NCBI GenBank assembly: GCA_028554645.1
Contig: JAQOOI010000076.1
Location: forward strand, 868,001-932,000
Origin: Omphalotus guepiniiformis
Lineage: Eukaryota > Basidiomycota > Agaricomycetes > Agaricales > Omphalotaceae
DNA length: 64,000 nucleotides
Direction of reading: 5' to 3'
Every line of letters starts with the position of its first letter. Position 1 is the first letter of the stretch. The notes under the pieces were generated by a model, which was not told the DNA's origin, searched no databases, and saw only the letters and a program-made list of their open reading frames with translations. The position numbers and the translations under genes are program-made. Below, piece by piece: positions 1 to 64,000 of this stretch.

Positions 1-2066
1 AACTATTCAAGTCATTAGCTTCTTTGCCCATCTTCGAGAGCAAGGGAATAAGGGTCCTCATCTTGTCGTCGTCCCGTGCGTACGAAATATAACACCTTTC
101 CATCACTGTCTCAAGTCACTTTAGCTCATCCACTTTGGAGAACTGGTGCCGAGAATTTGCTCGGTTCGCTCCTTCGATTTCGGTACAGACGTACTACGGT
201 GGGAAGGACGAGCGGATTCAACTTCGCCAAACCCTTTTGGACACAAAGCGATGCGACAGCGAAGACGATCAAGGATGGGATGTATTGATTACCACTTATA
301 ATTTGGCTCAGGGAGACAGTGACAGGAAATTTTTTAGAAGAATTGAATGGGATGTGAGCACTAGTGGTCCACTCTTCCGGGTCCCAGAACATAACCATTG
401 TTTTAGTGCTGCGTCTTCGATGAAGGACATGTGTTGAAGAACTTCCAGTCCCAGCGTTACTCATCACTCCTCCGAGTGCAATCTAAATGGCGTCTCCTAT
501 TGACCGGGACGCCCCTCCAGAACAATCTTCAAGAATTGGTGGTGCGTCTGCCTTAACGTTTCTCATGTATACCGATGACTAATCCGATCCGAACAGTCGT
601 TGATGAACTTCATCCTCCCAGACCAGTTCGCGGATGCAATTGATAACCTTCGGCAAATCTTCAAGGTGAAAGGCGATTCCAAAGTCAGCTTGCTTGCTCA
701 GGAGCGTGTGTCTCGGGCCAAGAAAATGATGACTCCTTTCGTTCTCCGTCGTCGAAAAGATCAAGTGAGTGTTTCTTATCTCCCGCCTATTCAGTTTTCT
801 GAGCAGATGTCCTGATGTCCAGGTTCTCACTGACTTGCCGAGGAAGACCGAACGAATAGAGTGGTGTGAGATGACTACGCTTCAGAAGTCTATTTACCGA
901 GACACAATTCAACGGTCAAGGAAAACAGTTCTCGAGGCGGACGTTGATTCAACAGAGAATGGTCTATCCAACGGACGAGGTAAAGGTCCGAAGAAGGTCG
1001 CCAAAAGCAAAGATAAGCAATACCTCGAAAATAGCACCAACGTCTTGATGGACCTGCGCAAGGCGGCACTGCATCCGATGCTCTTTCGCTCACGCTTTAC
1101 CGACGATGCTCTCACCGCGATCGCCAAACTTCTACTCAAAGAGCCCGATTTTAGGAAGCGCGGAGCGGTGTTTGAGATGGTCCATGAGGACATGAGTGTC
1201 ATGACCGATGCAGAACTACAGCATTTCTGTGGCACATACAAGGTGATCGTGTTCCAGTTCTTTGCAAGCTCCAAGCTCATCGCTTTCTGCAGTCAATACG
1301 GAAATTTCAGCAGCAAGCTGACTGTTTCGTTGACTCTGGAAAGGTTCAAATGCTCTTAAAGCTCCTAGCGGCATATAAAGAGCAGGATCGGAAAATCTTG
1401 ATATTCTCTCAAGTGCGGGTCTACACCTCGCTAAAGTGAATGCTCCCTGATGCCCAAGTTTTCAGTTCACTCAGGTCTTGGATATTCTTGAAGTCATCCT
1501 CAAGGAGAGGGAAATAAATTATCTTGTTCTCACTGGGTCTACACCGGTAGATGTTCGCCAATCATTAGTGGACGAGTTCACGGAGGATGACTCGATAGCG
1601 GTCTTTCTGCTGTCGACTAAAGCAGGCGGTACGTACTTTGGAAAGGGTCATCGGTCCGTTCTTGGGCTCACTGTTTGTCAGGGATGGGGATCAACCTAAC
1701 AGCAGCATCGGTGGTAATCATGTAAGTTCCTGTCCTTCTTCTTGATGGTTGTACTGAGACAATTTCTTTAGGTTCGACCAAGATTTCAATCCGCACAATG
1801 ACCGGCAAGCACAGGATCGTGCCTACCGTATAGGTCAGAAACGCGATGTAGAGGTCGTCAAATTGATCTCGCGTGGTACAATAGAGGAAGACATGCTCAA
1901 GCTTGGAGAGATGAAGCTTGCTCTAGACGAGGCGGTTGCTGGGGATGATGAAAACGGCGACGAAGTGAAGGAGCGGGAGATGAAGAAATCTTTGATGAGC
2001 GTTTTGAGGAAACAGTTTGAACAGGAGCAGGTCGTTTCGACAGACTTGTCAATACCTAGTACATAG
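1..2066 (+). CDS. FUN30: Fun30/SMARCAD1-family SNF2 chromatin remodeller, 3' part
   Basis: ATP-dependent nucleosome remodeller of the Fun30/Fft3/SMARCAD1 group (heterochromatin maintenance and DNA end resection in the known members). The gene enters from the left already inside the ATPase core: base 2 reads [15 protein letters not shown], just after the Walker A region, which lies outside the window. An intron at 76-124 (GTGCGT...TTAG) joins VVVP to SSTLENW. The DEAH-like box is FDEGH, typical of this subgroup, followed by [11 protein letters not shown], the helicase C block with [16 protein letters not shown] motif V, and the SNF2 motif VI RAYRIGQ. The protein ends TDLSIPST at 2066. Several short introns interrupt it. 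Its 3' end faces BET5 only 87 bp away. The N-terminal CUE-type region cannot be judged. Subgroup assignment rests on DEGH and overall similarity. Confidence 0.88.
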
Positions 2067-2153
2067 CGTCCAGGTATAGAGGGCCCTGGGCCCGTGTATA
2101 TTATTATCTCTGTGCACATATTATTACAAACTATTGAACAGCCTTAGAGTGTA

Positions 2154-2921
2154 CTACGGAAAGACTGAAAGCCCTCTAAGCAATCTATCCACGCTGGAAC
2201 GGAAATACTCGTTGTCGATCCCCTGTTCTTTCGAGTCCATGCCAACGAGCGGATTGCGAACGACATACTCGAGGAATGGGCCGACGTACACTTGGCGCAA
2301 AACGAATCGCAGCGAATCGGCGCTGGGATCGCTCAGCATGACAAACTTATATCCTGAAATGGTTTCGTACAGGTGAAGCTTGTAAGCCGAAGTTCGATAA
2401 CAGACAAATTGCTCCTCTCTGCGTAGGGCAAGTAAGCTTGCGAAAAGGACACCAAAGGGATGGGAATTGCTGACCTCCCAGAAAGCTTTCTTATCATGTT
2501 CCTCAATGATAATATGACACCATAAACTAATTTAGCCTCTTCGTCGAAAGACAATCCCGTGCTTGATGCGGCAACTGGAGATGCAGGATTTTGAAGTAAC
2601 GGAGAAGCAGTGGATGTATTGGATTGGGAAATCAAGTCATTGACTGCTACGACAACTCCGGACGACGAAGATAGTGTGTTCCTGGGGCTCCCGTATGCAG
2701 ATATCAAAGCGGGATTCGTCTCTGAAGCAGGAGCAGATACAGCCTGCGAGACTGCGGGAAGAATCCCTCCTTCAACGGCTAGCTTTGGGCGTCGTGTTCT
2801 GTGCCAGTCTTGGTAGTAAACGCAAGTACAGTGTCTGTTTCATCGAATAGTGTAAGTTGAAGTTAGAAGGAATTGACGAGCAAATACACCTATCGTAGAT
2901 ATACAGACTAAAGATCGTCAT
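2154..2921 (-). CDS. BET5: TRAPP complex subunit Bet5/TRAPPC1
   Basis: Longin-fold subunit of the TRAPP tethering complex, acting in ER-to-Golgi traffic as part of the Ypt1/Rab1 exchange factor. A first exon of MTIFSLYIYDR splices (GTGTAT...AACAG) to HCTCVYYQDWHR, the family N-terminal signature, which fixes the start at 2921. The C-terminal half is also typical: YKLHLYETISGYKFVMLSDP and VYVGPFLEYVVRNPL, ending RLLRGLSVFP. Between the two lies an insertion of roughly 70 residues rich in Ser, Pro and Ala that yeast Bet5 lacks; such loops are common in basidiomycete homologues. At least three exons. The gene is tail to tail with the remodeller. Confidence 0.92.
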
Positions 2922-3365
2922 TGAGGAAGATGTAAGAGATTCAGAGTATAGCTTAAAGTTTAGTTAGAGCTATAATTCCAGACCCATTCATCAGAATTTT
3001 CTGGGCTCAAAATTGCAAGGATTGCATTTGCACCCACATAATTAGGTGTCGAAATTGCATTCAGTCGATACTAAGCCTGCTCGTAGGCACTGGCCGTCAA
3101 GTCGTGGACGAACTTCAACTTACACACGAAGGTACTCAATCTTCAACGAACCAGGAATTGCAATGAGTAACCCATTATTACACCTACCGACAGTGTATTG
3201 ATATAGTGTACTTTATGAACCTTATAGATGAGTCGCTATGATGGTCTTCTTTTCCTCCTTTTTTTTTTTTGTTTCTTCTTGTGTAATACATATTCATTAC
3301 ATAGTACGATATAATCGTTTCTGCAGAAGACTTTGCAGAGTCAAGGCTTACTATGAATATGCTCT
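2922..3365. other. Intergenic region, no gene seen
   Basis: About 440 bases between the BET5 start and the 3' end of the next minus-strand gene. It should hold the BET5 promoter and the 3' UTR of the membrane-protein gene. The only visible structure is a run of 11 T with flanking T-rich sequence near 3258-3275. No open frame here looks coding. Confidence 0.6.
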
Positions 3366-4479
3366 TCAAACTCTAGAGTCCTCGAAGCCTCGTTTCTCAT
3401 CTACGTAGAGCGGAACGTTTCCCACTACACTCATTCTGGGTAAGCCTGGTTCATGCTTGTACGGATAGTAATAGTTGGCATCGGCGTCCATAGGTCCGTT
3501 GATGTAAGAGGGAAGATAAGCATTTGGATGGAACGAAGAAGGCGCCATACTAGGCGGAAGACTGATGATGAGAACCTGCATAGAAATCCTGAGTGGTGAC
3601 ATCAGGCGAGGGATATAGTGAACGTACTAGCTGGTCTTTAAACACGCCAGGGGTTTTCACCTTCCAGATGGAAGAAGCGTTCTGACCAAAATTCATACGG
3701 TCTGCCCTTGTCCATTGCTCTGCCAAGCGATTCATTTGTTTGTGACCCTAAGAGTTATTCAGTGTCTTCCTGACGGCGATGTTTACGCAGCAACGCACAA
3801 TAAACTTCCACACTGCCATAGGCAGTATGAAAAACAGAATCACACCAACGAAGATTGCAACTGAGATGATCTAATAAGTTGAATCATCAAAATCAATATT
3901 GTCGTGGAAGTCATCTATCAATACTTACGCGCGCCTAGAGTGGTTGTACATATTAGCATAGTAATCTCTGCTTCTGGCGTGTACTCACCTGAATAACATG
4001 GTCTACATCAATACTTCCATCCGGTCGACGGATATGTAAATTGGAGTAGATGATGTTGTTCAACGCAACAGGGAGTATCAAGGATGCGCTAAATCAGTGT
4101 TTAAATGACCGTCAGTTGTCATGGTCTCGTCTCGTCTAATTTTGTAAGACGCACAGCAGTCCTGTGAGCATCCAAGCACGTTCAAAGTACAGTTTCGAGT
4201 ATCGCTTCGAAGCTTGGGCGAGAGACGAGATACGGATAGACCAAACGGCTGGCGTGATCTATTTAGATTGGGATTCGAGTTTGTAAGTGGCTAGTTCATG
4301 AGCATGAGGTCCATGCACTTGCCTGGCTCTGAAGCTCGAAGGGCACTGCGGGAATTGGTTGTGCCGCAGACAGGTACTGTTGAGCTGCGATGAGTCTGAC
4401 ATTGACCCCAAGTGAAGATAAAGCTCACCAAGCGGATGTCATTGGTATTCCTCTGGGCACCATGATAAGCAGCGGCCAT
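3366..4479 (-). CDS. Unrecognised fungal membrane protein
   Basis: I do not recognise the family. Spliced exons give a coherent protein: MAAAYHGAQRNTNDIRL, YLSAAQPIPAVPFELQSQ, ITPAVWSIRISSLAQASKRY, LYFERAWMLTGLLC, SASLILPVALNNIIYSNL, RRPDGSIDVDHVIQ, a strong transmembrane helix IISVAIFVGVILFFILPMAV, then a cytosol-like part RLAEQWTRADRMNFGQ. The last intron (52 nt, GTACGT...TGCAG) joins FKDQL to VLIISLPPSM, and the Pro/Tyr-rich tail ends GFEDSRV at 3366. One or two weaker hydrophobic stretches precede the main helix. I chose the ATG at 4479; the same frame stays open upstream to about 4550, so a longer N-terminus from an unseen exon is possible. Introns are short. Function unknown. Confidence 0.65.
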
Positions 4480-4984
4480 CTGAGCAGCGAGTCTCTTCGG
4501 AAATGGGTGATACAACAAGTTTGGTACAAAAGTTGGTCACTCCTGGTGAAATAACGAGAAAGAAAAAGTCAAATAGAAGGAGTGCAGAAATATGAACGAG
4601 TAGAATCGATCCCGTCGAAGTTGAAGAATGTAGACCACCAGGGACAGAGTGGGAGGATGAATGAAAGAGGAGAAAGAAACTGGAAAGAAATGAAGTTACC
4701 GCGGCTCATCGGTTTATGGTGCTCAATCGAAATTTAAGTCGACGCGTGGGGAAGTGGCTCGATGGCAACGGTTACTTCAAGTACTCAATTCTCTATCCAA
4801 CTGGATATTGCACCAGGCTTCCTTGAAGGAGGAGAATAACTCTAGGCCAACAATCCGAAGGAGACATCCAGTATTTTGGGAAGGGAAACGCGTCTTCACT
4901 TGTGAACTGTACATACTTATATGATAGAGGAACGTTGAGAATATAATATTTGGCTATTGAATACTCCTGTTATATACAGTGCAT
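4480..4984. other. 5' region of the membrane-protein gene and 3' UTR of RMT2
   Basis: About 500 bases with no independent gene. The part from 4480 to 4550 stays open in the frame of the downstream gene and may be coding. A possible mini-exon with an ATG at 4709 does not splice into that frame, so I did not use it. The remainder should contain the promoter of the minus-strand membrane-protein gene and the end of the RMT2 transcript. Confidence 0.5.
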
Positions 4985-6324
4985 CTAAAAGCTCTTCATC
5001 GCCCCTATGGGAAGTCGATACACAGGTAGCTTGAAATATTCTCTGGTCTTTCCCCAACGATCTACATACTCGTCGTCAAAGACACGCACATCTCTCCATT
5101 GAATATCTACTCCGACATCAGCGAGATGTAGTTCGGATAAATGCGTGTACACATCATAGAAAAGAGCATCTATCGCATCACGTTAGCAATGCCCCGGTTG
5201 TCTATTAGATTGAGACGAGAACTCACTTGTGGCACCTAGGCCGTTAAAGAAACTAAATGTAGATTCTGGTCCAGCAAGCAGATCTGGTAAGGATTCAAAA
5301 AAGCCGTGTAGGTCCTTGTAATTTTCCGAGAAGGTGTCAGTATACACCACATCGAAGCCGCCTACTGAAATGAGTTCATCCATCGAATCTTGCCATTTAC
5401 CTTCCAATATTCGGACGCCTGTCTTCTCGTACCAACCCAGCTCCTTCATATGCTGTAGGACATCTGGGTGAGCTTCGACGATGTAATGAACGGCCGGAGG
5501 TGAAGTGAGTGCTTGGAATAGCGAATCAATCTAAAAATCGTTATATCAAGCTCTGACCAGATTCCACTTGTCTGGACGTCCTTACCATACCCAGTCCGAA
5601 TCCTATGTTGAGCACTTTCAGATTTTGTAAGTTTTCATGCCCTTCAGTGACACCCTTTACGGTCTCCTCCATAATTTTCTGTTCCCACCCCATCATGACA
5701 CCTATCTCGTCATCTCCCGCTGTTACCACACAGATCTCTTGGCCATTTTCATCTATCATGAATTTCAATCTTGAAGACAGAAATACATTCGTCGAAGCTG
5801 CTGCTGTCACATCCTCACTTCGGATTAAGAGAGACGAGGAAGGTTCCGATGAGGAACGGGACGAAAGCAAGGAAAGGAGCATTTCTAAAACGTTCAAGCT
5901 CAGCGTCAGTATGAATGTAGATGACGCGAACAAGTTACTTCACCAGCTCGAATGCCAGCATTTCGGATGAGAGAATATATTACTTCGTTATTGAATGATA
6001 ATGCGATGTCCCCAGCCGTGTTCTTCAGGTTATCAACTGATATTGGGTAGATCAACGCGATGGATAAGACACAGTTTCCCTATGCTGACCAGAATTCCAC
6101 ACTGCACCCTCCTCGAGTAGGAACTTGACCATCTCTTCATCTTGCACGTACGCTGCGGCGTGAAGGGGCGAAATCCCTTCACTGTCATTTTGATACCACA
6201 ATGGAGCACCTTGTGCAACAAAGCTCTTGATATTGTCGATAGATTCGCCTTGAAGAATGGAAGAGATGAGCAACTCCCCTAGCTGGGCCAAGGCATGTAT
6301 GCCTGCATCAGAGTCAGAGTCCAT
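4985..6324 (-). CDS. RMT2: Protein arginine N-delta-methyltransferase Rmt2
   Basis: Rmt2 methylates the delta nitrogen of an arginine; in yeast the known substrate is ribosomal protein L12. The N-terminus MDSDSDAGIHALAQLGELL leads into an ankyrin-like segment (GISPLHAAAYVQDEEMVKFLL), then the methyltransferase core: LKVLNIGFGLGM (SAM-binding motif I), HYIVEAHPDVL, GFDVVYTDTFSENYKDL and a C-terminal RLPIGAMKSF before the stop at 4985. Ankyrin repeats plus this SAM core are diagnostic of fungal Rmt2. Four or more exons. The ATG at 6324 opens the ankyrin exon in frame. It is transcribed in the same direction as the AA9 gene upstream, about 110 bp away. Confidence 0.93.
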
Positions 6325-6431
6325 AATTCACGCGTTATGTACGGTTGTTTGTTCGGACAAGGGCATGACATTGAACTAAACTAATGAAAGAGATGAAATA
6401 TTCAAAAAATGCACTACAGGACAACTCAAAA

Positions 6432-7746
6432 TCATCCAGACCACACAGCAGGTCCAGGAATGGTGTAGTTGGTCTCAGTCTCGTGAGAATAGATGTCAAT
6501 AGTGACACCAGGGTCGGAGCTGTAAGTGCAAAGCATTTCAATACGATGGCGTACGGACCTCTGAAGAACAGAAAACTCACGCCGAGTAACCACCAGGGAA
6601 AGTCACAGTGAGCGAGCTGGGAGGCGAAGCAGTTCCGCTACCAGTGATGACCAGCTGAGCGCATTCCGGGTAGAATTGAGGTTGATTTGAGGTGTGGATA
6701 GCCAGGAGCTGTTTCAGAATTCAGTCAAATTCCTTGTTCCGAGGGATGCTTGGGCCAATATGTTTACCTCATGTCTAATCATGTATTCTCCTGGAGCCAA
6801 AGAGGCAGGGATAGTAGAAGTCCTGCAGAAGAACATCAAATCAGCAGCATTGCTAAGTGGTTGATTCCACTCACCAAGAGTTGTTGTTGGCAACCAGCTC
6901 GCCCATCCCCCAGGTGCCATCCACCAAGTCGCCACTAATCAGGCCGGCTTCATCGATTTTGAACTAGAAAACTAGTTGAGTTCTGGTTGAACGATATTGC
7001 GAATGAATATTATTCACGAATTCTAGAGTCGAAGTATCGGCAGAGGTGCAGCTTGAGGGGCACTTCGCCATATAAACCATGACGGGCTGAGAGAAATGAT
7101 TCTTAGTAGAAACTACTACGGCGGCAGAAACTATGCATACTCCGATGGTGTGTGGCCATTGATTCCAATAGGCGGTCACCTGTGTACCAGCTATACGTAG
7201 CTGATCAGAATACGAGACTTGAGATACGATAGTTCGAGCCTACCAGCAACGGTCGCTGATTGTTGCTCAGCAAGCGCCGCGCCATTAATATTGCAGGACA
7301 GTTGCGGGTCAGTCGGGTCTAGTATGAAGATGAGCCAAACAAGAAGCAACTCAGGGTGTACGTGTCATATACCTGTAATAGGGTTGTACTAGACGACGAA
7401 TGCACGAGAAAGGAATTTTGAGCGTGGTCTTGGGAAATTGCATGGAATGTGGAATTACCGTGTCCCATTCACGCTAGCAACACGAATTTGAATGTCAGTA
7501 TAAGTAGCATTGAACTTCACGACCGAACGTACCTGGATCGAAGACTGTCCAACAGGGGTATTGTAAGGGACAAAGCTAATCGATATAAGTCATTTCAATA
7601 GCGGAAGAGACCTAAGTTACGCCTAGAACGAACCCATCGTACCAATCATCTCCAAACTTGTAATACAAGACTCCTCCGTGGGCGGACACCTGAGAGACCT
7701 GGTATAGCGCGGCAACGAGGGAAGCGAAAGCAGCAGAGAGACGCAT
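6432..7746 (-). CDS. AA9 lytic polysaccharide monooxygenase (secreted)
   Basis: Copper enzyme that cuts cellulose or related glucans oxidatively outside the cell. The start at 7746 gives a 22-residue signal peptide ending VSQVSA, so the mature protein begins with the copper-binding His (HGGVLYYKFGDDWYDG). The second copper His lies in WPHTIGPVMVYMAKCPSSC, reconstructed across an intron (GTATGC...CTCAG). Further family marks are APGEYMIRHEVLAIH and the axial Tyr in QFYPECAQL. The chain ends NYTIPGPAVWSG with no CBM1 or GPI tail. About eight short introns. All expected catalytic residues are present. A TATA-like box lies about 45 bp upstream of the ATG. Regioselectivity and substrate cannot be read from sequence. 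Confidence 0.94.
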
Positions 7747-7786
7747 CGTGTCTGAACTGTCGTACAATAGCGTATTGGCTCTCCCA

Positions 7787-7793
7787 CTTTATA
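7787..7793 (-). promoter_or_regulatory. TATA-like box of the AA9 monooxygenase gene
   Basis: On the minus strand the sequence reads TATAAAG about 41-47 bases before the start codon at 7746, and a CCAAT-type motif (AGCCAAT, 7774-7780) lies between the two. Position and sequence fit a core promoter for an inducible secreted enzyme. This is pattern recognition only. Confidence 0.5.
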
Positions 7794-8454
7794 CCTGCTC
7801 GCAAAAACTCCAATCAAAGCTATGGGTATTCAAGTAATCAGTCTTTGCGGCAAGAAGTTGCAGCCGTACCATCGCAGTCCCAACAAGGCTAAACTTCGGT
7901 GTAGTAAAGTGGAGACCGGAAATTCTTTGGATTGGAAGTGACCCTCACGGAGGAACTGTTAAGCATTCAAGATTTGGGGCATTGGAACAAGTCCAAAGCC
8001 AGTTGAGACCTAGCCAAATTAGATTCGTGCACATAGATGATATTTTTACCAGTGAGCTCAAATGGTTCCTGATCAGTCCGTTAAAGGACTCAAGGGCTTG
8101 AAATAACAGCAGTCCGAGCAAAAATCCGCGCACTCCAACGTCAACGATCCTGAGAAGCCGACGGACAATAGACTCAAACTACGCGGAAAATTGCCTCGCA
8201 AACGAGGAAGTCACAGGACAGTGTCGGCACAGTTTACGAAGAAAGTTGACGCTATGTCGTTCAAATTCTTCCATGTGAGGCATTTTTAGTCTGCCCAATT
8301 CATTCACAATGAGACATGCTAGTGGAGCAGGAGATAAAAGATCATACAGAATAGTGATACAACGTCGCCGGGAAGCAGGTAGATTTTCCGAATGATAACG
8401 CGCAGCCAGTGTCTATCAATATCTGCCTGAGGAAGATCAAGCGCACGAATGCGA
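7794..8454. other. Intergenic region with a possible gene remnant
   Basis: About 660 bases between the AA9 promoter and the PRKRIP1-like gene end. On the minus strand, roughly 8330 to 7945, one frame carries leucine-rich text such as TNLIWLGLNWLWTCSNAPNLECLTV and is broken by at least one stop. This resembles the LRR-like part of fungal F-box proteins but is too weak to call. No intact gene is seen. Confidence 0.3.
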
Positions 8455-9191
8455 TTAATCATCTTCATGTATCGTGACTTTCGGAGGCGCCACTGGTAGC
8501 TGGGAAATATCCGAGGTGTTTGGGACGGTGCCAGGCGTATCCGCTGAACCAGCGTCCGAAACATTCTGCAGCTCAGGCTGCGGCCCTTCATCGTCTTCAC
8601 TCTCATCGCCTCCCTGAGGCCTAAAAACCAACTCCTTTCCATTGACAAGCCGCCGCTTCTTCAGAGGAACATCGCTGTCATCCCTACCATCTGTCCGTGG
8701 TATCGAGTCCGCCGTCGAGCCAGACTGGGATCCTTTCGTTTTCGCGCGTTCCTTTTTCTTCTGACGTTTAGCACGGTTTTTCGCTGTCTTTGCATCTGCA
8801 ATAGCCTCCGCTTCCTTTCTTTTTCTCTCAAACTCAGCAACCTCAGCCTCCTACAGGTTATGGACCGTGAATAAGAATATCGTGAACAATGCATACCGCT
8901 ACATACCTTACGAGCAGCCTCTTCTAGAAGACTTAATCTCTCGTACTCTCTCCGTCTACTGGCCTTGTAGACATGAAATTCGCCACTTCCGGCACCTGCA
9001 CTGGAACCTTGCACATTCTTCATCATTTCCCGCGCCGGCCGGATGGTCTTTTCTTTGGGGGCAGGAGGAACATAAGCAGGCTTTGTAGGATCCTTGAGCA
9101 GTTTTTCAAGTTGTGCTCTCTGGCGTTCGACCGCTGTAAGAGCATGTCGATTGACGGGTGGTACAGACTCTGATGGTTGAGGAGAGGTCAT
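8455..9191 (-). CDS. PRKRIP1-like (DUF1168) splicing-associated nuclear protein
   Basis: Small, highly charged protein of the PRKRIP1/DUF1168 family; the human member binds double-stranded RNA and sits in the spliceosome. The start at 9191 gives MTSPQPSESVPPVNRHALTAVERQR. The family core is MKNVQGSSAGAGSGEFHVYK followed by ASRRREYERL. One intron (GTATGT...CTGTAG) joins EEAARK to EAEVAEFERKRKEAEA, continuing a long Lys/Arg/Glu-rich helix with nuclear-localisation-like clusters (KNRAKRQKKKERAKTK). The acidic, disordered C-terminus ends PPKVTIHEDD. Two exons. Assignment rests on the nearly invariant GSGEFHVY block. Confidence 0.88.
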
Positions 9192-9299
9192 GAATGTGAT
9201 AATTACATAATCAAAGTGTGAAGCTAAAAAGGTACTAAATATACAGTACTTACTTACAGTATACAACATATTGTTCTTGCATTATTCCATCGGCGCCGT

Positions 9300-10208
9300 T
9301 TATACAGTCGACTCCATCAAAGAAAATCCTCGTAGCTGCACCTCCTTTTCCGCGCTTTGCCATAGTCTTCCGTGTCCTGTGGCACTTGCGTCCTGCCACT
9401 GAGTGACGACAGAACCTTTCGCCCTGGTGACGACTACCCTTGTATCTAACAAGGAGTACACCGTCTCCCAAGTTCGAAATGCTACCTCAGAAAGATCGGT
9501 CACTTGCACTAGGATGACCTCCAGATGCTCGTTTTGCTCCAAAATTGTATGAAGCAAAGCTGATGCGGCAGGACGTGCGGGAAGAAGGTTGGATGAGACA
9601 CTAAGTGCCAGATGTGTTAAAGCGGGAAGGTGTTGGTGAATCTCTGTCAGAGAAAGCAGGGTTTGCTCTGTAGATGGTTGAACGTGCAATCGTGTGGTAT
9701 CAGGATTGAGCAAGGAGAAAGGAAGTCCATCCCGGCAAGCAAGGCCAAGCAGATGTTGTTCTCGAACGTGAGTATTGATGCTTTTTTCAATAGCAGTGGC
9801 TGATGATAATTTCAAACTGACAGCGGCATAGCTAGTCAATGAGAAACCGCATGCAAGACTCTGGATGCCAGTGCAGCGTGAAATGATTCCTTCAATGCAT
9901 CGCAGAGGACCTAGTGCAAGAATGCCAAGATTCTTCACTTGTCGAGATAGCGGAACGTTGGGAGTCAACTTGGATAGGGCGGATTCCTGCGACAAGGATA
10001 GCGTATACAGGAAACTCTTCACATCGCGAGCGGATCGAAGCATAACTGTGCCATACAGAATAGGCAGAGCCCAAAGACGGGATGAGGAAGAGACGCGAGT
10101 CAGAGATAGTGCGGTAGGGATGTGTGAGCAGGCCGCAAACTCCAATATCTCCCGCAAAAGTTCGGCTGGCAATGAAGGAAAGGAGACAATTGCGCCTGTC
10201 GCCGACAT
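9300..10208 (-). CDS. F-box-like protein with degenerate leucine-rich repeats
   Basis: Single-exon gene of 302 residues. Residues 9-26 (SFPSLPAELLREILEFAA) match an F-box start, which in known members binds Skp1 in an SCF ubiquitin ligase. The next part (SSSSRLWALPILYGTVML, SLSQESALSKL) is the usual agaricomycete F-box layout, with leucine-rich segments such as VKNLGILALGPLRCIEGII and LPALTHLALSVSSNLLP. There is no recognisable C-terminal domain, so the target cannot be guessed. It lies divergently from COG2 with 412 bp between the start codons. A long open frame on the opposite strand is a shadow. Confidence 0.75.
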   Translation of the reverse strand: MSATGAIVSFPSLPAELLREILEFAACSHIPTALSLTRVSSSSRLWALPILYGTVMLRSARDVKSFLYTLSLSQESALSKLTPNVPLSRQVKNLGILALGPLRCIEGIISRCTGIQSLACGFSLTSYAAVSLKLSSATAIEKSINTHVREQHLLGLACRDGLPFSLLNPDTTRLHVQPSTEQTLLSLTEIHQHLPALTHLALSVSSNLLPARPAASALLHTILEQNEHLEVILVQVTDLSEVAFRTWETVYSLLDTRVVVTRAKGSVVTQWQDASATGHGRLWQSAEKEVQLRGFSLMESTV

Positions 10209-10620
10209 TCTGCTGAAGTGGTCAATGGACGATTCAGAAAGTGAAGAACAAAATACTGACCTCTTTGTCTGGAGAAGGATAATGGGGGTTTATGACAAAT
10301 TGCGCCCTGAGGTGATATACTTTCGTATCTCATGTTCAAGCTTCGCGATCAGGACGGAAGGAAGTGGAGCAGAACAATCAATACATGTTTGAACCGCATG
10401 CACATCATTCCAGGAAAGAAAAAAGAAAAGAATTATTCCGTATGTTAGCCTATCCCCAGACTGTAGCTTTCACTGGTTTGTGTTTGAAGCGATGCTTGTA
10501 GTTCGCGCTTTGACTGCGGATATGTGACGTCATTCTGTGTCAAACACTCACGTGACTATCTGAGGTAATTTCTATTACTCATCAATCGTTTAGCCTGCCT
10601 CCGACTGCTGGCACGCAGAC
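10209..10620. promoter_or_regulatory. Divergent promoter region, F-box gene / COG2
   Basis: 412 bases between two start codons pointing apart. It must hold both promoters. I see no clear TATA box or repeated motif, and no coding frame that continues into either neighbour. Confidence 0.5.
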
Positions 10621-13600
10621 ATGTCCGCGACAAGTCCAGATATCCAGGCCTCCTCCTCCTCGGATCCTTTTCAGCTGGACAGGTTAGCAGAAGAGCTGGT
10701 TTCAAAAGAGTTGTCGGAGCCAAAGGTCAATGACTCTGGCGCTCATGATTTACCAATATATGTCCCTCTCTCGCACGACAATACCTACCTATCCGCTGCC
10801 AACTTTGACGTCGAAGAATTTCTACTTTCTCGGTCGCATACATCCTTGCACGATCTCAGGATAGAGTTGCGGGACTACCAGTCTGCTCTTAAGGAAGAAC
10901 TCGTCAAGCTCATTAATGATGACTACGAGGCGTTCATTAGCCTTAGTACCGATCTGAAAGGCGAGGGGGCGAGGCTAAATAGGCTAAAAACTCCTCTTTC
11001 AGGTCTAAAGTCGCAGATATTGGTGTGCTACGTCTTCGTATATGCGTGTTTCCAACGTGATATTGATGTCTGTAGGTTTCCAAAGCTGAATTATGCACCG
11101 TGCAAGCCGATATAGAAGACAAACTGGAAAAGAGAGCCGTTCTGAGAGAGGAGAAGGTAGGAGGTCACTGTCTTGATGTGTTTCAGTGCTACAGCATATC
11201 ATTTAGGCTTTACTGCACCTTCTGCTGCGAATATCGGAATCAGTGGAACGTCTGGAGTCTTTGTTACTCATTGCGTCGCCCAGTCAAGATACTACTGACA
11301 CTGAAGACTTTGACCGGTTTCGTATATCCTCTAATATGAACACGAACACCAATGACAATGTACATGACGAAAGGTTGGCAGTCAATATTCCGTGTCACGT
11401 CAGACTAAGACGATCATAAGGTCGCGTACAAATCGAGCGAAGCATCTCAGCCGTGTTGCAGCAGAATATACTCAACTTCTTTATCATGCATCAAAGGCGC
11501 GTGGAGAAAAGTGTGCATTTGTCAACGAAATTCAATGGGTTTGTGAGCTGCTATCTTGTCTGCTAGGGCTACAACTTACCCTTTACTACAGAGGATTGAT
11601 CGCATACAATCGACTCTTTCATCCGACCTCGACCTTCTTTTCGCCTCAACTTTGAATTCGCTCACTGGCAGTGGGGGTTCAGAGTTGGAGAAAAGCAAAT
11701 TAATAGCTGATCTGACGGAATGTCTTCGAACCTACGATGTCCTCGGCTTATGGAGAGATGCAGAGGACATTCTGAGGAAAGAAGTTGTTCGTATCTTCAT
11801 TAAAAAGGTTTGTGGTCCAAGTATATGCCTCGTTCATCAGTTGTGAACAGTTTTTCATATTAGACTGTTTTTCCGGGTGCATTGAGTGCGCCGCATTCTC
11901 CCCTACTTCCTCACACACCTTTTCGCTCCTCGACCATAACTTCATTCACGTCTTCGTCGTCCGTGCCTCCGAAGACTCCCTTTACGCCTTATACGGCCTT
12001 TTCAACTCAGCAAAGTGCTTTTCGAACATCTGTCACAACGGATCTATCCTCACCCTATGCTCGTATATTGGATGACAGCGAGGAGCCTCTAGCAAAACTC
12101 TATACCCAGATATTACGATTTGTAGAACGAGACCTTAGTCGCATCATGGATATCGCCGACAAGGTATCCATCAAGTCGCATGCTTCGAGCACAAGCCTTC
12201 CAGCTACAGGCATAGCAGAAGTGTCCGACAATACAGATGGCCAGGGCTTCCAAATAATGGCGAACGTAATTTGGGAAGAGTTTGGTAGAGCTATCATGGA
12301 TGACCTCGGTACTGTCGTCTTTGCTGCTGGCAGACCCAATGAGTTTAGAAAGGTGATCATTTTCCCGTCTCTGAGCTTGCACTTTGCTAATGGGTGTTCG
12401 ATGCGAAGAGCTATGAAATAACGCAAGCATTCATACGCTCCTTGGAGTTCCTCGCACCGTCTGTACATTCAGTTGAATGCATGCGTTCTCATCCTGTGTA
12501 CGCTACTTTCGAGAAGAGATGGCAGCTTCCTGTTTACTTTCAGATGCGCTGGAAGGAAATCGTCTCCAAAGTCGAGGGAGCTCTTGCCGTATCTCAACTC
12601 GATGTGGTCTCAAAAAGCGGTCAGTTTCCCCTTGATTGTTGGTTCGTCGAGTGAAACTCAGGCAATGGAATAGGTAGCAATAGCTTTGTGACGCCCCAGG
12701 CAAACGCTATCTGGATCGGCCTCACCGCATGCTGGAGTGCTGAAGTATATATACCTGAGCTAAGCTATAGGTTTTTGAGATTGACCCTTCAGGTTCGTAT
12801 ATATCGAAGGGTGAAATGCTTATCTCATCTGTGGCATTGCAGCTCCTAAGTAGATATCGGTCGTGGGTGGATCAAACGGTTTTGGACAACACATCTACCC
12901 AGTCCACTACAGCTAGTGGAAATGATAAGGTAAGGTCTCAGTATATATGCAAGCAGCCAACCTAAATGATTTTTCAATGATTGAAGGCTTCAGGGTCGAA
13001 CTCAAGGTCATCAACGCCGGTCCCTTCTGAAAACTCTTCTGCTGAAGCCTTCGCGATGGATGAGGCCCTGTTACGAAAATATGTCGCTGTCGCCGCAGAT
13101 ATCAAGACCTTGCAGTCGAGTGTAATGACATTATGGACTGAAGAGATCTCTATAATGCTGCCTGATACACAAGAAAGTGATATCGAAGACCCGAATACCG
13201 AAGGTCAGTTTTGACACTACTGAGGCGAACCTATCTACTCATAGATCTTCCAGATGTCCTGCAGAACACGCTTCTTGCTTTATCGTCGCTTATCAGTCCT
13301 ATGACGAGGACAATCTCTTCTATTCTTACAAAAAGGTGCAACGACGCACTTCTTCCAGTCAGATCAATCCCTTCTCAATTTCGAGCCATGTCTAACAAGC
13401 GGCCACCAACGGAACCAAGTCCGTTCGTATCCTCCATTCTACGTCCTGTCAAATCCTTTTTCGGCATCGGTACGGGCGATGGTGTCGGTAATCTCCTCAG
13501 AGAAGACTACCTTCAACCGATTGCCTCTGAAGTTTTTGAGAATGTTTGCCAAAGGTAATTCACAGAAACTCTAACTTATGCATTGTTACTTGACTTACTG

Positions 13601-13936
13601 TAATCGTTAGATATGTCTACTACATTGCAGCTATGAAGAAGACAGAAGAATCACTTAGGCGTCTGAAGAAGGGCAAAAAGAATACTTTCTCGTTGTTTGG
13701 GAGTGCGGCAAAGGAAGATGAAGGTCGGGATGAGGAGCGCATCCGAACACAACTCATACTCGATGTCGAAGCTTTTGGAAGGGATGGTAAATTACTTGGA
13801 GTTCAGCTTGAGAAGAGCGAACCGTTTCAATCGTTGGACAATTTAGTCCGGGCAGTCGATCGTAAGTCCTTGATACTCAATGTGTAAGTTCTTGCTTTTT
13901 AACTGTTTCACAACCTCAGCTCCGGAAACCTCATAA
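10621..13936 (+). CDS. COG2: Conserved oligomeric Golgi complex subunit 2
   Basis: COG subunit 2, part of lobe A of the complex that tethers retrograde vesicles at the Golgi. The N-terminus has the family signature: LPIYVPLSHDNTYLSAANFDVEEFLLSRSH read in two parts around residues 45-75, then LHDLRIELRDYQSALKEELVKLINDDYEAF and FISLSTDLKGEG. Later exons give FVERDLSRIMDIADKV, YATFEKRWQLPVYFQMRWKEI and VYYIAAMKKTEESLRRLKKG. A final intron (GTAAGT...CTCAG) after AVD gives the end PPETS with stop at 13934-13936; without that splice the frame ends a few residues later at 13887. The gene is rich in short introns (about ten). It faces VPS8 with a 77-bp gap. Confidence 0.93.
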
Positions 13937-14013
13937 AACTCTGTCAGTCCTCCGGCTGCTCCAATTATATTGAAGAATTAGGAGTGATCGAATGCCTGTT
14001 ATATTCTTACATA

Positions 14014-17000
14014 TTAATCAATTACTGAGCATTTACTATGGTACATAAGTCCCGAGCGAGATACAACGATGGCCTGCCGTTCAGAATCTTCATGAGAAGG
14101 TTTGGAAGGACGCTCAGTATTTCTACGGTCCAGTAATGGTTTCCGGCAGACCGAACACTCAGTCCTAGAAGGCGCCCATCCTCGGACACGTTCCTCTGTT
14201 GCCTCCGCCAAGGCTTTAAACAAATCTCTATCCACAAGATGTTTGGTAATGATCAGCATGTCACCATCAGAACGATAGGATTCGAGCATGCCAGTGAGGA
14301 TAGTACGAAACTCTGTGTATTGAGTGCCTGTCGTTTTATGGGATTGGGTGGCAGAATTGACCAAGCGGGTGAACAAACGAGGGAATGAAACTGCACGCGT
14401 GGTGGTTATGGAAACAAGAGCCCCGAAGGTCTCTTGAACTAGAGCCCGCAGAGCAGACAATGTGTTCCGCTGAGACTGAACAAGGGAATCGGTGGAATTC
14501 GCATATATTTCCTGTGATAATGCTTCTGCGGAACAGCAACTTGACAGAGTCTGCACACAGTCAATCTGACTGTTCAGGAGTTTGAACCAGATATCTTCAA
14601 GGGGAACATCTGTCCCTGAAGAATTTTGGGAGCGTCCCATGCATATGGAAATGCCTATTCTACCCACAGACTCTATTGCGTGAACAATATGTTTCACAGT
14701 ATCAAACGACTCCGTCGCTGAGCTGTTGGAAAAGATGTCGACCACTCTTAACGCGAGGCGCTTCTCAAAAGCATCAGCTTTCGACAGTGCGTCAAGAGGG
14801 TGCCCTTGCGAGTCCAAAGCCCAGACCACTGCATCATAGACTTCGTTGGATTCACATGTCAAAATGGCATTATCCCAGTCTAGCAAATCCGAAGAAAGAT
14901 ATCTCAAGACACGAATGACATCCTCCGGCTGCAGTTTACATTGAAGCGTGATGTATAACTGGCGAAGCCGTGAAGACAGTTTTTGCGAGGGATGAGGGTT
15001 ATGAGAGAGAAGCTCGTACTCCTCATCGTCAGGTGGCCCAAGCAAATAACGCAAATAGGTAAAGCGTTCGTTGTCAGCATCTTCACCTAGACAGTCTATG
15101 GCCTGATCGTGAAGCGTAGGAACGTGCTTATCCAGCAAAATCGCAGTACTCGCGACATTGCTCCTAACGAGCTGGGGAATAGCATCAGCAATGAAGGCGA
15201 CTAATTCTGGTGGAAGGACGCCTTGATGTGTTCGAGTAGATATATCCAGCACTTCATCGACATTATGGAAGAGCTCGAAGGGAGTGAAATCTGGGTCGTC
15301 TAAGAAAGTGGACAGCAAGGGGCCCCACTTGCGATCATGACGATGCCATGTGCGCAGAATCCGATAGAAACCTGCATCCTGGAAGAGATGCAAGATATGC
15401 TCGCTATCGTGGGGAGTATAGACAGACAATAGATACTCGGCTGCTAGTTGGCGATCTTCCCTGGTGTTGGGGTGAGAATCTTCTGCGAGGCCTGTGAGGA
15501 TATTGTGAAGAGCAGAGGGAGCAACAGGGAGAAATTGCGGATACTTTGGCACATTACGGGCAATGAAAATGTTGACGAAAGTCAGATCAGCAGAGGAAAG
15601 ATTGGTGGATGTCGATGCAATCTCCGTCAGTATTCGGACGATGACAAGCCGATTTACTCCCTGTGACTCGTCGTTGAGATAGGTGTCCTCAAATGCGATG
15701 TCGAGGGAATGAAGGAATGATTCAGAGTCAAAGCGTAGTAGTTGTTGTATATACGGGTACGTTGGCTCCGATCCACCTTCTTCGTCAGCAGTGAGAACGA
15801 GCATCCCGCCTTCCCCTGGGGGCCAAACGCTAGATCGACCGAAGAAGAGGAATGTGTAGATATCCTTTTTGGCTTGAGAAGCCTCTTCCTCCCCCAGTGG
15901 CTCCTCGCTAGGGTAAGTCAAGCCCGAGAGTACATTCGCTAGATATGGATATATCTTATACGCGTTTAGTATGACAGGCTCCAGTTCAGCGTCCTCTGAT
16001 GCTGAAGCCTTTCTGAACTCCGGTCGGCGGCGGTATTGGTGAGCCTTCCGAATCAGCCCAAGCAACTCCACAACCGGAGCTACATAGTCCCGAAGAGCGC
16101 GAGTGTAGACGTATATTAGCGCATCATACAACCTGTGCGTCTGGCAAAGTCGGATAGCTTGATTGATGTCCAAACACTCTGCGTCGATATGCCAGATCAC
16201 TCGTTCCACCAAATCGGGGCGTCCGTCTTCGTCATGCATTGCAATCAAGCGCTGGGTGACTCGTGGAGGAACATAGTGTATCTCACTATCGAGAACAAAT
16301 TTCTCCAACTGCGTCAGAAAAATCCTGGAAATGCCACAGTCTTCATACTGCTGGAACAAATCTTCGAACAAGAATTCGTAATCATGCAAGGCAATGCAAG
16401 CATGACAACACGTAGAGACAAGGCCCTCAAACAGGGAGGTGCGATCGACGCCACGATTGTCAGAAGTAACGTGTGTCCCGTCCGTCATTCGATCTTCTGA
16501 GAAAGCATATTGAGCGGATGCACTCATTAACTCTCGTAGTTTTTGCCCGACGATCTCTTTACGAATATCTGGATTGTCGGGTAGACCGTTAGTGTTGCCA
16601 GTCGCCTCCCCTGTGTAATACAGTCGCGTGAGATTGATAGCGCTAAGAAAGTCGCCTTCCTGAACAAATGACAAAATCTTGTCGGCCCACGTCAAGAAAG
16701 TGCCAACTAGGACATGCTCACGGCCCTTGCGTGAATAAATCAGTTCAAGTAGTCAATCACAAGCGAGAGTCAGGACGTACCAGCAAGAATATTTTACCTT
16801 TATACACTCTTACACTGTGCGCTATGTCGCTCACAGAATCGGTATACGAACTAGCCCCAAATATAGTGAGCCTCAGCGACGGCGAGACAAGGGATAGCCC
16901 ATCGAAAAAGACGGTTTCGATGATTTTCGAGTGGTGCACGTCGTAGACTTGCAGAGTGGTAGCAGTAAACACGACTACTTGCTGTATACGTGTTTCAGCA

Positions 17001-18986
17001 GAAAATGGCATAAACAATTTGACAAAGTCAGTCTCGGGCAATTCAAAGCTAAGTCGTCATAAACGAACCCACATTGAGATTCAACCATTGCACTGCAAGG
17101 ATATCCTCCCCGGCGCACCACTTCCCAATCTGTTCGAAGGAGATACTCCCGACCTCCATTTCGTTCGCCTTCCCTGCCCTGGAAAGACGGACGGCTTGTT
17201 TGGTTCGTGATTCAAATACCCGAAGAATGTGCAGTGTGCGACCCCACGAACAGACCAACTGAGGATCCGTGGCTTGAATAGACAAGTCGTCCTTGCGAGA
17301 AGACTTTACCCAATCATCTTTAGGATTTGAACCAGGTAGCACACTTGGAAACCAGCACAGTGTTCCCCTTTTGGATTTCACTTTAAACTCTAAATCCACC
17401 TCATTCACGCGGGAGAACTTGAAGTATGTCTTGGGCGTTGGCTTTAAACCAACGACGACAAGCTTAGATGGCGTGAGCATTGCCACGATCTGGTAAGCAT
17501 CAGTTGGGTGCGAAGTGGTGCCCAAAGGAAGGGGCATCATGCCGAGTATTGTGTAGCGCGACCTCCGCTTCCAAAGGGTGCCAGAAGGCGACGTCGGAGT
17601 ATCCAAGGACACGTCTGGCCTGTGTGACGGTGCTTGTGGTGCAGCACTGGGTAAGACAGGACCATCCAAAGGATACTTCCCCAGAATACGGAGAATATCA
17701 GGTGCTTCAACAAATAGAACCTTCCCGAGACTATGATAAAAGGCAAGTCCGTGCTCGTCAGCAGAGACAAGGGCAGTGTGCCTGCCAGCCACAAATCCAA
17801 CGCTGACAATCCTCGAGCCGTATACGTGACCTTCCTTGCGACCAGAAGAGATGACGGCGAGTGTTGTTGGTGGTACAGAACGAGCAGGTGTGTGAGGGGT
17901 TTTAATGTCAAATAGCTGGATGTGGCCTGTGGAATGACCGGACGCAACGTATGTGTGATCATGGGATAGTGCTAGTGCTGTGACCGCGCCCACCAAATTG
18001 GCTGAACAGAATCCATTCAATTAATCAAGATAGATATCAGGGCTTTGACGCCTTACCTGCAGCATTATTTGAGCATACACACTTCAAGGTCTGTTTGAAA
18101 TCGTAAACGCATATCTTTCCATCATCTGTACCTATACATATCAAACCATTCGCAGCCAGTACGGTCGGCGAGCCAAATGATGCACCTAGGAGAGACGAAG
18201 CTTTGGATGAGGACGAGGAATATATGTGGTGCCCGATGTTCTGAAGTTCGGTCCATTTGCATACGTCTCGTTCGGAAAGCTTGGCTTTCCCATGAGGTGG
18301 TATGTCTGAGTTGGTAGATGACGGAGCATGAAGATTGGACACGGAGGACATGCGAGATACGGAAGAGAAATGAGAGGGGGCAGGAGACGCGGCGTGGAAG
18401 GCATTGGACTGGGATGTGCCTACGCTACTGGCAGAAGGTAATCGGGAGCCCTGAGGTGTGTACGAGCGTAGTCGTGAGACGTTCGGATGTAGGAAAGGCC
18501 GAGATAACCTGGACGGCGTATCAGCAGGAGTCGGAGAACTAGCACTGGGGGGTGTTGTTGGTGGAGAAGGCTAGAAAAGCTGAATTCAGTACCTAAACAC
18601 GTTGAAATAGTAGATTAATCAACCGATTGCTCGTCGTCGTCCTCAGTGTTATCGACCTCTACATGCGTATTGTCAATGAGAAGAGAGCGTTCAACTTCGT
18701 GGGCCTCCGCATCACTCTCGTCTTCGTGGTCGGGACCCAGGACGTCTCGCAACTGTTCCTTATATCCGGCAGACAAATTCGCGTCATTTCCAGTGTATAT
18801 GAAGCCGTCGTCCTCGTTCTCGTCAGCTTCAGTATCAGGACCGTCCGACCCATCTTCCGCTAACAGCTCTTCCATGCGCGTGGAATAGTCGCCAGCGTGT
18901 TCGACATACTCTTCGTCGTCCTCGTTGTCAGACAATTCCATGTTCGCGAAATTGTCCGAACTGAGTACTTCATCCTTCCCATTCAT
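14014..18986 (-). CDS. VPS8: Vacuolar sorting protein Vps8 (CORVET subunit)
   Basis: Vps8 is the Rab5-binding subunit of the CORVET endosomal tether. The start at 18986 (MNGKDEVLSSDNFANMEL) opens a strongly acidic N-terminus, followed across an intron by a Ser/Pro-rich linker (SPPTTPPSASSPTPADTPS). The beta-propeller region contains LICIGTDDGKICVYDFKQ, VTALALSHDHTYVASGHS and the family block GFVAGRHTALVSADEHG then LAFYHSLGKVLFVEA. The C-terminal 890 residues are one long exon of alpha-solenoid, from LTWADKILSFVQEGDF to a zinc-finger-like end (CSVCRKPLLDRR, then MYHSKC), matching the incomplete RING of the family. The stop is at 14014. Confidence 0.94.
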
Positions 18987-19219
18987 GCCCGAGAAATCAA
19001 AGGAAGAAGTTCTAAGCGTAATGCAACGAACGACCCTCAAACGAGTAGATTTGTTTGTTTCCCACAAACAATAATCAAAATTACCGTGTCAATTGTGAGG
19101 TCAATAATGCGGTTTAACTTCTACATGTACAACAGAAGATCTGAACAGCAGACAAACATTAGGGTAAGTGGAGAATACATAGCAGCTTCAGCCAATAAAA
19201 GAAATAACGATGCAGCATA
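18987..19219. other. Short intergenic spacer VPS8 / CTI6
   Basis: 233 bases between the start of VPS8 and the end of CTI6, both on the minus strand. It should hold the CTI6 3' UTR and the VPS8 promoter. Nothing distinctive is visible. Confidence 0.5.
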
Positions 19220-21261
19220 TCAGGACGCCGCAACGGCTCTCCTCTCTCGTTTTACACCGGGACCAAACCGTTCCTGAAAACCAATCAACTCCTCCATAAG
19301 CGCTTCCATATCCTTCATCGATGAAGATATAGAAGGAAGATGAAGATCTTCTCCACTCTGACCCTGTTTCGCTGAAGTGTCTGTCGGAGAACCCACGTAT
19401 GCAGCTTGATCCAAAACCATTGTAGTTCCATCAACTGCACGGTTCGCCTCATTGAGCGCTTTCTTCAACGCGTCACGGCGCTTCGCCCGGTCAGACGCAT
19501 TGGCTTGCTCTCTTCCGACCCACTCCACCAATGCCCGAACTCTCTTGTTCATGTCTGCTACGCTCATCCTTTTACTGGGCCACTTAACCTTGACTCCCCG
19601 CTCCATCGTTCGCTCAACGCTCTCCCGCCCCGCAGACCCCGCAACGACTTCAAGCGGTCTCGGCGTCTCCGTCGGCAGCATAGCCTCCAAATGAGTCAAG
19701 TAATCGGGCAGGTTCCAAGACGTGAAGAGAGGTTGTTGTGATACCACGTACGCATGCGAGTTTCGGTACGCACGAGACGCTTCAGCCGCGTTTTGTGTAC
19801 CAGCACCGCCAGCTTGACCACGCCTCGAGTTTGAGTCAGCACCCTGGTTCCCTGCTGTAGAGTGCGGTGGCCGTGCACTCTTAGCGCCTTTCCTATGAGA
19901 ATTTCCAGAGCGTTTTGTAGGAGGTGGCGGTGGTATACCTGTTCAACCCATATGAGCGTGTTTCAATAGAATATCAAGATCCAAATCAACCTTCAGCACC
20001 GTCAGGTATTGATGGAGGGTCATGGGAAGCAGCCAGCTTGCGTCCAGCGCGCTTATTCCTTGCACTTGTCTTGGGAGGTGGTGCTAAGGGAGGCGCTCCA
20101 GCGGTCACAACGGTTTCCTCGAGCCCAAGAGGAAGGTTGCCTGGACGATCGGAGGTTGTTGACATTGACCTTGTACGCTTCTTCGTATTTGACCTAAGAA
20201 GACGGGATAAATAAAGGGTTGTCAATATGACGGATTAACACGCACGTATCGATGTCGGCACGTTTCCTTTTCTTGCGATTAGCCGAGACCGGTTCTGTAG
20301 GATCATCTATTTCGTTGGCACCATTTGTGTGCCCGTTCGAGGCGACACTTTTGGCGTCGTAGGTAGCACCCGCTTCTGCCGCAGTACTTTCAAGTATTTC
20401 CTTCAGATTCTCATCGAAAGCCGCATCTCTGCTGTTCATGGTGTTTCGTCGTTTGGATGGCTGCTTGGCTAAATGCGTGGGTGAATGTGAACGTGATAGA
20501 CGAGAAACAGGTCCAGCGGCGTGGTGGGAGGTCGAAGAGGAGTGGCGAAGGCGACGCTGCATTCGCCTAAAGCGGCTAGAAACATGAGACCAACTCTGAA
20601 AACCAAAGGATAGACTCACTTCAACAGTTCAGTGTGGAGTTCGGGTCTGCATTGCTCGCAATAGTAGTCCCCATCATGTAGTTGATCTTCCGAATCATAG
20701 CCCATACACAGGCCGTGTTGCCAGACCTTGCATGTCTCGCACTGAACCATGAATTCTCCAGCATCCGGATCGTCCTCTCCTTTCCCAAAATCATGTCAGC
20801 AGATAACACAAAGGAAACAATTTAGCACACGTACCAGTACTGCCGCATACACAACGCGTAACTCCTTGTTCTTCCTCTTCTTCTTCGGCAGCTGGTATCT
20901 CCGCTGTTGCAATACCCAGTTGAACTTCGGATCCATCCTCTGGAGGAAGTGGGGGTACTTTTTCCTTTGTTTTGCGTTTCGCCCGACCATTAGATGAACC
21001 TTGGGTTGAAGCATTAGAGCTAGTCGACGCCGATTGACCGTGTTTACGATCATCAACGAGATCCTCTACGTCTTCCTGCTTGAGACGCTTGTTTCTACCG
21101 CTGCTGCTAGAAGAAACAAGAGCCGGACGCTGAGGTGGGTCTTTAGGTGCAGCATCTGAATCAGGAGACTTTGAGTTCGACGTCGAGACAGAAGGTGCTG
21201 AACGACGACCGGAACGCCGAGTTTCTCTTGGGGACAGAGGGGGACCCATGGCCTGAGCCAT
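19220..21261 (-). CDS. CTI6: PHD-finger protein Cti6 (Rpd3 deacetylase complex type)
   Basis: Nuclear regulator with one PHD finger; in yeasts Cti6 belongs to the large Rpd3 histone deacetylase complex and reads methylated H3K4. From the ATG at 21261 (MAQAMGPPLSPRETRRSG) a basic disordered region leads to GVTRCVCGSTG, then across an intron EFMVQCETCKVWQHGLCMGY and YYCEQCRPEL, which gives the full C4HC3 zinc set. After the finger come a Ser/Arg-rich segment, nuclear-localisation-like clusters (NRKKRKRADIDT) and a C-terminal part with SWNLPDYLTHLEAMLP and KWPSKRMSVADMNKRVRALV, features shared by basidiomycete Cti6 proteins. About five exons. It is divergent from ILV1 with only 201 bp between start codons. 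Confidence 0.85.
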
Positions 21262-21462
21262 ATTTTGGAAGGATAGGTTTGACTTTGACGGATTCGAATT
21301 GGCCCATCCCCGGCTAGACTTGCAATCAGGGCCTATTGATCGCCGGTTCCGGCACATTATAGTCACGTGTACATTGCTCAGGAGCTCCGGGCCGCCTAAC
21401 CCCGGCCGTGACTCGATCGCCGATCCAGCATCGATAGATTTCGGTTTTTCGTGAGTTCGCCC
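21262..21462. promoter_or_regulatory. Compact bidirectional promoter, CTI6 / ILV1
   Basis: 201 bases separate the two divergent start codons, so both core promoters must overlap here. The region is GC-rich with no clear TATA box. Confidence 0.5.
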
Positions 21463-23424
21463 ATGGCCCCTACAGCTACGCTCGAATACTCCTCGGACGC
21501 TCCAGAACCGCTGCCTTATCCTCGTCTGGCGAAGCATCATCTCCTAAATGGCCAGACTCCTGATTACCTGCGTCTAATACTCACCTCAAAAGTCTACGAA
21601 ATCTTACAAGAGACGCCTCTTGTACTTGCAACTAACCTTAGTGCCAAGCTGGGCAACGAAATATGGCTGAAGCGTGAAGACCTGCAAGAGGTATTCAGCT
21701 TCAAGATTCGGGGCGCGTACAACTTCATGGCCAGCTTGACTGAAGAGGAGAGATGGAAGGGGGTCATCACATGTAGCGCGGGTTAGTGTGCGTACCCTTA
21801 AGTACAATACGAAGCCTTTATACTGACAGTATCTTTTGATATATTCCTGATTTCTGGTACTCATTGTCTTCGTCATCGTAGGAAATCATGCCCAAGGCGT
21901 CGCTCTTTCTGGCCAGCGTCTCCATATACCATGTACTATCGTCATGCCATCAGGAACTCCCAGCATCAAAGTGCGAAATGTCGAGCGTCTGGGTGCAAAA
22001 GTCATCTTGCACGGGATAGACTTTGATGAAGCAAAGGCCGAATGTGCCAGGCTAGTTACTGTCCACGGCCTTACATTCGTTCCACCATACGATGACCCGC
22101 TGGTTATTGCAGGGCAGGGTACAGTCGGTATGGAGATCCTAAAACAATCATCTGATGCCGAAAATCTGGATGGCATATTCGCCGCCGTCGGAGGAGGTGG
22201 TTTAGTATCTGGTATCTGCGAATATGTCAAGAGGATCGGTGGTCCAAAGACCAAGGTATTCGGAGTAGAAACTGTTGATGGCGATGCCATGGAGCGAAGT
22301 CTTGCCAAAGGCGAAAGAGTCACATTGCCTGAGGTAGGGCCCTTTAGCGATGGTACCGCAGTAAGAATTGTCGGCAACGAGGGCTTTAGAATCTGTAAAG
22401 AGCTACTAGATGGCATAGTCAAAACCAACAATGATGAAATTTGTGCAGCAATAAAAGATATCTTTGAAGGTTAGTATCAGCTTAATCTGACCATTTGATT
22501 CTTGTCTTACCACCTTTCACACATTAAAGAGACAAGGTCCATCACTGAGCCCGCAGGTGCTCTATCTTTAGCAGGGTTAAAGCATTACATCCTCCAAAAC
22601 AATCTCGTCGGAGCCGGGAAAAGATTCGTAGCCGTCGTGAGCGGCGCTAATATGAATTTCGATCGACTGCGCTTTGTCGCTGAGCGTGCAGAACTTGGTG
22701 AGGGCCGTGAGGCGCTCATCAGCATTGATATTCCCGAGAGGCCTGGAAGGTAAACTTTTTCGTAGAGTTTGCCGTCGGTCAAACTGATCATATTGTCATA
22801 GCTTCATTGCCCTGCATTCTGTCATCCACCCTAGAGCTGTCACCGAGTTCATTTATCGCTACAATGCCAACAGCTCGCCAGGTCGAGCACATCTGCTCTT
22901 CTCCCTTAAATTGGAATCAACCTCGCGAGAAGCTGAAATCAGTAAGCTACTAAAAGAGCTAGAGGCTCAAGACATGAATGGTTTCGACATCAGTGATAAC
23001 GAGATGGCGAAGAGCCATGCACGGTACATGATTGGCGGGTCTCAGCATGTTCCCAATGAACGTATTTTTCGGTTTGGTGAGTTTTTGTTCAGAAATGGCG
23101 AACGTAGCACTCATTGAATCTTAGAATTCCCGGAGCGACCCAATGCCCTTCGCAACTTCTTGCTAGGTCTTCAACATGATTGGAATATTACGATGTTCCA
23201 CTATAGAAATCATGGAGCTGGTAGGTCTATTGTTGCTGTCTCGAAATTATGTTTTATTTATTGTTGCATTGTTGCTCACAGACCTCGGCAAAGTACTAGC
23301 TGGAATTCAGGTACCTCCAGCTGAATACGAGAGTTTCGACGATTTCTTGAGGAAGCTGAATTACACTTACATAGAAGAAACCGATAATCCTGTGTACAAG
23401 CGATACCTATTGGCCAGCCACTAA
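21463..23424 (+). CDS. ILV1: Threonine deaminase (threonine ammonia-lyase)
   Basis: PLP enzyme that converts threonine to 2-oxobutanoate, the first step of isoleucine synthesis, normally in mitochondria. The catalytic domain shows [15 protein letters not shown] with the PLP-binding Lys, [15 protein letters not shown] across an intron, and the phosphate-binding loop [11 protein letters not shown]. Two C-terminal ACT-like regulatory segments follow ([39 protein letters not shown] with [12 protein letters not shown]), which implies isoleucine/valine control. It ends [10 protein letters not shown] start at the ATG at 21463; that N-terminus is short and not clearly a mitochondrial presequence, so an upstream exon remains possible. 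About six exons. Confidence 0.95.
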
Positions 23425-23947
23425 GATACAGAAGGCTAATTTTTGTTGACCCTTTCAGTTACTAAACTATTAAGTCTTCATCAGCCGATGTCTGGCCTGA
23501 AAATGACAGCATGCTTGGACCTTTGAATTCGATTCCCTTCCAGTGTGCTTGATATGTAGTCATCAGCTGCTGATTGATGTAACTACACTTCTACATCCGC
23601 GTTCGCACTCATTTAGTTTACGGAGACACCCCAGAGCTGAGTATAGTGAACTCCTGCGTTGTGTTGTTTCAGTTAGCTTCAATGACGAACCGACGAAATC
23701 TGGAGCGCCAGTTACACATATAGAGGCGGCATACACCCATACTCGATAGTAATACTGTACATACGTGGTCGAAGTCATCAGACTTCCGGTTGCACAGTTC
23801 CAGCTGACACAGTATGTATTCATTGGGAAATAACGAGGAGCGATTCGGAGTATTTCGGTCAGATCATCTTCGCTTCAGCTAGTTATGTACCACTATTAAG
23901 GTGCTCAACAAAATGCACGACAAATGAACTAGGACATACGCACTCAT
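23425..23947. other. Intergenic region between convergent ILV1 and NDUFB3-like gene
   Basis: 523 bases holding the two 3' UTRs. AT-rich in places, no open frame that looks coding, no repeat seen. Confidence 0.5.
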
Positions 23948-24145
23948 CTAGTGATGTTTCTCTTCAGTTTTCTTTTGGCCACTGAGATACACGTTGTCTG
24001 CAATCACATAGGCTGTGAATGCTACGACAGCGATGCCGAAACCAGGGAACATGTTGCGGAGAACAGTTGTCCTTGAAAACACGGGATGCTTCCTCCAGGC
24101 ATCTAACTTGGCCCAAGGGTCTCTATAAAGCGGTAGGTTGGACAT
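23948..24145 (-). CDS. Complex I accessory subunit, NDUFB3/B12 type
   Basis: Small single-helix accessory subunit of the membrane arm of mitochondrial NADH:ubiquinone oxidoreductase. The 65 residues from the ATG at 24145 read MSNLPLYRDPWAKLDAW, then RKHPVFSRT and NMFPGFGIAVVAFTAYVIA. The DPWAK...WRKHPVF motif followed by one transmembrane segment (GFGIAVVAFTAYVIADNVYL) is the family signature. The tail is hydrophilic (SGQKKTEEKHH). The frame stays open to 24181, but that extension has no ATG. Single coding exon; an intron in the 5' UTR is likely (GTAAGC near 24240). Divergent from TOP1 over about 275 bp. Confidence 0.85.
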   Translation of the reverse strand: MSNLPLYRDPWAKLDAWRKHPVFSRTTVLRNMFPGFGIAVVAFTAYVIADNVYLSGQKKTEEKHH

Positions 24146-24419
24146 CTTTGTGAGGTGATCAGCGAACTGGCAAAGAAGCAATAAGAGATAGGACTGACCG
24201 AGTGGCTTATTGATATACGAAGGGCAAGAAACGGAGAGCTTACCAGAAATGGAGAACGTGACCTGGCAGCTTTAGGGCAGGCTCCGGCGAACTTCGCCAA
24301 AATCACATCAGTCCCCCGTCCTGACCCCCCGTTCTCAGACTTGAACTCGAACCACACCCTCTACACTCTCTTTCTTGCTTTCCTCTTCCTCTTCCGCTGT
24401 CGCTCCTATATTTTAAATT
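24146..24419. promoter_or_regulatory. Divergent promoter, NDUFB3-like gene / TOP1
   Basis: About 275 bases between the two start codons. A C/T-rich tract lies just upstream of the TOP1 ATG (24355-24410), as is common in fungal promoters of well-expressed genes. Confidence 0.45.
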
Positions 24420-27400
24420 ATGTCTAGCGGCTCTGGCGCCTCGTCGGACGACGACCGTCCTCTGGGAGCAACTACCGTTCTCAACGGCGCTAATTCCAAC
24501 GGCCATTCGAATGGCACAGTGAATGGAGCGTCGCGCGACTCGCCGATGAGCGAGGATGACAATCTGCCACTGGTGAGTGCGTTCTTAATGATTGCTTAGG
24601 GTATCTATAACTTAACTTTCACGATTTTGTGTTTACTTGTCACTTTTTTTAGTCCCAGGCCGTGGTTCCTCCGCGTAGAAATCTCAAGCGGAAGAAAGCT
24701 ATTGCCGCAGAATCTTCCAGTGAAGACGACACACCTCTTGCGTCTTCACCTGCAAAACAAACGTCCTCTGCAGCACTACCCATGTCCGGTGCCGCTGGGG
24801 CTACTACAGGCCCTGCTTCGTTGGCTCAAATCAAACGCTCCGCCGCGAAAGCGGAGAGCCAAGCGAGCGACAGCGGAGAGGGCGCGAGAAAGAAGCCGGC
24901 TAGAAAGAAACCCGCTACAAAGAGGGTCAAGAAGGAGGAATCGGAATCTGACGATGAGCCGCCTGCACCAAAGCAGTCTGCGGCTCGGAAGAGGAAGGTG
25001 AAGGCGGAAAGCGATGCGGAATCCTCTTCGGAGGATGACGAGCCCGTGGCCAAAAGAGTCGCCACGAAGAAGGCACCGCCAAAGAAGGCGAAGAAGGAGG
25101 AGGAAACGCCAGAGCCATCCCAATCGAGACGAAGAGCAAAGAAGAAGGAAGAGGAGGAAACAGAGGCAGGGTCCCCCAGCAAAGGGAAGGCCAAGAAGAA
25201 AAAAGCGGACGAGGAGGACGAAGAAATCTATAGATGGTGGGATGCCAGGCCTCACGAAGATGGCTCTATCAAATGGCAGACTCTGGAACATAATGGTGTT
25301 ATATTTCCACCACCATACGAACCTCTTCCTTCTAATGTCAAGATGAAGTACGAAGGTATGGCGCTGCGACCCGTCTGCGTACTGTGATGGACTCATCATT
25401 TGCACGCTGTCACAGGTAGAGAAGTCAACCTTCCACCCGAGTCAGAGGAGGTTGCCGGATTTTACGCCGCCCTTATTGAGACGGACCATGCTCAAGATGC
25501 GACCTTCAACAAGAACTTTTTCACAGACTGGAAGTCTGTGTTGAAGGCGCACCCTCCGGTAAGTCTCGTTCGTTTTTTTACGAATGATGTTCTCAATTTC
25601 AAGTAGCGAGACGGCACCAAAATCGCTGAATTTGAGAAATGCGATTTTCGGCCCATGTTCGAATACTTCGAAGCGGAGAAGGCGAAGAAGAAAGCGATGA
25701 CGGCTAAAGAGAAGAAAGAGGCCAAGAAAGCGAAGGAAGAGATGGAGGCTAAATACATGACCTGCCTCTTAGATGGACGCAAGGAGAAGGTTGGCAACTT
25801 CAGGGTCGAACCTCCAGGTCTCTTTCGAGGTCGTGGTGAGCATCCAAAGAAAGGCTCGTTGAAGGTAATGCTACCTATACGTTACATGTATAGTCTCCCT
25901 CAGCTGACAATTTGTTGTTCAGCTGCGGGTGAGGCCCGAGGACATTACCCTAAATATTGGCAAGGGTGCTCCTATCCCTGTCCCCAACATGCCGGGTAAA
26001 TGGAAATCGATTCAGCACGATAATACTGTTACGTGGCTGGCTACATGGACTGAGAACATTAACCAGAACCATAAGTATGTATTTTTGGCTGCGGGCAGCT
26101 CTCTAAAGGGCCAGAGCGACATGATGAAATTTGAGAAGGCCCGAGAACTGAAGGTAATGTGCTAAGGGAGATAGTGGTATCTAATTACTGACGCCCACCT
26201 CTCAGAAACACGTTGACCGCATCCGGGAAAATTATACACTTGATTTGCGCTCCAAAGTCATGGCTGAGCGCCAGCGAGCGACTGCGATGTATTTTATCGA
26301 CAAGTTGGCACTTCGTGCGGGTAACGAGAAGGGCGAAGATGAGGCTGATACTGTCGGTTGTTGTTCGCTGCGCTGTGAACACGTCACCCTTGAGCCTCCA
26401 AACTTTGTCGTCTTCGACTTCTTGGGAAAGGATTCAATCAGGTACTACAATCGAGTCGCAATCGACGCTCAAGTATTCAAGAATATTCGCATCTTTAAAG
26501 AGAACAAGAATGATGATGATAGTCTTTTCGATCGTGTCACGGTACGAGTCTCCTGATTTCAGGATTGCTGGGTCGTTGATGGGCACTCTGTTCATTCTCT
26601 AGACGACTTCACTGAACAAGCACCTAACGTCAGAGATGAAGGGCCTTACTGCCAAGGTATTCCGTACCTATAATGCATCCTTCACTTTCCAGCGTCTGCT
26701 GGATGAGAACGCTTTGGAGGGGGCTACTTTGCAAGAAAAACTCAATGCGTACAACAAAGCCAATCGACTGGTGGCTATTCTTTGCAACCATCAAAGAAGT
26801 ATTCCCAAGACTCATGACCAGTCGATGGAGAAAATGCGATTCAAGGTATTGGCTGCTCTTTTTTGTTGCCTGCTTGGCTCACGGAGCCTCATTCCAGTAC
26901 AAAGGTCTGAAATATGATCGCATGAAACTCCGCCATGCCCTGTTTGCCATGGACTCGAAGTACAAGAAGCAAGCAAAGTACAAAGATGATGAGTCGGAGA
27001 TAGACGATGATTTTGTTGTTGAGTACGAAGAACAGCTGGAAGCCAAGGAGATTGAGAAGGCTGAGAAGAAGTTTGCTAAAGACAACGAGAAAGCGGTTGA
27101 AGATGGTGTGAAGCCGCAGCCTGAGTCTATGCTCAAAGATAAGATAGAGCTCATCAAAGAGGAGTTCGAGAAACTGGCGAACGAACGCGGGACCGGCAAG
27201 GCGACTTTGAAAGGCAACAAGAGTACAGAGAAAATCATGGAGGGCATTGACAAATTGACAGACAGGATAAAAACCTTCAAGCTGCAAATGGTGGATCGGG
27301 ATGAAGGCAAGGAAGTCGCACTTGGTACGAGGTAAGCCATCACTTCACGCTGCACATTCTACTGGTTGAAAAAACTATACACAGTAAAATCAACTATCTG

Positions 27401-27629
27401 GATCCTCGGTAAGGCCTCTCTCGACCCTGTCAAGCATAAATGGTTATTCACTTCGAGCATCAAGTATTACCGCTGCGTGGTGTAAAATTCATGACGTCCC
27501 GATAGAGAAGCTTTTCTCAAAGACGCTCCAGGTCAAATGTATGTGCTTCGTATCTTGGTGAGGATCCCGCTAATGCACTACACGGCAGTTCCTTGGGCTA
27601 TGGAGGTCGATACTGAATGGAAATTCTAA
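24420..27629 (+). CDS. TOP1: DNA topoisomerase I (type IB)
   Basis: Nuclear enzyme that relaxes supercoils through a 3'-phosphotyrosine intermediate. The start at 24420 gives [20 protein letters not shown]; a Lys/Glu/Ser-rich linker with nuclear-localisation-like clusters runs to about residue 280. The core begins [20 protein letters not shown], and includes [29 protein letters not shown] and [20 protein letters not shown]. Spliced terminal exons give [10 protein letters not shown] with the catalytic Tyr, then [17 protein letters not shown] and [12 protein letters not shown] at the stop 27627-27629. Rebuilding the last four exons with GT-AG introns restores the conserved C-terminus exactly. 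About ten exons. No missing key residue seen. Confidence 0.96.
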
Positions 27630-27883
27630 AATCATTTGTAATATTCTCGCATCACATCAATGGGCAAGGACGATTTAGCGTTACATTTGTTCTCCCATAG
27701 CATTCATGGCTCAGCGCACATCTCATTTTTTAGTTATTACTAGATGCATATTCGGACTAGGTAAAAATGTATCCACTATACTATATTGTTTGGCGACAGT
27801 GTCACGTTGTAAACACGTCTCAGTCTGAATACGCGTTAGCTGAGAAAATCACATGAACAAGCTTTCTTCACCAACACATCATC

Positions 27884-29961
27884 ATGAGCTCTAAAAGTCG
27901 CTTCGCTTCAAACACAATGTTCGCTGCTCTGGCTGTCGAGTCCGAAGGCGAAGAGAGTGAGGAGGAGCAAGTCACTGAGCCCGAGGCTGAGTCTACAACT
28001 TCAAGGTTCGTATATCCTTCAGTCCTTATCCACAAATGACGCAGTAAACTTGGTTCCATGTAGCTCAACAGCAGAACCGCCCGCACCTTCAATTAAAATG
28101 ACCAAGACTGCAATGAAGAAAGCAGCCAGAGCAGCCCGTCTCGAGAGACAGCAGCAGCAAGCTAAAACTCAGACTACCACAAATGGCATCTCCGCCTCCG
28201 ACTCGGTTCCGAGCGTGCCAAATGGTGGCTCGGCGTCAGCTGTATCTCAGCCACAAACTACATTAGACGTGGAGCCTATTCCCAGTCTTACTACCGAGTC
28301 CCCAACAATTGCTGCAGCAGAACCTGTACAGCTTGGCCCACCAACCACACAACCATCAGAGCCTCCACAACCCCTAAAACCAGAGACGTTCGCTCCCCCA
28401 CCCTCAGATAAGCCCCCAAAGGAGGCTTCTTCTCCATCAGAGATGCCCACAAAGGAGGCTCCTCCTGCTACTCAACCGGACCCCGAAAGCGTCAAGAAAC
28501 GACAGAACGCCGTGACACGAACATTATGGACTTTTATCATGATTGGTGGTTTCATTGGTGAGCTAAATTTCTTCGTGTTATCGTCTTTTCTCATGATATC
28601 TTCTAGGACTATTATTGATGGGACACGCCTATATGGTTCTACTTGTCATGCTTTGCCAGACACTTGTATATCGAGAAGTAACTAGGCTATTTTCTTTGAA
28701 ATCTGCAACACCCGAGTCAAGAGATGCCGAGGATCAACGTGGGAAAGATCCCTGGAGTAAAACCCTGAATTGGTACTTTTTCGCTGTCACGAACTACTTT
28801 TTGTACGGGGAGAGTATCATCTACTATTTCAAGGTGATTCTGTTCTTATTTTCTCGTTTGAGCACTCACTGAATGCTTTCCTCAGCATGTAGTCTTTTCC
28901 GACGCCCAGATGTTGCTATTTGCGACGAATCATAGATTGATCAGCTTCACGCTCTATACAATTGGTTTGATGGGCTTCGTTCTTTCCCTCAAAAAAGGTT
29001 ACTTGAAACAGCAGTTCGGTTTGTTCTGCTGGGTCCATATGAGCCTATTGCTCATCGTTGTCTCGAGGTAAGCTGCTGCGCTATCTTGTTTCCGTAACTA
29101 TTGAGCAACGCCTATGTGAAGTCACTTCATCGTAAACAACATCCTTGAAGGCCTCATTTGGTTCTGGGTTCCTGCTTCGTTGGTCATTTGTAACGACGTG
29201 TTCGCCTATGTTTGGGGAATTACAATCGGGCGCACACCTCTCATCAAGTTGTCTCCGAAGAAGACTGTGGAGGGGTTCATTGGGGCCTTTGGAAGTACTG
29301 TGCTTTTCAGCTTGCTTTGGGGCACCTATTTCATGCGTTTCAATTATATGATCTGTCCTGTACATGATCTAGGCGTCAGTGCATGGAGCTCTGTCGATTG
29401 TGTCCCCAATCCAGTCTTTGTCTGGAGAGACTGGCAAATATGGGCTCCTCTTGCCGCTATGCTTTCAGCCCTAGTGAGTTGATTCGCTTCTCAGCAGTGC
29501 GTATGGGCGTGCTATAGTGACCTAATCCTATAGTTCGGACGCCCGATCACGACGATACCATACCTCCCATATCAATTGCATCTACTCTTTATGTCTTGCT
29601 TTGCTTCTCTTGTCGCTCCGTTCGGGGGCTTCTTCGCGTCTGGGTTCAAGCGTGCATTCAATATCAAGGATTTCGGTCACAGCATCCCAGGACATGGAGG
29701 CATGACAGATCGGATGGACTGCCAGTAAGGGTTTTGCATAATTCTATTGTCACTGAAGTTCTTCTGATTCGTATTGTTAGGTTCTTGATGGGTGTCTTTA
29801 CCTATGTCTACCATAGTAGCCTTATTCGCCAGCATAACGTCACTGTCGGCTCCATCTTACAAACAATTGTCAGTGGACTAACGATTGATGAGCAACTCGA
29901 ATTGGTTGCAGACTTGCACAAGTACTTGGAGGGCATTGGGGCCCATATACCCTGTAATTAG
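27884..29961 (+). CDS. CDS1: Phosphatidate cytidylyltransferase (CDP-diacylglycerol synthase)
   Basis: ER membrane enzyme making CDP-diacylglycerol from phosphatidic acid and CTP, the branch point to phosphatidylinositol and phosphatidylserine. The start at 27884 ([20 protein letters not shown]) opens a long hydrophilic Pro/Ser/Ala-rich N-terminus; the catalytic part starts near [16 protein letters not shown]. Several transmembrane stretches follow. The family signature is split by an intron: [20 protein letters not shown] followed by GMTDRMDCQ, with acidic metal ligands. The chain ends [16 protein letters not shown] at 29961. About seven exons. The disordered N-terminus is longer than in yeast Cds1, as usual in basidiomycetes. 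Confidence 0.95.
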
Positions 29962-30090
29962 GGTGGATACAAATGATTCTTGCTATTGCTTACACCTCGT
30001 ACCAAAATATTTCAAGATTGCATCTAATAGTGACATCCTCGCCTGGATTATAATCATCGGGGGACCTCCAATTGAAGTAGGATTAAATTG

Positions 30091-31674
30091 TTACATCACC
30101 GTCCATTTACATAGTCCACCGAATGCCATGGCTTTTCGCCCATTAGCTTCATTGAACCCTCGTACTCCTAAACCCTTTGCGTCCTGGCCATTGACATGAG
30201 TGACATAATACAAAGACAGGTCCCCGCTGACCCGCGGGATATATATGTTCGCGCTCCAACCTCCTTCAGCATTCACCACCATTGGAATCCTAGTCTCATC
30301 GGGTAGACTCAGGAAGTACACATAATTATCTTCTTCTCCTCTGGACATATGTTCACAGACTTTGAAGATCGTAAATTCAATTCGCGTGCCCGCTTGAACG
30401 TACTTCGTGCTGGGTTGTACATAGTAAGGACTCAGATCATGATCGTAAAAGCTGGAGAAAATAGTGGGGCTCTCGGGTTCCATGATGTACTCTTCCCATG
30501 AAATTGGACCACCTTCTTCCTCAGAAATAAGTTGATAGGATGGGTCTTCTGGGAAATGGCGTTTCCCAAAATCGGCATTAGATGAAGAGAACCATAAAGG
30601 TGCAAATCGCTTCGTGTACGTTGCGCCGTTAAGCGCGCCTGCTCCCCAACAGCTATCGATGAGTCTCCACTCGCCGTCCATAAGGACACAATTCCAAGCG
30701 TGATTTCCTTGATATTGAGGAACAGGTGCACCAGGCTCAACGGCTACATATCCGAAGCCTTTACCGTGCCCTGTCACTTTCATAGCTTGCAGACCAGCGC
30801 GTTCAGCTAGGTACGTAAAGAGTCCGGCATAGCCGTCGCACACTGCGAGACCAGATTGCAGTGTCGAGTCCGGGCTAGCGGGTTTGAGATTGCCAGAAAA
30901 GAATGAGTCGGCATCGTATGCGATGTTGTGATGAAGCCAGACGAAGATACATCTACATTTTTCAGTCTCAGAATAATTAGGGATGTGAGATAATACGCTT
31001 TGATTACGGGAATTGAGTGAAGGTCGTACCTCAGACTGCCAGGGTGCTGTCAGATCATATGCAAGCTGATCCAGCGATGTCGCCGTATGACGAGGGAACT
31101 GAGCGGCGTGCTCATCGACAACAGAAAAGTCATGGCACTTGATGCATGACTCATACTCCTGGTCTCCTTCAACCAGTGGGTATTCAGGTTCAGGCTCTGG
31201 CTCTGGCTCTGGCTCTGGAAGAGGGGTTGGGAGAGAAATCGGTTTGGGAGGCAGACGTCTGCCTGGGAGGGCTGGGGGAGGCGGTGGCACGGCACGTTTG
31301 GGAGAAACAGGAGCAGGAGGTGAGACAGGGATTGGAGGTGGCTTACGACTCAACGCCTTCACGTACTCTTGTCCTCTGCTCAGGATTTCTTCCTCTGTCG
31401 GCCCTCTTGAATTCGAGCGAGCTGCAACTGGCCGCTGTCGACGTGCTGGCGGTGGAGGTGGCGGCGGCGGCACCGTCTCTGGCTCTTCTATTTTTTCAAC
31501 CTCCTGTGCTCGCTGATTCAAAGGGTTTCTGCCAACCTGATTCAGCTGTAAGCTAGCAATCCGGGCAGCGATGCCCATGGGCTTCTCGACCATTTCGTGC
31601 TCAGTTTTCGTAGCATAGTTGCTGCTCGCACGACGAGGTGGCGGTGGCGGAGGCACACCTCTGACCAAGGACAT
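30091..31674 (-). CDS. Transglutaminase-like domain protein, Cyk3 type
   Basis: Single-exon protein of 527 residues. The N-terminal third is Pro-rich with runs of PPPPPP and EPEPEPEPEPE, which suggests SH3 or profilin partners. A transglutaminase-like core follows with a complete triad: Cys about 279 (SGLAVCDGYAGLF), His about 325 (YQGNHAWNCV), Asp about 340 (EWRLIDSCWGAG). Fungal relatives include Cyk3, which acts at the septum in cytokinesis, usually through a catalytically dead domain and an SH3 domain. Here the triad looks intact and no SH3 domain is present in the exon or just upstream. Start taken at the first ATG, 31674. Role in cytokinesis is inference from family only. Confidence 0.78.
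   Translation of the reverse strand: MSLVRGVPPPPPPRRASSNYATKTEHEMVEKPMGIAARIASLQLNQVGRNPLNQRAQEVEKIEEPETVPPPPPPPPARRQRPVAARSNSRGPTEEEILSRGQEYVKALSRKPPPIPVSPPAPVSPKRAVPPPPPALPGRRLPPKPISLPTPLPEPEPEPEPEPEYPLVEGDQEYESCIKCHDFSVVDEHAAQFPRHTATSLDQLAYDLTAPWQSEVRPSLNSRNQSVLSHIPNYSETEKCRCIFVWLHHNIAYDADSFFSGNLKPASPDSTLQSGLAVCDGYAGLFTYLAERAGLQAMKVTGHGKGFGYVAVEPGAPVPQYQGNHAWNCVLMDGEWRLIDSCWGAGALNGATYTKRFAPLWFSSSNADFGKRHFPEDPSYQLISEEEGGPISWEEYIMEPESPTIFSSFYDHDLSPYYVQPSTKYVQAGTRIEFTIFKVCEHMSRGEEDNYVYFLSLPDETRIPMVVNAEGGWSANIYIPRVSGDLSLYYVTHVNGQDAKGLGVRGFNEANGRKAMAFGGLCKWTVM
31193..31218. repeat. Hexanucleotide repeat coding for Glu-Pro
   Basis: The unit GGCTCT occurs four times in a row plus a partial unit. 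On the coding (minus) strand it encodes alternating Pro and Glu in the transglutaminase-like protein. Such tracts tend to vary in length between strains. Confidence 0.85.
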
Positions 31675-32000
31675 CAGCTTCAAGGTGATAATTCATTGAA
31701 AGACATGTAATTCGACCTCATTTTATCCATTTGGGTTTCAATTGTGACCGGGGCGATGCCTGTCAAAACACGGGGTGTTGCTACTGACATTTACAACGCA
31801 TCCCATTGGCTCAGCCGCCTTGACGACACTCACCAGTTCAGAACGTTCACAACTCATCAATCGACTCACAATCCATGCAAGGGGCATGACATGGCTGATA
31901 GTTCAGAGGGGGAAGCATAGACAGAGGCAATACAGCATGTTCATATGTATGAAGGGTGGCAAGAAAAACAGATAATCCCCTTACAAAGAAAAAAAGAAAT
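31675..32000. other. Intergenic region upstream of the Cyk3-like gene
   Basis: 326 bases with the promoter of the Cyk3-like gene and the 3' UTR of the ribosomal protein gene. An A-rich stretch follows the S23 stop near 31965-32000. No SH3-like coding sequence or other gene is visible. Confidence 0.5.
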
Positions 32001-32700
32001 TTATGATCGTGGCTTCTCCTGCAGATGGAAAGGCAATGGCAATGCAGACATCAGTATTCCATGAGAGAAAGGCCAAAAAAAAAAAACACAGACCTTCTTC
32101 TCCTTCCAGAGTGCAAGCAGACCGACGCCGGAGACCTTTACAATCTTGAAACGTACTCCAGGAATATCACCCTTTGCCTTACCACGACGACCGAAACCAG
32201 AGATAAGAACTTCGTCGTTCTCATCTACAAAGTTTAGGCAACCGTCGTTCTGTGAGAAAAAAACGTTGGATGAGCTGGAGCTCGATACGAGCACAAAGAA
32301 AGAAACGCACGGGAACGAAAGCAGTGACTTTCTTTCCATTCTTAATCAACTGCACCCTAACACATTTTCGGATGGCAGAGTTGGGCTGCTTGGCTTCAAC
32401 GCCAACCTTCTCCAGCACGATTCCCTTAGCGTGAGACGACCCTCCAGTGGGCGAAGTCTTGTAAATGTTTCCGAGAGCTCGTTTTTTATAGGCTTTATCC
32501 GCCTGTTTATTGAGAGAAAAGTGTCAGAAAATGCCAGGACAAGATATAACTGATAAGACAGTACCCAGCGGTTTTCCCGTCGGTCGTTGCGTAGTTTACG
32601 CGCGGCTTGAAGTCCTCGAGGTTTGTTTGCTGTAGAGAAATAAAAAAACAATGGTCAATGAATGGAGAACATGGAGCAATGGAATCAACGAACAGCCCAT
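32001..32700 (-). CDS. RPS23: 40S ribosomal protein S23 (uS12)
   Basis: Decoding-centre protein of the small cytosolic subunit. Exons give [21 protein letters not shown], then [60 protein letters not shown] and [14 protein letters not shown], essentially identical to other eukaryotes. The PNSA loop whose Pro is hydroxylated is present. I propose a 7-base first exon at 32694-32700 (ATGGGCT) spliced with a GTTCGT donor to give MGSNKPRG; this tiny exon is the least certain part. About five exons. A run of 12 A (plus strand, 32075-32086) lies in the last intron as its T-rich tract. Confidence 0.93.
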
Positions 32701-32969
32701 GCTTGCGGTCGAGGTCGATGAGATACGTGCTAACGGTAGCCTCGAACGCCGCTCTTACCCGAAACCTTATCCACAAAAACTGGCAGTGGTTCAATCTCCG
32801 CTTCGAACCCAGTCGGCCTCCGTCAGTAACTAGTCAGGTGACTGAGACGCGTCTCAAATCCGCGATTCCGCCGCGCAGCACACAGTTCACTTGTGACTCG
32901 CTGTCAGGCAGTTTCTCATGAAATGGTTTTGAGAAATTCACAGCTACTTCTTTCTTATCTTCAACAGTC
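32701..32969. promoter_or_regulatory. Divergent promoter, RPS23 / alpha-beta hydrolase
   Basis: 269 bases between the proposed start codons. Strong ribosomal-protein expression could influence the neighbour. No specific motif identified with confidence. Confidence 0.4.
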
Positions 32970-34679
32970 ATGGCTCCTCAAATACAGTACTACCACCATG
33001 GACGATTCAGCGTCCAAGGAGGGGTGCTCCCTGACGCGATAACCGCTTATTGTACTTACGGTGATCCCAAGAACCCCTGCATTGTCTTTCCCACCTGCTA
33101 CGGGGGCAAACTTGACAGTATGTCTTACGATCCTTCCGTATCCTCTCTCTTAGTCTTGGCTTCGAGACACGGGTTTACTAGGCCAGGAATACATGGTCGG
33201 AGAGGAAAAGGTTTGGCAGAACCCGTGAATTTCGCCAGAAAGTCGGCAATAAACATGCATACTCCCCTGTAGGTGCTGAATCCAAACCAATACTACATTG
33301 TGACGTTTGCATTGTTTTCAAACGGCGAAGTAAGTCCTATTGTATAGTTATGGACTATCTACCCCTGACCATTAGCTATCAGTCTTCTTCCCCTTCGAAT
33401 ACCGTAAGTCTTGCCCTCTTCTTTCATGATGATTCTCATTTAATGGCGCAATCTGTAGCCTGCGCCCTACAATGGACCTTATTTTCCATCAGTCTCCTAT
33501 GAGGATAACATGTGAGCTCATGTGAAATGCCTACTATGTAAGTAAACATCAACTGATCACGCCTACAAACGCATACTTTGTTCAGTCGTGCACAATATGC
33601 TATTCTTACCAAGGTGCTGGGTATTAAAGAAGTGTTCTGTGTTATCGGATTTTCCATGGGTGCCCAACAGGTAAAATCACACCTTTGAGATTAATGATAA
33701 ATTCTCTTCACGTCCAAGCAGGCCTACTACTGGCCTGTCGTCTATCCGGGCTTCGTTCAAAGGTTCGCAGCTCCTAATTAATTGTATCTATGTGCAACTC
33801 ATTGTTATGCCAGATTTATCTCAGTTTGTGGTTCTGCGCGCACGAGCCCACATAACCAATGGTAAGGAACAGCGATGTAATCTTTCGAATGATGTTTGAC
33901 AAATGGGACATAACCAATGCTTCTTAGAAGGCCCCAAGGCGGCATTAGTAGCATCGAAGGATTATGAGGGCGGTCATTACAAGGCCGTGCCTCAGCTTGG
34001 AATTCGTGCATTCGGACGTGTGTATAGCGCGTGGGCGTATGGCCAAACCGTAAATGTCTTCTCTCAACATTCCATGCTATCGGCGGGGGCACTCAGTTTG
34101 ATATTCATTTAGTGGTTCCGCCAACACCAATACCTCCATAATGGACTGTATGTCTTTTCTGACCCGCGCATCCGTTGACACTAACGTACACATTCTCGTT
34201 TAGCTATTCTAATCTCAATACTTTCTTGCGCGAAGAATGGGAGCTAGGGTTCCTCCAGGGCTGGGATGCAAATGACTTACTCATCTTACTGGAGACCTGG
34301 CAGACAGGCGATGTTTCCAAGGTCCGCGATGGCGGAGATCTAGAGAAGTGTTTGGAGTCTATCACTGCGAAAGGCCTTATCATGCCATGCAAAACGGACT
34401 TGTACTTTCCGGTGAGGTCCCGCGCACTCACAGCCGCGTCAAGACTAATAAGTCGTTTCTGATTCTAGCCGGAGGACAGCGAAATTGAAGTCAAATATAT
34501 GAAAGGCAAAGGCACGCTTGTCGTAATCGACTCGGTATGGGGTCATATGGGTAAGACAGTGGCTTGCTAGTGCCACTAAAACATACTAATCCAGGCAATT
34601 TAAACCAGCTGGAGGTGGCTCTAATACGACGGATGATGAGTTTGTCCAATCTGAAGTGAAGAAATTCCTAGAGGAATGA
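32970..34679 (+). CDS. Alpha/beta hydrolase of the homoserine O-acetyltransferase family
   Basis: Alpha/beta-hydrolase fold enzyme related to homoserine acetyltransferases (Met2/MetX). Rebuilt exons read MAPQIQYYHHGRFSVQGGVL, NQYYIVTFALFSNGE, SSPSNTPAPYNGPYFPSVSY and RAQYAILTKVLGIKEV. The nucleophile Ser lies in VIGFSMGAQQAYYWP, the acid in MPCKTDLYFPPEDSE and the base His in SVWGHMAGG. Stop at 34677-34679. It is shorter than true Met2 and belongs to a fungal subgroup with this signature whose substrate is often not established, so I do not assign methionine synthesis. About ten small exons. Confidence 0.85.
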
Positions 34680-34864
34680 TGTATTCTTAGTGTGTTTATT
34701 CTGTATGATTACTGTACAAATATGTATAACAGATGTTCAACGTTCAACATCCATGAAAACCATTTTTGGAGTTCACCTTCTGTAGCTGGGTGCTATAGCC
34801 CCACCCAAACTGTGCAAGCAGCCAGCGGCGGTAACCGCAACTCATGATCATGTGATCACGTTTC

Positions 34865-36674
34865 ATGCTCTTTCACGTTCACTGCCGTGTTGGACGCGCA
34901 GCACGTTCACTTGCAAGCAGCGTTGCACGGAGGCGATACTATGGCAGTCTTCTAGATGAACTGAGCGATCGGGGCTTTCTTCAGCAAGTCACCCGGTAGG
35001 CTAATGCTAGCTTCTTACTCTATGTGTTTCGCAATTCATTCATGTCAGGCCGCAGGATTTGAAACATGCTCTTGCCTCGTCACCTCAAGTGGTCTATTCG
35101 GGAATAGATCCAACAGCATCTTCTCTACACATCGGCCATCTAGTCCCATTAATATGTCTTTTGCACTTCCAGCTCAATGGGCACACAGTCATTCCACTCG
35201 TGAGACGCGACATTAACATTTCGGCTTGTTCACGCGATTGAATTTGTATGCAGATTGGTGGTGCGACAGGTCTTGTTGGGGATCCTTCTGGTCGGAAGAC
35301 TGAAAGAGAACCTGCGAATGTGCAGCAAGTGGAGAAAAATGTCGAGTTACTATCTGAAAGTATACGACAATTCTTGAGCCGTGGATTGGAGTATGCAAGA
35401 AGCCGTCTCCCTTCCATTCCCGACTCGATCAAAGAACCAGAAGTGAAAAGTAATTTGCAATGGCACAAAGATGTTACCCTGCTCGACTTTCTTCGCACCG
35501 TTGGCGTTCACGCTCGGGTAAACACCATGTTAAGTAAGGAGAGGTCGGTTTTCTCTGCCAAACCTTCTCGTTCATGCTTACTTACACTGCACATTTCTTC
35601 AAGTGTACGGACGCGTCTCGAATCTAGTAGTGGTATCTCGTTCACTGAGTTCACCTACCAACTACTCCAAGCGTACGATTTCTATCATCTTCACCATCGT
35701 TTTGGTTGCACTATTCAAATTGGAGGCTCCGACCAGTGGGGAAACATTGTCGCTGGATTAGAATTCATCAATCGTTTGAACCCATCCAAAACTCCGGCCG
35801 ATGAGAAGGCATTTGGCGTGACTACTCCCCTCCTCACAACGGCGTCTGGCGAGAAATTCGGCAAGAGTGCAGGAAATGCAATATGGCTGAATCCAGAGCT
35901 GACTAGTATCTTTGACTTTTATCAAGTACGATGATCTATTTCCAATGATTGGTTGGTTTTTTTACCTATGCTTTCTCAGTACTTCCTGAAGGTCGAGGAT
36001 GCGGACGTGGAAAAATACCTCAAGCTCTTTACTCTGCTGCCGCTTTCAACAATACAGACTTTGATATCTGCTCGAGAGGTACGTAAAGAATCCATTAGAA
36101 TGCGTGGGGGGCGACATTAACGTAGCAGTCTTCACGTAGCAAGAACCGGAGAAAAGGATGGCACAAAGGCGTCTCGCGGCGGAAGTGACTGAACTGGTGC
36201 ATGGAGGTAAATAAGTTGGATTTTGTCCGACGTAGCTCTCACAGATGTTATTCAGCACATGGAGTAGCGCAGGCAGAGAGAATCACCAAAACAGTATTTA
36301 GACAACCGGATGCCCAAAGCCGGATTCTTGATGCACAGAGTCTGCTGGAGGCTTTTAAAAATGATTCGCGACTGACGTGGTGCGACAAGGAGGAACTAAC
36401 GACGACTCCTGTGGCAAAACTAGCTTCAAGATATAGCCTTGTCTCATCTACCTGTGAGTGCGGATTTGGACACTTTATTACAGTCATATTAACTATCATT
36501 CACGAATGTGTAGCTTCTGCAAGGCAACTTGTACAATCTCGAGGTTTGTACTATAATGATAATGTCGTTCCAGATGCTTGGTTCGTCCTGCAGGAGTCTG
36601 ATTTACTTGATGGCCGACTTGCTCTGATTCGAGCTGGGAAGGACAAAGTTATCCTCCTCGCAATTCGGCATTGA
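34865..36674 (+). CDS. MSY1: Mitochondrial tyrosyl-tRNA synthetase
   Basis: Class I synthetase charging mitochondrial tRNA-Tyr. The first exon ([20 protein letters not shown], then [17 protein letters not shown]) is Arg-rich and free of acids for about 30 residues, a clear matrix-targeting presequence. Splicing to [20 protein letters not shown] leads to the HIGH motif ([11 protein letters not shown]). Further marks are [50 protein letters not shown] and the KMSKS equivalent [16 protein letters not shown]-terminal S4-like domain ends [10 protein letters not shown]. About six exons. Confidence 0.94.
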
Positions 36675-36785
36675 AGCTCGTCACGAACACTCAAATCGCT
36701 GGCCTAACTTCTGTCGTACCGTTAACCTACGCAATTGCATTTTTGATTAGAGGGCTGTAAGGAAAGTACTAGTACAAACTACATG

Positions 36786-39700
36786 CTAATCGATACGGAT
36801 CGCACTATAGAGTCTACGAACAGCCCAGTATGAGGCTACGACAACCGAGTCAGTGCCACTGTCTAATCAGAGCAGAACTGCAGAACACACCTAAAAATCC
36901 GATGGTTCCTGAGAAAGAGCAATATGAGAACGCGAAGACAGCTGCATATGCACGATATACATACCGGTCACGAGGAAGTCAAGTAATACCAACAAGAAGA
37001 GGTATCCCTGTTCGGAAATGATCAGTAATTGAGCTAGAACGACGTAGTGAAAGGCACACCATATATAATATTACGCTTGAGAACGAGTCGAGGGATAAAC
37101 GAGAGATCCAATAAAATAGACCATATGCGAGGAGCCAAAACGCATTTCCTCCTCCGATCAAGAAGGAGCGCCAGTGCCAGCTTCGAGTGAAAATTGAGAA
37201 AGTAAAATGTGAAGCAATTTAACTGATGCCCACCGATATTCTTCGGCACATAGCATGAAATACGTGAAGAGGATGCTTACGGTCGCCACCGTCAAACCCA
37301 TGACCGTGGCTATAGGCGAAAGACATCATTATTCAAGCGACTGCGCACAGTGAATAACACCAACCAGTTAAAAAAACAAAGCCGAAAGCGTAATAAGCTC
37401 TCGAGGCAAATAGCGACGACATGACAAAGTAGAGCTCAACAAAGGCAGCACCTTGAAAGTATCAACAGCTAGGCCTCGCCAAATGCAAATGACTCACCGA
37501 AAGGAAGAATACCACTCAGGAGCGCCGCGGACTAATATCATGAATTAGATCGATCAAGAGAAAAAGTGATTAGCGCTTTACCCATGGTCGAAGATACTTT
37601 GGAGAGGGAGGAATTTGACGGGGAATAGCATTGACTCTGACAGGATGATGTACAGCCTATGTGGGCTATTGGTAGGCTGGCATACAAAGTAAGGAATAGT
37701 AGACTGACCCCATGTTTGGATCCGTAATAGGAACCAACGGAAGAAAGCGGAGCTGAGATTCCAAACCAGAGCAACACTATCACAAGCAAGGTACCTGGAG
37801 CAGAGCGTCATTTAAGAGAGAGTATTTACAGGTTATGCACATCGCTCACCGAACGGTACCGCGCCCGATGAATTAGCCAGCAGTAGGCATAAGTTTAGTA
37901 GGAAGACCACGATAAAAACGAGCCTGTGATCCTGATGAGAGATTGTTTCACCGAAGAAATGATCGTACGTACGTAGGAAGAAGAGTAGCAGTGAGAAACG
38001 CGTTCTTTCTCTTGTCTGTTCCACCTAGGGAACTGTACACTCTACTGGAGAAGTATCCACTGACTCTGTAATTCACGGGTGAGCTGCAAGTAAACAGCTG
38101 AGGTCCATTCGAGATGCGTACCCTCCAAAGAAAGAGAAGCACACCATCATCACCGTAGCCAAGGAGCCACGATTCGAAGGCGAAAGGAAACCCAACAAGG
38201 CAAAAACTAGATGGAAACAAGGCGTTGAAATGGAATCAGACTTTAAAAGATATAAGATAAAGAAAGAATGCTGACCTAGCGTGACTCCGACCATTGAACA
38301 CAGCTGAGCACCATTGCCAGTCATGATAGACAAAAGCATGGGGTGTTGCGGCTGACGGAATACTTCACCATGTACCTGTGAGGGGGGTAAGGGGGTAAGG
38401 GGCATGCAATACTCGCAAGCGTGAGTATGATGTACCAGCTTCCAGCCCCAATCTTCCTGCACATCTTCCTGTATCATGACAACACATCAGCCAAAGCAAT
38501 ATAGCAAGTTGCGATGATCACAATGTGCTCACACTAATGTCTATGGCATTGTACCTAGAGATCTGCGAAAAAAACTCAATTAACGTCAGAGATATAAGAT
38601 ATCAAAATATATGCTTACATCTCGAGAAACACTTCGGAACAAAATCATCGATACCATTCCCAGAAGGAACATCACGATGACAATAGAGTTAACTAGACTG
38701 AACCTGGGTCGAATTGTAAGCCTAGAGTCGCCCGTCGTTATACCCCGAGAGGACTCACCAGTGAATACGAGGATCAGCTATCCTGAGATAATTATCCCAA
38801 CGTGTGGCCCACGGCGTGTCTGACTCGTTCCAAGTAACGCGATAAGAATAGCGAACAGTTTGGCTTTGACTCTCCTTCAGGAGAAGGGGAGTAATGCTTT
38901 CAGTCTCGCAAGTTGCATCCACAGTTTGGTCCCCACCGATGCTATTCGAAGTATGAGATGTACTTGTCGGGGAATACCGAAGTCCAGACAAAACTCTACC
39001 TGTATGGCCATACCAAGACTGACGAGAGTGCAACGTAAGATCAAGAAGCAACTTGCTTATAATGCATCAAGACATACCTCCTACAATTCGGTATTGGTCT
39101 TCGCTATACTTATGGTACCTACGAAGGAGGTCAACCTTGCACACTAAAGGAATGATTAATATACTTATGGTACCTTAGAACTATTTCGTAGTGGTTGTTT
39201 AAGGCAGGCCTGTCTTCAAAAGGTCCGTCGTCATTTCCCAGGTTGAAGCCCATATCAAAAAACATGTCTCCGCTCCTCAAATCGACCTTCATTTCAGCCG
39301 CGGGAAGACCGTCGACGAGCCAATTCAATGCATAGTCCTCACGGATGCGGTCGTTGATGAATTTCGCATCCTCTGCGTCAATGTCTGTCCTGCAGAGGGT
39401 TTGACACGTTTGGTTGTTTTCTAACATTCTGATCTGGAATGAAGCGTTAAAGGAGACCGACCAACGCGCTAGGCTAGTACATACGTTGTACGGAGAGTTG
39501 AAGATCCTGTCTCCGAAGAGAATTCCGCCTAAGCTCTCGGACTGCTTCTGAGGACCACCTTCCGGCTCGCAAAACTTAAACTTCGGGTTGTAGTAGTCGT
39601 CTGACCAGTGACAGGCCGCTTTGAGACAAATATGACAATGACACAGCTACTAATGCTCACAATTTATCAACGATTTCTGCGTCAGGTGCATCAGCGAGAT

Positions 39701-39895
39701 ACCTAGGCTATGTATGGAGAGAATACATACTAGTTTTGCATCGTCACTGCCAGAGAGCATGGGAGTTAAAGCATTGACGAAAAGATCAATGGATTCTCCT
39801 CTTGCAAAATTGTGAGGGGCTGCTCCAGGAAGATAGAACGCATTGGCAGAAAGAGCGAAAGAAAAGGCCCAAGCGGCCAAGAATATTAGATTCAT
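36786..39895 (-). CDS. Transmembrane 9 superfamily (Emp70/nonaspanin) protein
   Basis: Nine-helix protein of the endosome/Golgi; family members act in protein sorting, adhesion and copper homeostasis. A signal peptide (MNLIFLAAWAFSFALSANAF) is followed by the lumenal FYLPGAAPHNFARGESIDL block and YNPKFKFCEPEGG, NMLENNQTCQTLC-type Cys pairs. The membrane part shows LLSIMTGNGAQLCSMVGVTL and late helices. The terminal intron (GTGTGT...CGTAG) joins GTIGFL to ASYWAVRRLYSAIRID; the stop is at 36786-36788. The C-terminal basic tail plays the KXD/E-type COPI-binding role in relatives. Some fifteen short introns. Confidence 0.9.
38381..38402. repeat. G-rich tandem tract inside an intron of the TM9 gene
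   Basis: Three runs of 4-6 G separated by TAA on the plus strand. On the coding strand this is a C-rich tract directly before a CTCACAG acceptor, so it probably serves as the polypyrimidine tract. Confidence 0.6.
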
Positions 39896-40030
39896 CGTGG
39901 TCGTGAACCCGTCGTGAACGGTACTGTTGGGATTGCCCTGTCATGTACACCTGTTTGCCTTCCGCTTCAACGCCGATCAATTTCCGTATTCGTTCAAATA
40001 TCTTTTTCTCCTAATTACCACCATAGAATC

Positions 40031-41906
40031 ATGCAATTCGAGATCCTCGCAAAATGCCATACCACACGAGCACGCGTTTCTCGCATGACCCTTGCTCGTG
40101 AGTCACTCAGTGTCGCAAGAGAATTCATCTGCTGATTAGTTTTAGATGGAGAAACAATGCTACCGACTTTCATGCCTGTCGCAACCCAAGCAGCAATCAA
40201 GGGACTAACGCCAGAGCAAGTAGAGTCTTTAGGAGTGACGTTGATATTGAACAACACTTATCATCTCAACCTCCGGCCTGGGATGGAGGTTCTGAAAGAA
40301 GCTGGAGGCGCTCACAAATTTCAAGGTTGGAAGAACAATTTGCTCACTGTATGTGTGCCCAAATCGGAGGATGTTCGTGTTCTGCATGTTGTCAATGCAG
40401 GATAGTGGTGGTTTTCAACTTGTATCCTTGAGCAAGTTCACTACAATCACGGAAGAAGGAGCCTTATTTTCAAGCCCATTCAACGGCGAACCAACAATGC
40501 TGACTGTCGGTATATTTTGCATCAGCCTGGACTTGTACTTATGCCAATGCCTTAGCCCGAGGAAAGCATTTCAATACAGCATACGATCGGGGCAGATATC
40601 ATCATGCAATTAGACGATGTCGGTAAGAAAATATGCTCCTCCTTACAAATCGATCCTCGTTTGATTTTTGGGTTATCATGTGAGTTCCTAGCCTGATGAC
40701 AGGACCCCGCGTCGGTGAAGCCATGGAGCGCTCTGTAAGATGGTATACTATGTGCCATCAGAAGATCGGGTTATATAGGCTCATTCCATTTTAGGCTGGA
40801 CAGATGCATCCAGCAACACGAGCTTTCAGGGAAAAAAGATACACAAAATTTGTTTGCCATTGTGCAAGGAGGTCTTGATCCAAGTCTTCGTGACCAATGT
40901 TTAGAAGCTATGGTTGCGCGCAGTGACCAAGTAGCAGGATATGCGATTGGCGGTCTCAGCGGCGGCGAAGAAAAAGGTCAGTAGTCAGTAAGTGGGAGTA
41001 AGCATGGTTGAACTGACTGCTAGGTAGATGTCTTTTGGAGAATGTACGGAGCATGTTCTGTCCTGGATCATGATGCTCAGAAATTCATTTCCAGAATAAA
41101 ACAGTGCGCAGATAAACTTCCGGAGAATAGTACGTCCGCTTTGTCTCTCAGTATCACAAGAGTTAACATGTAGGATTTACTAGGACCTCGATACTCTATG
41201 GGTATCGGCTTTGCTGAAGGTAGAACTTGCTCTTTGGTTTTGCAATTTTCTCAACGATCATTATTAGACCTTCTCGTTTGTGTCGCGTTAGGGGTCGACA
41301 TGGTACCCCTTTTACCTTATTTCACAAGTGAATACTCAGATTTCGACCCATGCAGGCGGATTGTGTCTTTCCTACGCGAACGGCTCGCTTTGGGGTTGCC
41401 TTAACCCACACGGGTCCTGTCAACCTGAGTAGGTCTACTGTCAGCTTGTCGCTACTACGATTGACTTCTTCAACATTATTGTAGGGCTCAGTAGACATGC
41501 GAAAGACTTTAGCCCTATCGACAAAGAATGCCCTTGCCTTACATGCAAGGACAATACATCGCGGGCTTTCTTGCACCACATTGTCACTCATGAAACTACA
41601 GCTGCACATGGTCAGTCCCTTCTATTTGTGCAATCATCGTAGAATTCACAGTTGATATTCGTAGCTTTGACAATACATAATATTACATTCCAGGCCCAAG
41701 TGATGGGACGCGCTAGGGATGCAATCTTAGCGGGTACCTTCCCAGGCTACCTTCGCACATTCTTTGCCAACTATTTTGGCGATCGCGGATACCCTGAATG
41801 GTGTGTTAATGCGTTGAGGAGCGTGGGTGTTGATCTTCTTGAAAACACGCCAGTCCCAATAATACCAGGCGATGGTTCTAGATGGGAGTATTCTGATGCT
41901 TCGTAG
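40031..41906 (+). CDS. Queuine tRNA-ribosyltransferase catalytic subunit
   Basis: Eukaryotic TGT (QTRT1): exchanges guanine 34 for queuine in tRNAs for Asp, Asn, His and Tyr, usually with a QTRT2 partner. Start at 40031 ([19 protein letters not shown]). Conserved blocks in order: [35 protein letters not shown], the catalytic [47 protein letters not shown], and across an intron [17 protein letters not shown], in which the VD is the nucleophile region. The zinc site is CPCLTCK with a later His (LHHIV). It ends [12 protein letters not shown]. About ten exons. Divergent from the TM9 gene over 135 bp. Confidence 0.94.
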
Positions 41907-42083
41907 ATACTTATATAAATTATACCAGTGTGTTGAAATCAAATTCAAACCGAGAAATGCATCCCTCCAGCTTTGCCTGCCGCTGGCATTCACTAAAAAA
42001 ACGTGACGTTTACATTTCCGACAAAATTTTTGGTACATTTCAATTTGTTCGACAGAGTTTGACGGATTCTTCGACCAAGAAAG

Positions 42084-45000
42084 ATGCCTGCTCATAAACG
42101 AAAATACTCGGAAGCTTCGAGTGAAGACTGGTCATCAGCAGCAGAGGAAGTGCCTATTGATGAAGGTTTTGGCAGCGGCAACGAGGACGAGATCGACATT
42201 TCATCCGCTTTGACTGGAAACAGGCGGAAGGTTGACAACCAAGAGGATGATAGTTCGGAAAACGAGGATGATTTGAGCGCGTTTCTTCAGGATTCTATAG
42301 CAAAGAGGAACGTGAAGAGTGGGACGGAGCTGCTGAAGAAGGCAAAGGGGAAAGCCAAGTTCGCAAAGGGCGAAGTTGGCGGTGGTAGTTTCCAAAGCAT
42401 GGGTATGTGGCAGCTTTACAATTGCATCGCAAGTCACTAAGAGTCTGTATTTAGGTCTGTATCCATCGTTGCTTCGCTCCCTTAATTTGCAGGGATATCG
42501 AATACCTACTCCGATTCAACGACTTTCAATTCCTGCTCTTCTGAGTAATCCCCCGCAAGATCTTGTTGGGATGGCTCGAACAGGATCTGGAAAATCTTTG
42601 GCATATATGGTTCCTCTTGTTCAGCGTCTGGGAGGACGACATGCTACTACGTTCGGTGCGCGAGCCCTGATATTACTACCCACTCGAGAACTCGCTCTTC
42701 AAATTTTGAAGGTCGGGAAGGAGTTGGCTCGAGGTTGGGATCATGGGAAGGGCGAGCACGCTGGAGATGGAGAAGACACCGAGCCTGTAAAAGGTCACAA
42801 TCTCCGATGGGGTCTTATTGTTGGTGGTGAAGGATTGGATGAACAGTTCGAGACCATGACGAATAATCCTGACATGTAAGCCATAACTTGCCATCTTGCT
42901 TCGACCTGTTCACTTATTATCATAAAAGAATCATCGCTACTCCAGGTCGTCTTCTGCATCTCATTGTGGAAATGAATCTGGACCTCAAGTCTGTCCAATA
43001 CGTCGTATTCGATGAGGCAGATCGTCTGTTCGAAATGGGTTTTGAAACTGCACTAAACGAAATCATACATCGTCTTTCAAAGTCGCGTCAGACGTTGTTG
43101 TTCTCAGCTACACTTCCTAAATCTCTTGTCGAATTCGCCAAAGCGGGACTAGAGAATCCAAAGCTAGTGCGGCTGGACGCAGAGAGTAAAATCAGCTCCG
43201 ATCTAAAGATGGCATTTTTCTCTGTCAAGCAGGCTGAAAAAGACGCCTGTCTAATGGCGTTATTGAGAGATGTCATCAAGGTCCCTTTAGTGGATGCCCA
43301 GCCGAACACAGAAGATCTCTCAGACAAACAGAGTAAGCGCAAGGGCAAGCGCAGGGAAGTCACAACTATGCCTCACCAAACCTTGATCTTCACGGCTACG
43401 AAACATCACGTCGAGTACCTCACCAATCTGCTCACAACTGCTGGCTATTCTGTGTCACACATATACGGGACTCTTGATCAACAGGCTCGAACGTACCAGA
43501 TGGACCAATTTCGTCATGGCGCTACCAGCATATTAGTCGTGACTGATGTGGCTGCTCGCGGTATCGACATCCCAGTGCTTGAGAACGTCGTGAATTACGA
43601 TTTTCCACATGGAGCCAGGGTATTCGTGCATCGTGTCGGACGTACAGCTCGTGCTGGTCGTCAGGGTTGGGCATGGTCTTTCGTCACGAACACTGAATTA
43701 CCATACCTTCTGGATTTACAGTTGTTCCTGGGCCGCCCTTTAAAATGCGAGGTTGCAGAACAAGGAGATCAGGTGTACACCGAGTCCCTGATCCTGGGGC
43801 CATTTGAACGCAGCAAAATCGACGAAGACGTGGAGTACCTTAGATCTTTGGATGACGCAAATCATTCCCTTCCCTCATTACGCACTGTGATGCAGAGAGG
43901 GCAGGCCATGTACGAAAGGAGTAAGGGCAAAGCTAGTCCTCCTAGCTACAAAAGGGCCAAAGATATGATCAAAGATAAGAAGTGGATTCTTGCAGGATCT
44001 GATTCCGGGATACATCCTATCTTGCTAAGGGGTTCGGGAGAAATTGAGCGACGAGCCCAAGAGCAGGCCAGACGGTCTTTATTGCGCGTCGTGAATTCTT
44101 TCAAACCTTCGGAAACCGTATTCGAGGTTGGCACGAGAGGGAAAGCGAACACAGCTAATGCCGCTTTGATGAAGGAGCGTAGGAAAGCATTGAGCAAATC
44201 AGCTCTAAGATTACAGCAATCGACTTCGATTGCAGTCGAAGACGATTCTGTTCCCGACAATGGCGCCTCCAGTAGCAAAGTCGAGATGGCTGATGAAGAC
44301 GACATCGCAGTAAGCACGCTGCTAGTGTTTTGAAAGTTATTGTAACTGACCATTGGATGTTCAGGCCGTATTCGACAACAAGAAAAAGACCTTTAGAGAC
44401 AACGACTTCTACATGTCCCACTACCAAAAAGATGCCGTGACTGAGAAAGGGTAAGTTTGATCATGCCTTCTATTCAATGAAACTTTATTTTAACGTCATC
44501 TACACTAGTTACTCTTTAACAGATGGTGCATCTTTTGTCGAGCAAGCCCGAGGCGCGACATTCGATCTAGCCGGTGATGAGACCGTAGCAGATCGCAAAA
44601 AGCGCCAGCTCAATTGGGATAAAAAGAAGAAGAAATTCATCAAAGGTGATGGCGTCGGCGCCGACAACGTGAAGCTTGTCAAAACCGAGAACGGCACGAA
44701 GCTTCCTGCATCATATCGTAGCGGTCGCTTTGAGGAGTGGAAGGCGAAGAGCCATGTCAGCTTACCCAGGGTGGGAGAGGCCGAAGGGGAGGCCGTACGA
44801 TCTAAAGGTTCGGCTGGGCCGGGCGGACATAGATTTAAGCACAGAAAGATCACAGAGGCCAAACCGCTGGACAAGTTGAGTAAGGACTACGAGCGAAAGC
44901 AACGACAAGCTGGGAAGCATGCGCAGAATGGATCGGAGGAATCAGGCGGTCCTTCCCAAGGCAAGGGACGAACCAAACTCGGCGGACGTTACGGCGGAAA

Positions 45001-45130
45001 GTCGGTAGGGCGTGTGAGGTCCGAGCTCAAGAATGCAGACGAAATTCGAAAATCTCGGAAGCTCCTGGATAAGCGGAGAGCAAAAAATGCGCGGCCCACT
45101 CACAAGGGTGGGAAGCGAGGAAGGAGGTAG
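42084..45130 (+). CDS. DBP10: DEAD-box RNA helicase Dbp10/DDX54
   Basis: Nucleolar helicase of 60S subunit assembly. An acidic N-terminus (SEASSEDWSSAAEEVPIDEG) precedes the Q motif (GYRIPTPIQR), Walker A (ARTGSGKS), PTRELALQ, TPGRLLHLI, DEAD in YVVFDEADRLFEMGF, SAT, VVTDVAARGIDIP and HRVGRTARAGRQG. The C-terminal Dbp10-specific domain follows (KKKTFRDNDFYMSHYQKDAV; EQARGATFDLAGDETVADRK) and a Lys/Arg-rich tail ending HKGGKRGRR. The DBP10CT block separates it from other DEAD-box proteins. Five exons, the largest at about 42.93-44.31 kb. Confidence 0.96.
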
Positions 45131-45328
45131 TAGCATTGTTTTCAATACATGCGCCTAGAACCATTTCAAGCCTGTGATTGTGATTAGAAGCCAGCTACAT
45201 ATATAAATACAGCGCTCATCAAGAGTGAGAGGTATCGTGGTATCGTTTAGATCGGGATACAGACGGGGAGAGGTACTACATACTTGGAAATATTACACAC
45301 CAGTCCAAACAGGGAACAGCAGACACCC

Positions 45329-46985
45329 TTATGTACCAACCAGCTGGAAGGGGTTGTCAACTGTGGATCGTATCGTCGCTTCAAGAGAGGTGCTTTCTGT
45401 ACCGCGCAAGCGTCTCTCCTGAGCATTAGAAAACGCTCGGGGTAAAGGGCCTTCAGGGTACTCGGTCGCAATGTCCACTCTTTGCGTCCCAAGGGGCTTG
45501 TTTTCCAACGGAGAATAAGTTACGGATTCGAAGGGCAGTAGGACCACCGTGTACTACACAAGTAGCAGGAATGTTACGGGTTGAGCAACAAAAAATTTGG
45601 GTGTAAAACCAACCTCTACGGTGAAGGGTACCGACTCGAATGATGGAGGAAGATCTTTGGGTAGATGTATTTCTCCCTCCAGCTGGCGAACACGCGACTC
45701 GTCACTGCTTCTTTGATTAATGGGCCACAACACAGCTTCCGACACATCCGAGCATTCATATTTTGGTGTACTTGCACGACTCTGCATGTTGTGTTGTAGT
45801 CCTTGGCCAGCATCATGAAGGTACTTCAAGCAACGCCGCAGCTTGATAACGGTGGTCTTGGCTGAGACAAGTAGATCCAGCGCTTGTTCATCGACACTTT
45901 CAACGAGAAGACGACAAGGAATAACGGAACCTCTGGTATACGAGAGCTGGACAGACATTAACAACGTGTTATGAACGACGTCGAATGGAAAAACACTTAC
46001 GGGGTTTGCTAACGAAAGCTATGTATGGCACAGGGTCATCGATCAGCCTTTTAAGCCGCGAGCTATAAATTTGACACCCTACCGTGCACCGCAACATAGT
46101 CGACCGTGAATTGAGTATGGAACCGAGGGTAGTCGCAGCAGGCAGTGTATACCAGCCCCAAGGATCGTCATCAGGGCCTGGTATAGCAGTGTTGTTTCGA
46201 TATGCAACCTGACGCAGCTCTGAAAAGGGAGCAGGTGTTGTCGTGGGCACATAGATAAAAGGAACGTGAAGCCTGGAATTTCAAAAAACAGTTAGTAATA
46301 GGAAGTGAAGTAGATGCGGGAAATACACTTGCTTCTGATCTGTTCTCAGTTTGCCCCGATAGATACGCAGAACGAGCTCATATTGAACGCGTACTCCGGA
46401 AGCTCGTTCCTGGAAAGACTGAGGTAGGGCAACACGATGGGTGTCGGAGCCTTTTTGGGAGGTCATCATTACTGGGACCGGGAAAGAGAAAGGAAAGTCG
46501 TAGTCTCCAAGTAACTTTCCATTAAATCGGGAGCTCGACAGATTGTCTCCAACACGGGGGTCCCCTTGATCTTTTGACCACAGCGTAGTCGAGTGACTGA
46601 GAAATGTAAAAGTGCCACCCTCGTTTGCTCCAGTGATCGCACGTCCTTTGACCTATCAGAATACGGATCAGTTGTGTTGCTCCGTTGAAGCATTCTAAAC
46701 TGCATTGACCACCAAACCAATTGCTTGAATGCTCTCGGGATTATCAAGATTAAGCTCTACGGAACCTGTAACATAATCACCCTCGACAAATTTGGGGACG
46801 TTCTTGGTTAACCTTCGGTTATTTCGAAGAATTAATGAAACCCAAGCCTTTCCTTTGCCGTTGGTCAATTGGAAAGTGCTCGAAGGAGTGGCCGGCCGAT
46901 CATGGAATACGTTAGAATATCTAGGAAGGCGCCCGACAAGGGTGGAATAAGCAGGAAGGAACGAGTCCGAGTCTGGATCCGCCAT
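45329..46985 (-). CDS. Arrestin-fold protein (alpha-arrestin-like)
   Basis: Start at 46985: MADPDSDSFLPAYSTLVGRL. The arrestin N-type domain is visible as VSLILRNNRRLTKNVPKFVE then GDYVTGSVELNLDNPESIQA, followed by VKGRAITGANEGGTFTFL and FPFSFPVPVM. A second beta-rich part contains YTRGSVIPCRLLVESVDEQAL and IKLRRCLKYL. The C-terminus is STSLEATIRSTVDNPFQLVGT. Family members bind membrane proteins or act as adaptors for Rsp5/Nedd4 ligases; I see no clear PPxY motif. About six exons. No particular function can be assigned. Confidence 0.8.
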
Positions 46986-47360
46986 CGAATATGTACCACG
47001 ACACTCGGTTGGGGGTATAGAAAGATTGCAGACATATCAGCTCTCGACCACCTTTTTATATTAGCAGAGAGCAGAGAGACTAGTGTTATTGTCTTTACGG
47101 ATTGAAATTTATTGAATACTTACATACTGAGAGTGGGAGTTTCTGTTGTCTTTTTCGCCAATTGTTGAGGGATTGGAGTCAGGGCACAGCCATAAACGGG
47201 AAATAATAACCGGTAAATAGTCGGCAGATTGGGGCCGGCAGAAGTGCACAGTTGCGGCTGTGCCCACTGAAAACTTATATAACGCAGGCCCAGTAGGCTC
47301 ATTTCCTCATTGCATTTGCCAATCTACACACACCCAAACCACTTCTTCACGTCTACCGCC
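46986..47360. promoter_or_regulatory. Divergent promoter with TATA box before the Kre9-like gene
   Basis: 375 bases between divergent start codons. TATATAA at 47276-47282 lies about 80 bases before the ATG of the secreted-protein gene and is a good core promoter candidate for it. Confidence 0.5.
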
Positions 47361-47944
47361 ATGAAATTCACGACTTTCTCCTCTTTCAACTTCTTCTTCG
47401 TCTTGCTTGTCTCCTTCATCGCTCTGGTCAACGCTCTTCCTGTTGAGATAGTCACCAGGGATGTCTTTGTACCCGAGATCCTGACTCCAGTGGAAGGAGA
47501 GGTGTGGCATATTGGGGAGTCCCAACTGGTAACATGGTAGGTAGTTTTGTCGATGATCAGAACCTTTGGGCTGATAGTGACACGCAAGGAATGTTTCTTC
47601 CCCTCCAGCGCAGATCACAAACCCGGTCGGAAAGATCTTGCTGAGGAAAGGCGGGCTCACGACGAACTGTACGCTTTAATGTAAACATTATCATTTGGAT
47701 TACTGACCAGAATGACGATGCTCTAGTGACTCTCGCGAGCAACTTCAGCATTCTTGCAGGAAGCATTACAGTTACCGTTCCAAACGTCACCCCTGATAAG
47801 GACTATGCCATCGTTTGTACGTGGTTCGCATTTATCGCTCTTTCATGTATATGCTGACTCTCTTCGTCCCACTTAGTATTCGGAGACTCTGGAAACTTCA
47901 GCCCCACCTTCACGATTGCCAATTCAACAGATGCAAGTTCATAA
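47361..47944 (+). CDS. Small secreted Kre9/Knh1-like domain protein
   Basis: Signal peptide MKFTTFSSFNFFFVLLVSFI, with cleavage expected after LVNA or nearby, followed by a single beta-sandwich domain: ILTPVEGEVWHIGESQLVTW, NVSSPPAQITNPVGKILLRK, TLASNFSILAGSITVTVPNV and YAIVLFGDSGNFSPTFTIAN. The P..G..W..G....V.W pattern is that of the Kre9/Knh1 N-terminal-like (Ser-Thr-rich GPI-anchored membrane) domain. Four exons rejoin in frame (introns start GTAGGT, GTACGC, GTACGT) and end SSTDASS-like at 47942-47944. Unlike many relatives it has no Ser/Thr-rich stalk or GPI signal, so it is probably freely secreted. Role in beta-glucan walls is family inference. Confidence 0.82.
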
Positions 47945-48366
47945 ATACGCATCTGCACACTTCAAAATTCCACTTGGACACTTACTTGATGAACTTTTTG
48001 TATTATTCATGACGGACTATCGATTCGAACGATTTAGCTACACACCACACTCAGTAATGTTTTGCATAATCATAGTAGTTTAGCACCACACTGTATACTT
48101 GATGGACTTTTCCAATGTGACCTCTTTTCCGGGGAATGTCCCCGAAGCACATCTTCTTGCCGCAAACGAGAGTTGTTCTTGCTTGAACATGAGGATCAGT
48201 GAACGCGATCCATGAGGCGTTTCGGTAATATGTGGGTGCTAAGATCGCCATAGGGCGATCCGGAGTACAAGAAACGAGGATGAAGGCAGGATGAGGTGAT
48301 CCTATATCCACGTATAATGCGGAGTGGCATGCAAAGCACCATTTCCGTATCATCCAATGGTATTCT
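47945..48366. other. Intergenic region, convergent genes
   Basis: 422 bases between the ends of the Kre9-like gene and DUO1. A minus-strand frame of 112 codons crosses it but overlaps the DUO1 terminal exon in another frame and has no family likeness, so I treat it as non-coding. Confidence 0.5.
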
Positions 48367-49434
48367 TCAGCTCCGTCTGGCCGTACCACGAGCAGTAGTA
48401 GGTAGTCTGGATGAATTCGCTGTTGGGTTTGCGCGTGATATCCCTCGAGTTGTTGTCGCTACCAGAAGGGAATAGATTAGCACTCCTTGGGCAAAAGTAG
48501 CACAGTATAGCCGCAACAAACCTCGCGTAGATGTACCTCTCATTCCTCGCATAGAAGCTCTCGTGCCTCTAACGCCTCTGACTCCACCTCTGGACGCGGT
48601 TTGAGTCTTTTTGTCTTTCTCAAGCCGCTCTGTTTCTTCTCGATCTCTTCGTTCCTGTGCTTCTCTTTCCAGGCGCTCTTGCTCCCGTTTAGCAGCTAAT
48701 GCACGCTCCTCGGCCTCTTTCTGAGCTCTTTCGATCGCTTCTGCTCTTTCACGTTCGAGAGTGACTATGTCCTATAAATAATTGCAAGTGGGTGATGAGC
48801 TGAAGCATGAGAGAGTGACTATGTCCATGTCAGCGCCCTCCCAGTCCTCATCAAAGATCAAACGAGCAAAATCCTCAGATTTCGCTAATATGTTGACATA
48901 TCTATTCAACAAGCCTTCCGTTTGTTCAAGTTGCTGAGAAATGCGCTGTCCAAACCTACTGAATCAGCCATGAATGGAGGTCTTTCAATGCACACATACC
49001 TCATTCGCAGAACCAACGTCTTCGAGCGCGTCGTTGAACGACGAAAAGGCTGCATTCAATTTCTTGAGTATGAAGATATCACTTTGAAGTTTTTCTTCTC
49101 GCATCTTTCCGGCAAGCCTCCTCGCCTTCTCTCGATCTTCCTCGTTCATCTCCTCTTCCTCATCAGAAACTCTGATGTCTCGCTGAGTTGCTTCATGGTC
49201 CGAATCTTCACCATCTTCGTTCTCATCGCTACGCGATCGACGCGTCGGAACAGGTGTGGTGGGCGAAGGAGGGCGGGCTAGCAAGCTGAAAGGTTTCTCA
49301 AAGATGCGCGGTCGATCTGCCAGGGATAACTCGGAAATTGAAAACTCGTCATCTCCGTTTCCTGGTAGCACTGGCGATTCTGACAAGAGACGCGAACCGC
49401 TTGCAGACAGGTTCAGGTCGGACGAAGAGTCCAT
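48367..49434 (-). CDS. DUO1: DASH/Dam1 kinetochore complex subunit Duo1
   Basis: Subunit of the microtubule-encircling DASH complex, found only in fungi. Start at 49434 (MDSSSDLNLSASGSRLLS). After an acidic Ser-rich N-terminus the family core reads KMREEKLQSDIFILKKLNAA then FSSFNDALEDVGSANE and LEQTEGLLNRYVNILAKSED. A long Glu/Arg coiled coil follows (ERERAEAIERAQKEAEERAL). The C-terminus is Arg/Gly-rich: GGVRGVRGTRASMRGMRGTS, then across an intron TTTRGISRANPTANSSRLPT and TARRS at the stop 48367. Four exons. The basic tail likely contacts DNA or tubulin. Confidence 0.92.
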
Positions 49435-49527
49435 GTCCAAGATACTAAATTGATGATTGTCTTTGTTGATTGCCGCTTAGCTTACTTTCTACAAATACTA
49501 CAAATACTAGAGGATACATAGATCTTC

Positions 49528-51301
49528 TCAGGAGCCTTCATCAAGTACACTAATTACCTTTTGAACAACGCAGGCGATGAAACGGATGTATCGACCAAGA
49601 TCTTTGGTGAAGGACGCCCGAAAAAGGCGGTACTTTCTAGATAATCAGTCAAAGAACTTCAAGGCAAAACAGTAGCTTACTTTGCTTGTCCTGGTATCAA
49701 CGTTCGTAGGTCTCTGATTGGAGATCTAGGGTCGTATTTAGGTTCATGTACAATGCTTTGGACGTGAGATGGCTGCGACATCCCAATCAAACCCAACAAG
49801 TCCTCCTTGGACTTACCGCTGTGCCTTGAAGAGACATCAGCACTACAGAATCGTGGACTAGTACTAGTGGTGACGCCGACATCTTTGACTTGCTTGTGCA
49901 CTGCACTCCCTGGAGTACATTGCATCCTGGTCTCTCGCTCTTCATCGCAGCGCAAAGTGATCCGCTCAAAGTTCAATCCTTGCATTACATCCTGTGTAGT
50001 AGACAGATGAGGGGAGTTAATTGGACTGAGAAGTCTTCCTGGGGTGACATCCTCTGGTCCTGAAGACTCATCGGAATCAGACCCAGAATCAGACGGATAT
50101 GACTCAACGTCCGAGAGATCTGCTACGATGATAGTGACGGTGGGAGAGCGTGTCGCTTCAGCAGACGACCTCCTGCGAGTTCGATTACGAACGGATGGCG
50201 TGCTCGAAGAACCGCTGTGTACTGCTCGGATGGATGAATGGGCCAGAGAAGGGGTCCTGGGAGGTGTTTTATTTCTAGAGGGCCTCTTCTCTCGTCCATT
50301 TACCCTTGAATCAACAGGTGCTACAGGGCTTCCAAGCAGCGATCTCACTGGCAGGGTAGGAGAATGTTCCCTCTTAGAGACCATCTCACTCTCTCCATGA
50401 ACATGCCGACTGCAATTGGGCGAGTTTGATACAGGCACGCTCTGGGATAAGAATTCCTTCTTTGCCACGCGTGCACCGTTCTGACTATCTTCCCCACAAT
50501 GCGCTCGCCTCTTGCCGATGGCTTTATTAGTTTTCGGAGATGGCGTACCACGGATGGTGACATTAGGATGTAAACCAGGATAGCGAGTATCAGGTTCAAA
50601 ACCAGGACCTATAACAGGCGAAGCGGATGCGGATGCTGAAACTGGAGATCCTGGTGCTCGTACAGTGGACGTTATGGGGTCTATCTCCCTCACATAGCCA
50701 TTCTCCAACGCTTTTTGATAAGCGGCTCTGGCCTCACTTTCGGTGGCGTAGCTCTTATGCTGGGATCCAGCACGACCAATAAGAGGAGCAACTTCCAACC
50801 TATATCATGGTCACAATCACTTCATGAGGAACACGAATTCAGGACGAGACTATAGAATTTACCAATCCGAAAATACTCCAACACGTCGTCCAGCAATAAC
50901 AACGTACCACTTCTTGGGTATAAAAGTCGCGTGTGGTTTGAGGTCCAGCGGAGAAGAACAAAGTTGTGAAGTAGGAGGCAAGGACGTTGCCATTGGAGAG
51001 TCTGTTCCGCTTGATGTGGACGCTGTGTTTCGCGGACGCACAAACTCGGAATCCACTACACGGCGGACATGTCCACTGTCCAGCGCTCGTTGATAAACAA
51101 TTCTGGCTTCACTTTCACTGCCGTAGCTTCTGTATTGAGCTCCAGCAACGCGACTGACAAGCGGTACAACGTCTAACCTATTAAATAATAATTGACACTC
51201 GGCACTTGAGACGACAATCAAAGTTTAGGATGCTCTACTTACCAGTCCGTAAAGACCCCTACCTGATGTCCGACAATAACGACATACCACTTCTTGGCCA
51301 T
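49528..51301 (-). CDS. Protein with two tandem RNase H1 N-terminal (viroplasmin/HBD) domains
   Basis: Start at 51301. Domain 1: MAKKWYVVIVGHQVGVFTDW spliced to LDVVPLVSRVAGAQYRSYGS then ESEARIVYQRALDSGHVR. Domain 2: KKWYVVIAGRRVGVFSDW spliced to LEVAPLIGRAGSQHKSYATE then SEARAAYQKALENGYV. Both keep the W-Y-V-V, G-V-F, W and K/R-S-Y pattern of the hybrid-binding domain that in RNase H1 binds RNA:DNA duplexes. No RNase H catalytic domain follows; instead there are about 330 disordered Ser/Pro/Arg-rich residues. A last intron (GTAAGC...TCTAG) appends a short segment ending SVLDEGS at 49528. An intron falls at the same place in both domains, so the repeat arose by internal duplication. The 3' LTR of the retrotransposon ends 51 bp upstream. 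Confidence 0.82.
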
Positions 51302-51347
51302 AGTTGGTGAAGCAGCCCAACAGTCGTAGGAAGCATTCAAGTCTTTC

Positions 51348-51352
51348 CAAAT
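51348..51352. repeat. Target site duplication CAAAT, left
   Basis: CAAAT directly left of the left LTR matches 56651-56655 directly right of the right LTR, the 5-bp duplication expected for Ty1/copia integration. Confidence 0.95.
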
Positions 51353-51536
51353 TGTAAGTCAAGAATAAGTATGATATCCTCAGTGCACACCAATCAAGTG
51401 TGTAAAAACTCGTATTGTGTATCTACCTGTAAGTCAAGAATAAGTATGATATCTACAAACAGGTTAGCACATCACTTGTACATAGGTATAATATAGAGCT
51501 TACCCTCAGTGCACACCAATCAAGTGTGTAAAAACT
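51353..51536 (-). repeat. Internal direct repeat with intron-like insert in the LTR
   Basis: Repeat copy without insert at 51353-51410, spacer of 17 bp at 51411-51427, repeat copy with insert at 51428-51536. The insert (51453-51503) on the minus strand begins GTAAGCTC, contains GTGCTAACCTG eleven bases before its end, and ends TTTGTAG. Removing it at the GT and AG gives exactly the other copy. The right LTR has the same arrangement (insert at 56291-56341). Confidence 0.9.
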
Positions 51537-51812
51537 GAGGGGGGCTCGACGATCGTGTATGTAAGTTATAACTAAACGGAATGACTGTAGGTAGCGAAAG
51601 CGTGTATCAGTAACGAAGGCGTGTATATGTAATATGTAACTAGCGACGGTCTCGAATATATTAAGTACGGGATATAAAACGCATTAGTTGCGAGGCGGGA
51701 AGGTAGTGAGTAACGTGTTTGAAATGTAGTGAAAAGAATATGTAACTACTTAGAAATTGGGAACGTACGTGCAGGGCTTAAACACTCCAATCGTTATGTG
51801 CTTTGTCCAACA
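51353..51812 (-). repeat. LTR, left copy (3' LTR of the element)
   Basis: 460 bp, TGT...ACA ends, reading the same as 56191-56650 at every position I compared. The U5 end (left side here) contains a 58-bp segment twice: 51353-51410 and 51428-51536, the latter interrupted by 51 bp at 51453-51503. Because the element and the next gene are both on the minus strand, this LTR points its U3 promoter towards the tandem-HBD gene. Confidence 0.95.
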
Positions 51813-51820
51813 CTCCCCTA
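51813..51820 (-). other. Polypurine tract of the retrotransposon
   Basis: Minus-strand AGGGGAG directly before the 3' LTR, overlapping the Gag-Pol stop codon TAG. It is short but in the required position for plus-strand priming. Confidence 0.6.
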
Positions 51821-54800
51821 GACCTGCATGTTCGTTCCGGCGTATAACATGAGACCAATCTGCCGACGATGCAGGATCGATCCTAGCCCCTTCGTTAGGA
51901 TATCCGCAGGGTTATCCTCGCTGGGAACGTAGACCACCTTGAGATCACCACGATCGACCGCGTCGCGAAGATAATGATATCGAATGTCAATATGCTTCAC
52001 CCTAGCATGGAACTTAGGGTTCTGAGCCAGCGTGATTGAACCTTTGTTGTCAGCGTGAATGAGAGACGGGAGAGGCACACCATGCCCAATCTCGACAAGG
52101 AAGTGGTGGATCCACCGAGCCTGTTGAGCACCTTTCGCCAACGCAATGTATTCCGCTTCCGTTGTAGAGAGAGCGACGACGTCCTGTCGTTTGGACATCC
52201 AGAAGGTAGGTCCCCCAGCTATGAACGTGACGACGCCAGTAGTAGACCTTCGAGAGTCGATACACGAAGCAAAGTCCGCATCCACGTATGTCACCGGATT
52301 AAGACCTGATGGTGCGTCACGTCGATACGTGATCGAGTAATGTTTCGTGCCAGAGATATATCGAAGGAGGTGGAGCAAGGCATTCCAGTGGGCACGACCA
52401 GGATTATGATTGAAACGACTAAGGAGGTTAGCAGCGTACGCAATGTCTGGTCGACACGCCGCCTGACCAAATTGTACAGCCCCTACAATTTCAGCGTATG
52501 GCTTATCCTTCATAAATGTTATCTCCTCCTCTGTCTTCGGTGCCTGATTAATGGAGAGTACAAGACCTGGGGGTAGAGGTGTAGCCTTGGGTTTTAAGTC
52601 CAGCATCCTATGTTTCGCCAGAAGTCGGTCCCAGTACGCTTCCATGGACAAGGTCGCTACTCCTTCGGTCCTGTCATGTGTGAGACGCATACCTAGAGCG
52701 AACTGGACGCTTTCCGTGTCCTTAATCCGATATGCCTTCCCAATCTCCCCCTTTGCACGATCCCTCTCGTGCTCTGAAGACGAACCCCCCAATGTGTCGT
52801 CGGTATACGTACCCGTGATCGTCTCCCCTGACGTCGATACACGACTACGCACACACTGGTCAGCCTGCGACCTTCGGTACCCCAGCTCCTGGTATGTACC
52901 ATCCAGCTTCCTCCACCAGTTCCGTCCCGCTTGCATTGTCCCGTATATGGACTTGTTAAGCTTCAAGACCTTCCCAGATCCTCTCCCTTCGAAACCTTCA
53001 GGCGGCCACACATATATGTCCTCATCCATCTCAGCGTTCAGGTACGCAGATGTGAAGTCAATCTGCCATATGTAGAACCCGAGAACTACCCATACCGCAA
53101 TTAGTACACGCAAGGATTCGAAACGCATTACCGCCGCAAAAGTTTCCTGGTAATCCTTCCCTGGTTCTTGGCGTCCTCCGTTAACCACCAATCTAGCTTT
53201 TTCATCGACTATGTCTCCGTCGCCGTTGAGTTTGTGAGCGAAGACCCAGAGAGGTACTAGAATTGTCGCGTTAGCGGGAGGATCTTGGAGTGGCCCAAAA
53301 ACACCAAATTCCTTCATCCTCGTCTTTTCTTTCTCGATTGCTCCCGCCCATCTATCCGGTTCTTGCATGGCTCCGTTGAAACTCTTTGGCACCTGCGGAA
53401 TACCCATTGCGATTAACGCAACATTGAACTCGCAGTCGACCTCTCCTAAATCGTCCACCATCTTGGCTAAGTTGGCTCGCGTAGGTCTATCATCAGTAGC
53501 CCAGGCTTCCCCTGATTCCCGTGCCGTGATCTCACGTTGTTGAGACTCGTTAGAGGAGACTAGAGCAGGAGAAGGTGTGTGGTTTCGAGGAGAACGGCGA
53601 AGTTGAACAGCAGGTTGGTTTGTGGGCGGCTGTGGGTCCACGTTTGGCATTTGATCGGCAATTTCGACCCTGACGTCCTCGGCATCCGCATTAACCCCAG
53701 TGACTTCGTCGAGTTGTGAAGATGTCGCAGTGCCGGATGTATCATCCTCTCCATTCTCCCCTACATTCGGTACCAGTGTCCTATGCCCACGTCCTTCTTC
53801 AAACACAACATCGCGACTCTGGATGATGGAGCCTGAGGGCATGTAGAGTAGGTAGCAACCACGCTCCCCGTATCCTACCAATCTCCCCTCAACCGCCCTT
53901 CCGTCCAACTTTCCAGGTGAACCGTCTACAATTGTTGCCCATGCACGTGCCCCAAACGGTCGTAAATGAGCAACACTCTGCCGTCGTTTCAACCATAACT
54001 GCAAGGGAACCTGTGACTTCGAACGCGACGCGGGGAGAAGATTGTCGGTGTAGACGACATATGCAGCCGCCATCGCCCACAGTGAGGGTGGTAAACCTGA
54101 GTCGTGCAAGAGAGTTCGGACGCGATCGAAAATGGAGCGGTGACGTCGCTCTGCCACACCATTCGCCGCAGATGAGTGGGCAGGTATGAACTCGAGCCGA
54201 ATGCCATGTTTGTTTGCCCATGCATGCCAAAGTTGGTTGTCAAATTCTCGACCGTTGTCTACGCGTACGCTTAGTAGTTTCTGTCCTGTCTCCTTCTCTG
54301 CACTGACTCTAAACTTCTCCATCGCATCTAGGGTAGTCTCAGCCTCCTTATTCTTCAGGTAGAAGTCGGTGGTGCGAGACGTATGACCGTCTACTATAGG
54401 CATGGAGTATAGGAGACCCCCCCGTGCTGGGGTCCTCATAGGGCCGGTGAGATCAACGTGGACGCGTTCTAATGGCCTTGACTCTCGCGGCACTTCAGCG
54501 TCGAAGGGTCTTCGAGTCGCTTTCCCCACCAAGCAGTCTACGCATTTCCCATTCACTGAAGTACCCTTCACCTCCAAGTCATCCACGAGGTTCTGTCTAA
54601 GCAATGTTTCGATACGGTCAATTCCTGCATGCGCAAAACGTCGATGCCACGTCTCGAGGTCTACAGGACGTCGCAGGGAACGGGTCTGAGCAGCGAGAGC
54701 TTTCTTAGGAGCTTTTGGAAGACGGTATAAGCGGTGAGACCCTATGCCGGTTAGGAAGTGTTTGCCGCTGGGTGTAAAGAACTTCGCCTGCTTGTTTCCG

Positions 54801-56104
54801 AAGATCAAATGGTACCCCAACTCGTCTAAGGCCCCCACAGACACCAGGTCATTGGTAATATTAGGTGCGTGTAAGGCTTCCTCGAAAATAAGGACTACTT
54901 CCTGATCCCCCTCATAGAAGACTTTCCTCGCACGTCCTCGGCCTACGATCCTAAACGAAGTGCTCTCCTCGGACGATTGACCTGATCTCTCGTAAGGAGT
55001 ATATGTCAGGAAATCCTCCCGACTGCGAAAGAAGTGGTCTGTGGCAGCTGAGTCTGCATATACCTCGCCAGGTACGCGATCGGACATCACAGAGTTCATC
55101 GCGTAGTGCTCGCGGGGTTCGGCACTAGCGGCGTTAGCACTAGGCACGGTTATTTCCACAGAATCTTTCCTCCCTCGCCACCACGCGGGATACTGGCCTT
55201 CCTTCCCTCCTCCCTTCCTATAGCATTCCTCCTTCGTGTGGCCGTCTCGAGCACAATTCTCGCACTTCTTCCCATTCCTTGGACCCTTGGAGAACTTAGC
55301 GCTTATCCTGCGCTCTAGCTCTTCAATCTTGGTCAACACTGCGGCATGCGCTTGCGAACCAAGCTGGGATCCCGACATGGCATCATCTCCACGGTTTTCC
55401 ACACGTGAGTAAGATAACGAAATCTGCTGGATTACTGAACCTGACGTGGGGTATAAAGCCGATGACGCGAGCAAATTCTGGATGATAGTGTCGAAATCTT
55501 TGGATGGAAATGCGGCCAGGATGATCTGCCGAAATGCTGTGTCGTCTATCTTGTTCCCTGCTTCCACTGCCTCCTGACGTAGAGACCTGAGGGTCTTGAA
55601 GAAGTTATCCAAAGCTTCTCCTCCCTTGAAGACATAGGATCGAAGTTTCCTCTCTGTCAGCACTTTCCGCATCTCGTCCTTCGCCGCATACTCGGTGTCG
55701 AATGCGACCATCAACTCGCGGGCAGTCATAGTGTCGGCATCAGCAATAAGCGAAGGGAGATAGTCCACATGGGCCTCGATGACTCCTTTCGCGCGATCGT
55801 TGCGGAACCTCCATTCCTCGAACGACGGGATAATCGAATAGACTGGGGTTGACGCAGTGGTGGGAAGGGCCTGACTCGGGGTTGACGTCGCTTCTCCGGC
55901 TTCTGGGGTGGGGGCCGTGACAACTACCACAACCTCGGATGGCTTCTTGATAGAATCATCTATGTAGCCTATCAATCCTTGGGCGCGAAGTGCGTTTTCG
56001 ATTTTGCGTTTTACTGGCTTCCAACTGACTCGGATTCCTCCATCGAACTTCTGGTCTTCTGCGACTTCGAGAATCGGCGGAGGGATAGCTCCGTTGCTGG
56101 CCAT
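51818..56104 (-). CDS. Ty1/copia Gag-Pol polyprotein
   Basis: 1428 residues without frameshift or stop. Gag-like region (about 90-260, EEWRFRNDRAKGVIEAHV), zinc knuckle CENCARDGHTKEEC at 281-294, aspartic protease motif YADSAATDHF at 349-358, integrase HHCC zinc region (His 487 and 492, Cys 521 and 524), integrase catalytic Asp 551, Asp 616 (RVDNGREFD) and Glu 652 (NGVAERRHR), reverse transcriptase QIDFTSAYLNAE at about 1014 and the catalytic YTDD at 1100-1103, and RNase H acids at Asp 1275, Glu 1316-1318, Asp 1352 and Asp 1401. Gag and Pol lie in one frame, as in copia. The RT box is YTDD instead of the common YVDD, and the protease has DSA where DSG is usual. Confidence 0.96.
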   Translation of the reverse strand: MASNGAIPPPILEVAEDQKFDGGIRVSWKPVKRKIENALRAQGLIGYIDDSIKKPSEVVVVVTAPTPEAGEATSTPSQALPTTASTPVYSIIPSFEEWRFRNDRAKGVIEAHVDYLPSLIADADTMTARELMVAFDTEYAAKDEMRKVLTERKLRSYVFKGGEALDNFFKTLRSLRQEAVEAGNKIDDTAFRQIILAAFPSKDFDTIIQNLLASSALYPTSGSVIQQISLSYSRVENRGDDAMSGSQLGSQAHAAVLTKIEELERRISAKFSKGPRNGKKCENCARDGHTKEECYRKGGGKEGQYPAWWRGRKDSVEITVPSANAASAEPREHYAMNSVMSDRVPGEVYADSAATDHFFRSREDFLTYTPYERSGQSSEESTSFRIVGRGRARKVFYEGDQEVVLIFEEALHAPNITNDLVSVGALDELGYHLIFGNKQAKFFTPSGKHFLTGIGSHRLYRLPKAPKKALAAQTRSLRRPVDLETWHRRFAHAGIDRIETLLRQNLVDDLEVKGTSVNGKCVDCLVGKATRRPFDAEVPRESRPLERVHVDLTGPMRTPARGGLLYSMPIVDGHTSRTTDFYLKNKEAETTLDAMEKFRVSAEKETGQKLLSVRVDNGREFDNQLWHAWANKHGIRLEFIPAHSSAANGVAERRHRSIFDRVRTLLHDSGLPPSLWAMAAAYVVYTDNLLPASRSKSQVPLQLWLKRRQSVAHLRPFGARAWATIVDGSPGKLDGRAVEGRLVGYGERGCYLLYMPSGSIIQSRDVVFEEGRGHRTLVPNVGENGEDDTSGTATSSQLDEVTGVNADAEDVRVEIADQMPNVDPQPPTNQPAVQLRRSPRNHTPSPALVSSNESQQREITARESGEAWATDDRPTRANLAKMVDDLGEVDCEFNVALIAMGIPQVPKSFNGAMQEPDRWAGAIEKEKTRMKEFGVFGPLQDPPANATILVPLWVFAHKLNGDGDIVDEKARLVVNGGRQEPGKDYQETFAAVMRFESLRVLIAVWVVLGFYIWQIDFTSAYLNAEMDEDIYVWPPEGFEGRGSGKVLKLNKSIYGTMQAGRNWWRKLDGTYQELGYRRSQADQCVRSRVSTSGETITGTYTDDTLGGSSSEHERDRAKGEIGKAYRIKDTESVQFALGMRLTHDRTEGVATLSMEAYWDRLLAKHRMLDLKPKATPLPPGLVLSINQAPKTEEEITFMKDKPYAEIVGAVQFGQAACRPDIAYAANLLSRFNHNPGRAHWNALLHLLRYISGTKHYSITYRRDAPSGLNPVTYVDADFASCIDSRRSTTGVVTFIAGGPTFWMSKRQDVVALSTTEAEYIALAKGAQQARWIHHFLVEIGHGVPLPSLIHADNKGSITLAQNPKFHARVKHIDIRYHYLRDAVDRGDLKVVYVPSEDNPADILTKGLGSILHRRQIGLMLYAGTNMQV

Positions 56105-56178
56105 ATCTTTGTATCTTTCGGGGTTGATGTGAGTTTTCTGTGATTGGCTATTCTTTCTTCAGGGTTTAGCAGCGGGCG

Positions 56179-56190
56179 GGGCCCATAACC
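56179..56190 (-). other. Primer binding site, half-tRNA initiator-Met type
   Basis: Directly after the 5' LTR the element reads GGTTATGGGCCC. This is complementary to the anticodon loop of initiator tRNA-Met (CAU followed by AACC), not to a tRNA 3' CCA end. Drosophila copia is known to prime from such an internal site on a tRNA-Met half. Confidence 0.7.
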
Positions 56191-56650
56191 TGTAAGTCAA
56201 GAATAAGTATGATATCCTCAGTGCACACCAATCAAGTGTGTAAAAACTCGTATTGTGTATCTACCTGTAAGTCAAGAATAAGTATGATATCTACAAACAG
56301 GTTAGCACATCACTTGTACATAGGTATAATATAGAGCTTACCCTCAGTGCACACCAATCAAGTGTGTAAAAACTGAGGGGGGCTCGACGATCGTGTATGT
56401 AAGTTATAACTAAACGGAATGACTGTAGGTAGCGAAAGCGTGTATCAGTAACGAAGGCGTGTATATGTAATATGTAACTAGCGACGGTCTCGAATATATT
56501 AAGTACGGGATATAAAACGCATTAGTTGCGAGGCGGGAAGGTAGTGAGTAACGTGTTTGAAATGTAGTGAAAAGAATATGTAACTACTTAGAAATTGGGA
56601 ACGTACGTGCAGGGCTTAAACACTCCAATCGTTATGTGCTTTGTCCAACA
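56191..56650 (-). repeat. LTR, right copy (5' LTR of the element)
   Basis: 460 bp with TGT...ACA ends, matching the left LTR. Its transcription would start on the minus strand and run through the 51-bp intron-like block (56291-56341) before the primer binding site and the Gag-Pol ATG at 56104, leaving an 86-base leader after the LTR. Confidence 0.95.
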
Positions 56651-56655
56651 CAAAT
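56651..56655. repeat. Target site duplication CAAAT, right
   Basis: Second copy of the 5-bp duplication. Beyond it the sequence up to about 56720 continues the original promoter of the tandem-HBD gene. Confidence 0.95.
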
Positions 56656-56769
56656 GAAAGTTGAAACGCTGCCGTTATACTGAAGTTGAATAAGTAAAAC
56701 CAAAAAGCTAATCACAGAAAACACGAGACCGTGGACAAAATTTGACTTCAACCTTATATTTTGATTCAG

Positions 56770-57300
56770 GTCTCCCTGCATGGCCATTCTTCAGCACTCT
56801 CTGAAAAGCAGCTCTGGCCTCACTTTCGATGGCAAAGCTCTTATGTTGGGGATTCACAGTGACCAACAAGAGGAGGAACTTTCAACTCATATCATGGTCA
56901 CAAAGAAGAACACGAGTGAGAGTAAGGTTTACCATTCACAACGTACCACTTCGGGCACAGAAGACGAGTGTGATCTGTGGTCAATTTGTGAAGTAGGAGG
57001 CGAGAATGTTGCGGTTGGAAGGTCTGGTGGCGTAAAGTTGGAATTCACTGCACGGACATGTCCACTTTCTAGCGCTCTGAGTCGTTGTAAAACAGCGTTT
57101 CTGCCTTCAATTTCACTGCTGTAGCTTGTGTATTGAGATCCAGGAACGCGGCCAACAAGCGCAATCTTAACCTATATTCACATTCATCTGAGACGATAGA
57201 ATGTCGTACTTACCAGTAAAGTCACCCACCTGATGTCCGACAATAACATCGTACGTGTTCTGATGCAGCCTAGCAGTCGTAACTGTTCAAGTCTTCTGAA
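56770..57300 (-). pseudogene. Decayed copy of the tandem RNase H1 N-domain gene
   Basis: The minus strand aligns by eye along its whole length with 50690-51301. The start codon and the first residues are lost, but YDVIVGHQVGDFT remains, then after the same intron position GRVPGSQYTSYSSEIEGRNA and ALESGHVRAVNSNF, matching domain 1 and its linker. Domain 2 is broken by stops (VVRCEW then stop; LKVPPLVGH then stop within SPT). Upstream, 57320-57360 resembles 56680-56715 (both contain AATAAGTAAA and AAAAGCT), so the promoter was duplicated too. It is a tandem gene duplicate, now non-functional. Confidence 0.8.
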
Positions 57301-57619
57301 AAGAAGTCTTAGCCCTTAGATATGAACTCGAATAAGTAAACTACCAAAAGCTGTTTGAACTACCTCAGGCTGGTTACTTATTTGAGCGAAGTATGGCGGG
57401 TTGCAATACGGCAGTGCGTTCTCGTCCTCGAATATAGCTTGCAGAGCCTGTCGTCAATCTTGCCAGAACTGGCCAAGTCAGAAAGTACGAGGATACTAGA
57501 TTCAAAGCGATTATAACTGGATCTAAACAATAACAGCGGCGGCCTGACAGACACCCATATAAGTGCGACAGTGGGTAACCAGAGAACAGCCATCGCGGAC
57601 GACCTAATATAGAACAGCC
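57301..57619. other. Intergenic region between pseudogene and Atg27-like gene
   Basis: About 320 bases. The left part is the duplicated promoter of the pseudogene; the rest should be the 3' UTR of the Atg27-like gene. No further gene seen. Confidence 0.5.
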
Positions 57620-58724
57620 TCATACCGCAATATAACCTCCTCGGCTGGAACGCCGTGGTCTAACGGTAGAGCAGAGATGAGAGACAACGTCACTGAGCAT
57701 GTACGGTACTTCTTTCCAGAAATCACGATGCCTACCAGCGCCGCTTTCATTAGTACACTTTCAAAGGAAGCAGAAACAGCAGACGTACGGGATTAGATCC
57801 ATACCACTAGCTCCATAAGTGGTATAGTTATAGTATGCTCCCAGTCCAAAGTAAGCAGAAAATGCGAGAAAGAGTCTGTGAGAAGATAAGACGTGAATCC
57901 GAGTATGTGCTAGAAGAAATTAATCGGAACTCACGCAAGGAAGAACCATCCAATACCACTTCCTACACTTTCTTTCGAATCGTTATTCCCCTCTTCACTA
58001 TTGTCCTTGTCGCCACCCTGATCCCCGTCACCCTGGACACCACATGCTGCAGGTGCTGACCACTCTACGGCAACCTGAAGGCCGTCATACGATAAGAACT
58101 TGGGGTCAGACAATTCTTCGCTGCACAGAAGCGTAACATTGAAAGACTGAGACGGTGAATCAGAGTCACTAGGGTATTTGGCCCCGTGAAAGACCAGTGA
58201 TAATCCCTTTGGAGCTACAAGGCGTAAGTCCTAGTGAGTAGCGCGCACAAGACCAACACAACTCACGTACAGGTCAATATAGACGTCGTCGCGTCAAGTG
58301 AGGAAGTTTGAGCGACTGGGATAACTGCTGTTATCCGATCTGTCTCGTCTTGCTTTTTGTTGGTCTTTGTCAAACAAGCTCTCGTCCCAGTTGGACACTT
58401 GTGAAGGTCGCGTCAGAGTTTGAGAGGATGAACTTGGATATGACAACGACTACGTACCTGGTCCTGTTCAGCGACACCTTCTCGAGGTTTCAAATCATCA
58501 CATAAGTCGAAGACAACGGTGTCTAGCATAGAGCTGGGAGGCGTTACACGCGTTCGAGAAACCGTATGTTCCCCTGATAAAGTAGTAAGGTCGAACTTTG
58601 TTGAGTCGACGTTCAGCTGGCAATTGAAAGTCGAGCTCTCATCTGCTGAAATAAGAGATATATAGCATGACAAGAACAAGAACAGCGAAATGGGCGATAC
58701 GGTGAGATGGTACCGTAGAATCAT
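57620..58724 (-). CDS. ATG27: Atg27-like type I membrane protein
   Basis: Atg27 carries membrane with Atg9 between Golgi, endosome and the autophagosome site. The start at 58724 gives a signal peptide (LTVSPISLFLFLSCYISLIS). The lumenal part has ESSTFNCQLNVDSTKFDLTT, VVFDLCDDLKPRE, a PKGLSLVFHGAKYPS-type segment, and DPKFLSYDGLQVAVEWSAPA before Gly/Asp/Asn-rich sequence. One transmembrane stretch (GWFFLAFLLA region into FGLGAYYNYTTYGASGMDLI) follows, and the cytosolic tail HRDFWKEVPYML ends RPRRSSRGGYIAV at 57620. That tail, with a Tyr sorting-type signal, is typical of basidiomycete Atg27. About five exons. Confidence 0.85.
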
Positions 58725-58814
58725 GGTAAAAGCTTGAAGGGTTTGAGAGAGGAACCGACACGCGCGTGTCTACTTGACCTTTTACGTCAGGAGCAGCAAG
58801 CAGAGAAACATGTG

Positions 58815-58838
58815 CACTCATACACTCATACACTCATA
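58815..58838. repeat. Microsatellite, unit CACTCATA x3
   Basis: Three perfect copies of an 8-bp unit between the Josephin gene end and the Atg27-like start. A related AAATCATAC doublet follows near 58888-58906. Confidence 0.85.
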
Positions 58839-58927
58839 CAGTGTTACATGACAAGGGTATTATTGTACATCTTAGTCTTATTCATAACAAATCATACAAA
58901 TCATACAACCAAAAGTATAGTTCTAGT

Positions 58928-60754
58928 TCAACCACCGAATCGAGCTAGTCTTTTCCGTCGCATCTCCTCAACGTCAATTGAGGTTGCTGGAATCACTGGA
59001 GAAGACTGAACTTCCGCTAAATCACTATCCTCAGTAACAACTGAAGCATCATCATCTGCATCTGACATCTGCACTGAACTAGAATGAGCGACGTTGATGG
59101 ACGATGCTGCTGGCGTTTGAGGTGCTGGTGGCGTCCAACCTTCTGGCATCTGTTCCAGTGAAGCCTTCAGCGCTGCCTGCAACTCAGCATCGTCGTCATC
59201 ATAGACACGATGTTGTCCGTGCGGAAGAGAAGTGCTACTGGACTGGGTCGAGCTAGGCTCAACATCCATTGCACTTCCAGCGTCGTCGTCGTCCGGCCGT
59301 CCATGTCCTTCGACCTTGGCCATGGCTTCACTTTCGGCGATAGCACGTCTAAGCATTTCCTCTTCTTCCTCCTCTTCCTCCCTTCGGCGAGAACTAGGAC
59401 CACCTCCCTCGGCCCATAGTTCTCGCTGAGCATACTCTTGCTCCGCTCTCATCTGCTCAAGCATTCTACGATTACGTTCCATGCTAGCGGCAACAGGATC
59501 TGAGTTGTCAATCTCTCTGCTGTTCAATCCAAGCGGAGATAAAAGGGGCGTTGAGTACTGCGAAGGTGTGTGAGTTCCAGTGCCTGTTGCGGATGAAGGG
59601 TTGGACTCCTCGGACGGTAGAGGGATGGATGTCCGAACAAGTCGAGGAGGGTCTGGCGGAGTAGCCAGAGGCTGGTCCCCAAGATGATCCCCAAGAGACG
59701 CGTGTAGGACAGCCTGCAACTCCAAATCTTCGTCTTCAAGACCGTCAAAGCCGGACCAGTCGTGATGTTGAGGTGCCGAGGACGTAGGCGTTGATTGAAA
59801 GTCGGATGTGTGTGATGCACTAGGTGATGAAGATGGTTCAGGAAGAGTGGCAGCGACATCATCGGCTTGAGTGCGTGGAAGTGCCAGTTGGGCCGAGGGG
59901 TCAGTCTGAACGACGACGAAAACGGAATAGCCTGTGCCATATAGATTCAGTCAACAATCACAATCAAGAGTAGGAATAGCCATCAGCTTCTGCCTGCTGC
60001 AGGACCATGCCTAGATAGAGCTTTCCTACCCAATGTGGCTGTTCAATGCAGGAATCCAAGTTGAACCAAAGACCATGTCCAAAATCGTGGTCCGGATTAG
60101 CTTCCGCTGGTCCAAACCGGCGAAGGGTGTACCAATGTTGCTGCTGGTTCAAGATAAAAGCCAATTGAGTGCTAACAGGAACTTAGATTAATCGAACAAG
60201 CTTCGGACGCGATACTCACTGGGGATGATCCTGATATGGTCGCATATGCTCGCTCCTCCACCGTACAAGGCTAAGACATATCAAAAGATAATCATGAACG
60301 CAAGTTGAGAGTTACCAACCTCAACCCCCACACTTCAAGTGCTCTTTCTAATACTTGAACAGAGAAAAACCCTAGTGGAGTATAATCAGATGCAATCAGC
60401 CAGAGAACGAAGATGGTTCTCACCAGTATCGTCCATGTTCGCGCTACTAGCGCCGATGTTGCTGTCACCGAAACTCTCCTCTAACACATCTATGTTTCGC
60501 GCGATTTCCGATAGATCAGGCGCAGTGAACTGACAGAAAATATATCTGAGATATTCTGAGCAGATTCACGGATAATAAGCGCACATATGGTCCTTCTATA
60601 CGATGAGAAAGATATTAGAAATGGTGCAGAAATGGTGCAGTGAAAGATTCAACTGACGAAGAAGCGAATTTAAGGCATGTTGGGCACATAGCATCGATCC
60701 AGCTTGTTGCTTTTCATGATAGATCAGAGGGATCAGATGCATTAAGTCGGCCAT
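58928..60754 (-). CDS. Josephin-domain deubiquitinase (ataxin-3-like)
   Basis: Cysteine protease that trims ubiquitin chains. Start at 60754: MADLMHLIPLIYHEKQQAGS then MLCAQHALNSLL with catalytic Cys 23. Later exons give NIGASSANMDDTGFFSVQVL-type Josephin sequence, the catalytic His in QQHWYTLRRFG, and LWFNLDSCIEQPHW with the Asn/Asp partner. After a Ser/Pro linker come three ubiquitin-interacting-motif-like helices: LELQAVLHASLGD, EEEMLRRAIAESEAM and DAELQAALKASLEQ. The chain ends MRRKRLARFGG. No polyglutamine tract. About six exons. The large final exon is very acidic. Confidence 0.93.
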
Positions 60755-61356
60755 AGCGTTTACGACCGACGACGACCGTGAAGGGATGATATTGAAGACT
60801 CAGAGAGAGGCGCGCGGGGTGTACGCGTCCTCATACCGATCACGTGATTACGCCACACCATTCTTCACTTTTTGAATACTTGCGCACTTGCAATTGTATG
60901 GCACTTTATTTGAGTAGCTTGAGTACGCAAATCTATCTCGCCCTTTAATTGAATATCCCGACATGAAAATTCAGCGCTCAGGACAGGCACGTTCTTGAAA
61001 CGGCACTTCCGAGTCCGGGTTTCAAGGAATTATGAAACCGGGAATGGAATCTAAGTACATGAAACTCAGAGTCGGGTGAGCGGACTGTAGCGCCTCGGGC
61101 TGTCACATTTAACCTCTACGACTCCTACTACTTAATGTGCAAACAGGCATTGCCATACATCAAAGGATCACAAGGATCGCAAGTATCTCCTTTAGTAGAG
61201 GAATGTCCAAAGGTATACACAAGATTCAAAATCATTTGATATGATACAGGAGATGCAAGGTACAACAGCAAATGGAATACACACAGCACTTACAGCGATT
61301 GTATAGAGAATGAATGAAAGTTACTACAAGTCCAAAAATGAAGGAAAGGGTCGTTT
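60755..61356. other. Intergenic region, no gene seen
   Basis: About 600 bases containing the Josephin promoter and the 3' UTR of the RING gene. A CACGTGAT motif near 60841 could be an E-box-like site. No coding frame with family likeness on either strand. Confidence 0.5.
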
Positions 61357-63360
61357 CTACATTGAGGTATGAGGAGCAGTGGGGAAATACGGGTTCGTTG
61401 GGTCTGGCTCGTCGTGAAGGCGGTGCTGGCGTCGGTGTATCGCTGATCGGATATAACGAGAAAATCGATTTGTGCGCATGGGGGAATTTAAAACTAGATT
61501 TTCTTCTTCCGCTCCTCCAGAGAGCATTGTCTCTAATGCAAGGAAGTCGTGAAGCAAAAGTTTAGAAAAGTACGTGCTAGCCAAAAGGTTGTATTCACCG
61601 TGACGGCAGAGGGGACATGCGCTAGAGAGCTCAAGTAGCCAGGGGTCAACACACTGTTGATGAAAGCGATGATGCCCCTCGCAGGGCAAAACACGTAGAT
61701 CATCGCCGTCTTCAAAGTCCACGATGCAAATGGGACATGTTTCCCGGCCGATGGCATCCGGAACTACATCGTCTGGCCCGTCGCGGACAACAACTTGAGC
61801 AGGGCGCGATGAGCCCTCCGCGCGATCGACTCCAGAAGCGCCATTAGCACTGATGCAAGTCACTTTTGCGACTGGGGATACTTCAGCCTTCAAGTTTGAA
61901 CCAGCGTCCGTCGCCTTGCCCAGAAATTGAATCTCCTTTTGAGGGCACTCAGGATCTACACCACGAGAATATGATGACTCCTTTAACTCCACGGAGACTC
62001 GTGAACTTCTAAACTCGGTCTCTGTTATACTTCCTGCCTCGGGATCCTTGTCCCGCTCACCACTTGTGGTTACGGGGAGCTGACTACCAAACTTTACGAT
62101 GGGGAAAGTATCCAAGATTGCACGAGTAAGTCCTTGCGCGCGACTTTGAAGCATCCCGACGTCGCCATCACCGCGCCGGGCGCGGGGACCGTAGCGTTCC
62201 GGATGTCTGAGAGCTCGGATAGCCTGCAAGGAAATGGGATTAGTCGGTAGAATCGCAAGACAATGATCTAGTACGTACCCCGGAAACAATGACAACACAA
62301 AAGAGCGCCGAAACGCAACCCGTTATTGCGTAAAGTACAACCCTAGTACGAACGGAATTCAGCTGCCACATAAGCGTGCAAAGCAAGGAGACTTACATGG
62401 CGACGTTGGAATTGGAGCCGGAGCCAGAACTGTTACTGCCTGGGTTCTCATTGTTTGACGAAACATTTGTGTAGCTGGAAGCATTGGTAGCATTGTAGGC
62501 AACCAGAGTAGCGAAAAGATACCCAGGCGCGACAAGATACCGTGCATTGATGGTCTCCCGTATCGTGGTTCCTGAATCGTTTAACCGCTGAGAATCATAA
62601 GAGCCGTAAAGAGTCTCATTCAAAGAACCAATCTGACCGAACTGATAGTCGATAAGGAGGGATTGGGTCAGACTCTGAGTAGAGAAGATGTCGAAAACTT
62701 GGTCAAACTTTGTGGGGTCGGCATACTCGGGGTTGATAACGCAGGCTGAAGAGTACTCAGAATAGAGAAGCTGTAGATCGCCAACTATCAATCAATCCGA
62801 AACCATGGGCATTAGAAGACGATGGGGACGAAGCGCTGCAACAGCACCCTTATCGCGCGCAAGAGTAAATATATCCTCTTCCAAGGAAGCTCCAGTAGCA
62901 TTGAAATCACAGGAAACCAGAGCAATCCACGGCGTTGTTGCTGTTCTGCATGAATATGGATCCAGCCTATCAAGATTCGTGAGACTTACTGCCGTTTGTC
63001 TGATTATTTACTGAAGCTTCTGAAAAATGGACCAGAGCTCCCTATTAGATATCAGTCGCAGCCATGAGACTCGGGGGTAATTGTAGCTAACCTGGCTGAC
63101 CCCTGTACTATCTTGTCCGACCACCTCGTAAGAAACCGTCTGCACATACGACCTAGAAGAAATCAGATATGCTCTGAGCGATGATGGTAGTAAATTCACC
63201 CTTTTGCAAACCATTGGAGGTGGACTACGGATACATCAGTGACATTAGGACTCCCGGCGATGGAAGAGTTGGTCGAGTTTGTTGGAGAAGCCGGAATATA
63301 GCAACGACCAAGAGAAGCGGCGAGAGTCAGAACGAGAACAATCAAGCATCCGCACAACAT
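61357..63360 (-). CDS. PA-TM-RING type E3 ubiquitin ligase
   Basis: Start at 63360: signal peptide MLCGCLIVLVLTLAASLGRC, then a lumenal, glycosylation-rich region (SPTNSTNSSIAGSPNVTDVS; NATNASSYTNVSSNNENPGS) in which a protease-associated fold is plausible. A transmembrane helix lies near VVLYAITGCVSALFCVVIVS. The cytosolic part carries AIRALRHPERYGPRARRGD and a RING-H2 finger CPICIVDFEDGDDLRVLPC, then HHRFHQQCVDPWLLELSSAC and PLCRH with all eight zinc ligands. It ends FPTAPHTSM at 61357. Known relatives (RNF13 type, fungal Tul1-like groups) act on the endomembrane system. About six exons. Confidence 0.87.
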
Positions 63361-63488
63361 GGCAACATGGAGGCGTGCTGCAAAGCAATGTCTGTATGCT
63401 GAGATGTTGTGACAGTAAATACATCACGTGATGTCACAAATACAAAGTATCCTATGTAAAAGCCGCAATACTTACGGTCAGTCAAACT

Positions 63489-64000
63489 TCATAGCAACTT
63501 CCCTATCGGAATCAATCCCTCAATTTCATCATTAAAATCGTAAACCTGTGATCCGCGAACAAACGTTTTCTCAACTCGACCTCGCAATCGTTGACCCACG
63601 TAAGGAGAGATTCGGTTTTTGAAGTTCAAGGATTCCTTCGTAACCTGATTTCCCTGGTGAACGGTTCTGGTCCTAGCTGAGACGTGATATGCAACTTACT
63701 TGAAATTCTGCATCAGGATCCCATATCACAAAATCACCATCGTAGCCTACACTCAGCTGACCTTTCTGATGATCAAGCCGTGCATGTTTGGCAGTTTTGA
63801 CGGACAACCAATCTACGATTTGAGCAAGTGAGACGCCTCTTCGAGAACCCTCTGTCCACATGAGACTCAGGCCCAATCCCAAGGTGCTGATTCCACCCCA
63901 AGCTTCCATGATATTGCCGTCATCTAATCTTTTGAGTTCTTGCACGCAGGGGCTGTGATCAGAAACGACGCAATCAATAGTTCCATCTTTCAAGGCGTCC
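63489..64000 (-). CDS. DAL1: Allantoinase, C-terminal part
   Basis: Cyclic amidohydrolase opening allantoin to allantoate in purine catabolism. Only the last part lies in the window; the N-terminus with the HxH metal site is beyond 64000. The segment LKDGTIDCVVSDHSPCVQEL carries the metal-binding Asp (SDHSPC) typical of allantoinase, then AWGGISTLGLGLSLMWTEGS and GQLSVGYDGDFVIWDPDAEF. After an intron (about 63660-63705) the last exon reads TKESLNFKNRISPYVGQRLR then VEKTFVRGSQVYDF and ends IPIGKLL at 63489. SDHSPC with GGIS favours allantoinase over dihydropyrimidinase. Confidence 0.88.

What the first reader, a model, noticed from the sequence alone, without database searches (positions are those of the whole stretch)
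51353..51536. LTR holds an intron-like block and a precise spliced copy of the same segment
Seen directly: each LTR contains a 58-bp segment twice, 17 bp apart. One copy is interrupted by 51 bp (51453-51503; 56291-56341 in the other LTR). In the element's sense the insert starts GTAAGC, has a CTAAC branch-like site 11 bases before its end, and finishes TGTAG; deleting it at GT and AG yields exactly the second copy. The copy at the LTR tip is therefore what a spliced RNA would give. The interrupted copy ends in ACA followed by GGTA, resembling the present LTR end (ACA followed by GGTTA of the primer site), as if it had once been the LTR terminus. Inference: a spliced leader RNA was reverse transcribed and recombined with unspliced template, extending U5. 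Alternatives are intron gain in one copy, or an exact deletion.
Basis: partly seen in the sequence, partly recalled or inferred. Interest (0 to 1): 0.88.

Follow-up and report, generated by a model that had tools for sequence, protein, structure and literature searches.

The report
LTR tip rewritten by RNA splicing
In a likely fungal genome, many families of one kind of jumping gene (copia retrotransposons) carry in each end repeat a short segment cut by an intron-like block and, at or near the repeat's tip, an intron-free copy of the same segment, which is likely rewritten from spliced RNA each time the element copies itself.

Summary
The 460-bp copia LTRs hold, in sense order, E1(33)-intron(51, GT..AG)-E2(25)-spacer(17)-E1E2(58), then in the 5' LTR a primer site matching half a tRNA-Met. 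The layout recurs in 24 diverged LTR types of this genome. In 24 of 24 the intron-free copy is nearest to its own interrupted copy, so the pair evolves in concert. A second intron fits: donor after copy-1 E2, acceptor the AG ending copy 2 (branch-site motif in 15 of 24, 1.2 in shuffles). Splicing would remove the old copy 2 and leave E1-E2 against the primer site. I infer that this spliced leader is reverse transcribed and lands on copy 2 of an unspliced 3' LTR, rewriting the tip while keeping the introns. A hairpin that needs U3 bases upstream of the likely start site covers the first donor in 24 of 24 types (27-type means 14.9 against 4.5 kcal/mol to open) and would block splicing in the 3' LTR only; foamy viruses are a precedent. 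Two elements with both LTRs collapsed to one spliced copy, one a mosaic switching at E1/E2, look like mis-transfers. No RNA evidence was on hand.

The parts
51353..51812 (-). 3' LTR in sense (460 bp)
   Evidence: identical to the 5' LTR; CAAAT at 51348-51352
56191..56650 (-). 5' LTR in sense (460 bp)
   Evidence: CAAAT at 56651-56655
56342..56374 (-). E1, copy 1 (5' LTR): first 33 nt of the likely transcript; its 5' end follows CCCCCCTC
   Evidence: TATA at -34
56291..56341 (-). intron 1 (51 nt, GTAAGC..CTAAC..TGTAG), splicing not shown
56266..56290 (-). E2, copy 1
56249..56265 (-). 17-nt spacer; with the G at 56265 it gives ACAG|GTAGAT, likely donor of intron 2
56190..56264 (-). likely intron 2 (75 nt): spacer plus the whole of copy 2, ending TTACAG at the primer site
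   Evidence: sequence; comparison over 24 LTR types
56191..56248 (-). copy 2: E1E2 without intron, at the LTR tip (5' LTR)
   Evidence: 0 of 58 mismatches to spliced copy 1
56171..56190 (-). predicted primer binding site: 19 of 20 bases complementary to tRNA-Met (CAT), first base against tRNA position 39
56375..56379 (-). U3 arm (CCCTC) of the predicted hairpin over donor 1; partner 56341-56345
56405..56408 (-). TATA at -34 of the likely start site
51504..51536 (-). E1, copy 1 (3' LTR)
51453..51503 (-). intron 1 (3' LTR)
51428..51452 (-). E2, copy 1 (3' LTR)
51411..51427 (-). spacer (3' LTR)
51353..51410 (-). copy 2 (3' LTR), proposed landing site (R) for the spliced strong-stop cDNA; the next base is host A, so the acceptor AG is not formed here
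51818..56104 (-). gag-pol reading frame, 1428 aa (gag, gag-pre-integrase, rve, RVT_2: copia order)

Best explanation
Each LTR holds one short segment twice, once with a GT-AG block inside (E1-intron 1-E2) and once without it at the LTR tip, and the second copy is likely rewritten in every replication cycle from a leader RNA that would be spliced at two introns. Proposed order: (1) transcription would start at the first base of E1 in the 5' LTR; (2) intron 1 and intron 2 would be removed, intron 2 running from the donor after copy-1 E2 to the AG that ends copy 2, so that the old copy 2 leaves with it and E1-E2 abuts the predicted half-tRNA primer site; (3) the minus-strand strong-stop cDNA would then be a fresh copy of E1E2; (4) in the 3' LTR of the same RNA, U3 sequence just upstream of E1 would pair over donor 1 and keep intron 1 in; intron 2 would stay in because poly(A) lies before its acceptor or because the acceptor's G, which belongs to the primer site, is missing; (5) the cDNA would anneal to copy 2 in the 3' LTR (58 nt, against 33 nt of E1 in copy 1) and be extended through spacer, E2, intron 1, E1 and U3. 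The new LTR would thus keep the introns, and its tip would be a copy of spliced copy 1. Shown from sequence: the two copies and their concerted evolution, the splice signals, the inverted repeat over the donor, the match of the primer site to a tRNA, the collapsed LTRs. Inferred: start site, splicing in vivo, the transfer route, the poly(A) site.
For: (a) Same layout in 24 LTR types; intron 1 of 51-59 nt with GT..AG (L012 aligned; L043 used for its relative L022, whose donor is decayed; L046 and L110 also carry the layout but were not in the 24). (b) Sister copy is the nearest copy in 24 of 24 types: 95-100% within an element against 69-92% to the best other type. (c) Branch-site motif ACTNAY near the 3' end of intron 1 in 19 of 24 (2.2 in shuffles) and of intron 2, that is inside copy 2, in 15 of 24 (1.2 in shuffles, motif chosen after another had failed); three introns of one host actin gene, read by eye, are 55, 58 and 62 nt. 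(d) TATA at -42 to -27 of E1 in 19 of 27 types, against 3-5 of 27 in four 16-nt windows further upstream. (e) Cost of opening donor 1: mean 14.9 kcal/mol with 25 nt of U3 upstream, 4.5 from E1, 7.0 with shuffled U3, over 27 types; at most 2 of 100 shuffles reach the observed value in 24 of 24 two-intron types. Stem pairs co-vary: C-G 21/T-A 3 at -1; C-G 10/A-T 11/T-A 1 and 2 mispairs at -5. The arm is weaker before copy 2 (1-4 of 6 pairs in the 22 types that could be scored, against 4-6 in 24). (f) Collapsed LTRs (E1E2 once, no introns) at both ends of two elements: C22 (286 bp identical) and C17. The C22 element is 45-55 of 60 identical to the C63 element in twelve windows up to about 0.8 kb before its 3' LTR, then 58-60 of 60 in seventeen windows through U3 (238 of 238 from LTR start to the end of E1), then 43 of 50 columns in E2-E3: the switch lies where the transfer would occur. 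(g) Exactly one interrupted copy in 27 of 27 LTR types: no LTR that unspliced RNA landing on copy 2 would have lengthened.
Against: No RNA data: splicing, start site and poly(A) site are unproven. Three LTR types (L077, L081, L084) have intron 2 only, and there the donor test fails (9-17 of 100 shuffles reach the value). A first donor test (mean unpaired probability) pointed the same way in the means but only 2 of 27 types stood out from shuffles at 5%. L032 and L080 mispair at -5 and -6, L001 and L003 at -6. The acceptor AG of intron 2 is restored by a host G in 5 of 14 3' LTRs read (L004, L006, L039, L041, L045), and LTRs with an E3 carry the AG inside the LTR, so loss of the acceptor cannot be the general safeguard. 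33 of the 54 primer-site hits show no such layout (22 L007-type, 8 L010-type, 3 other), so it is dispensable for some copia families. A collapsed LTR could also come from deletion between the two E1 copies, and the parent of the C22 element may already have been collapsed. The inverted repeat could instead be a DNA palindrome bound by a protein.
Confidence: 0.7

Rival explanations
1. Spliced leader cDNA rewrites the tip only now and then; most cycles use unspliced RNA and simply copy the existing tip.
For: The tip of an unspliced RNA is the same 58 nt, so an unspliced round would leave the layout unchanged if the cDNA lands on copy 1. Concerted evolution needs only enough renewals per mutation.
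Against: Unspliced rounds landing on copy 2 would give longer LTRs with two interrupted copies, and none of 27 types has one. The intron-2 signals and the U3 arm are kept in 24 types, which suggests that splicing matters each round.
Confidence: 0.16
2. The copies are kept alike by DNA-level gene conversion, or by unequal exchange and slippage between short tandem repeats, with no role for spliced RNA after one founding event.
For: The copies lie only some 7-25 nt apart, and collapsed LTRs exist.
Against: Conversion would have to act on exons of about 20-40 nt on both sides of a 51-59-nt block in 24 types without spreading or removing the block. It explains neither the intron-2 acceptor in copy 2 nor the U3 arm.
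Confidence: 0.09
3. Plain duplication, then intron gain (or an introner-type insertion) into one copy.
For: Needs only two ordinary events in one family.
Against: 24 types have the block at the same place with the sister copies nearest to each other. The block is not seen dispersed: a genome search with the 184-bp segment, which skips very common words, found six LTR hits only.
Confidence: 0.02
4. The inverted repeat around E1 is a palindromic DNA site for a regulator, and intron 1 stays in the 3' LTR for another reason (a rival to step 4 only).
For: Inverted repeats with compensatory changes also suit a dimeric DNA-binding site.
Against: The 3' arm sits on the splice donor in all 24 two-intron types, and the 5' arm is weaker before copy 2, which has no donor. 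Foamy viruses block a donor in the 3' LTR by RNA structure (PMC3694450, abstract and section 11 read).
Confidence: 0.2

Closest known systems
Foamy viruses (major splice donor inside R; U1 snRNP and RNA structure decide which LTR is polyadenylated; PMC3694450 abstract and section 11 read, PMC5035957 passages)
   Same: A donor in R after the start site; RNA that includes 13 nt upstream of +1 (3' LTR) folds differently, with two instead of four U1-binding bases unpaired, and is reported to block U1 there.
   Different: Retroviruses; the passages that I read report no acceptor inside the LTR, no intron-free second copy, and no use of a spliced leader to rebuild the LTR.
Drosophila copia and its half-tRNA-iMet priming (recalled)
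   Same: Primer site GGTTATGGGCCC pairing with tRNA-Met up to position 39; copia domain order.
   Different: Copia splicing, as recalled, removes pol to make a gag mRNA; no intron within the LTR is recalled.
BARE1 and other retrotransposons with introns (BARE1 passages in PMC3735527; Ogre, EVADE and Cer1 as named in passages of PMC12786077)
   Same: LTR retrotransposons whose RNA is spliced.
   Different: The BARE1, Ogre and EVADE introns serve subgenomic RNAs, and spliced Cer1 mRNA encodes a nuclear export protein; the BARE1 paper says that spliced RNA must be kept out of replication. Here spliced RNA would be the template at the 5' end.
Intron-marked Ty reporters (passages in PMC12786077)
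   Same: A spliced RNA intermediate is turned back into DNA.
   Different: There the intron is lost at each jump; here the layout would keep it.

Membership tests
Ty1/copia LTR retrotransposon | Integrase upstream of reverse transcriptase (RVT_2) in one pol frame | tested here: met
   one 1428-aa frame; gag, gag-pre-integrase and rve in the N-terminal piece, RVT_2 in the C-terminal piece
Ty1/copia LTR retrotransposon | LTRs TG..CA with a 5-bp target duplication | tested here: met
copia-type half-tRNA-iMet priming | Primer site complementary to an internal tRNA stretch ending near position 39, next to the LTR | tested here: met
   19 of 20 for three tRNA-Met genes, 18 of 20 for the fourth; that they are initiator tRNAs rests on recalled features; priming itself not tested
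Spliceosomal introns of this host | GT..AG, branch-site motif, host-like length | tested here: met
   three introns of one host actin gene of 55, 58, 62 nt read by eye
Spliceosomal introns of this host | Spliced in vivo | not testable with these tools
   no RNA reads on hand
Foamy-virus-like control of LTR splice donors | Donor in R folded away only when U3 is transcribed | tested here: inconclusive
   prediction only: met in 24 of 24 two-intron types, not met in 3 of 3 intron-2-only types; weak by the first measure
Foamy-virus-like control of LTR splice donors | Donor suppresses poly(A) in the 5' LTR; U1 binding | not testable with these tools
   poly(A) site unknown
Introner-type intron gain | Intron sequence dispersed through host genes | tested here: not met
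   six hits, all LTRs of this family and the 80-81% sister family; the search skips very common words
LTR retrotransposon that replicates from unspliced genomic RNA | 5' leader of the reverse-transcribed RNA is unspliced | tested here: inconclusive
   concerted evolution and collapsed LTRs point to spliced leaders; no particle RNA

The most novel reading that the evidence does not exclude
A previously undescribed route of LTR replication: splicing of the 5' leader is an obligatory part of reverse transcription. The LTR stores an interrupted and a pre-spliced form of R; the transcript's spliced 5' end pairs with the pre-spliced form at its 3' end, the old pre-spliced form is discarded each round as part of an intron, and a U3 hairpin makes splicing specific to the 5' LTR. 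The system is ancient in fungal copia elements, and the same masking would also solve the problem of reading poly(A) in one LTR only.
Probability: 0.58. Interest if true: 0.93.

Novelty: new variant of a known kind. Interest (0 to 1): 0.88.

Why it matters
Textbook LTR replication needs an unspliced genome whose two ends carry the same R. Here R would match only after splicing, and splicing would be built into the first strand transfer. It offers a testable answer to how two identical LTRs in one RNA are treated differently, gives a natural record of spliced RNA entering the genome while its introns survive, and makes conserved non-coding LTR sequence readable (leader exons, donor mask, strand-transfer site).

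Tried and rejected
Old primer site in the spacer: rejected, since the bases after copy-1 E2 read as splice donors across types. First donor test (mean unpaired probability): means 0.18 with U3, 0.32 leader, 0.26 shuffled, lower with U3 than without in 26 of 27, but only 2 of 27 types at or under 5% of shuffles; replaced by the cost of opening the donor. Branch-site motif YTRAY gave nothing: 3 of 24 in intron 1 (10.2 in shuffles) and 8 of 24 in intron 2 (7.2 in shuffles); CTNAY (22 and 19 of 24; 8.1 and 5.8 in shuffles) and ACTNAY, chosen after seeing the sequences, gave the counts used, so that test is post hoc. Hairpin-site spacing as proof that no LTR has two interrupted copies: dropped as unsound (a second copy would lack the U3 arm) and replaced by the count. 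Relatives outside this genome: viral-contig scans with two proteins found none. Primer tRNA for the L094-type site: the one candidate place checked holds no tRNA gene. Copy-1/copy-2 differences in L032, L069, L082 and L102 as signs of different parents: rejected for these, because the other LTR of the same element lacks them, so they arose after insertion. Papers: no description of introns inside LTRs or of splice-renewed LTRs in the listings of searches (open-access library only); two surveys of fungal LTR and copia elements hold the word intron 0 times in the main text (PMC5445492 and PMC3248453, passages).

Full report
WHAT IS THERE. The element lies on the minus strand. Its LTRs are 51353-51812 and 56191-56650, 460 bp, identical, with the target duplication CAAAT. 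It encodes one 1428-aa frame with copia-type domains. In sense, the last 184 bp of each LTR read E1 (33 nt), a 51-nt block with GTAAGC, CTAAC and TGTAG, E2 (25 nt), a 17-nt spacer, then E1E2 again without the block, and (in the 5' LTR) at once the predicted primer site GGTTATGGGCCC. The copies match at 58 of 58. The primer site pairs with tRNA-Met (CAT) genes of this genome at 19 of 20 bases (18 of 20 for one of four), first base against tRNA position 39, the half-tRNA arrangement recalled for Drosophila copia.

THE HOST. The best named matches of the reverse transcriptase are mushroom-forming fungi (Pleurotus, Lentinula, Mycena, best 120 of 359 listed), so a fungus is likely.

NOT A ONE-OFF. 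A pattern search for the primer site, one mismatch allowed, gave 54 places: 16 carry the full layout (one, L022, with a decayed donor), 4 carry an intron-2-only form, 1 is collapsed, 33 lack it (22 of one large family L007, 8 of L010, 3 other). Two searches for the inverted repeat around E1 gave 26 and 17 sites, against 0 for the reversed patterns. With these and the 3' LTRs beside reverse-transcriptase matches I defined 24 LTR types with both introns. A scan for this kind of interrupted duplication over 109 loci (some overlapping) on both strands gave 51 strand hits, 44 of them with GT..AG, none with the reverse signature, and 0 of 86 shuffled loci gave any hit. A tree of 25 reverse-transcriptase pieces places the layout in several long-separated branches, with the L007 family as the sister of the intron-2-only group, which suggests an old layout with losses; long branches make the deep part unsure.

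CONCERTED EVOLUTION. In 24 of 24 types the sister copy is the nearest copy (95-100% identity); the best match to another type is 69-92%. If the duplication had been made once and inherited, copy 1 would be nearest to copy 1 of the sister family. Instead copy 2 follows its own copy 1, less the block.

THE SECOND INTRON. After copy-1 E2 a GT follows in the 24 types (such as GTAGAT, GTACTG, GTGAAT, GTATAT, GTAATA, GTATTG; in L043 two bases later than in its relative L022) and GTATGT in the intron-2-only types. Copy 2 ends in AG in the 20 types read in a 5' LTR, with the G of the primer site where the LTR ends in CA, and inside the LTR in L101; L043, L045 and L099 were read in 3' or solo LTRs and are not counted. 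E2 of copy 2 holds a branch-site motif ACTNAY in 15 of 24 (1.2 in shuffles); intron 1 has it in 19 of 24 (2.2 in shuffles; motif chosen after a first motif failed). Splicing from that GT to that AG would remove spacer and copy 2 together and leave E1-E2 against the primer site or against a short E3. In L077, L081, L092 and L084 there is no intron 1, but the same second intron is present. So intron 2 is the common core. Three introns of one host actin gene are 55, 58 and 62 nt (read by eye); intron 1 is 51-59 nt.

START SITE. E1 begins at AG after a pyrimidine-rich run (CCCCCCTC, CACCTC, CACCCTC). TATA lies 27-42 nt upstream in 19 of 27 types, against 3-5 of 27 in four 16-nt windows further up. 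Copy 2 begins at the same AG, as expected if a cDNA ended at the capped 5' end of the RNA. This is an inference.

HOW THE INTRONS SURVIVE. The bases just upstream of E1 can pair with the end of E1 and donor 1. These bases are in U3: absent from the 5' leader if transcription starts at E1, present in the 3' LTR of the same RNA. Opening donor 1 costs 14.9 kcal/mol on average with U3, 4.5 without, 7.0 with shuffled U3 (27 types); in 24 of 24 two-intron types at most 2 of 100 shuffles reach the observed value; in the three intron-2-only types 9-17 do. An earlier measure was weak type by type. Pairs change together at -1 and -5; four types have a mispair at -6 and two of these also at -5. The arm is weaker before copy 2. 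A published precedent is the foamy-virus donor in R, reported to be bound by U1 in the 5' LTR and blocked by RNA structure in the 3' LTR (PMC3694450, abstract and section 11; PMC5035957, passages). Loss of the intron-2 acceptor cannot be the general safeguard: of 14 3' LTRs read without an E3, 9 lack the G and 5 have it from the host base. Poly(A) before the acceptor would serve, but the poly(A) site is unknown.

MIS-TRANSFERS. Two elements have both LTRs collapsed to a single E1E2 without introns: C22 (L078, L107; 286 bp identical, duplication CTTCA read) and C17 (L109, L041), each with a close relative in full form (L103; L110). This is what would arise if the spliced cDNA landed on E1 of copy 1. 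The C22 element is also a mosaic: against the C63 element it is 45-55 of 60 identical along pol (twelve windows), 58-60 of 60 from about 0.8 kb before the 3' LTR through U3 (seventeen windows), 238 of 238 from LTR start to the end of E1, then 43 of 50 columns in E2-E3. The breakpoint in the leader is where a strong-stop cDNA of one RNA would have been extended on the 3' end of another. DNA recombination is not excluded, and the parent may already have been collapsed. No type has two interrupted copies (27 of 27 with one).

MODEL AND LIMITS. The spliced leader would give a strong-stop cDNA that is a fresh copy of E1E2; it would anneal over 58 nt to copy 2 in the unspliced 3' LTR and be extended into spacer, E2, intron 1, E1 and U3. 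The poly(A) site must lie in or after copy 2. Listings of the open-access library showed no paper on introns inside LTRs or splice-renewed LTRs; subscription papers are not covered.

Noticed in passing
L094, L095, L096, L106, L109, L110: These types have another sequence after the LTR (GATTCGCAGTCAGA or a one-base variant) instead of the tRNA-Met primer site; the one candidate tRNA place checked held no tRNA gene.
   Followed up: partly
L097 and L098 (C65:2793000-2798450): A pair of LTRs with the full layout, about 4.9 kb apart, but no copia reverse-transcriptase match between them (a search that gives lower bounds): degenerate, or a non-autonomous element.
   Followed up: no
C57:214262, C57:273083, C69:44625, C69:149306 (L099 type): Same hairpin sequence at four places with no reverse-transcriptase match nearby: solo LTRs or non-autonomous copies.
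   Followed up: no
L050 (C16, 3' LTR): U3-E1 is present twice in tandem (140 bp apart), followed by a spliced E1E2: looks like another template-jump product.
   Followed up: partly
L010, L014 and relatives (L010 family): LTR end has a 26-nt GTGAGT..TTGTAG block without a duplicated leader; may be a relic of the same system.
   Followed up: no
3' LTR flanks of L004, L006, L039, L041, L045: 5 of 14 3' LTRs without an E3 are followed by a host G, a little more than one in four.
   Followed up: no
window 50859-50922 and 51239-51302: A 64-nt direct repeat (77%) 380 bp apart beside the 3' LTR, outside the element.
   Followed up: no
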